IMG/VR virus record: IMGVR_UViG_3300037041_000104
Coordinates: 1 to 32,358 of that record
Reading direction: 5' to 3' (one strand)
Length of the DNA stretch: 32,358 nt
DNA from: a virus
In this document: positions 1-32,358 of the stretch, one piece after another
Layout: every line of letters starts with the position of its first letter
How positions within the stretch are numbered: position 1 is the stretch's first letter
The notes under the pieces: generated by a model
Database searches by the model: none
What the model was told of the DNA's origin: nothing
The model's input: only the letters and a program-made list of their open reading frames with translations
Made by a program: the position numbers and the translations under genes

Positions 1-145
1 TCCCAAATGTATGCTTGATCGCCTGATCTTTTATAAGTTGCCATGACATTACTACCTCTGACTGTCATGTTTTCCCATATGTCGCTATACTTGTTGTTGG
101 GCCATTTGAGCAAACCTGATCCTAATGTGTTTATATTGTTGTCTT
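1..145. repeat. Terminal direct repeat, left copy (circular overlap)
   Basis: These 145 bases are repeated at 32214-32358 with one difference (g at 127, a at 32340). The repeat lies inside a coding sequence that stays in frame across the joined ends. This points to a circular or circularly permuted genome of 32,213 bp rather than a packaged terminal repeat between genes. The mismatch changes codon 121 of the glycosyltransferase from Thr (ACA) to Ile (ATA), as expected for population variation rather than a pure assembly duplicate. Confidence 0.95.
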
Positions 146-488
146 TAACATAACTTACATCTCTGAGTCCTAAGAATAGATTTGGTTCATAAGTCATGTA
201 ATGATCTATGTTACTCATTACGATCATGTCTAAGTCTATGTAAAAGTTTGTGTCGTATTCAAATAGACCTTCTTTAAACATATATGTCTTCCACCACCAA
301 CCTTGTAGTTTGTGTTCTATTGGTAATGGTATAACATTTATGTTACTGTTTAAGTTAGTAGGATCTTCTGTAAGACAGTAAAACTTATACGTGAGTGTGA
401 GGTTTCTCTCAATCATATTGTACATCTTGTTGACATACTCATGATTGTAAACTTTATGCCCGTATTTTACTGTAATTACATTAATCAT
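1..488 (-). CDS. DxD-type glycosyltransferase, N-terminal part (continues at the right end)
   Basis: N-terminal 162 residues of a GT-A-fold glycosyltransferase that would transfer a nucleotide-activated sugar in the host cytoplasm. The start at 488 overlaps the stop of the preceding gene (ATGA). A GWWWK segment (63-67) and a hydrophobic strand ending in DLD (85-87, FYIDLDMIV) are visible; the DxD motif normally binds the metal and nucleotide-sugar. The frame runs off base 1 and joins in frame to 32048-32213, giving a complete 217-aa protein. With the GNGPS-motif and FkbM proteins in the same leftward unit it suggests a glycan-modifying set acting on host surface sugar or on the phage's own fibres (inference). 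Acceptor and sugar are unknown. Confidence 0.8.
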   Translation of the reverse strand, partial: MINVITVKYGHKVYNHEYVNKMYNMIERNLTLTYKFYCLTEDPTNLNSNINVIPLPIEHKLQGWWWKTYMFKEGLFEYDTNFYIDLDMIVMSNIDHYMTYEPNLFLGLRDVSYVKDNNINTLGSGLLKWPNNKYSDIWENMTVRGSNVMATYKRSGDQAYIW

Positions 489-673
489 TCTTTACTTGGA
501 ACAGTTAAGTTAATTTTCTTCTTGCGTGGCTTTTTTGCAGGTCTATCTTCTTTACCACTGACATAAACGTAAACTGTTTTAACTTCCTGTACTTTCTGTT
601 CAGCAGGAATTGGAGTTTCTTCACGCTTCATCTGGTCACGCACCCATTGAATGTAATCTCTTAACATGTTCAT
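485..673 (-). CDS. Hypothetical protein, 62 aa, basic C-terminus
   Basis: Not recognised. The product has an N-terminal predicted helix, a short VYVYV strand and a strongly basic tract (KKPRKKK, about residues 47-53), which might contact nucleic acid. The ATG at 673 overlaps the TGA of the upstream gene and its own TGA overlaps the ATG of the glycosyltransferase (ATGA at both ends). This tight coupling supports it as a real gene of the leftward unit. Confidence 0.65.
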   Translation of the reverse strand: MNMLRDYIQWVRDQMKREETPIPAEQKVQEVKTVYVYVSGKEDRPAKKPRKKKINLTVPSKE

Positions 674-1038
674 ATATAGACCTTTTCGTAATCTTCAGGA
701 TTGTCTTCTGGATCTAGTCCATCAAAGTATTGTCCTGATTGTTTTTCTTTAAACTTTAATGTGCCAAAGACTGACAAGAACTTTTGATTCTTCTTGCCCC
801 AGGCTTGTGTCATTTCTAAGAAACGTTCTTGTCCAAACATAATTTGCAATTGTGTCTTGCAATCTTCAGGACTAGGGTTGATATCGTACTTGGTATCTTT
901 TAATGTATGCATAAAGCCAATGCATTTATCAACTTCATCTTCAGTCATGTGTGGGCTAAGTTCAGTGACCATTTTGTCGAAATGTTTGATGTGCCCAACA
1001 TAGAAGGGCTTGTCGATTAGACCTTTAAATTCTGCCAT
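670..1038 (-). CDS. Hypothetical protein, 122 aa
   Basis: Not recognised. The frame can be opened at a TTG at 1056, but the ATG at 1038 (MAEFKG) has an AAAGGAA ribosome-binding sequence about 8 nt upstream and is preferred. Soluble, charged protein with an acidic C-terminus (DPEDNPEDYEK); no membrane segment or metal motif. It lies in the coupled leftward unit between a 103-aa unknown protein and a 62-aa basic protein. Confidence 0.7.
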   Translation of the reverse strand: MAEFKGLIDKPFYVGHIKHFDKMVTELSPHMTEDEVDKCIGFMHTLKDTKYDINPSPEDCKTQLQIMFGQERFLEMTQAWGKKNQKFLSVFGTLKFKEKQSGQYFDGLDPEDNPEDYEKVYI

Positions 1039-1052
1039 GTCTGTGTTTCCTT

Positions 1053-1364
1053 TCAATGCATTGTTCTACCAAGAACGTTGAGTTCTTCACCAATGTTGAT
1101 GTTAACTCTGCCCCTAAGTTCATGTGCTGTATCTTTTAGATACTGTTCTTGCACAAGAGCACCTAAGAATTCGTGAATGGTCTTGAGACCTAGAATCTTT
1201 AAGTTAAAAATTTCTTTTTCATTGTCTGGCAATGTATCAATGTCAATACCCATCATATGGTGTATTGACTTCTCAATGTCAGTCATCAATGGTTTCACTG
1301 TGACTAATAACTCACCACTTTCATCTTTGGTAAGTTTGTATGTGTATTCAAGTTGTTGGGTCAT
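1053..1364 (-). CDS. Hypothetical protein, 103 aa
   Basis: Not recognised. The ATG at 1364 has AAGGA 7 nt upstream, which decides the start. The gene overlaps the upstream glycan-enzyme gene by 17 nt. Mostly helical by composition, no transmembrane segment and no cysteine motif. Confidence 0.7.
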   Translation of the reverse strand: MTQQLEYTYKLTKDESGELLVTVKPLMTDIEKSIHHMMGIDIDTLPDNEKEIFNLKILGLKTIHEFLGALVQEQYLKDTAHELRGRVNINIGEELNVLGRTMH

Positions 1365-1944
1365 AAATTTCCTTAAATTGTTGTGGTGTTATCTCACTGT
1401 AGTTTGTTGCTGTTATGGATGTTTGTGTATTTGATCCGTTAACTCTAATAAACTTCTTAGTGTCAAATTTCTTGACTATAGTTGTTAGTCTAGACTTCCA
1501 TCTGCGAGTAAGATCATGTGCTGCAGGTATAGTTGAGTTTCTTGCGTAGTTTGTTGTACCATGATAAACATTTGGTAGATTGTCATTACTGTCTGTATAG
1601 TCAAAGCCAATTATGTATATCACATCGTTAGTTTCTGCCGCTAGTTCAAGTGCTGATGTACCACTGTCGTGTGTCATTGGCTTACCCCAAAAGAAGTTAA
1701 TGGGTTCGCCTGTTTCTGCTATCTTGTCTATGCGATTTGTATGCTGTGTATGAAACGAACAACGCTTGTGTACATTGTTCTGTAGTATTTCATCTACCAT
1801 ACTAAAATCCATGCTTACTAGATAGTTGGGTAAAAAGTCTCTGTGTAATCCATTACAACCATACGTGTACATGGTGTGATGTATTGTGTCTAAGTCGAAT
1901 TGTTTACGACTAGGACCATTACCAATGACACACGCTATATTCAT
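1348..1944 (-). CDS. GNGPS-motif glycan enzyme (DUF115 / sialyltransferase-like)
   Basis: 198 aa with an N-terminal Rossmann-type signature VIGNGPSR (6-13), an SMD motif (44-46), and SGTSALELA followed by a strand IIGFD (94-115). This combination is typical of the DUF115/MptE-like family and of GT42-type sialyltransferases, which use the GNGPS loop for a nucleotide-linked donor. Which reaction applies cannot be decided from sequence alone. It lies in the same leftward unit as an FkbM methyltransferase and a DxD glycosyltransferase, favouring a role in sugar transfer or surface-glycan change. Confidence 0.7.
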   Translation of the reverse strand: MNIACVIGNGPSRKQFDLDTIHHTMYTYGCNGLHRDFLPNYLVSMDFSMVDEILQNNVHKRCSFHTQHTNRIDKIAETGEPINFFWGKPMTHDSGTSALELAAETNDVIYIIGFDYTDSNDNLPNVYHGTTNYARNSTIPAAHDLTRRWKSRLTTIVKKFDTKKFIRVNGSNTQTSITATNYSEITPQQFKEIYDPTT

Positions 1945-1946
1945 TA

Positions 1947-2093
1947 TTACTCAGGCTTCTTTGGTTCTTTGTAACCACTAGCGTAGGCGGCTTGTGCTTG
2001 TTTCTCAGCATCTTTCTTGTCTGTGTAAAGTTTACCTTGGTCTCCCCAACGATAGAAAACTTCACCGTTTTTTATTACTCTTTGAATAGGCAT
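1947..2093 (-). CDS. Possible internal translation product, 48 aa
   Basis: In-frame internal start within the zinc-finger gene. AAGGAG lies 7 nt before the ATG at 2093, a better ribosome-binding site than that of the longer frame. The product (YRWGDQGKLYTDKKDAEKQA core) is a compact charged domain of the kind often encoded alone in phages as a short MP-Q-R protein (family recollection, function unknown to me). Confidence 0.5.
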   Translation of the reverse strand: MPIQRVIKNGEVFYRWGDQGKLYTDKKDAEKQAQAAYASGYKEPKKPE

Positions 2094-2279
2094 GTATTTC
2101 TCCTTGCTAGTTGTATTTAGTTCTGCACATACTTCTAAATGTTTGGCAACAGACTTTTCAGTTTTAAGTGATCTATGACATAGACTGCATTTATAACCTA
2201 TAAGTTTCCATGCACCATTGACATATTGATATGTGTTATAGATGGCTAGGTCCCGCTTGTTGTAATGATATTGGCTCAT
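1947..2279 (-). CDS. Zinc-finger protein with a nested downstream start (110 aa)
   Basis: The N-terminal half carries a C-x2-C-x12-H-x3-C zinc finger (C31, C34, H47, C51), the same spacing as the finger at the C-terminus of the HNH endonuclease at 29523-29942. The C-terminal 48 residues (MPIQRVIKNG onward) look like a separate small protein. An in-frame ATG at 2093 is preceded by AAGGAG at ideal distance, so a 48-aa product may be made from 1947-2093 as well. The start at 2279 has GGA 8 nt upstream. The gene overlaps the NUMOD3 gene by 44 nt; the pair may be remains of a homing-endonuclease locus. Confidence 0.7.
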   Translation of the reverse strand: MSQYHYNKRDLAIYNTYQYVNGAWKLIGYKCSLCHRSLKTEKSVAKHLEVCAELNTTSKEKYMPIQRVIKNGEVFYRWGDQGKLYTDKKDAEKQAQAAYASGYKEPKKPE

Positions 2280-2592
2280 TGTTCTTTCCGAATCTTCGTC
2301 TTTGTGCCAAACTCATATTTCTTTTGTGCTGTTCACTCTTAGGTTTGCCAAGTTTAGCCTTTGACATCTTTAATTTAGTCTCAGGGCTCTTGGGCTTTCC
2401 CAAACTTACTCGGCGCATTGCTTCTGCTACCTTTTGATAATGACTTTCACTCATTGGTCCTGTACCGCGGAACCATTCAGTAAATCCTTCTTCTTGTAGT
2501 GGGTTTGGTGTATCTGTAACGCCAAACTTACGAATGTATTTTACTCCGTTACCATCAAAGCGATGCCAACGAGTCCATAAACCTTGTGCCAT
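2236..2592 (-). CDS. NUMOD3-motif protein, 118 aa
   Basis: The ATG at 2592 (MAQGLW) has AGAGGAT just upstream and is preferred to a longer opening at 2652 that would overlap the FkbM gene. The C-terminal half has repeated LGKPKSPETKLKMSKAK / LGKPKSEQHKRNMS segments typical of NUMOD3, a DNA-binding module usually attached to HNH or GIY-YIG homing endonucleases. No nuclease catalytic motif is present, so it is either a stand-alone DNA-binding protein or a broken homing endonuclease. The N-terminal WTRWHRFDGNG and EWFRGTGP segments are unassigned. Confidence 0.7.
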   Translation of the reverse strand: MAQGLWTRWHRFDGNGVKYIRKFGVTDTPNPLQEEGFTEWFRGTGPMSESHYQKVAEAMRRVSLGKPKSPETKLKMSKAKLGKPKSEQHKRNMSLAQRRRFGKNNEPISLQQAGPSHL

Positions 2593-2593
2593 G

Positions 2594-3547
2594 TTATCCT
2601 CTTTTGTTGAAACGTTCTTGAAGTCTTTGTAGGAATTTGATATGAGTGTCATTTCTATCTACCATCTTTTCTAAATAACTATCTACTGGGTGTTCTTTTG
2701 GTAATGCAAGTATGTTTATAACACCACCTTGACCAAACACATTCTTACTGACATTGTTATGATTGCGTGGATTGTAGTTTGGAACTGCAATCCAATACAA
2801 GTTGTAACCTAATTCTGTATGTAAGAAGTCATAAATCTCATCAAAGCCTGATCCATGCATTGCTTCGTAAAAGATTACAGGTGTGTTTTCTCTAATGGTT
2901 TTCTTTGCACCATTAAACACTTTAAGTTCGTGACCCTCAACATCAATCTTAATGACATGAGGTTTGTCTATGTTAAGATCGTCAACACGCAATGTAATGC
3001 AGGGTTGACCAGTTGTTTCATTCATCATGCACTCACCAAAGTTGCCTTGGTCGTTTAGTTCATAATCACTGATGAAACTTCTACCCTTAGTGTCAGACAC
3101 AGCAGCCTTAATCAATGTAACATTTTTAAGTTTCTCTGTGTTCATCTCTAACAGTTTGTAGTTTTTAAGATTAGGTTCAAAACTATACACATGTTTTGCT
3201 CTGTGTGCAAATGCTACAGTGTGATATCCAATGTTGCCACCAATGTCATATACAACTGTGTTTTCGTTAATATGTTGCGCCAACAAATCTATTTCTATTT
3301 GAGTGTATTCGCCATATATACGAATGGATTGTCCAATGATTACATCTTTCTCATAGAAGTAAAAATTGTTAGTGTATCGTGTTCTTGCACTAGCGATACC
3401 ATCGACAATTGCACTAGACATATTGACGATTGTGGGTTTGACACTGTAACTTTCAGGAGGTGCTACTGAAAGGGACTCTGTTTTCACAAGTTCCCAAGAT
3501 ACAATGTTCTGGTCTTGATATACAAGTTTTTGCGTATGATTCATCAT
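2594..3547 (-). CDS. FkbM-family SAM-dependent methyltransferase
   Basis: 317 aa. It shows the SAM-binding motif I VVYDIGGNIGYHT (98-110), the acidic end of strand 2 in SFEPN (122-126) and the family hallmark IKIDVEGHE (199-207). FkbM enzymes are O-methyltransferases acting on sugars or polyketide-type hydroxyls. About 60 residues precede the catalytic core. A CATAAATA element at 3553-3560 would place transcription start on the A of the ATG at 3547, predicting a leaderless message; no ribosome-binding sequence is visible. The context with two glycan enzymes suggests methyl capping of a surface sugar (inference). Confidence 0.88.
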   Translation of the reverse strand: MMNHTQKLVYQDQNIVSWELVKTESLSVAPPESYSVKPTIVNMSSAIVDGIASARTRYTNNFYFYEKDVIIGQSIRIYGEYTQIEIDLLAQHINENTVVYDIGGNIGYHTVAFAHRAKHVYSFEPNLKNYKLLEMNTEKLKNVTLIKAAVSDTKGRSFISDYELNDQGNFGECMMNETTGQPCITLRVDDLNIDKPHVIKIDVEGHELKVFNGAKKTIRENTPVIFYEAMHGSGFDEIYDFLHTELGYNLYWIAVPNYNPRNHNNVSKNVFGQGGVINILALPKEHPVDSYLEKMVDRNDTHIKFLQRLQERFNKRG

Positions 3548-3552
3548 AGACT

Positions 3553-3560
3553 TATTTATG
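3553..3560 (-). promoter_or_regulatory. T4-late-like promoter element CATAAATA
   Basis: CATAAATA read leftwards, immediately before the FkbM gene. With the T4 rule (octamer at -13 to -6) the start would fall at 3547, the first base of the gene. Confidence 0.5.
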
Positions 3561-3578
3561 TATTGCTAAAGTCACTAT

Positions 3579-4022
3579 TTAATTAGTGTGCCATATGTTT
3601 TCTTGTATCCATACTTTGGTGAATACTTGATTACTCTGTAGGTCTATTTTGTGTTGTTCACTGATTGCATCTATTACGTCTATGCTGGTGTTAAGAATGT
3701 CTTGAATGATTTCTAGTTGTACTAATGAAAAGTCGTATTGAGTACCGAATTGTAAGTTGTTCATGGTACCTGCGAGATAACTTTGTGGGCTGTTGTTACT
3801 AGATAGTTTAGTGTTGTAAAGATATCTTTTATTTGATTTCTTGAACCAATTAGCAAAGTCTTTTATGTCTTGGTTCTTGCTAAGTGAAAGTTCTTGCATA
3901 TAACACATGACGCCAATGATACTTGTGACAATGATTTCACGGTCTTCATTTGGTAGTGTTATGTAAGTGGTGTTTGCCTGTGTACGCTTAACGTCATACA
4001 CTATCTTTCTAATTTTACGCAT
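3579..4022 (-). CDS. Hypothetical protein, 147 aa
   Basis: Not recognised. The open frame extends to a TTG at 4151, but the ATG at 4022 (MRKIRK) follows GGAGACTACAAC closely and is preceded by a TATAAATA element, so the shorter form is chosen. Basic N-terminus, a moderately hydrophobic stretch (IIVTSIIGVMCYM, about residues 29-41) too weak to call a membrane segment, and a helical C-terminal half. It has its own promoter within the leftward block. Confidence 0.7.
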   Translation of the reverse strand: MRKIRKIVYDVKRTQANTTYITLPNEDREIIVTSIIGVMCYMQELSLSKNQDIKDFANWFKKSNKRYLYNTKLSSNNSPQSYLAGTMNNLQFGTQYDFSLVQLEIIQDILNTSIDVIDAISEQHKIDLQSNQVFTKVWIQENIWHTN

Positions 4023-4033
4023 GTTGTAGTCTC

Positions 4034-4049
4034 CTATATTGTATTTATA
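4034..4049 (-). promoter_or_regulatory. T4-late-like promoter, 16-bp match to the plus-strand promoter
   Basis: TATAAATACAATATAG on the minus strand, ending a few bases before the GGAG of the gene starting at 4022. The same 16 bases occur on the plus strand at 5363-5378 before the small plus-strand genes. Exact sharing beyond the octamer supports a real promoter. Confidence 0.65.
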
Positions 4050-4122
4050 AGAAATGGCAAAAAACCGTGGATTAAGGCGAAAATAGGGGGAAGAGACCCA
4101 TTCCCCTCCCCCTGTAGGTACA

Positions 4123-4143
4123 ACATACGGCTCACCGGTATGT
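4123..4143. other. Hairpin downstream of the 71-aa gene
   Basis: ACATAC / GTATGT arms with two more G-C pairs around a one-base bulge and a CTCA loop. It lies just after the stop at 4154 in the leftward direction. No T-run follows, so it is not a standard intrinsic terminator. A G-rich/C-rich stretch (GGGGAA ... TTCCCC) lies further left, near 4086-4110. Confidence 0.35.
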
Positions 4144-4153
4144 GTGAGCAACT

Positions 4154-4369
4154 TTATTTATACATTTGATATTGCTCTTTGTTAAGCCACTTGACGAACT
4201 TGCCACCGCAACTCATGCATATAAGTTTTGCGTAATGTGGACCTGGTGTGATTGTAGTTAACAGTTTGTGATCGTCATGATCTTTAGGCAATGGTTTTTC
4301 TAATTTACTGTCCCATGCTCTGGTACCATTTGGTACATACTTTGGTCTGTTCCAATTTATATTGCTCAT
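4154..4369 (-). CDS. Small CxxC-motif protein, 71 aa
   Basis: The C-terminal half has the pattern GPHYAKLICMSCGGKFVKWL, a short phage protein type with one CxxC (residues 51-54) that I remember from DNA-metabolism clusters of many phages; its function is not established. The start overlaps the stop of the 269-aa gene by 4 nt (ATGA), indicating translational coupling. The single CxxC may bind metal in a dimer (inference). Confidence 0.7.
   Translation of the reverse strand: MSNINWNRPKYVPNGTRAWDSKLEKPLPKDHDDHKLLTTITPGPHYAKLICMSCGGKFVKWLNKEQYQMYK
4155..4162 (-). promoter_or_regulatory. T4-late-like promoter element TATAAATA
   Basis: TATAAATA on the minus strand, overlapping the stop of the 71-aa gene and about 130 nt before the start at 4022. 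A second copy at 4042-4049 lies closer to that gene, so this one may be redundant or drive a longer leader. Confidence 0.4.
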
Positions 4370-5175
4370 GATAACTCCTCATCATCTTCAAACTGATCCA
4401 TGTCATTGCGCCATATGCCGGCTGCTTGATAAAACTTTGATTGCTTTTCTGTAACTTCATTGTTGAGAGGAATTTTTATCCATTCGTCTAGCAAATAAAA
4501 CATTGCTTCTAATTCATCATCTTCATTTGTGTAGATTGAAATCATTGCGTGTTTTAACAACTTGCGATGAAAGTTAGTTGTTTGGCAACGAACAGGTTTG
4601 TAATGAAGTCTTGCTATCATACACTTTGGATGTTCTTCCCAAAGAGTCTCGATTGTTGAAAGCACTGTTAAGTTTTCTTTAGTACCACGCTTTAACTCAG
4701 TCAAGCAATTAGTTGCGGCACCTGCTAAGAAAACTGAATATTTGCGATCGGTATCTGTCTTTAAACTGATATAGACTTTTGCTCTCATGTAACGACCTTC
4801 GGTTCTTACATTACCAATCTGCACACCAATCTCTACATATTTGTCATGTACACTTAGTCGCTTGTACCCAATTGGCTCCGTTGATCCTATCTCTCCCCGG
4901 TCTCCCGGTATTCCTTGGACTTCTTTCACCTCGGGCGCTTGCGCCGGCGAAGCAGGAGAAAGAGGCGTCGAAGACGCATCAAGATTATCAACACTTGTGT
5001 TGTAATCTATTCTAGTTCTAATACCGTTTCTTTTTGAATTAGAATTGGTATTAGAATAGATTACAACATTGTCGTTTAAATTAAATTCTGTACCCAACTC
5101 TTTGGGTTGATGATGTTTAGTGTTAATTGGAATGCCAATACTAGCCAAAAGTTCTTCTGCGGTCAAATTTTGCAT
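4366..5175 (-). CDS. Unknown 269-aa protein, first gene of the leftward block; replication-initiator candidate
   Basis: Not recognised by motif. The ATG at 5175 follows AAGGAG. Architecture: a short N-terminal region, an Asn/Ser-rich then Pro/Ala-rich low-complexity linker (about residues 40-105, including PLSPASPAQAPE and a collagen-like GIPGDRGEIG), then a folded alpha/beta C-terminal part ending in acidic DDEE. The linker DNA holds a 22-bp inverted repeat (4998-5068) and a GC-rich patch with hairpins (about 4880-4980). A structured linker inside a protein gene recalls lambda O, where the origin lies inside the initiator gene. That parallel and the 5' position are the only grounds for suggesting a replication role. 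Confidence 0.7.
   Translation of the reverse strand: MQNLTAEELLASIGIPINTKHHQPKELGTEFNLNDNVVIYSNTNSNSKRNGIRTRIDYNTSVDNLDASSTPLSPASPAQAPEVKEVQGIPGDRGEIGSTEPIGYKRLSVHDKYVEIGVQIGNVRTEGRYMRAKVYISLKTDTDRKYSVFLAGAATNCLTELKRGTKENLTVLSTIETLWEEHPKCMIARLHYKPVRCQTTNFHRKLLKHAMISIYTNEDDELEAMFYLLDEWIKIPLNNEVTEKQSKFYQAAGIWRNDMDQFEDDEELS
4934..4977. other. GC-rich hairpin pair inside the 269-aa gene
   Basis: Two short perfect hairpins, GGCG-CTTG-CGCC (4934-4945) and GCGTC-GAA-GACGC (4965-4977), in a locally GC-rich patch of an otherwise AT-rich genome. They coincide with the Pro/Ala-rich linker, so coding bias explains part of the composition. Confidence 0.4.
4998..5068. repeat. 22-bp inverted repeat inside the 269-aa gene
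   Basis: The right arm 5047-5068 is matched in reverse complement by 4998-5014 plus 5021-5025, with a 6-base insertion (5015-5020) in the left arm; the central loop is 21 nt. Each arm contains the 11-mer ATAGATTACAA or its complement, which occurs a third time at 5375-5385 on the predicted start of the plus-strand transcript. This looks like a protein-binding or origin element rather than a coding accident. Confidence 0.65.
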
Positions 5176-5215
5176 ATTTGTATCTCCTTAAAGTTATGCT
5201 GCCTAATGTCTATCT

Positions 5216-5256
5216 TTTGACGAAGATGAAGCCCGGGCCGTCAAACCCGGGACTTC
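5216..5256 (-). promoter_or_regulatory. Leader RNA structure: hairpin that can extend to an H-type pseudoknot
   Basis: Read leftwards: GAAGTCCCGGG pairs with CCCGGGCTTC (10 bp with one bulged T). The loop contains TTTGACG, which is complementary to CGTCAAA placed 5 nt after the hairpin. Loop order and lengths permit an H-type pseudoknot on the minus-strand RNA; on the plus strand the connecting loop would be zero nt. A competing hairpin (ATCTT / AAGAT) would mask the second pseudoknot strand. It lies about 40 nt before the 269-aa gene and downstream of the CATAAATA element at 5309. Confidence 0.55.
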
Positions 5257-5308
5257 TAAGACTTTAGGAGTGTCTGTGAATCAAAAGTTCTAAAAATGAT
5301 CCACGATG

Positions 5309-5316
5309 TATTTATG
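5309..5316 (-). promoter_or_regulatory. T4-late-like promoter element CATAAATA for the leftward block
   Basis: CATAAATAC on the minus strand, 134 nt before the ATG at 5175. By T4 spacing, transcription would start near 5303 and give a leader of about 128 nt containing the pseudoknot-forming segment. Confidence 0.5.
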
Positions 5317-5362
5317 CCTACTACTACAAAAAATATTTTTTTACCTGCCCGTTATACTGTTC

Positions 5363-5378
5363 TATAAATACAATATAG
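5363..5378 (+). promoter_or_regulatory. T4-late-like promoter for the plus-strand genes
   Basis: TATAAATACAATATAG on the plus strand, identical over 16 bases to the minus-strand element at 4034-4049. The octamer ends at 5370, 35 nt before the ATG at 5406; the predicted start near 5376 falls inside the repeated 11-mer ATAGATTACAA (5375-5385). A poor -35-like TTTACC lies 17 nt upstream, so ordinary sigma-70 use cannot be excluded. Confidence 0.6.
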
Positions 5379-5405
5379 ATTACAATAGCAAATAGGAGAT
5401 AAAAT

Positions 5406-5594
5406 ATGGAAGCGAAAACATTACAAGTCTATCCGGTTCTTGACTACTGCATGGGACCATACAACTACTATGTTGTCACACCTGAAGGTGATTGGATGTA
5501 CTTTTCTGAGAAAAAGGAAGCAAGGTCCTTTATAGAATTCTACACTGAGTACCAAACTAAGCAAAAAACTAAGAAATTATGCGAATCCTATTAA
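5406..5594 (+). CDS. Hypothetical protein, 62 aa
   Basis: Not recognised. First gene of the only plus-strand cluster; the ATG has AGGAG 8 nt upstream. Aromatic-rich N-terminal half (YCMGPYNYYVV) and a charged helical C-terminus; no signal peptide. It overlaps the lipoprotein gene by 16 nt. The divergent position suggests an early or regulatory role, without motif support. Confidence 0.65.
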   Translation: MEAKTLQVYPVLDYCMGPYNYYVVTPEGDWMYFSEKKEARSFIEFYTEYQTKQKTKKLCESY

Positions 5595-5836
5595 TCACAT
5601 TTGTTACACTTTTTCTCACAGGTTGCGCTGGTTGTAAGTCGCATTGCATACTTGGCTTTGGTCCTGGTAATGCAGCCTTCGATGCAATTGGTCATATGAA
5701 AAACACTGATGACCCCTGTCAATATATTGGGAAGCCTGAGGGCTACAAGTTAGCCAGTTTCTGTTTTGCTAATGCAGGTAAGCGTGTATACTATGTAAGA
5801 GATGTGCAGAATCGCATCGTATATACAGTGAGGTAA
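5579..5836 (+). CDS. Small lipoprotein, 85 aa
   Basis: A type II signal peptide is clear: MRILLITFVTLFLTG followed by the lipobox Cys16 (L-T-G-C). The mature part starts CAGCKSHC and has six cysteines in all. Alanine after the lipidated cysteine would favour the outer membrane in a Gram-negative host. Phage lipoproteins of this size include superinfection-exclusion proteins and outer-membrane spanins; no Pro-rich Rz1-like sequence is present, so neither role is assigned. The start lies inside the upstream gene, implying coupled translation. Confidence 0.75.
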   Translation: MRILLITFVTLFLTGCAGCKSHCILGFGPGNAAFDAIGHMKNTDDPCQYIGKPEGYKLASFCFANAGKRVYYVRDVQNRIVYTVR

Positions 5837-5840
5837 ATAT

Positions 5841-6023
5841 ATGGAACTGACTATAGAACAAAAGATGAATAAAGATATTGAAGAAATTATTTCATATCTT
5901 GAAGGTACAAAAAAGATACATGACTATGAGGCAAAGATTGATGCTGTACACAGAGCCAATCATCAAGTCAATGGATTTACGTTTTCTTGGCAAGACAAAT
6001 TAGAAAACGATCTTAGACGATAA
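5841..6023 (+). CDS. Hypothetical protein, 60 aa
   Basis: Not recognised. It starts 4 nt after the lipoprotein stop, with GAGG 7 nt upstream of the ATG. Charged, largely helical, ending in basic DLRR. Probably co-transcribed with its two upstream neighbours and ended by the terminator at 6097-6130. Confidence 0.6.
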   Translation: MELTIEQKMNKDIEEIISYLEGTKKIHDYEAKIDAVHRANHQVNGFTFSWQDKLENDLRR

Positions 6024-6096
6024 AATTAAGTCTATCCTGTCTGCTACTTTTTTAAGTTTCCATCACTCCAATGGTAGACAGAATGAAGCGGTATGT

Positions 6097-6130
6097 TCTC
6101 CCGAGTACCAGACGAATCGGGGGATTTTTT
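6097..6130 (+). terminator. Intrinsic terminator within the plus-strand cluster
   Basis: TCTCCCGA (6097-6104) pairs with TCGGGGGA (6117-6124), including one G-T pair, around a 12-nt loop, followed by TTTTTT. It separates the first three plus-strand genes from the last two. Upstream (6014-6079) are competing short complementary arms (TAGAC, GTCTATC, GGTAGAC), so attenuation of the downstream genes is possible. Confidence 0.75.
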
Positions 6131-6137
6131 ATGGCTG

Positions 6138-6145
6138 TATAAGTA
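6138..6145 (+). promoter_or_regulatory. Possible promoter, TATAAGTA variant
   Basis: TATAAGTA differs by one base from the recurrent TATAAATA and lies just after the terminator, 7 nt before the ATG at 6153. It would give an almost leaderless message, consistent with the absence of a ribosome-binding sequence there. Weak evidence from a single variant site. Confidence 0.3.
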
Positions 6146-6152
6146 TTAACAT

Positions 6153-6392
6153 ATGACCAAGTATGTATTCATCAAATCAAAAGTAAGAATCGCAGAGGAG
6201 TTGCATCGACTCTGGGATAACTATCCATTGTACAAATTTATAAATGGTGCTCAATGGGTGCGTAAACGTGAATTAGAAATTGCCGAATGTCTTACCGAGA
6301 ACGATGATTGGATTGAAGTCTGTCGTGTAGTTTGGCAACAAAGACAAGACGAATTAGAAAAGTCTAATAAGAAGAAAACAAGACGATTATGA
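6153..6392 (+). CDS. Hypothetical protein, 79 aa
   Basis: Not recognised. Basic, Trp-containing, helical protein ending in KKKTRRL. There is no convincing ribosome-binding sequence; the ATG lies 28 nt after the terminator hairpin. The stop overlaps the start of a 20-codon basic ORF (ATGA). Confidence 0.6.
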   Translation: MTKYVFIKSKVRIAEELHRLWDNYPLYKFINGAQWVRKRELEIAECLTENDDWIEVCRVVWQQRQDELEKSNKKKTRRL

Positions 6393-6451
6393 AACTAAAC
6401 AGGCGTAAGCGCAAACAGATACAACGAATGTTAAAGTTGTTGATGAAATAA
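6389..6451 (+). CDS. Tiny basic peptide, 20 aa
   Basis: ATGA-coupled to the preceding gene and ending directly on the terminator at 6452. The 20 residues include nine Lys/Arg (MKLNRRKRKQIQRMLKLLMK), an arginine-rich amphipathic helix of the type that binds RNA in lambdoid N proteins. That similarity is compositional only. Confidence 0.4.
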   Translation: MKLNRRKRKQIQRMLKLLMK

Positions 6452-6596
6452 AAAAAGCCCCTTAATTGGGGCTTTTTGTTATAAAGTAGTGTGCGAAAGA
6501 TTGTCTATTTAGGAATACTTATATGGCGTATAAGTGAGTGATTTAAGGACAATCTAGGTATGCATTTAGATTTTACAAAGCAACAATCTCTCGCAC
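6450..6596 (-). ncRNA. Predicted structured small RNA, about 147 nt
   Basis: Minus-strand unit with promoter-like AATAAATA (6602-6609), a branched fold and an intrinsic terminator. P1: 6583-6596 pairs with 6491-6504 over 14 contiguous bp. The one non-Watson-Crick position is G-U on the minus RNA but A-C on the plus RNA, which favours this strand. P2: AATCTA/TAGATT (6567-6572 with 6551-6556) with a 10-nt loop holding the palindrome ATGCAT. P3: ACTTATA/TATAAGT (6529-6535 with 6517-6523) with loop CGCCA. T4 spacing puts the transcript start at 6596, the first base of P1. No ORF fits. Not a tRNA; role unknown. Confidence 0.6.
6452..6477. terminator. Bidirectional intrinsic terminator
   Basis: AAAAAGCCCC (6452-6461) and GGGGCTTTTT (6468-6477) form a 10-bp stem with a TTAATT loop. 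Read rightwards it ends the plus-strand cluster with TTTTTG. Read leftwards it is followed by seven Ts (6456-6450) and would end the structured minus-strand RNA starting at 6596. Confidence 0.9.
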
Positions 6597-6601
6597 AACT
6601 G

Positions 6602-6609
6602 TATTTATT
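6602..6609 (-). promoter_or_regulatory. T4-late-like promoter element AATAAATA for the structured RNA
   Basis: AATAAATAC read leftwards, just after the stop of the Dps-like gene. The only thing downstream in this direction before a terminator is the structured region 6450-6596. Confidence 0.55.
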
Positions 6610-6629
6610 CCATCCGGTGCAAAAAATAA

Positions 6630-7064
6630 TTATTCTGTAGTGCTACGTAGTTTCCACATAACCTTACCCAACTTATCCATTTCACCTTCTAGAAAATTAA
6701 TTAAGCCATATTGCTTAAACTCGCTTGCGATATCGTGACATTCTTCGTAATGGTTCATCAAAGTTTGACTGTCAGCAAGAAGTTGTTTGGTCATCTCCAT
6801 TGCGTCAGGAACTTTGTCGCTGTCTTTAATATCGCCTAGTTCACTAATTCGCTTTAAACTGAATGGGGCAACACCCTGAATAACACGAATCTTTTCACCG
6901 ATCATATCGATATTCTCTTGAGCAGGCTCATACACTTGACTGAACAAATCATGGAACTGTGTGAAATCAGGTCCAACTGTATTAACGTGATAGCCATGAG
7001 CCTTTGTGTAGTATTGGAAGTTGACTGCGAACAAACGCTTCATTGCTTCAATTAATGTTTCCAT
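6630..7064 (-). CDS. Dps-like mini-ferritin
   Basis: 144 aa, close to Dps length (150-170). The order of motifs follows Dps: KAHGYHVN (21-28, aligning with the THNYHWN region), F-x3-H38, and NIDMIGEKIR (51-60) with D53 and E57, ending in a KLGKVMWKLR helix. In Dps dodecamers these residues form the iron-oxidising ferroxidase centre between subunits; H26, H38, D53 and E57 are present, but the acidic residue expected four after H38 is Ser42. Likely roles are iron/peroxide detoxification or DNA binding. The start is set by AAAGGAA; an AATAAATA element lies 17 nt upstream. It is read last after the tail-fibre genes. Confidence 0.75.
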   Translation of the reverse strand: METLIEAMKRLFAVNFQYYTKAHGYHVNTVGPDFTQFHDLFSQVYEPAQENIDMIGEKIRVIQGVAPFSLKRISELGDIKDSDKVPDAMEMTKQLLADSQTLMNHYEECHDIASEFKQYGLINFLEGEMDKLGKVMWKLRSTTE

Positions 7065-7079
7065 TTTGTTTCCTTTGTA

Positions 7080-7298
7080 TTATTTATTGATATCTTCATT
7101 GAAGATGATTTTAGGTGGAAAGAATTGTATCTCTTGAATACTGTTTGCTCTACGACCCACGATGCGTAACCCGCACCATATACCTGCTAAAAATGTTACT
7201 GCTGTCATAAAGACAATAGCCACAATCAGTATTTCTGCAACTGACGCTAACCATGTTGGTAATGTCTTTAAAAATGCGGCTATTGTCTCTAACATCAT
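7080..7298 (-). CDS. Small single-span membrane protein, 72 aa (holin or spanin candidate)
   Basis: One strong transmembrane segment (about residues 17-44, LASVAEILIVAIVFMTAVTFLAGIWCGL) between a short amphipathic N-terminus and a basic-then-polar tail starting GRRANS. The start overlaps the stop of the upstream gene by 4 nt (ATGA). Position after the fibre genes and topology would suit a holin or inner-membrane spanin, but no endolysin gene is recognisable nearby, so the lysis role is tentative. Confidence 0.6.
   Translation of the reverse strand: MMLETIAAFLKTLPTWLASVAEILIVAIVFMTAVTFLAGIWCGLRIVGRRANSIQEIQFFPPKIIFNEDINK
7081..7088 (-). promoter_or_regulatory. T4-late-like promoter element AATAAATA for the Dps-like gene
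   Basis: AATAAATA read leftwards, overlapping the stop region of the membrane-protein gene, with a predicted start near 7075 and AAAGGAA following before the ATG at 7064. Confidence 0.45.
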
Positions 7299-7657
7299 AA
7301 TTCAATCCATAGTCGTTTTTCTTCATCCCAACGATATGGTTTAGTATTATCTTCAGGGTAATGTACAGGTGCTACCCATACACATGTATCTTCATCTAAT
7401 AACCAACTGTGATATGGTTTAGGTGGAATGAATGCATCACGAGCCTCATCATAAGTGTAACCTATACCTGCGTAGTTCTTACGAAATGGTGTGCCACCTT
7501 GTGAGTGTACATTGGCTATTGTGTTGTAACTTGTTCTCTTGCAAACTTGTTTTCTGAACTTACCATAGTATTGTTCCCAATCGATTGGACCACCTTCTGT
7601 ACCGGTAATGACTTCAGTTACTATATTGTTTTCGTCTAAAAATGCGTAATGTGCCAT
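7295..7657 (-). CDS. MAHYAFLDENN-type fibre-associated protein, 120 aa
   Basis: The ATG at 7657 follows AAGGA and is chosen over an upstream opening at 7672. The sequence pattern MAHYAFLDENNIVTEVI ... QVCKRTSYNT ... GGTPFRKNYAGIG ... PPKPYHSW ... YRWDEE is a small protein family I recognise from many aquatic phages, usually next to tail-fibre genes; a virion or fibre-accessory role is assumed, biochemical function unknown. It lies between the glycine-rich adhesin and the membrane protein. Confidence 0.75.
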   Translation of the reverse strand: MAHYAFLDENNIVTEVITGTEGGPIDWEQYYGKFRKQVCKRTSYNTIANVHSQGGTPFRKNYAGIGYTYDEARDAFIPPKPYHSWLLDEDTCVWVAPVHYPEDNTKPYRWDEEKRLWIEL

Positions 7658-7665
7658 ACTGTTCC

Positions 7666-8592
7666 TTACCAACTGATGTTACCAGTACCACTAGTGATAG
7701 TATAGACTTTATACCCACTTCGTGAACTTGTGTCTGGTGTTGTGTTGCCGGCTGATCCATTAATGGTCAACCCTACATCGGCTGATGCTAAATCATCATA
7801 ACTGTCTAGGTAAGCAATAACAATTATACCGCTACCACCGTTACCACCAGTTGTGTTAAAAGTAGCACCACCACCTCCACCACCAGTGTTGTTTGAACCA
7901 GGGAATGCGCTAGTACTACCATCGCCAGTACCATTACCACCACCTCCAAGTCCACCGTAGCCAGATATCGTACCACCGCCTAATCCGCAGCCACCACCGC
8001 CACCAGCGTAGTATGTTAGTGTACCTGTTATGTTTGATTGTAATCCAGCGCCACCATTACCACCAACGTTGGTTAATGCATTGTCGCCCACTGCATTGGC
8101 GCCACCGCCGCCACCTCCGCCCCAGCCATAGTTGCCATTCCAACCAGCGCCTTGTCCACCATCATTACCTTGACTACTAGTTGCAGTACCGCCTGCACCT
8201 ATTGTTCCTGTGTCAGCAGGACTACCACCACCACCTGATCCTCCAGGTCCGCCGTTAACGCCTTCGTTACCACCGCTACGACATGGTCCCCATCCACCAC
8301 CTACGCTAGTGAATGTACTGAGTACACTGTTAGCACCTTGTATACCATTACCTGGTCCACTTGGTCCTGCTTGACCTGCGCCACCAGCACCAACTGTTAC
8401 TGTGTAATTTGTTCCAGTACTAAGATTAGCATTTCCAGTTAACATGCCGCCTGCACCACCGCCACCACCAAATGATCCACCACCGCCACCACCGGCAACG
8501 GTTAAATACTCAATTGGGATAGTAAGTGTCGCATTAACATAGTTATATCTGCGTTCTGATATAAGTTTAGCAGAATATGTGTTGATAGACAT
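7666..8592 (-). CDS. Glycine-rich receptor-binding adhesin
   Basis: 308 aa. After an N-terminal region ending in YLTVAGGGGGG, residues about 33-270 are dominated by poly-glycine blocks separated by short polar segments, with YTVTVGAGGAG and a GSGIIVIAY strand closing the array. This is the layout of the Gly-rich tail-fibre tip domain seen in many phages, where polyglycine-II helices pack into a sandwich and the variable loops contact the receptor (as in T4-like gp38 adhesins). A C-terminal extension of about 50 residues follows. Likely distal fibre tip and main host-range determinant (inference). Confidence 0.75.
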   Translation of the reverse strand: MSINTYSAKLISERRYNYVNATLTIPIEYLTVAGGGGGGSFGGGGGAGGMLTGNANLSTGTNYTVTVGAGGAGQAGPSGPGNGIQGANSVLSTFTSVGGGWGPCRSGGNEGVNGGPGGSGGGGSPADTGTIGAGGTATSSQGNDGGQGAGWNGNYGWGGGGGGGANAVGDNALTNVGGNGGAGLQSNITGTLTYYAGGGGGCGLGGGTISGYGGLGGGGNGTGDGSTSAFPGSNNTGGGGGGATFNTTGGNGGSGIIVIAYLDSYDDLASADVGLTINGSAGNTTPDTSSRSGYKVYTITSGTGNISW

Positions 8593-8593
8593 A

Positions 8594-8923
8594 TTAGGTT
8601 AACTCCGAACCAAAGATGTTAAAACTGAAATCTGCTGTGCCTGCGTATACAGTGAACACATCAGTTGTTGCCATTGTTACACCCAATGTTAGTGCAATAC
8701 TATCATTTGCTGGTATAGCAACATCATATGCTAGATACATTTCATCTGCTTGAGTTGCGCCTGCAGGTCTAACCGAGAGTCTAAATGTGCTTGATGCAGC
8801 ACCACGATTGCAAATGTTTACAGTAGATATAACTGCTGTAGTTGCACTGGGAACAGTGTATACATCTGCTGGTGTTGTTGCTGCTGGGGCTGATTGCCCT
8901 AATACTTTATAAGTTGTTGCCAT
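8594..8923 (-). CDS. Small virion-associated beta protein, 109 aa
   Basis: Compact all-beta protein (MATTYKVLGQSAPAATTP ... VNICNRGAASSTFRLSV ... IFGSELT) of a kind common beside fibre genes in aquatic phages. No catalytic motif. GGCGGA serving as ribosome-binding site overlaps the stop of the long collagen-like fibre gene. Probably a fibre or capsid decoration protein, based on location. Confidence 0.65.
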   Translation of the reverse strand: MATTYKVLGQSAPAATTPADVYTVPSATTAVISTVNICNRGAASSTFRLSVRPAGATQADEMYLAYDVAIPANDSIALTLGVTMATTDVFTVYAGTADFSFNIFGSELT

Positions 8924-8927
8924 GTTT

Positions 8928-11573
8928 TTATCCGCCCATTAATAAGAATGCGTTGAAAGTTTCTCCGCCACCGCCTGATTGCGCTTGCCAAGAGAGATTG
9001 CCTGATCCGTCTGTTGTCAATACATCACTGACATTACCGCCGGTTATAATTACATTACTGTTGCTGCCTAAATTACTTATGCCATTAAAATTGATAGCAT
9101 CATAATTAAAGTTTACACTACCTGGTCCGCCGCTACCTTGAAAATAATTTGCAGTTGTTGAAACGACACCATTACCGTAATTAATATCTACTGAAATATC
9201 AAATCCACCAGTATCAACAAAGATGTTTCCACCGTCACCGTACACACTTGTACCAATAACTAATATCTTGTCACCGTTTGCAACTCCACTAGGAACATTG
9301 GCAGTGTATCCAGTACGATACACTGAAAGTGTACCATAGCCACCTGCATTAGCAGTATCTACTCGTCTTTCGATTCTTATATCATTAGTATTTTGTGTAT
9401 CAATATTAGTCAAATACAATGTGTTAACACCGTCTGCGGGTGAATTAAAACTACCAGCACCTTGACTAGTTACATTGCCAGTAACACCTAGGTCACCTGT
9501 AGCAGTGATATTTACAACACCTAGGTCACCTGTAGCAGTGATATTTACAACACCTAAGTTACCTGTAGCGTTAATATCTACAACACCTAAGTTACCTGTA
9601 GCAGTGATGTTATTAGTACTGACATTACCATCGTATGCAAATTCACCACTACTTGTGTTGTAGTTAACAATGTTGGTTGTGCTTGCATTACGAACTGGTT
9701 TAACATAGAATGCGTTAGCAGTTGTACCGTTTAAGGAAGCACCGGTTGCGTTAAGAATAATTGTATTTCCAACTGTACCACTATATCCGGCAAGTCGTCC
9801 AATAGCAACGCTGTTTGCGCCCAAACTAAATCCGCCCGCTTGAGGTCCAATTGCAACACTGTTTGCACCTTGACTAGTGTTTGCAGTTAACCAACCAATC
9901 GCAACTGCACCTATGCCTTGACTAGTTGAACCAGCGCCTCGTCCAAGAGCAACTGCATTACCTAATTGACCACTACGACCTGCAGCCAAGCCAATTGCAA
10001 CTGCACCGCTTGCTTGCACTAACTCACCTGCAACTGAGCCAATTGCAACACTGCTACCACCCTGACCGCTATAGCCAGCGCCACTTCCAAGTGCAACAGC
10101 GGATGATCCTTGCGTGAAAGAGGCCGCGTTTGCACCGATAGCGACTGCACCAGCACCTTGTGTAGTGTTACCTGCATTTCTACCGATACTAATTGCGTTA
10201 GCACCCTGTGTAGTAGTACCACTATCGAAACCAATTGCTACAGCATTAGCGCCCTGTGATGTTAATCCTGCGTTTGCGCCTAATGTAATGTTACTACTGT
10301 TAACACGAAGATTTGTTATTTCTACAGTATTGCTACTATTGTTAAATGTAAATGCATTACTTCCGTTTAATGAACCATTGTCATTGTATTGTACTTCAGT
10401 GTTTGCGCCACCTGGTGTTGCTGGTCCGGGTGCACCACTAAAACCACTAACGCCACTAGCACCACTAACGCCGCTGTATCCACTTTGTGTGTACATTACT
10501 TGTGCTACATTTACTATAACGCCCGGTGTTCTTGGAGTTGTACCTGCGGCTGCAATTGTATCAATCGATACATTTGCCGCACTATTAGTTGTCCAATATA
10601 ATTCAACATAATCGTTTGCATTGGCTGCAATACCAATAAAGTCAACAGTTGCTACTGTATAACCATACTCAGATGAGTTCTTTCTTGCTGGTATAAAAAA
10701 TCTTGTATTGCTATCAGGGTATACATTACCATTGTATTTTAAGTAAATGTCAGCATAGTGAATTGCATTGTCTGTGTTAACTAATTGAATGCTGTATGTT
10801 AATTGATATACACCGGGTGTTTGTATAACAATTTCACCAGTGCCGGCTAAGTTAATTCCACTTGCTGTACTTGTACTACCAATTGCTACAACTTGTTCTG
10901 TTACTGAACCTGCTTGGTCAGTGATATCAAAGAATGCACCATAATGTCCTTGTGCGCCACCTGCGCCGGCTGCACCACTGAAACCTGATATACCCTGTGG
11001 TCCTGTTGCACCCGAATAACCTGATGTACCACTTGCGCCAGCAGAACCATCTTGACCACTGAATCCAGACACGCCGCTTGCGCCCGTTGTTCCATTTGCT
11101 CCGCTATAACCGCTAACACCACTTGCACCAGCACCTCCATTAGAGCCACTAAATCCTGATATACCTGAAGCACCAGCACTTCCATTTGTGCCACTGACGC
11201 CGCTTGCTCCGCTAGCACCACTAAATCCACTTGATCCAACGAATGCTGCGCCACTATAGCCGCTGATACCGCTACTACCACTTGTGCCACTATAGCCGCT
11301 AGCAGACGCCGCGCCAGGTGCTCCGCTAAATCCACTGATACCACTTGATCCAACGAATGCTGCGCCACTAACACCTGAAAGCCCCGATGTACCGCTATAG
11401 CCACTAGTACCACTTAATCCACTACCACCAGGGCCGGGTGGACCACTATAACCTGAAAAGCCTGATGTTCCTAATGCACCAGCAGTTCTACTGATTTGTA
11501 CTTGTACATCGCCTAATTGTTGAATAGCGACTTGTACTGTGCCGCTATCTGAGACTGTGATTTGATTAGCCAT
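8928..11573 (-). CDS. Mosaic tail fibre: collagen-like, C1q-like jelly roll, YadA-like head repeats
   Basis: 881 aa starting at MANQIT (ATG 11573, GGAG upstream); a further upstream ATG at 11588 lacks a ribosome-binding site. Domains: N-terminal attachment (1-34); G-x-S-G triplet repeats forming a collagen-like stalk (35-209); a beta jelly roll resembling C1q/TNF folds (210-360); a second short collagen segment (364-388); a GGANTEVQYNDNG module (388-412); ten or more YadA/Hep_Hag-type repeats of about 16 aa with AVAIG cores (431-606); four NITATGNLGVV-type 11-aa repeats; and a C-terminal GNLSWQAQ module. All are trimeric folds, so a long homotrimeric fibre is expected. Confidence 0.85.
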   Translation of the reverse strand: MANQITVSDSGTVQVAIQQLGDVQVQISRTAGALGTSGFSGYSGPPGPGGSGLSGTSGYSGTSGLSGVSGAAFVGSSGISGFSGAPGAASASGYSGTSGSSGISGYSGAAFVGSSGFSGASGASGVSGTNGSAGASGISGFSGSNGGAGASGVSGYSGANGTTGASGVSGFSGQDGSAGASGTSGYSGATGPQGISGFSGAAGAGGAQGHYGAFFDITDQAGSVTEQVVAIGSTSTASGINLAGTGEIVIQTPGVYQLTYSIQLVNTDNAIHYADIYLKYNGNVYPDSNTRFFIPARKNSSEYGYTVATVDFIGIAANANDYVELYWTTNSAANVSIDTIAAAGTTPRTPGVIVNVAQVMYTQSGYSGVSGASGVSGFSGAPGPATPGGANTEVQYNDNGSLNGSNAFTFNNSSNTVEITNLRVNSSNITLGANAGLTSQGANAVAIGFDSGTTTQGANAISIGRNAGNTTQGAGAVAIGANAASFTQGSSAVALGSGAGYSGQGGSSVAIGSVAGELVQASGAVAIGLAAGRSGQLGNAVALGRGAGSTSQGIGAVAIGWLTANTSQGANSVAIGPQAGGFSLGANSVAIGRLAGYSGTVGNTIILNATGASLNGTTANAFYVKPVRNASTTNIVNYNTSSGEFAYDGNVSTNNITATGNLGVVDINATGNLGVVNITATGDLGVVNITATGDLGVTGNVTSQGAGSFNSPADGVNTLYLTNIDTQNTNDIRIERRVDTANAGGYGTLSVYRTGYTANVPSGVANGDKILVIGTSVYGDGGNIFVDTGGFDISVDINYGNGVVSTTANYFQGSGGPGSVNFNYDAINFNGISNLGSNSNVIITGGNVSDVLTTDGSGNLSWQAQSGGGGETFNAFLLMGG
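9484..9615. repeat. 33-bp tandem repeat, four copies
   Basis: Four head-to-tail 33-bp units start at 9484, 9517, 9550 and 9583 (each opening acaccta). They encode the 11-aa repeats NITATG(N/D)LGVV of the mosaic fibre. The first two are almost identical in DNA and the last two form a second similar pair, suggesting recent expansion by slippage. Confidence 0.9.
9756..10283. repeat. Hep_Hag/YadA-type 48-bp-period repeat array
   Basis: Degenerate repeats of about 16 codons encoding (S/T)QGANAVAIG..AG-type units, 11 or so copies, predicted to form a left-handed beta-roll trimer. Confidence 0.75.
10947..11471. repeat. Collagen-like G-x-S-G repeat array
   Basis: Codes for residues 35-209 of the fibre, with near-regular Gly every third residue and Ser as the dominant partner rather than Pro. 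The block SGAAFVGSSG occurs twice as an interruption. Confidence 0.8.
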
Positions 11574-12327
11574 TGTTGATAACTCCATCGCTGTTAACTA
11601 AGAACAACAAAAACACACTTTCATCGTATGCGGGTTGTGTGCCAACTGATGGGAAACTAATTTTTACTCTACCAGTAAAACATGCTGGCTCACTTGCGTC
11701 AATATCTAAATCTGGATCACCTGCAATCAAGTCCCATGTATCGTCATCAATTGTCATTGTGAATGTACCGGCTGCGTTATCAACATTACTGATTGGCAAA
11801 GTTATTGTTGTAGGTTTGATAGTGTTCGCTGCCATTGTTCCAGTACCGGTAGATAATGCAAATATAGGTCCACCTGATGTTGCTGAGATTGTGAATGTTG
11901 TACTTGTTATGATTGTCTTAACATAGTAAGTTGTATTGATAGCAACGCCACCAAACACTGCGCCTGTAAATTGAATAGGCTTACCAACGAATAGTAATGC
12001 TGTGCTAGGACATGTCAATGTATCGTCTGTCGCTTCTGTATTTGTGATTGTTGCGACTAATGGGACAAGCGGGTAGTTGCGAATCTGAAAGTCTAGACCA
12101 GTGCGACTGTCATGAAAATCAGTAATTGCTCTGCGAATGATTTGAGCACTGATAGTTGCACCAGTTAAATCAACAGGAGTAAGACCTGTCTGCCATCCGC
12201 TAGTGCTAACAATGTTGCCCCATGCAAAATTCCAGAAGTCTTTCTGATCGAAAATTAATTCTTGCGCTAAGATTTGTCCGTCGAATCCCGCGACTTGGTT
12301 TAATGTGTTTTGCGAAAATTTCGCCAT
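11566..12327 (-). CDS. Virion/tail-associated protein with an Ig-like insert, 253 aa
   Basis: The ATG at 12327 (MAKFSQ) follows AGAGGAG and is preferred to a 270-aa opening. The N-terminal 90 residues resemble baseplate/fibre base proteins; residues about 110-165 (FVGKPIQFTG ... TTYYVKTI ... TTFTISATSGG) are the beta-sandwich module often inserted in aquatic phage structural proteins; a beta-rich C-terminus follows. It has its own TATAAATA element and a leader hairpin. Probably a fibre-attachment or baseplate-upper component, inferred from location between the propeller protein and the long fibre. Confidence 0.65.
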   Translation of the reverse strand: MAKFSQNTLNQVAGFDGQILAQELIFDQKDFWNFAWGNIVSTSGWQTGLTPVDLTGATISAQIIRRAITDFHDSRTGLDFQIRNYPLVPLVATITNTEATDDTLTCPSTALLFVGKPIQFTGAVFGGVAINTTYYVKTIITSTTFTISATSGGPIFALSTGTGTMAANTIKPTTITLPISNVDNAAGTFTMTIDDDTWDLIAGDPDLDIDASEPACFTGRVKISFPSVGTQPAYDESVFLLFLVNSDGVINNG

Positions 12328-12357
12328 ATTATGCTCCTCTGCATGTCTCGCATCAAA

Positions 12358-12386
12358 CCCCACTGTGCTGACTCGCAAGTGTGGGG
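12358..12386. other. Leader hairpin before the 253-aa structural gene
   Basis: CCCCAC (12358-12363) and GTGGGG (12381-12386) form a GC-rich stem in the predicted 5' leader, about 30 nt before the ATG at 12327. No T-run follows; a role in message stability or translation is possible. Confidence 0.45.
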
Positions 12387-12405
12387 TGAGTTTACTGACT
12401 ATATC

Positions 12406-12417
12406 TATTTATTTATA
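12406..12417 (-). promoter_or_regulatory. T4-late-like promoter, two overlapping octamers
   Basis: TATAAATAAATA read leftwards contains TATAAATA (12410-12417) and AATAAATA (12406-12413), just after the stop of the propeller gene and 79 nt before the ATG at 12327. Confidence 0.55.
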
Positions 12418-12419
12418 AA

Positions 12420-13772
12420 TTAGAAAACGTAGGTATTAGTTGCAACTGTTGCTATCGTTTCTCCGTCTACATTGGTTGCTAAATTACAAACACCAGAGGC
12501 AACACCGTCTGTTGTGTTGTTGCTATCTGTTAATGTACCAGCACTTTCTGTTCTAGAACCTATACTAAAGGTTACACCGGATCCAGTAGGTTGACCAGGT
12601 ATAGTTCCTGTTATAGGAAAACTATACATAAAATCAATACCTACAACATTGATACGGTTTTGAACAATAGACATATTGACAACATCAGTTGTACCGGTAA
12701 CTTCTATTTGCCATTGCAATGTACCAGAACTATTATATTTTGCTAAAAATTCAGTGCCAGAAATATATACATTACCTGAAGCATCAAAAGTTACAGCATT
12801 CAACACTGTGTTAGCAAATTGTCTTTGCCATTGAATAGCACCAGATGAATTATAATATACGATATATGCATCGTCAGTATTGGTATTGTTTCCAACTAAT
12901 GCAATGTTATCAGAACTATCTACTGAAAGATCAGTTCCTACAATATATCTGTCTAATTTTAATTGTCTTTGCCAAACGTTTGGTAGAAAAAAAGGACCTA
13001 TACCAGTGCGTGTCTGATTTGCCCTACGCAATACAATTCTAGTATCCGCTGGTGTCGACAAATCTGTGCAGGTAAATAATAAAACAGGATCACCGCCACT
13101 CAATATTTTTATATTTCCAATTGTTAATGTAACTGTTGAAGTAATAAAGGAAGTTTGGCTTTGACTATTGATTGTAGTGCCGGCACTACTTGTACTTTCA
13201 TCATAATAAATGGAAATTTCATCACCAGTTGCAGGATCAGTTCTCAACCCATATTGAATGAAATAACCATTTAATGGATTGACTATACAAGCATATGGAA
13301 TTTTTCTACTGTTGTTATTTGCTGATGGATTTGGTGGAGCAGGTGAATTTAAAACGCTAGTAGAAGAATTAAATGCAGGATCTGTTACATAAGACCAACC
13401 ATTAATTACAAAATAATTTGGAAAACTTCCTGTATACAGGATTCTATTGTTACTAACTCCGACTACTGAATTACTATATGAATCATATGTTATTGCTCCA
13501 TCGGATACCCATTCTGCACCGCCACCTACTAAATTTAAATCAAACGATTTATTATAAATTGGTCTCAAGCCTATACTATCAAATTTAGTAATTTGAGGAA
13601 GGCCGCCTGCAGAACGCTCGCTCCAAATGTATATATTTCCAGTGGTATCCCATGCGCCATCGTAAATATCACCTATACCTGATATAAATTTAATTAGCCA
13701 AAATTTAGACTGCGCAGTACCAAGTCCAAATTTTTGATAAGTAAGAGCACCTAAAGTTGCAGTAATTGGCAT
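12420..13772 (-). CDS. Beta-propeller-like virion protein, 450 aa
   Basis: The ATG at 13772 overlaps the stop of the upstream fibre gene as TAATG; a longer opening at 13808 is not needed. It contains degenerate propeller blades with paired motifs such as DTTGNIYIWSE, DSSDNIALVG, DASGNVYISG and YNSSGAIQWQRQF / YNSSGTLQWQIEV, resembling SBBP/PQQ-type repeats. Propellers in fibres commonly bind glycans or serve as rigid adhesins. DNA here looks more AT-rich than the neighbouring fibre genes, compatible with separate acquisition (impression by eye). Confidence 0.65.
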   Translation of the reverse strand: MPITATLGALTYQKFGLGTAQSKFWLIKFISGIGDIYDGAWDTTGNIYIWSERSAGGLPQITKFDSIGLRPIYNKSFDLNLVGGGAEWVSDGAITYDSYSNSVVGVSNNRILYTGSFPNYFVINGWSYVTDPAFNSSTSVLNSPAPPNPSANNNSRKIPYACIVNPLNGYFIQYGLRTDPATGDEISIYYDESTSSAGTTINSQSQTSFITSTVTLTIGNIKILSGGDPVLLFTCTDLSTPADTRIVLRRANQTRTGIGPFFLPNVWQRQLKLDRYIVGTDLSVDSSDNIALVGNNTNTDDAYIVYYNSSGAIQWQRQFANTVLNAVTFDASGNVYISGTEFLAKYNSSGTLQWQIEVTGTTDVVNMSIVQNRINVVGIDFMYSFPITGTIPGQPTGSGVTFSIGSRTESAGTLTDSNNTTDGVASGVCNLATNVDGETIATVATNTYVF

Positions 13773-15271
13773 TATGCAAATCCTGTCTGTGATCCAAATA
13801 CTACCCACGAACCACTACTTCTAATAATGTTAAATGTATAACTATCTATAGCGTTTGTAGTGCCCGTCGGTGAATTTGCCGTCCAATATGGTACAACATT
13901 ACTACCATCAACTTGTATAACATTAGGTATGTAGGCAGTGCTACCGTTAGTATTTAAAAATGTGCAAGTTATGCTTTGTCCATTCGATACTACATTACTA
14001 AGTGCAACTGAACTATTCCCTCTAAAATTAAGTGTGAAATCACTACTGGCTGCTGAACTTTTTAATATGATGGCCTGAGTTAACAAATCATAATTGATTG
14101 TTCCGGTAGATCCAGTACCATTAATAGTTATTTTTTCTATTGCCTGTTGTATACTTGTTGTACCGTCGACCCTTAACTCGGTTAAATTACCTAAACTAGT
14201 GATATTAGATTGTGCTGATTGTGTAACAAAATTTGCAAGATTAGCAGTAGCACTATTTAAATTAGCAACTAATGTTGTGCTATTTACGATCAAAGGTGCA
14301 TTACCAGTACTGATATTAGATATCAATTGACTACCACTAATGTTACCGTTAGCGGTTACATTACCAGTAGCACTTATATTAGTAAATGCTGTATTACCAA
14401 CGAAAAAATTTGCATTAATTGCATTTGCAAATACAGTTCCGGCTAGTGCATTGATATCACCTGATGTTGATAAACCAGTCAATGTACCAACACTTGTAAT
14501 GTTAGGTTGTGCATTTGCAGTAACTGTTACTGCTAAGTTTGCAGTGCCAAAAAGATTACCAATAAAGTTACCGTTCGCTGTAATAATATTAGCGTTACTT
14601 GTAATGTCACCAGTTGTAGTGATAACATTGCCGGCTATAGTACCTGCAACGCTCAAGTTTGATAACAGACCTAATGCAGTAATATTACTTTGATTACCGT
14701 TAACTACATAACCTGCGTAACTTGCAAAGTTTGCGTTTGTAGCGTTACCTAAAAAGTTAGGTGCAGTTATATCACCGGCTGCTATTAAGTTGCCCGGTAC
14801 ATTTACTACATTACTTCCGCTGTCGAATGTAAAGCCTGCACTGCCACCAAAGTTACCTGAGTTGTTGTATTGAATTTGTGTGTTAGACCCACCAGGCGTA
14901 CCGTTACCAGTAACGTTACCGGCTTGTGCAGTCCAACTTAGATTACCTGTACCGTCTGTTTGCAAAACATAACCATTAGTACCACCGGCAATTTTAACAT
15001 TGCTAGTACCACCTAAGTTTGCAACATTACTTATAGCGAGATTGCCTATTGTTACAATCTCACTTACATTGTTGAATGTAAATGAATTTGAACCTTGCAA
15101 CACGCCATCTTCGTTGAACTGTACATTGGTATTTGATCCACCCGCGATTGGGGCAGATCCAGTGTATATATTCAGTTGTATGGCTTCAGGATTTACTGTT
15201 AAATTTGTTGATTCAACAGTAAATAAAGCCTCAGTTTGTTGAATTATAAATTCATTTAGTATTTCAGACAT
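13772..15271 (-). CDS. Tail fibre / baseplate spike protein, 499 aa
   Basis: Starts as TAATG on the stop of the upstream gene with AAGG 9 nt before. The N-terminus (MSEILNEFIIQQTEALFTVE) may attach to the tail tip. It is followed by two copies of a GGSNT-x-x-Q-x-N module with FTFNN/FTFDS, a GNLSWTAQ module, then many short beta-helix-like repeats (TANGNF, ITSVGTL, ITSLGNL) and a C-terminal beta domain (FTLNFRGNSS ... SGSWVVFG). The same modules recur in the 881-aa fibre, suggesting domain duplication. Probably a trimeric fibre shaft. Confidence 0.75.
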   Translation of the reverse strand: MSEILNEFIIQQTEALFTVESTNLTVNPEAIQLNIYTGSAPIAGGSNTNVQFNEDGVLQGSNSFTFNNVSEIVTIGNLAISNVANLGGTSNVKIAGGTNGYVLQTDGTGNLSWTAQAGNVTGNGTPGGSNTQIQYNNSGNFGGSAGFTFDSGSNVVNVPGNLIAAGDITAPNFLGNATNANFASYAGYVVNGNQSNITALGLLSNLSVAGTIAGNVITTTGDITSNANIITANGNFIGNLFGTANLAVTVTANAQPNITSVGTLTGLSTSGDINALAGTVFANAINANFFVGNTAFTNISATGNVTANGNISGSQLISNISTGNAPLIVNSTTLVANLNSATANLANFVTQSAQSNITSLGNLTELRVDGTTSIQQAIEKITINGTGSTGTINYDLLTQAIILKSSAASSDFTLNFRGNSSVALSNVVSNGQSITCTFLNTNGSTAYIPNVIQVDGSNVVPYWTANSPTGTTNAIDSYTFNIIRSSGSWVVFGSQTGFA

Positions 15272-15774
15272 TATTGATACCTTACGATAACGCCAATTGG
15301 CTCTTTGTTAAAATCTACTAAACCGCTTAATGGATCACTGCGACTCACACCCAATGTTAGTACTACAATTGTACTGTTGGCTGCGCTGTTGGCAAGACCA
15401 ATAGTTGGTGTTGGATTAGGGCTTCCTGTTCCACCTGTTAAATCTGCAGGTATATAAATGTATCCTAATCCAGTAGCAGGTGTTGTAAATGCCGCGGTTA
15501 AGTTAGCACTATATGTTCCAACGCCTGTACTAGGCTGAGGGCTTAATAATGTTAGATTGCCTAATTCGACTGTATCCACTGTATATTCAATGTTACTCAC
15601 AGAATAAAACTTTGCACCAGTTGTCAATGACCAACCAGTAGTATTAATAGGTGCGTTATTAGCATCTTTGAATGACATGGGCAAAGTATAACTTTCGCCT
15701 GTGTATATTTCAATACATTGCATCTCTGTGCCGGCGATTGACATTGTTTTTGAACCGTTAAGTAATAGACTCAT
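15271..15774 (-). CDS. Baseplate/fibre-attachment beta protein, 167 aa
   Basis: All-beta sequence with an Ig-like pattern (GESYTLPMSFKDANNAPINTTGW ... YSVSNIEY ... VLTLGVSRSD), resembling N-terminal domains of upper-baseplate/fibre-connector proteins (BppU-like impression, not a firm assignment). It sits between the tail-tip protein and the first fibre and has a promoter element and AAGGA before the ATG at 15774. Confidence 0.6.
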   Translation of the reverse strand: MSLLLNGSKTMSIAGTEMQCIEIYTGESYTLPMSFKDANNAPINTTGWSLTTGAKFYSVSNIEYTVDTVELGNLTLLSPQPSTGVGTYSANLTAAFTTPATGLGYIYIPADLTGGTGSPNPTPTIGLANSAANSTIVVLTLGVSRSDPLSGLVDFNKEPIGVIVRYQ

Positions 15775-15793
15775 TTTGTTTGTTCCTTATAAG

Positions 15794-15801
15794 TATTTAT
15801 A
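15794..15801 (-). promoter_or_regulatory. T4-late-like promoter element TATAAATA before the fibre block
   Basis: TATAAATAC read leftwards, 19 nt before the ATG at 15774, with AAGGA in the short predicted leader. It would start a fibre transcription unit separate from the tail-tip gene. Confidence 0.55.
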
Positions 15802-15825
15802 TTTTTTTTTAAGTTATGACCATGT

Positions 15826-18800
15826 TTAGAATGGATCATTTGGCCAGTACCATAGATATGTGTATCCACTAGTAATGTATGCACGAACACCTGGATCTGG
15901 TACACGCACTGCAAGACCCATGGCTCCTATTCTATAATTACCGCCGATACCTGTTAACCTAGTCGATGTAGTGTTTCCAGTAAAGTAATAAGTTGGTACT
16001 GTAATTGTCTGTACAGTGTTAGCAGGTATGTACACCTGCGTCATCTTATCAGTATACACATATGAACCATCTGCTTGGTTGTTTGCTTTGTGTCGACGGC
16101 TTACATAAGGACATACCCATATAGTAGTATTGGCATCTGTAAATATTTGCAATTGTCCAGCACCAAAAATTGGTCCCTCATCATATCGAGTACCATCGAT
16201 GGGGTTACTAGTAGCAGGAATACTAGAACGAGTAATGCCCCACCAACCTTCTAGACCACGATATTGTGGGTTTCCATTACCACTGTCGATCTTTTGTGCT
16301 CTAGCGTTAGCAGGACTGAATGCAAGAGTAGCACTGCTATTAGCCAAATATCCATCTACTGTACTTGATGTTTTTGTATACCATGGATACCATCCTGTAG
16401 CAGGTAATGTAATGTTACCATATGTTCCGGGTGAAATAAATTCCACGTCACCTGGAATTTGTTGTGCTTCGTTAAATCCAATTGTAAAGATATCATCTTT
16501 AACATCAGGAAGATTTCCGCCTGTTGCAATAAATGTATTAGCACTAGGAGGTGGAAAATAAATTAATCCTTGTACATCAATATCTAAATTAACATTTCCT
16601 GGACTATTAGTTGTTACTGATGCGGGACCTGTAACTATCAAAGTATCAACAGGGTTAGAAGTACCACTATTACCTTTTCTGATTACCCATGAAGTTGTAT
16701 TACCTGTTTGTACACTTGTAATCCTACCCTGTGCATCAACTTGTAAGTTAGCAACAACTGCATATGTATTTGCAACAACACCAGTAGTTGTTAGGTTATT
16801 ACTAGTAACTGTATTGCTAGCAATATTGGTACCAGTAATTGTGCTATTTGCAATATTATTACCTGTTAACGAAGCAGGTTGTACATTATTACCAGTGATA
16901 CCACCTGCATTGCTAATAGGATCGTATGGCGTAACACTAGGTCCTGCCCATACTACAGGTAAACTTGCAGGGCTACGTACACCTACGTTGTTGTTTTTTG
17001 CTGTAACAGACCAGTAATATGTGTCTGCTGGTAAGTCAACACTGTTAATAGAAACAACTGTGTTTGCGCTTAATTGTTCGCCGTTTCCTGATACCGAAGC
17101 ATAATAGAAATGTTGACTAGTATTGCTTGTGTTACCAACGTTGAAATCCATGTACATTACTTGACCAGGAGTTGGTACGACACCTGAAACAATCATGGCA
17201 GCAACTGACGTACTGTTATCTAATACGATTGTAGGTGCAGCAGGTGTGCCGATAATGTTAGGATCGCTTAAACCTGTGTTATCTGCTGGTATAAAGTCTT
17301 TGATTAAGTTATCGTCATATACAGTGTCGTTGTATTCAAACGCAGTCATTGTTGCGCCTAATGATCCATCTGCATATTTCTGTTCACCAACAAATGTTAC
17401 ACGGAACAACTTATCTGTCCAACCATATTGATTTAGTGTAACTTTGATTACGTCACCCGCTTCTACTTGTATACCACTGTAATCAGTAGAGAAACTAATA
17501 ACTAAATCTTCACGACCCTGGAACAATCTACGCAATGCAAGATACTTGGCTTGCACTGCATTGTTAACTATTGGTAACTGAATGTTAAGTTTGTTGACAG
17601 GTTCGTTAGGGCTTAACAGACTTGGAAAATCATCAAACAATGAAATTGTTTGGAAGTCTGTTTGATCCTTGATATTAAAGTTAGGATATTGTACTTCAAC
17701 AATGTTGTATGTGCTGTTCAAGTCAATTGGGTTAACTTCAATACCACCAATTAAGTTGCTACTGTCAACTTCATACAACGCACCTAATGTAGTGTAATCA
17801 GTGTAACTTTGATTGATAACAACTTTCCATTCACCACTCATTTCACTGTATTGCAACCAACTATCGCAACTGTCAACTAATTGCTGTAGGTTGTTTAAGC
17901 AGTTTTGACCTGTGTTGATTGGTCCATCGATACGATAACGTGCTTTACTAGCAGTACCGCCACCTACTGGTTCGTATATAATTGTTTGTGCTGAATAAGC
18001 ATTAAGGGCTGCTAAACTTGCAGTATTAATTTTAGTTAAAGGCACAGCGCAACCATAACGAGCATTTAACAAATAGTCTCTAATGACTGCTCCAGGCTGA
18101 TACAAACTGTTTTGTAATTGAACAGTCAATGAACCTAAACTAGTTGTACCGGCGTCTTGATTGTAAACTACTTTTACAATAGCAAATGCCGTGTTAGTCA
18201 TTGTTGCACTTTGACCACCTGATGTATAGATGCCTTGATTCCATCTTTGATTGCTTGGAATAGCCGCATCACTCATGATAGTTATAGCACTTTGACCACC
18301 TGTGTTAACACCACTGCTAGAACCATTTGTGAATAGGTAAATAAACAAGTTACCATCAACTTTGGTATCGACTTCTGGCGAACCTGCTGTGTTTGTTGTT
18401 AGACTAAGTACTTTGGCAGCGTCACCACCTGTACCAAATGTTACAAGTTTATTGTCATAATAAATGTTACCATATGTATACGCTGATCCTGCTGTGGTAT
18501 CAGTAACATCAGCAAGTGCAACAACATACCACATTGTCTTTTGATCTGTGCTTATCTTTGCATCTGTAATAGAACCACCGATAAACGCTGATCCATACAC
18601 TACTGGAAGTTTATTGTCTGTTGCAGGAGGTAACTGAACACGAGCACCAGCATTGCTTGTACCCACAGCGTTTTGTCCTGAACGATTTGATATTAATTTA
18701 CTAATACCAATTGTTAACAATGTTCTTGCCGCGAAGGCTGCTACTGCACCGGCAACACCTGCGGCTGCGGCACTAAATCCAATCGCTGTTGCTAATGCAG

Positions 18801-18834
18801 TTGCGCCTGCTGCTATGGCTGTAAAAACTGGCAT
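15826..18834 (-). CDS. Tail-tip / central hub attachment protein (lambda J-like)
   Basis: 1002 aa. The Ala/Gly-rich hydrophobic N-terminus (about residues 1-48) and the following region (LPVVYGSAFIGG ... DYLLNARYGC ... WLQYSEMSGEWKVVI) match tail-tip proteins of siphoviruses, which close the distal tube and contact the receptor. Around 550-660 there is a fibronectin-III-like segment (YYWSVTAKNNNVGVRS); the C-terminal third has NITGNNIANSTITG-type repeats and a beta-rich tip (about 780-1002). Largest gene in the window after adjustment; placed after the minor tail and GNAT genes. Confidence 0.8.
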   Translation of the reverse strand: MPVFTAIAAGATALATAIGFSAAAAGVAGAVAAFAARTLLTIGISKLISNRSGQNAVGTSNAGARVQLPPATDNKLPVVYGSAFIGGSITDAKISTDQKTMWYVVALADVTDTTAGSAYTYGNIYYDNKLVTFGTGGDAAKVLSLTTNTAGSPEVDTKVDGNLFIYLFTNGSSSGVNTGGQSAITIMSDAAIPSNQRWNQGIYTSGGQSATMTNTAFAIVKVVYNQDAGTTSLGSLTVQLQNSLYQPGAVIRDYLLNARYGCAVPLTKINTASLAALNAYSAQTIIYEPVGGGTASKARYRIDGPINTGQNCLNNLQQLVDSCDSWLQYSEMSGEWKVVINQSYTDYTTLGALYEVDSSNLIGGIEVNPIDLNSTYNIVEVQYPNFNIKDQTDFQTISLFDDFPSLLSPNEPVNKLNIQLPIVNNAVQAKYLALRRLFQGREDLVISFSTDYSGIQVEAGDVIKVTLNQYGWTDKLFRVTFVGEQKYADGSLGATMTAFEYNDTVYDDNLIKDFIPADNTGLSDPNIIGTPAAPTIVLDNSTSVAAMIVSGVVPTPGQVMYMDFNVGNTSNTSQHFYYASVSGNGEQLSANTVVSINSVDLPADTYYWSVTAKNNNVGVRSPASLPVVWAGPSVTPYDPISNAGGITGNNVQPASLTGNNIANSTITGTNIASNTVTSNNLTTTGVVANTYAVVANLQVDAQGRITSVQTGNTTSWVIRKGNSGTSNPVDTLIVTGPASVTTNSPGNVNLDIDVQGLIYFPPPSANTFIATGGNLPDVKDDIFTIGFNEAQQIPGDVEFISPGTYGNITLPATGWYPWYTKTSSTVDGYLANSSATLAFSPANARAQKIDSGNGNPQYRGLEGWWGITRSSIPATSNPIDGTRYDEGPIFGAGQLQIFTDANTTIWVCPYVSRRHKANNQADGSYVYTDKMTQVYIPANTVQTITVPTYYFTGNTTSTRLTGIGGNYRIGAMGLAVRVPDPGVRAYITSGYTYLWYWPNDPF

Positions 18835-18835
18835 A

Positions 18836-19276
18836 TTATATACTCCATGTATGTTCTATTGGTCTAAATCCAAATCTCTCATAATTCAAACTTTGACCTT
18901 CCATTTGACTTATTGTATAGAACTGTATGCGACCTTCTTCTTTCATGTCTTCACACAATTCTGTGTATTTCTTTAACAATCTATATCCTGCTGTGCCACC
19001 GCGATGTTCTGGTTCAACCCAATACGCAACTTCATTCATTACAAGTTTAGTATTGTCCCATAGATACGGTACACATATTGCTAATAGCATACCTGTTAAC
19101 TTGTTATCTTTCTCACTAAGTAAAGCAATACCGGAACCAGCAACAATCATAGACACGATGTTAAGTGCAGACTTTTCGTTTGCCACATCTAAGCCTTTGA
19201 TTGAGCCGCTGTCGTGATAGTTCCATAACATTTCAATTATATTTGGAACATCAAATTTATTTGCTAATCTTATCAT
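18836..19276 (-). CDS. GNAT-family N-acetyltransferase
   Basis: 146 aa. GNAT acetyl-CoA motif A is visible as VEPEHRGGTAGYRLL (87-101, R/G-x-x-G-x-A/G loop), preceded by a beta strand MNEVAYWV and followed by a C-terminal YERFGF motif typical of the fold. It transfers acetyl from acetyl-CoA to an amine; the substrate is unknown. ATGA overlap with the upstream tail gene and a 1-nt gap to the tail-tip gene embed it in the tail operon, so it may modify a virion protein or a host protein late in infection. Confidence 0.85.
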   Translation of the reverse strand: MIRLANKFDVPNIIEMLWNYHDSGSIKGLDVANEKSALNIVSMIVAGSGIALLSEKDNKLTGMLLAICVPYLWDNTKLVMNEVAYWVEPEHRGGTAGYRLLKKYTELCEDMKEEGRIQFYTISQMEGQSLNYERFGFRPIEHTWSI

Positions 19277-19938
19277 GCGCCGTAGAAATCCGTATTCGAT
19301 TGTGCGGTTGTCTGACTTTCCATTTCTGCGGCACTTGGATTATTTGTCTGTGCGGGTGCAGGCTTACCAAAGTCAAAGTTTTGACCGGCAATGCTATAAA
19401 CGTTATTCATTGAACTATCAGTATTGCTAAACACTTGCCAACTTTGTTGATTAGTATTTCTACCTGCAATTCTGTTTTCTAAAACTACTCGGTATGAACT
19501 TGCATTTAATGTAACTGTAAAATTGTCTTCACGATCTTGTCTGTCTTCGCTGATGTTGTAACTTGTAACAATACCTGTAAATCTTAGATATGTGTTGGCA
19601 AGAACAAAGTTATTGTTGTAGAAACCTCTTGTAATTTCTATCTCACTACCTTTAATTTTGGTAGCAAGAACAATAAAAATGTTGTTACCATCGATACCTG
19701 ACAAGGCAATAGATGTGTCTGCTGATGTTACACGTAAGTCACGATTTTGCACACCAACTTGCATTAGTCCACCCAGTGGTGTATATGATACTCCACCAAT
19801 GTTTTCTGCTTTGTATGAACTGCTAAATGTATACACGTTTGCATTTGCTATGTTACCGTACTCATTGTAAATTGTTAACTTAACAAACTCTGCGTTTGTT
19901 ACTAACGGTGCATTAACTACTTCTGGGATATTTTGCAT
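19273..19938 (-). CDS. Minor tail protein (DUF2163 / gpL-like), 221 aa
   Basis: Beta-rich protein with the pattern FTGIVTSYNISED ... VTLNASSYRVVLENR-AGR-T ... QSWQVFSNTDSSMNNV, which resembles the DUF2163-type proteins that lie between the distal tail protein and the tail-tip hub. Low-complexity C-terminus (PAPAQTNNPSAAEMESQTT). Structural role assigned from order and weak family resemblance. Confidence 0.65.
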   Translation of the reverse strand: MQNIPEVVNAPLVTNAEFVKLTIYNEYGNIANANVYTFSSSYKAENIGGVSYTPLGGLMQVGVQNRDLRVTSADTSIALSGIDGNNIFIVLATKIKGSEIEITRGFYNNNFVLANTYLRFTGIVTSYNISEDRQDREDNFTVTLNASSYRVVLENRIAGRNTNQQSWQVFSNTDSSMNNVYSIAGQNFDFGKPAPAQTNNPSAAEMESQTTAQSNTDFYGA

Positions 19939-19948
19939 AATTTATTCC

Positions 19949-20635
19949 TTAGGCTGTTGCCACCCACTCGTACAACTGAAATGCATCAGACCATTCAATC
20001 AATGCGTTACTTATTACTTGACCACGCAACATTGTCTGACCACCTGGTATCAATTTATAGATTGGCATGTTAGGGCAGAACATGTAGAATTGGCAAGACG
20101 CCCCTACTTTAATTGTTGAGTTAACTACGTTAGTAGTCAATATGTTTGGTCGATGTGTTGTCACTGTAACTGTACCAGCCGATCCACGCAATACTCTATT
20201 TGTTACTGTGAATGGATAAGGATTGTTACCAATCTGTATCAAATCATTGGGCTCAAATAAAACTCTAGTCGATGGAATAGTAGGTAAATTCTGCAATACT
20301 AATTGATTTCCTACAAATGAGTTAACTCGTATTCCGTTTATTTGTGTGCTTGACAGTGAGCCTTGGTATATAAATATCCAACTCAATTGTGGTAAGTTGG
20401 CAAATGTAATTAACTGCGGTGTATAACGATCTAACGTATCAATCTGTTCCATGAGTGCTCGGGCTTCGTAGTATTTAAAACTACTAGGCATGTCTAATTT
20501 AATTCTCCATGGATTGTAAGTTGGTGTCAAACTAACACGTGGAACTTCGTTGCGTGTAAATTGTATACCTACAACGTTACGCCTATCGATTTGTATACCA
20601 TTGCAGAAGTTGACAATTGTTTGTAATCCTGACAT
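19949..20635 (-). CDS. Distal/minor tail protein, 228 aa
   Basis: Directly follows the tape measure, where lambda gpM or a distal tail protein is expected. Beta-rich (WIFIYQGSLSST ... IQIGNNPYPFTVTNRVLRGSAG). No catalytic motif. The start at 20635 follows an AAGGA-containing spacer. Confidence 0.6.
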   Translation of the reverse strand: MSGLQTIVNFCNGIQIDRRNVVGIQFTRNEVPRVSLTPTYNPWRIKLDMPSSFKYYEARALMEQIDTLDRYTPQLITFANLPQLSWIFIYQGSLSSTQINGIRVNSFVGNQLVLQNLPTIPSTRVLFEPNDLIQIGNNPYPFTVTNRVLRGSAGTVTVTTHRPNILTTNVVNSTIKVGASCQFYMFCPNMPIYKLIPGGQTMLRGQVISNALIEWSDAFQLYEWVATA

Positions 20636-20644
20636 ATCTTTTCC

Positions 20645-23239
20645 TTATCTATTTGAGTATGGCAATTCTTTGCGTGCCATTTCAACTGTACCAAGCAATG
20701 TCTTACGATTCTCAGCAAACAATTGTGCAACACTCTTAGCGTCTACTGCCGAGATGTTATTAGTGATATAGTTGTTTGTTACTGGTGCTGATATCATTCC
20801 AGCACCGCCTCCACCCAATCTATCATTAGGGATAATTGTGCCTGCGCTTCTTGGTACGAACAACTCTGGACCTTGCTCACCAACAATACTTGGTTTGTTT
20901 AGTGGGGGTGTTCCGCCATTAGCAAATCCAAACAAACTACCGATCGAACTTAGTATGCCACCACTACCACCAATTGCACCTAACAATTTAGTTGCTTGTG
21001 CTTTCAACTCAATCTTAATCATGTCTTGTATAATGCTACGGCTAAAGTCTTTAAAACTAAACTTACCGGTTTGTACAAAATTATCAATAGCACTTTCCAT
21101 ATTGCGTGTTATGCTACTGAATACTTGACCTGCTTGTTGGGCAGCGTTAGTAGCATTGTCCATATAGTTGTCAAATGCTGTCTTCCAACCTTGCTCCCAT
21201 GTGCGACTTGCATTTAGGTTGTTTGTTTGTTCTTGTGCAATTAATTTATACTTGTCAGCAATCTGTTGCAAGCCGGCAGCAAGTTCTTCTGACTGAGCAC
21301 TTGTTAAGTCCATACCATCATATGATGCGGCAAACACTCGCCCTGCTTCTAATGCAGCCTTACGTGCTTCTTCTTGGATCGCTGCCAATTGCTGTTCTAA
21401 TGGACTACGCTGTTGTTGTGCTCCGGCAAACTGTGTTTCTTTTAGTTTGTCATTAGCACTAATCATTAAGTCGCCAAGTTGTTGTTGACGACTAATCTGT
21501 GCTTCAATGGCAGCAGTGACATTTTGCATTGTGCGTAGACGATCTTCTTCAAGCATCTTAACGCCTTGCAATCCAGTAATTGCGTTACCAATACGTTGTG
21601 CATCTTTTTCGGCTATTTCTTGAATTTTAGCAATTTGTTGGTCGTATGTAATTGCTAAACCTTGCTCATCTTTGCCTAACTTTGATTTAGCATCTCTAAG
21701 TTTTTCAGACTCGGCGGCTGCTCTTTTGAACACATCTTCTTGTGCTCTCATTACTTCTTGCAAATCTTCGCTCTTACCAATCAATGATTTTTCAAAATTG
21801 ATAGAATCTAAAATTTGAGTATTTTGGTCTTTATAAGCCTGTGCTGCCTGTTGTATTTCTTTGCGTTTGGCTGCAAGTGCATCTGTTACTTCACGCACTG
21901 CATTTGATTCTTTTTTGTTTGAATCAATTGCCATTTGCTGACGATTCTTCAAGCGTTGCATTTCATTATCATGCTCTGCTTGTGCTGCCTGTGATACGCT
22001 TGGTGGAGGTCCCATACCAAGCATATTGTTTAGTTTATTAATTGCGGCTGCAAGTTTAGGAAACTTCTCAGTTACAAATCGTTCTAGACCTGCGGCTGCT
22101 TCATCAAACCAACCTCGTAGATTCTTGCCCGTCAATATATCTAGTGCTTCGTTCAACAAGTAAACGGCAGCAACTAATTGTCCAACATATGGAATCATGC
22201 GTAACAATGAACCTGCTACTGTTGCGAATCCTACGCCAGCAAATGCCAAACGCTTGCCCAATGTAGCAAATGTAATTCCCATCTGCGTGACTAGACCACT
22301 ACCATTCTTAATGGCTGCAATCCATGCAGGTGCCGCATATGCAGTCAAAACTTTCAATGTAATCTGTGCAGTTTTACCTAATGATGCTAATCCTAGGATC
22401 ATGCCACCAACGCCTATCTTGAACGCGGCATAAGCAGTACCAATTGCACCGGCTAGATAAAGAAACCCTCTACCTAATTTTTCTATGATATAAATGCTTG
22501 CTGCCAATGCGGCTAATGATGTTGCAAGACTGACGATAGAATCAATCATCTTGCCTATTTTGTCATCATCCATTTTATTAATGAACTCGACCATTGGTTG
22601 TATGGCTTTTAACAAACTTAATTGCAATTTTTGTGTTGCAATATCAAGTTTGTTTTGCATGTCTGCTGTTTGCTGTATAGACTTTGCGTAATTACCGCTA
22701 GCAATTGTTGCAGAATTTAATTGACTTGCAACACCTTGAACGTTAATGCCGCGGAAGCCTTTGCCCAATAGATCAGTAGTTAATACAGCACGTTTACCTG
22801 CATCATCAATTTTAGCAAGACCTTGAATTGTCTTTGAAAGTAAATCTTGTTCGCTTAGTGTGGCTAAGTCTTGTAAACTTATGCCAACTTCTGCAAAAGA
22901 ACTTTGAGCAGATTTACTACCACTGGCTGCTTCACCAATTGTTTGCACAAGTTTTTGTAACGATGATTGCGCTTGGTCTGCTGTGCCACCATTCAATTGA
23001 ACTGCTTGTTGGAATCCTAGAATGTTTTGTACTGCAACACCCGTAGCATCACTAACATCTTGTATGCTATCGGCTAATCTTACAACATTAGTAATCATAG
23101 TACCAATAGCAAGACCAGCGATTGCACCTCGTAGCCCACTAAATGTTGTGTTTAATTTTTCAACACGTTTGTTTAGTTGGTCAAGGTTTCTTTGCGCTGG
23201 CCCTGTGTTGACATCAACTGAATAACTTAAATCTGCCAT
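20645..23239 (-). CDS. Tape measure protein
   Basis: 864 aa. N-terminal coiled-coil region (15-40), long Ala-rich helices, hydrophobic segments about 225-295 and 325-365 that could cross the host membrane during DNA entry, charged coiled coils (430-700), and a lambda-H-like C-terminus with FANGGTPP ... EQGPELFVPRSAGTIIP. Tape measures fix tail length; at about 0.15 nm per residue this suggests a tail near 130 nm. It lies directly after the tail chaperone genes and one gp10-like gene. No lytic domain is recognised in it. Confidence 0.9.
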   Translation of the reverse strand: MADLSYSVDVNTGPAQRNLDQLNKRVEKLNTTFSGLRGAIAGLAIGTMITNVVRLADSIQDVSDATGVAVQNILGFQQAVQLNGGTADQAQSSLQKLVQTIGEAASGSKSAQSSFAEVGISLQDLATLSEQDLLSKTIQGLAKIDDAGKRAVLTTDLLGKGFRGINVQGVASQLNSATIASGNYAKSIQQTADMQNKLDIATQKLQLSLLKAIQPMVEFINKMDDDKIGKMIDSIVSLATSLAALAASIYIIEKLGRGFLYLAGAIGTAYAAFKIGVGGMILGLASLGKTAQITLKVLTAYAAPAWIAAIKNGSGLVTQMGITFATLGKRLAFAGVGFATVAGSLLRMIPYVGQLVAAVYLLNEALDILTGKNLRGWFDEAAAGLERFVTEKFPKLAAAINKLNNMLGMGPPPSVSQAAQAEHDNEMQRLKNRQQMAIDSNKKESNAVREVTDALAAKRKEIQQAAQAYKDQNTQILDSINFEKSLIGKSEDLQEVMRAQEDVFKRAAAESEKLRDAKSKLGKDEQGLAITYDQQIAKIQEIAEKDAQRIGNAITGLQGVKMLEEDRLRTMQNVTAAIEAQISRQQQLGDLMISANDKLKETQFAGAQQQRSPLEQQLAAIQEEARKAALEAGRVFAASYDGMDLTSAQSEELAAGLQQIADKYKLIAQEQTNNLNASRTWEQGWKTAFDNYMDNATNAAQQAGQVFSSITRNMESAIDNFVQTGKFSFKDFSRSIIQDMIKIELKAQATKLLGAIGGSGGILSSIGSLFGFANGGTPPLNKPSIVGEQGPELFVPRSAGTIIPNDRLGGGGAGMISAPVTNNYITNNISAVDAKSVAQLFAENRKTLLGTVEMARKELPYSNR

Positions 23240-23240
23240 T

Positions 23241-23555
23241 TTATTTTGCTTTCAAAATTTGTCCTACACGCTTTTGAATAAAATCTCGTGTAGGTTTTGT
23301 CATACCCTCAGGCGCTTGGTCACTACCTCGCATACCTCTGCGTGTCATATGACGCCCTTTATCAAGTACTTGTGCGTACTGATAATTGGCTTCAATAGTG
23401 TCACCTTTGAGTTTGGTATTGCGTCTAGCATTGCCGGTACGCACTGGTGTATTCTTTTTGAAAACATCATATGCTTCATTTGGTACCTTATCCAACTTGC
23501 GTTGTATGCGTTTCAATGATGCAGATATTGTATTGACTGTTAATGTAACTGACAT
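23241..23555 (-). CDS. HK97 gp10-like tail completion protein, 104 aa
   Basis: The pattern TPVRTGNARRNT ... NYQYAQVLDKGRH ... PEGMTKPTRDFI matches the gp10-like family (PxRTGxLR, YAxxvExG, PFxxPA), which helps join the head and tail. In most siphoviruses this gene lies between the connector and major tail protein; here it is displaced to between the chaperones and tape measure. It starts within the last base of the chaperone T-part stop. Confidence 0.75.
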   Translation of the reverse strand: MSVTLTVNTISASLKRIQRKLDKVPNEAYDVFKKNTPVRTGNARRNTKLKGDTIEANYQYAQVLDKGRHMTRRGMRGSDQAPEGMTKPTRDFIQKRVGQILKAK

Positions 23556-23776
23556 TATTGTTCCCTGACTTTTTTCAACATTGCTTGTAACTGATCTGTA
23601 TTGTAATCTGGAATAGGATCTTTACCATTGTTCATAGCCTTCTTGTGCTGATAATTTTCAAACGTTAGTGCGGCATCCATAATATACAAATCAAATGTGT
23701 TACTTCTATTTAATACTTCACTTGGCAACATACCATAACGCTTACCAAGTGAATCTATCATCAATATTGACATCAT
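23555..23776 (-). CDS. Tail assembly chaperone, T part (made by -1 frameshift)
   Basis: 73-codon frame from an ATG at 23776, but no good ribosome-binding site precedes it. A -1 slip at GGGAAAG (23812-23818) joins the upstream 98-aa protein to this frame through 12 bridging residues (VTNDNIDPKSEK), giving a fusion of about 183 aa spanning 23555-24105. This mirrors lambda gpGT: the T domain recruits the major tail protein to the tape measure. The frame continuity was checked codon by codon. Confidence 0.85.
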   Translation of the reverse strand: MMSILMIDSLGKRYGMLPSEVLNRSNTFDLYIMDAALTFENYQHKKAMNNGKDPIPDYNTDQLQAMLKKVREQ

Positions 23777-23808
23777 CTTTTCAGACTTGGGATCAATATT
23801 GTCGTTAG

Positions 23809-24105
23809 TTACTTTCCCAATAAATCAGTCACCTTTGTAATTGCCTTCATCAATACATGAGTTGGTAGCATAGAATCTTTAGTAAGAATTTCTTTGCCTT
23901 TTTCATCTAAGATTAGTGTCTTAACCACATCGATAATGCCACCAGTATCGCCGTTAGTCATGTTGGCTAACTTCATAAATGTTTCCATTGGCTGACGATC
24001 CCATGTGTGGAATGTGATTGCTTCACCAAACTCTTTGACGGTTTCTTCGTCATCGATAGTGACTTCAATTAGTTGGGGTTTTGCTGAGAGTTGACTTAAT
24101 TTCAT
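23809..24105 (-). CDS. Tail assembly chaperone (gpG-like)
   Basis: 98 aa, acidic N-terminal beta segment then helical. Position immediately before the tape measure region, size and the slippery end identify it as the gpG-type chaperone that coats the tape measure. The last codons TTG GGA AAG TAA contain the heptamer G-GGA-AAG in the correct frame for a -1 slip. AGGA lies upstream of the ATG at 24105, as does an AATAAATAC element. Confidence 0.85.
   Translation of the reverse strand: MKLSQLSAKPQLIEVTIDDEETVKEFGEAITFHTWDRQPMETFMKLANMTNGDTGGIIDVVKTLILDEKGKEILTKDSMLPTHVLMKAITKVTDLLGK
23812..23818 (-). other. Programmed -1 frameshift slippery site GGGAAAG
   Basis: Heptamer of the X-XXY-YYZ type in the gpG frame, directly before its TAA stop, identical to the lambda G/GT slippery sequence. 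No strong downstream structure was seen. Confidence 0.88.
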
Positions 24106-24132
24106 GATTTGTTCCTGTAAATTGTTGTATTG

Positions 24133-24140
24133 TATTTATT
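24133..24140 (-). promoter_or_regulatory. T4-late-like promoter element AATAAATA before the chaperones
   Basis: AATAAATACAATACAA read leftwards, resembling the TATAAATACAATATAG elements at 4034 and 5363 over most of its length; 27 nt before the ATG at 24105. Confidence 0.55.
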
Positions 24141-24321
24141 TGTTTTCTTCTGAATCTTCTAGTAGTTGATTTAGAAGTGCAAGACGAAATGCTTGCTTTG
24201 CTTTTAGTTGTCTGATAGTTGCTTGCATTGAATCAAGCATTGGCATCATCTTTGCTTCATCTGCTATCAAACTTCTTAGTTTTTCTGTATCGCTATGAAG
24301 CCATGCGTTTTGTTCGCTCAT
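24136..24321 (-). CDS. Hypothetical protein, 61 aa, between major tail protein and chaperones
   Basis: Not recognised. Almost wholly helical, charged (ADEAKMMPMLDSMQATIRQLKAKQAF), likely coiled coil. It lies after the hairpin that follows the major tail gene. Ribosome-binding sequence weak. A small tail or assembly factor by location only. Confidence 0.55.
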   Translation of the reverse strand: MSEQNAWLHSDTEKLRSLIADEAKMMPMLDSMQATIRQLKAKQAFRLALLNQLLEDSEENK

Positions 24322-24344
24322 TTGTTGCTTTCATTGTATAAAGG

Positions 24345-24369
24345 GAAAGGGACTTAAAATGTCCCTTTC
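24345..24369. terminator. Hairpin after the major tail protein gene, possible partial terminator
   Basis: GAAAGGGAC (24345-24353) and GTCCCTTTC (24361-24369) form a perfect 9-bp stem with a 7-nt loop, just after the stop at 24380 in the leftward direction. Only short T-runs follow (CCCTTTAT), so read-through is expected. It could raise the ratio of major tail protein to downstream products. Confidence 0.6.
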
Positions 24370-24379
24370 TCATTACTGA

Positions 24380-24853
24380 TTAAACAGTGTCGTTTGTCAT
24401 AGAACCATCGACAGCGATAGTCAATGGTGATACCCAAACGGGTGCTTCTGGGTTAACAGTAGGTGCTAGACTTGTAATGAATCCAGATCCTTCAGTATAG
24501 TAAGCGCCGTTAGCGTTACCATTCCAGTAGATTCTGAAACTCAATGGAGTCTTGTCGATACTTAATTGTGATAAACCAAAGTATCCTGCTGTTGTGTTGC
24601 CTAGAGAAGCGTTACCAAACCATACTTCATCATCAATAACAATGTTAGTGCTGATTTCGTTATCGGCTGGTGTAGGTAGTTTTTGCATGTCTGTGTTGCA
24701 GAAATCAGTGTATGAGTATACACCTGTACTATTTGTGATAGTGATATCTTGCAAGCAGATAACGCCAAGTGGGTTTGTTTCCACGTTTGCTACGTTTGTG
24801 CTGATCTGAATTATTGGTTGTGTACCAGTTTCATTTACGGTAATTCTTGCCAT
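24380..24853 (-). CDS. Major tail (tube) protein
   Basis: 157 aa, beta-rich (ITVNETGTQPIIQIS ... LGVICLQDITITN ... GFITSLAP), Thr/Asn-rich like many virion proteins. The order terminator-like protein, this gene, chaperones, tape measure is the standard position of the tail tube subunit. GGAG lies upstream of the ATG. The flanking hairpin fits a highly expressed structural gene. The family is not recognised by sequence alone. Confidence 0.7.
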   Translation of the reverse strand: MARITVNETGTQPIIQISTNVANVETNPLGVICLQDITITNSTGVYSYTDFCNTDMQKLPTPADNEISTNIVIDDEVWFGNASLGNTTAGYFGLSQLSIDKTPLSFRIYWNGNANGAYYTEGSGFITSLAPTVNPEAPVWVSPLTIAVDGSMTNDTV

Positions 24854-24875
24854 TTTAGTCTCCTTTGTTGTGGCT

Positions 24876-25328
24876 TTAAGTGTTAAATTCCATTCTTAGC
24901 AATCTGAATGTCCAGGTATGTCTTTCTGCCTGAGTTGGTCCATATGTTAAGACTTGATCGAAATTTCTTTCAAAATAACCATCAAACAATTGCTTTCCAT
25001 TGTCTTTTATTGCGGTAACAAGATTGGCAATGATAGCATTTATTTGAATGTTGAATGGGTCATCTTGGAAAGAGATGTATGTTACGCTAAATTGATCGTA
25101 TGCATGATAAATTGTAGCGCAATATTGTATGCCTAATTGATGAGGATTTCTTTCTACTGTATGCACATCACTTACATATATACCATAACGAACAACATCC
25201 GCATCGCTGGGGAAGTCGTCATAGATTGGAACATTCCAATCTTTTGGTATATCACGTTTCAACACATCAATGATTTGTTGTGTATTAACAGTGGGTGCAT
25301 TAAGCACAGTGACTTGCGTATAAGCCAT
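24876..25328 (-). CDS. Tail terminator-like protein
   Basis: 150 aa. Pattern typical of tail completion/terminator proteins: an N-terminal helix (TQQIIDVLKRDIPKDWNVPIYDDFP), central beta strands (QYCATIYHAYDQFSVTYISFQDD), an amphipathic helix and a final strand (HTWTFRLLRMEFNT). It sits between the connector and the major tail protein; the start overlaps the connector stop by one base (TAATG). Confidence 0.65.
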   Translation of the reverse strand: MAYTQVTVLNAPTVNTQQIIDVLKRDIPKDWNVPIYDDFPSDADVVRYGIYVSDVHTVERNPHQLGIQYCATIYHAYDQFSVTYISFQDDPFNIQINAIIANLVTAIKDNGKQLFDGYFERNFDQVLTYGPTQAERHTWTFRLLRMEFNT

Positions 25329-25855
25329 TAGAAATATCTCCTATCGCCGTTGAAATAATCAACGTCGGCTGTCCAATTTTCTTCAAGTTTAGTTGTTGGT
25401 CCATTTGGTGAGTCTTGGTATAAGTCATAGAAGTTCATTAACTGCAATGCTTTTTCCCACTCGTTATTGCATCGTTCTTTTGCAAAATTGTAGTTCTGCA
25501 AATCAACTTCATTCATGTTTGATACATCTGTTACTAGGCTTTCGTAGAAAACTAAGATAGCCCCAAATGTATCTAATCGCATGAGTGTCTGATCGTTTTT
25601 AATGAGCAAACTTGGGTTGAACGAACTTATCAACTGTCCATTTGGCAGATTAGCATAATAGTAAGCACCCAGAACGGTATCGCAATATTTTTGCCACCAA
25701 CCGAACTCTAGTTTGTACAGCCATTCTTGTGATGACACCTTGAAGTAAGGTTGCCAATCAACATTAAGTGCTGCCGCTCTACGTTCAGCCGCTGGATCGT
25801 AGAAAGCAATGTCTGCGACTGTTGCGTTACTGATTCGTTGATAGGGTACTGACAT
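25328..25855 (-). CDS. Head-tail connector/adaptor protein, 175 aa
   Basis: First gene after the major capsid gene; AGGA lies about 9 nt before the ATG at 25855. Contains aromatic-rich helices (LEFGWWQKYCDTVLGAYYY, NFAKERCNNEWEKALQLMNF). Assigned as connector on position and size; no firm family motif. Confidence 0.6.
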   Translation of the reverse strand: MSVPYQRISNATVADIAFYDPAAERRAAALNVDWQPYFKVSSQEWLYKLEFGWWQKYCDTVLGAYYYANLPNGQLISSFNPSLLIKNDQTLMRLDTFGAILVFYESLVTDVSNMNEVDLQNYNFAKERCNNEWEKALQLMNFYDLYQDSPNGPTTKLEENWTADVDYFNGDRRYF

Positions 25856-25876
25856 ATTATATTTTTCCTAGACAAT

Positions 25877-25900
25877 TGAGAGAGTGTTACCACCCTCTCA
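25877..25900 (-). other. Stable hairpin with GTAA tetraloop after the capsid gene
   Basis: On the minus RNA TGAGAGGGTG / CACTCTCTCA form 10 contiguous pairs (one G-U) closed by GTAA, a GNRA tetraloop. The plus strand would have an A-C mismatch at that pair, so the minus RNA is favoured. No T-run follows, arguing for a message-stabilising or processing structure rather than a terminator. Confidence 0.6.
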
Positions 25901-25906
25901 TTCAAA

Positions 25907-26962
25907 TTAATCTTGAACGATGTTTACTGCGCCACCACGACGTAAGTCACCAACGCCAGAACCGAAGTATCCGACACCAGTCAACCAGATTTGTAGACCA
26001 CCAGGTACTTCACCAGTCTTAATCTGCAATCCTTCTTTCATAACAGTAAACAAAGCACTGTCACCGAAGTATGCACCGACTAGTACTGGGTATGCACCAT
26101 TGCCAAGACTTGCGATTGGACGAGTTGCAGACTGCAAGAATGTTGTGAACATAACCATGCAACCATAAACAGATTCGATACGACCTGTTGCTAACAATTC
26201 GTTACCAAGAGCAGATAGGTTACTACCACCAGATTGAGAAACTGCGCCACCAGTCAATTCAGCCAATAGACGATTCAATGAAGAACCATTTTGACCTGCT
26301 GGAGTTGCTGTAACTGTTAATGCATCACCGTTACTGTCAAGAACGATAACTGGAGTACCAGGCATACGTGCGACTTTAAAGTTTTGCTTGATGTTACGAA
26401 TCAATTGTAAAATACTATTAGATGTGAAGCCTTGAACCGGTGAACTACCTGGGCTACCAGCCGCGATAACTTCCATAGCGCCTAATTCTAAGACACGTGG
26501 GAATCCGTCAGCAGGAGTTGCTGTGTAGAATGTGTTGCCTGGAGTTGCTTTGAACGCCAAGAAAGCCGCTGTAACACGTTGGTCAACTTTTTCAGCGAAT
26601 GACTCACCCAATTCAGCACCAAGCGTTGCAGCCAATGTGAATGAAGTTGTCCATCCGTAGAAGATGTCGAACGCTGTTTGTGCAACTGCTGGAGTTGCAG
26701 TGATTGTGCCTTGACCCAATGCAGGGTTTTGTACAACCGCGTTACCTGTACCGTAAGTACCACCAGTGCCGTTAGCATTGTAGTCTTGATACGTGATCGG
26801 TGCGAAGTTAGGTACTAAGAATGTTTGACCTTGTGTAGGTGTAACAACGTTAGTGAAGTTAACTAGACCGTTAGATTCGTGCATTGCACGTAATGCGAAG
26901 TTGGAGATAGCAGTTGTGAAGCCATCGCCTTCGTTATTAGGACCGCCTAATACATATGCCAT
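25907..26962 (-). CDS. Major capsid protein
   Basis: 351 aa directly after the scaffold gene. The long N-terminal region (FALRAMHESNGLVNFTNVVTPTQGQTFLVPNF), a central alpha/beta core (EKVDQRVTAAFLAFKATPGN), and a glycine-rich C-terminal beta part (GGLQIWLTGVGYFGSGVGDLRRGG) fit an HK97-fold coat protein. Codon choice looks more GC-rich and even than in neighbours, as often in highly expressed capsid genes (by eye). AAAGGA precedes the ATG. The exact coat family is not identified. Confidence 0.85.
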   Translation of the reverse strand: MAYVLGGPNNEGDGFTTAISNFALRAMHESNGLVNFTNVVTPTQGQTFLVPNFAPITYQDYNANGTGGTYGTGNAVVQNPALGQGTITATPAVAQTAFDIFYGWTTSFTLAATLGAELGESFAEKVDQRVTAAFLAFKATPGNTFYTATPADGFPRVLELGAMEVIAAGSPGSSPVQGFTSNSILQLIRNIKQNFKVARMPGTPVIVLDSNGDALTVTATPAGQNGSSLNRLLAELTGGAVSQSGGSNLSALGNELLATGRIESVYGCMVMFTTFLQSATRPIASLGNGAYPVLVGAYFGDSALFTVMKEGLQIKTGEVPGGLQIWLTGVGYFGSGVGDLRRGGAVNIVQD

Positions 26963-26989
26963 GATAATTTTCCTTTAATGTTGGCTAAA

Positions 26990-27766
26990 TCAGAGTACTT
27001 TGCGACTCGAACTTGATACGCTCGCTGTTACGCCAAGACCTTTAAGACCAACATTCTTGCCTAGACCGTTTTTATTTGCCCATGCATTGAATGCTGCCGG
27101 ATCACGTGAGTAATCTGGTACTGCCTCGTCTGACGCTCCAGTGAAAGAACCTTGTCCAGGTCTTAAACCAGATCCAGAATTTAGTTGACTCTGCTTGAGA
27201 AGTTTAGGATTACCCTGTGCAACTTCTTGTACTAAACCCTGAATAGTAAGTGGCATTCCATCAGAACCATAACGCTCTTGACCTTTGTTATTTACGATAG
27301 CATAAGTGCCGTCTTGATTCCATTGAATGTTTGACTTGACTTTGCTTAGTGCGTAATCTAACAAATCAGGATCGAATTTCTCACCCATTGATCTTTGAAT
27401 GTCAGAATCAAGTTCCTTCTCACGCAATCTTTGTTCTTTTACAGACAAATCTTGCTGAAGTTTTTGAAACTGCTCATGCAGATCATTGGTAGTAACTCGA
27501 CCAGGCGCTTGTTGCTGTCTTGTGTCCACTACTGGCTGTGCGGAGCCACCGGATGTTTGAGCCCCTACTCTTGCCATAAATGCTAATGCGTCTTCTACAG
27601 ATTGGAATTGTGTTCCACTTGCATTTGACATTGCATTCAATAGCGATTGAGTTGTGCTTTTACGAATTGCACCAGGGTTAACGTTTTGCTCACTGCTTTC
27701 CTGATTTGCATCAGCCTGAACAGTTCCAGGGGCTTGACCGTTGCCAACGATAGAATTTTGATCCAT
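26990..27766 (-). CDS. Capsid scaffold protein
   Basis: 258 aa between portal and major capsid genes. Gln/Ser-rich disordered N-terminus, a charged coiled coil (about 98-125, HEQFQKLQQDLSVKEQRLREKE), and a low-complexity C-terminus ending SSSSRKVL. This composition and position are typical of internal scaffolds. No prohead protease gene or domain is recognised, so the scaffold may exit intact as in P22. Confidence 0.75.
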   Translation of the reverse strand: MDQNSIVGNGQAPGTVQADANQESSEQNVNPGAIRKSTTQSLLNAMSNASGTQFQSVEDALAFMARVGAQTSGGSAQPVVDTRQQQAPGRVTTNDLHEQFQKLQQDLSVKEQRLREKELDSDIQRSMGEKFDPDLLDYALSKVKSNIQWNQDGTYAIVNNKGQERYGSDGMPLTIQGLVQEVAQGNPKLLKQSQLNSGSGLRPGQGSFTGASDEAVPDYSRDPAAFNAWANKNGLGKNVGLKGLGVTASVSSSSRKVL

Positions 27767-27813
27767 TTTAATTAGTTCCTTTAGTTATAACGTAACAAAC
27801 GAGTTGTATAGAG

Positions 27814-27821
27814 TATTTATA
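27814..27821 (-). promoter_or_regulatory. T4-late-like promoter element TATAAATA before the scaffold/capsid genes
   Basis: TATAAATAC read leftwards, 47 nt before the ATG at 27766, in the 76-nt gap after the portal gene. AAAGGA follows in the predicted leader. Confidence 0.6.
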
Positions 27822-27842
27822 CTTTCGCTAACCATATTTAAA

Positions 27843-29468
27843 TTAGCGACCAGTATTCATTGTGTTTAGTAACAGAGGAGGTACTTGTTGAGCATAATAC
27901 GTCATGCCCACGTTAGTAACAGGAGTACCTGCACCACCTAATATACTTGTGTTGTCGCCGCTATCTGCAACGCCATCACCATTGTCTGATGTTTCGTCAG
28001 ATTCGTTTTCTTCTTCACCAAACATCTCATGTCTAGGAATCATTGAATCACCAAGATCACGACTGTTAACTTGTTCATTGTTCTCAGTCATTAGTGTTTT
28101 TAGATCACCATTTGGTAATGATTGAATGTAAGCATTCTCATACTCTGGTATATCTTCTGCTGGAGCAAGCATAGCAATGATTTCTTTAGTGATAAGACTT
28201 TGAATGATATCATTGTCACCAACAAGTTCTTTAGCGGATTTAATCAACGCCATTCTGTAGTTGGTATCATGTGCTTCATAGTCAGTATTGTAGTGTACTT
28301 CACCAGCCCAACGAACGTCCATAAAACGTGCGGCAAATGTAAAGATCATTTCTTCTGTGACTTCCATCAATCGTGCTTTGGCTTTTGCTAGTCTGTGTAA
28401 TTGCTTACGTTCTTCAATGATGGCAACACCACTTGCAATTTGATTTTTAGTATTCCTTAGTCCACCTAAGCCCGTAAGTGCTTCAATCTGTTCTAGGATG
28501 TCTTGTTGCGCTTTGATAATCACATCAACGTCACCTGTGTCAATAGGGATTGCTTCTACTTGTCCCTCTGACGCTCTCACGATTGCTCCCGCGTGAACAG
28601 GAATACTAATACCTTTATCTGCACGAATAATAGTGTGAGCAAATTGTAATGCAGTGTACTTTTCGCATTCCATTTTATAGTGCTCACGCATTGCATCGCT
28701 TGCTGAATCAATGTCTGAAACGCCTAAGTCAATTGTGCGAGGGTCTCTGCGACCATATGCTATAAAGACTGGGATAGCCATACCAGGTGGGAATGTGCCT
28801 TCACCTGTTAACTCAGCATCAGCATTTAATTTACCAGGACCTTTTTCTACCTCGTAACTTCTCCAGTAACTTGGAGTGGTAGCGTCACCTAGGTAATAAC
28901 ACTTGATGTAATAGCAATTTTCATCTTCCATCTCTTTGATTTTAACTTTTTTGAGCATGGGCTTGCCACCGTAGTAATCGAACTCCCAATCCCATACATC
29001 TAGTGGGTTGATAGAGCAAACATACGGACGACCTAGGCTTCCGTCTTGTTGTTGAGGCATGTCAACTGCGACCCAGCAGTGACCATATATACTTGTAAGA
29101 TCACCAATCGATTCCATAAAACTTGTTAGTGTGCGATTGTTTAAGTCTGCATCTAACATGAATAAGTCAGCCCATTCAGTGCTGTTTGGATTTAGATATT
29201 TGCCCTGTGGTGTGCAAAATTGTACATTGCGTTTGACACCTGGCTCAAACAATACATCATTGATAGTGTCAACAATGTAACGACATATAGGTTGTGCTAC
29301 AGTGTTTGCTATAAGATCGTTCCACAGTGTTGAATCTTCACTTGGACGCTTTTTTCGTACCATCATTTTGAATGGTGTGCCTCCAAGGTAAGCGTTTTGA
29401 TACGTTAACATTTGTAAATAAATGTTAGAATAAATGGGGCTTTTCTGTAATAGGTCTGAGTTCTTCAT
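27843..29468 (-). CDS. Portal protein
   Basis: 541 aa. The pattern of N-terminal wing (YLGGTPFKMMVRKKRPSED), conserved NPLDVWDWEFD, crown helices (KAQQDILEQIEALTGLGGL ... SGVAIIEERKQLHRLAKAK) and an acidic low-complexity C-terminus (GEEENESDETSDNGDGVADSGDN) matches SPP1/DUF4055-type portals, which form the dodecameric DNA gate at one capsid vertex. It follows terL and HNH genes and precedes the scaffold. A CATAAATA element lies 46 nt upstream. Confidence 0.85.
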   Translation of the reverse strand: MKNSDLLQKSPIYSNIYLQMLTYQNAYLGGTPFKMMVRKKRPSEDSTLWNDLIANTVAQPICRYIVDTINDVLFEPGVKRNVQFCTPQGKYLNPNSTEWADLFMLDADLNNRTLTSFMESIGDLTSIYGHCWVAVDMPQQQDGSLGRPYVCSINPLDVWDWEFDYYGGKPMLKKVKIKEMEDENCYYIKCYYLGDATTPSYWRSYEVEKGPGKLNADAELTGEGTFPPGMAIPVFIAYGRRDPRTIDLGVSDIDSASDAMREHYKMECEKYTALQFAHTIIRADKGISIPVHAGAIVRASEGQVEAIPIDTGDVDVIIKAQQDILEQIEALTGLGGLRNTKNQIASGVAIIEERKQLHRLAKAKARLMEVTEEMIFTFAARFMDVRWAGEVHYNTDYEAHDTNYRMALIKSAKELVGDNDIIQSLITKEIIAMLAPAEDIPEYENAYIQSLPNGDLKTLMTENNEQVNSRDLGDSMIPRHEMFGEEENESDETSDNGDGVADSGDNTSILGGAGTPVTNVGMTYYAQQVPPLLLNTMNTGR

Positions 29469-29513
29469 TAATGTAATCTCACAATTAGGGATTTAACCAT
29501 AGGGTGCATAGTA

Positions 29514-29521
29514 TATTTATG
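29514..29521 (-). promoter_or_regulatory. T4-late-like promoter element CATAAATA before the portal gene
   Basis: CATAAATA read leftwards, within the 54-nt gap between the HNH and portal genes. Confidence 0.5.
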
Positions 29522-29522
29522 C

Positions 29523-29942
29523 TTATGGCTTATGTTTGCACTTATCCATGTGCCAAAGACCGTGTGTTGTAACAGGACCTTCTACACCACAATGGGGGCA
29601 AACTGTTCTATTCACTGGGCCTGTACGTCGGGGTGATTTGTTATGTCTATCATTAGCAATCATGTTATCTACAATATTCTGTCTTGTAGCAGGGTATAAA
29701 TGATCGGGATTGACGCAAATGTAGTTGTAACATGTGTGTCCTATCTCTACGCCAATTGGTATGGGTGAGTTATGATGTTGTTCATAACTTACACGATGCG
29801 TTAACTTCATGCGACTACCATCTCTTATAAAGCCATAGCCTGCATTGTTAGTTGCACCTTGCCATTCCCAACATCCATTGTCTTGCACAATCAATCTACT
29901 AAACAATCGTGACTGCACTGGTTCATACTTTCCTTTTGTCAT
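29523..29942 (-). CDS. HNH endonuclease with C-terminal zinc finger
   Basis: 139 aa. HNH_3-type core: CWEWQGATNNAGYG (24-37), HR (49-50), EIGHTCYN (66-73) and CVNPDHLYP (76-84), giving the catalytic His-Asn-His set. The C-terminus carries C115-x2-C118-x12-H131-x3-C135, the same finger spacing as in the 110-aa protein at 1947-2279. GGAG lies before the ATG. Between terL and portal it could act as a homing endonuclease or as the HNH partner that some HK97-like terminases need; the finger favours the former. Confidence 0.85.
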   Translation of the reverse strand: MTKGKYEPVQSRLFSRLIVQDNGCWEWQGATNNAGYGFIRDGSRMKLTHRVSYEQHHNSPIPIGVEIGHTCYNYICVNPDHLYPATRQNIVDNMIANDRHNKSPRRTGPVNRTVCPHCGVEGPVTTHGLWHMDKCKHKP

Positions 29943-29945
29943 TTG

Positions 29946-31385
29946 TTAACTCCAAACTTGATAATCTTCTTGTTGTTCGCCATTCATAATCTCTTCCCAT
30001 GTTGGACCACCGGGATATAATGGACTATCAGGCATGTGCTCTGTACCGGGGCGCATACGATTTGCTAAACGTTGATCCATACCAACATACTCTGCGATGC
30101 CGGAACTTTCGTGTGTGATTGGGAACAAGTAGTGTATGCCATAACGAATACAGTCACCAAGACCGTCGATGTGTGCATACTTCTGCTCAGTGTACTTTAC
30201 TAATCGTTTGCGTGATGCATCTTCAAAATGGTATGTTTGTAATGCTTCAAGTAAAAACTTATCATCTTTTTTAACTACTAGTTTGCCTTGATTTATAAAC
30301 GCATTGCTAGTATTGTCAGTGTCAGTAACAAGAGGATTAGACTTGCGTGTGTTAACAACTGTAAATCCATATTTCTCAATAATTGTTTTGTCTGTGACAC
30401 CGAATGGGCTTGTGGTATCTCTGTTAGTCTGAGCACCACTCATGTCAATAATACTGTTGATTCTACGCTTAGGAAAATCCATACGTATTGCTTGTGCGAT
30501 ACCTTCTGTTGAGCAATCTGGTATCGCATAACTCTTTAAGATTTCAATGCGACCGTCTGGCATGCCTGGCTTAATAACTTGTGCAACTGTAGCACACATA
30601 ACACGTTTGTTCCAATCGTGAAATGAGTACAGATCACCGCCCATGTCTTTAATAGTATCGACTGTGTACTTGTCTTTGTTCCATGTGTAGTAGAACATGT
30701 CAGCAACACTTTCCCATTGACACATGTAATCTTGTGCAAACTTGAGGGGACTGATAATGCGTTTCTGTTCTTCAATAAAGTTTCTGTTACCACTACGCAT
30801 TTGCAAATAGTTGAAGTGTCTTACGATATACTTCTCTGGGTTTTGCAATGCCAATTGAAACATGTCGTGTAATGGACCTGTACCGTTTGGCGTACTGATA
30901 ACAATCAATCGACCTGCTGTGTCTGGTTGTCCCACCTTAGGTCTCAATCGGTTTGTGATTTCTTGTAGTGTGTCTTGTGTGTATAGTGCGGCTTCGTCAG
31001 CGACCCATACGCCTACGTTTAAGCCTCGCAAGTTTTCACGTTGCTCTGCACTTTTGCAACGAATGAATGTGCCATTATGAAAGCGAATTGTTAGTTCACT
31101 GTTGTTGATATCCTTACCGTCTACAAGACCAAAGTATTCTATACAACTACGCTTTAATGGCTCCCAGATCAAAGACTTAATCATTGCACCCGTTGGGGCA
31201 GAATAAATTATGTCTTTGCCCTTGTGATAGCGAGGGTCAGTTGCGAATATAGGTAAGGCTATAGACGCAAGGAAGGTCTTTCCACTACCAACAGGCACAA
31301 TGTCTATGTTGTGCTTATCAGTAGTGAGCCAGTCACGCAAGATTGTGTTCTGCTCGCCATACAATGGAATATCGATGCTACGCAT
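29946..31385 (-). CDS. terL: Terminase large subunit
   Basis: 479 aa from the ATG at 31385, which overlaps the terS stop as TAATG; a TTG opening at 31394 is rejected. ATPase motifs: Walker A PVGSGKT (31-37), Walker B VWVADE (126-131), coupling motif VISTPNG (162-168). RNase-H-like nuclease acidic residues: FHDW (D257), IIDMSG (D314) and GLGD near 405. It packages DNA into proheads through the portal. The intact gene across a circular map is compatible with headful packaging. Confidence 0.95.
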   Translation of the reverse strand: MRSIDIPLYGEQNTILRDWLTTDKHNIDIVPVGSGKTFLASIALPIFATDPRYHKGKDIIYSAPTGAMIKSLIWEPLKRSCIEYFGLVDGKDINNSELTIRFHNGTFIRCKSAEQRENLRGLNVGVWVADEAALYTQDTLQEITNRLRPKVGQPDTAGRLIVISTPNGTGPLHDMFQLALQNPEKYIVRHFNYLQMRSGNRNFIEEQKRIISPLKFAQDYMCQWESVADMFYYTWNKDKYTVDTIKDMGGDLYSFHDWNKRVMCATVAQVIKPGMPDGRIEILKSYAIPDCSTEGIAQAIRMDFPKRRINSIIDMSGAQTNRDTTSPFGVTDKTIIEKYGFTVVNTRKSNPLVTDTDNTSNAFINQGKLVVKKDDKFLLEALQTYHFEDASRKRLVKYTEQKYAHIDGLGDCIRYGIHYLFPITHESSGIAEYVGMDQRLANRMRPGTEHMPDSPLYPGGPTWEEIMNGEQQEDYQVWS

Positions 31386-31807
31386 TATTTCCAATCATCT
31401 AATTCTTGACTAGGAAAACTAAACGCTGCCGCTAATGTGTGACCATTACTAGTAACATCAGTCTCATGTTTGTCAGCGATAACTTTAGCAAGTAACATTT
31501 GTTGATATCTTTGGATTACATTCATGTCGCCACTTTGTCTGGCTCTGATATAATCTTGTGCTAGTCCTACAGCGAATGGTACGTCTTGTCTAGCAATCTC
31601 TGCTAGTACATCGGCTGCACTCAACTTAACTGTAGAGCCTGTTTTTCTTCCACTGCCGGGTCTTGCACCACCGCGACCTTTTTTCTTAGGTGGCTCGGCT
31701 GGTTGAAGAATTTGATTATCAACCATAGGGGCCATATCTAATGTATTAGTCAGACTTTCGTTGACTAGTTGTTGGTTATAACTTACCATGTTTGTAGTAT
31801 GTACCAT
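31385..31807 (-). CDS. terS: Terminase small subunit
   Basis: 140 aa. A basic, glycine-rich stretch KKKGRGGARPGSGRKTGS (about 42-59) is typical of small terminase subunits; it is followed by helical oligomerisation segments. AGGAG precedes the ATG at 31807. Coupled to terL by TAATG. It would recognise the packaging site. Confidence 0.85.
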   Translation of the reverse strand: MVHTTNMVSYNQQLVNESLTNTLDMAPMVDNQILQPAEPPKKKGRGGARPGSGRKTGSTVKLSAADVLAEIARQDVPFAVGLAQDYIRARQSGDMNVIQRYQQMLLAKVIADKHETDVTSNGHTLAAAFSFPSQELDDWK

Positions 31808-31875
31808 GTTAATACTCCTATACTGAAGCCTACAATTACATCAATTAACTTGAAACGAAACATTTGCCAATTCAT
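31783..31875 (-). CDS. Tiny membrane peptide, 30 aa
   Basis: The ATG at 31875 overlaps the stop of the upstream gene (ATGA) with GAGG 10 nt before; the frame ends inside terS. The peptide is short charged N-terminus plus one hydrophobic helix (LIDVIVGFSIGVLTWYILQ). It fills a gap that otherwise has no gene. Size and one span would suit a small holin-like or regulatory membrane peptide (speculative). Confidence 0.5.
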   Translation of the reverse strand: MNWQMFRFKLIDVIVGFSIGVLTWYILQTW

Positions 31876-32051
31876 GATAATCTTGCCTCAATTAATTTTT
31901 TCAACTCTTGATAGCGTGGGGTTCTAATAAGTTGATCGTTTATCTCTTTTAGTTGCAGTACTTCTTCAATGGTGCCGTTTTCAATCATCCATTGTAGTTT
32001 ACTGTAGCGCCAACTACAGTGTAAGTGTCCCATAAATTCTCTTTTTGTCAT
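31872..32051 (-). CDS. Hypothetical protein, 59 aa
   Basis: Not recognised. The ATG at 32051 overlaps the glycosyltransferase stop (ATGA), and is preferred to an earlier TTG at 32057. Helical, charged (TKREFMGHLHCSWRYSKLQW start). It lies between the glycan genes and the packaging genes, linking the two leftward blocks across the circular junction. Confidence 0.6.
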   Translation of the reverse strand: MTKREFMGHLHCSWRYSKLQWMIENGTIEEVLQLKEINDQLIRTPRYQELKKLIEARLS

Positions 32052-32358
32052 TTCCAATATTCCTGTACTACGGTAGTATGACAGTTATGCGGTTTCTCAA
32101 ACCCATGAAACACTAAGATGCTTGATGTATCTTTGTGTCCTTTAACTTCATACTCCCACTTATAACTTTCATACCATTCTTCAGGGAAGAAATAGATTTC
32201 TTCTTTGTGCTTGTCCCAAATGTATGCTTGATCGCCTGATCTTTTATAAGTTGCCATGACATTACTACCTCTGACTGTCATGTTTTCCCATATGTCGCTA
32301 TACTTGTTGTTGGGCCATTTGAGCAAACCTGATCCTAATATGTTTATATTGTTGTCTT
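32048..32358 (-). CDS. DxD-type glycosyltransferase, C-terminal part (continues at the left end)
   Basis: C-terminal part of the glycosyltransferase whose start is at 488. The apparent start at 32326 is an internal Met created by the window edge. The segment inside the terminal repeat duplicates residues encoded by 1-145; the unique part is 32048-32213. Its TGA stop overlaps the ATG of the next gene (start 32051), so the genes look translationally coupled. Aromatic-rich C-terminus, no further motif recognised. Confidence 0.8.
   Translation of the reverse strand, partial: DNNINILGSGLLKWPNNKYSDIWENMTVRGSNVMATYKRSGDQAYIWDKHKEEIYFFPEEWYESYKWEYEVKGHKDTSSILVFHGFEKPHNCHTTVVQEYWK
32214..32358. repeat. 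Terminal direct repeat, right copy (circular overlap)
   Basis: Second copy of bases 1-145, with one mismatch at 32340. It should be counted once when the genome is closed. Confidence 0.95.

Follow-up and report, generated by a model that had tools for sequence, protein, structure and literature searches.

A conserved structured RNA with anti-Shine-Dalgarno-like motifs at the end of the late gene block of uncultivated phages

The RNA gene and its place in the window

The DNA analyzed here (the window) is a viral record from IMG/VR with a length of 32,358 bases. Its minus strand carries terminase, portal, scaffold, tape measure, J-like and tail-fibre genes, with a Dps-like gene last. Directly downstream of the Dps-like gene, and facing small plus-strand genes, lies an element that an earlier note had described as a free-standing structured RNA with its own promoter element and terminator (6450-6609, minus strand). 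Sequence comparisons support this reading, and we refer to the predicted product as late-block RNA. By direct reading, all of the elements in that description were found on the minus strand, placed correctly to the base. They are given below with the features added by our analysis; members are the contigs that carry the RNA.

6630..7064, minus strand: ferritin/Dps-like gene, directly upstream of the RNA gene (PF00210, E 2e-17; phrog_3636)
6602..6609, minus strand: late-type promoter box AATAAATA, by direct reading; a box is present in essentially all members
6596, minus strand: predicted transcription start at the first closing-helix base, from T4-late spacing (box, 5 nt, +1)
6583..6596, minus strand: 5' arm of the closing helix, 14 bp, with family covariation
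6551..6572, minus strand: hairpin 1, loop AAUGCAUACC, from fold and covariation
6541..6549, minus strand: first exposed anti-Shine-Dalgarno (anti-SD)-like stretch, UCCUUAAAU, containing UCCU; predicted unpaired probability 0.97
6517..6535, minus strand: hairpin 2, ACUUAUA-CGCCA-UAUAAGU, with covariation
6507..6515, minus strand: second exposed anti-SD-like stretch, UUCCUAAAU (family form UUCCUUUA), 12-15 nt (mode 13) from the hairpin 2 GCC in the family
6491..6504, minus strand: 3' arm of the closing helix, with family covariation
6450..6477, minus strand: rho-independent terminator, AAAAAGCCCC-AATTAA-GGGGCTTTTTTT, from a terminator scan

The claimed T4-late spacing is present, with 5 nt between AATAAATA and the first base of the closing helix. 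As described, GTGCGAGAGATTGT (6596-6583) pairs with ACAATCTTTCGCAC (6504-6491) in a 14-bp stem whose single G-U would be A-C on the opposite strand, and it encloses hairpins at 6572-6551 (loop with ATGCAT) and 6535-6517 (ACTTATA-CGCCA-TATAAGT). The terminator (stem 6477-6452, then a T-run) is the sole terminator-like site within 6300-6700, where 0.2 would be expected. The box AATAAATA by itself is at chance level in the window (4 seen, 3.5 expected). Folding of the 160-nt minus strand yields -46.0 kcal/mol (z -7.2), a value equaled by none of 200 shuffles. Because the plus strand of the element is stable too (z -5.2), the choice of strand depends on evidence other than folding energy.

At least 181 viral contigs encode relatives of the window's terminase. 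Among isolates and complete genomes, the nearest ones found, all distant, are Methylophilaceae phage P19250A, Phage DSL-LC06 and some Pelagibacter phages; the tape measure, J and terminase of P19250A and DSL-LC06 are distantly related to those of the window. DSL-LC06 is also annotated with sialyltransferase, FkbM and glycosyltransferase. In the window, a non-structural block (1-5175, minus strand) includes an FkbM-type methyltransferase (2594-3547) and a phrog_30607 protein (1348-1944), and relatives carry glycosyltransferase and sialyltransferase-like genes. The Dps-like protein resembles a protein of Synechococcus phage S-SRM01 annotated as DNA starvation/stationary phase protection.

Homologues, covariation and the acting strand

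Using covariance models, we detected homologues of late-block RNA in 30 uncultivated phage contigs, along with a probable 31st. There is one copy per record (13 model matches checked), and the members inspected share an ATAAATA-type box, a closing helix of 12-16 bp, one or two inner hairpins and a terminator nearby. Several routes led to these members. L001 was reached through a Dps-like neighbour 74% identical to that of the window and L030 through a DNA pattern; both have box, helix and loops as in the window, with the helix letters altered. Chance matches predominate among the matches listed for this first pattern, L030 being among those listed, and a second pattern of higher specificity yielded already-known members only. 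A box-plus-helix scan of whole contigs from terminase relatives returned 11 members. A search with an alignment of the Dps-like protein (A5) identified 23 loci, and at 21 of these the model places the RNA directly 3' of the gene. At L297 the RNA site is lost at the contig end, and the GC-rich L301 is weak by model, yet syntenic and equipped with a 13-bp helix. A second model and a new DNA pattern added L336, L354, L369, L402 and L408; five of the 87 stretches matching the new pattern are new members, and several of the remainder are the antisense of ordinary start sites (GCCAT-N-TCCTTTA).

MAFFT misaligned the helices of the first three members, and member alignments were therefore based on covariance models. 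A model built from five members, with the window excluded, recovers the window at E 3e-6, plus five others. In the 28-row alignment, which includes one antisense row (L281), 98.8% of closing-helix cells pair and 11 of 12 pairs show two-sided changes. All modelled pairs of the inner hairpins covary (3/3 in hairpin 1, with 82% of cells paired; 5/5 in hairpin 2, with 88.6%). The covariation score is 0.687, versus 0.20 for shuffles and at most 0.12 when the partners are slid, although the alignment, being fitted to the structure, is biased in its favour. The helices can also be recognized by eye in unaligned sequence, and each of 12 members out-folds all 200 of its own shuffles. A homologous structure and compensatory changes, whose absence the earlier note had named as grounds against the RNA, were thus both found across the 30 contigs, with box, helix and terminator kept. 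On these comparisons, we consider it close to certain that late-block RNA is a selected RNA structure.

Closing-helix cells from 21 members comprise 234 Watson-Crick pairs, 14 G-U, 1 A-C and 1 other. The excess of G-U over A-C identifies the minus-strand RNA as the functional molecule. It also bears on a different account of the locus, in which the conserved object would be a DNA element (an inverted-repeat protein site, a packaging site or a cruciform) or a small open reading frame (ORF) antisense to it on the plus strand. The DNA does contain a near-perfect inverted repeat, the plus strand folds as noted above, and GCCAT-N8-TCCTTTA reads as SD-N8-ATGGC on the opposite strand. However, the asymmetry between G-U and A-C fits selection on one RNA strand and not a DNA repeat, and the opposite-strand ORFs are short (2-54 codons) and unalignable, with the ATG absent in about a third of members. 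We therefore rejected both the inverted repeat and the antisense ORF, and consider this account extremely improbable.

No Rfam family matched the window at the gathering threshold, and permissive scans gave terminator-like or chance matches only. Searches of isolate phages with the RNA by blastn returned terminator matches or nothing; none of the isolate phages tested carries late-block RNA, and neither P19250A nor DSL-LC06 has a model match for it. A prophage and host search of genome contigs using the terminase large subunit (TerL) and Dps-like alignments found nothing, and literature searches found no description of such an RNA. Late-block RNA is a new RNA family, absent from the sources searched.

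Promoter box, terminator and neighbouring genes

The box of late-block RNA matches the late-gene promoter motif of the phages themselves. In this phage family, ATAAATA is concentrated between genes, with 78 occurrences in 20.8 kb of intergenic sequence as against 52 in 428.5 kb of coding sequence. It lies for the most part 20-80 nt ahead of late genes, on the sense strand, and its extended form is ATAAATACATTAT. In the window, motifs of the ATAAATA(C/G)NNTTAT type lie at 5363-5370 on the plus strand and at 12406-12417, 15794-15801, 24133-24140 and 27814-27821 on the minus strand; they are present in related contigs as well. In nearly all members the box is 4-6 nt before the closing helix, a spacing from which we infer that transcription would start at the first helix base. 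The TATAAATA-type box, its spacing and its position upstream of late genes are reminiscent of T4 late promoters. Unlike T4, these phages are about 36 kb in size and have siphovirus-type tail genes, and neither gp55 nor gp33 was recognized among the proteins scanned, a part of the genes in which a divergent copy could escape notice.

A hairpin and T-run terminator lies 3' of the RNA in the members inspected. In many of them, including L285 (3117-3130), L295 (1890-1903), L240 (401-414) and about a dozen more, the terminator loop is GTTTTTAGTCATTC. At the loci examined, this sequence occurs once per genome and only behind late-block RNA, which suggests that in a sub-clade the functional RNA includes the terminator hairpin; the window lacks this loop sequence.

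The position of the RNA raises an alternative in which it forms the 3' end of the late operon, helix and terminator shielding read-through late mRNAs from 3' exonucleases and the separate promoter being secondary. Indeed, the RNA closes the late block, with no sign of another terminator separating it from the last gene. A protective helix would nevertheless have no need of the conserved UCCU, GCCA and GCAUA motifs described below. Moreover, essentially all members retain a box at 4-6 nt from the helix, including L286 and L288, in which the box and the stop codon of the upstream gene overlap (TGAATAAATAG). We regard this alternative as unlikely.

The gene next to the RNA is not always Dps-like. 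The upstream neighbour is an HNH-like gene in L030, L336 and L369 and a spanin-like gene of 60-73 aa in L354 and L408. Because the RNA keeps its place at the late-block end despite these changes, it is no appendage of the Dps-like gene. The window has a homologue of the HNH-like gene of L030, L336 and L369 between its portal and terminase genes (ORF at 29523-29942, minus strand), probably a homing endonuclease moving between intergenic sites. In the 25 kb of the L030 record (G002) examined, we recognized no homologue of the window's TerL, capsid, tape measure or J. The presence of the RNA beside differing genes, and in G002 without these homologues, hints at horizontal spread or great age.

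Conserved motifs and possible function

The interior of the molecule contains short motifs that are far more common than chance predicts, in counts against 300 shuffles that ignore kinship. UCCU is present in 23/23 member interiors (shuffle mean 7.0, maximum 13), UCCUU in 21/23 (2.5 in shuffles), GCCA in 19/23 (2.3) and GCAUA in 17/23 (1.2), while GGA is rare (2, versus 5 in shuffles). In a larger set, UCCU is found in 28/28 and CCUCC in 0/28. UCCU is predicted to be unpaired with a probability of about 0.8-1.0 in most members, as compared with 0.36-0.51 for the whole molecule, and it is retained in L300 and L301, which have lost hairpin 1. The distance from the hairpin 2 GCC to UCCU is 12-15 nt (mode 13), with hairpin 2 stems of about 4 to 8 bp.

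The earlier note had suggested loop-loop dimers through a palindrome in one loop and had likened the outline of the RNA to phi29 packaging RNA (pRNA). Neither suggestion held up beyond that outline. GCATA (17/23) is at least as frequent as TGCAT (16/23), L237 has CGCATA, and several members lack the palindrome, some having no such loop. The pRNA of phi29 has a helix formed from the RNA ends and two stem-loops, with structure conserved over sequence, and late-block RNA resembles it in these respects; its expected late expression would also suit a packaging RNA. However, no Rfam family, including any pRNA covariance model, matches at gathering score, and conserved complementary loops are absent. 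The packaging ATPase differs as well: rather than being a phi29-type, RNA-dependent ATPase (gp16), that of the window belongs to ordinary terminase families (phrog_2, E 1.3e-35; Terminase_6N), with no C-terminal nuclease model matched by the large terminase. Finally, G002 carries the RNA in 25 kb without a recognizable homologue of the window's TerL, capsid, tape measure or J. A packaging role in the manner of phi29 is thus very unlikely.

Start sites in these phages read AAGGAA, AGGAAA, TAAGGA or AAAGGA, and GGAGG occurs in <2% of genes; UCCU therefore suits the phages' own Shine-Dalgarno (SD) sites. Windows around UCCU pair more strongly with own SD windows (-5.3 kcal/mol) than with coding windows (-3.7 kcal/mol; p 3e-30), a preference expected of any anti-SD-like motif. 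The alpha-r14 sRNA NfeR1 provides a bacterial precedent: it acts in trans and silences mRNAs by covering their ribosome-binding sites with unpaired anti-SD motifs, which are carried by stems that differ in sequence (PMC10746234). Late-block RNA shares with alpha-r14 (NfeR1 of Sinorhizobium meliloti) an unpaired anti-SD motif on stems of variable sequence, here UCCU. It differs in architecture, having a closing helix around two hairpins and UCCU(UUA) where alpha-r14 has three hairpins with CCUCCUCCC in each, and in being phage-borne with a late-type promoter. As the defining CCUCCUCCC is absent, late-block RNA is not a member of alpha-r14 and at best works like one.

Given the conservation of UCCU, its predicted exposure, its fit to phage SD sites and the precedent of NfeR1, we tentatively favour an RNA that acts in trans to cover ribosome-binding sites late in infection; we view this as the best explanation, though its chances fall somewhat short of even. 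The phages' own ATAAATA-type promoter would drive transcription late in infection, and the RNA's own terminator would end the transcript. The covarying closing helix at the 5' end and the inner hairpins would serve as a scaffold displaying unpaired UCCU(UUA) beside the hairpin loops GCAUA and GCCA. By pairing with mRNAs at their SD regions (AAGGA/AAAGGA), these elements could keep ribosomes from binding, resulting in late-phase translational repression in trans of host mRNAs or the phage's own transcripts. Against this explanation, no specific target emerged: when whole interiors were paired with sequences of their own phages, start regions did no better than coding regions. Nor was co-evolution apparent, as own and other members' RNAs differed by only -0.10 +/- 0.11 kcal/mol at own start regions.

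This explanation also leaves the GCAUA and GCCA loops unaccounted for. In its main rival, the loops and the flanking UCCU elements would instead be recognized by a phage or host protein, and the RNA would serve as a decoy, as a scaffold or to inhibit a host or defence protein. The loops are nearly as conserved as UCCU (GCCA 19/23, GCATA 17/23), the GCC-to-UCCU distance stays at 12-15 nt despite variation of the stem, as expected of a fixed footprint, and the mRNA target search found no target. Against protein binding, there is no candidate partner, the Dps-like gene is not adjacent in several members, and UCCU persists where hairpin 1 is lost (L300, L301). We judge protein binding to be possible, if rather less than likely. 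The loop YGCCA presumably resembles tRNA-Gly, and a mimic of an anticodon arm was also considered.

A bolder version of the SD-occluding RNA would have it complement the whole translation start region, so that many start sites would be capped together in the late phase. GCCAU in the hairpin 2 loop, 8+/-1 nt and UCCUUUA together form the reverse complement of UAAAGGA-N8-AUGGC. The start sites of the phages have the same spacing (AGGA-N7..9-ATG, mode 7-8), and about a fifth begin ATGGC. By its sequence, hairpin 1 (GCAU, 8-11 nt, UCCU) may be a second start-region module. If this version is true, the RNA mimics a 30S subunit with initiator tRNA reading an mRNA. Weighing against it, about a third of members lack the AU of GCCAU despite the conservation of GCC, and pairing with the own phage is overall not above chance. 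We consider the bolder version quite improbable.

Small phage RNAs without a known role include RNAC and RNAD of T4 (PMC3014915), which sit in the T4 tRNA region and are likened to late-block RNA by description alone. As of a 2010 review, no structured trans-acting phage RNA had been functionally characterized in T4 (PMC3014915).

Late-block RNA is defined by strong covariation in 30 phage contigs and comes with a built-in promoter box and terminator. To our knowledge, few families of structured phage RNAs that act in trans are well supported. The locus also brings to light a promoter system resembling that of T4 late genes in small siphovirus-type phages, among whose scanned proteins no late sigma factor was recognized, and it offers a precise prediction, namely that exposed UCCU blocks ribosome-binding sites. 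Many uncultivated aquatic phages thus probably carry a previously undescribed regulatory RNA that would be used late in infection.
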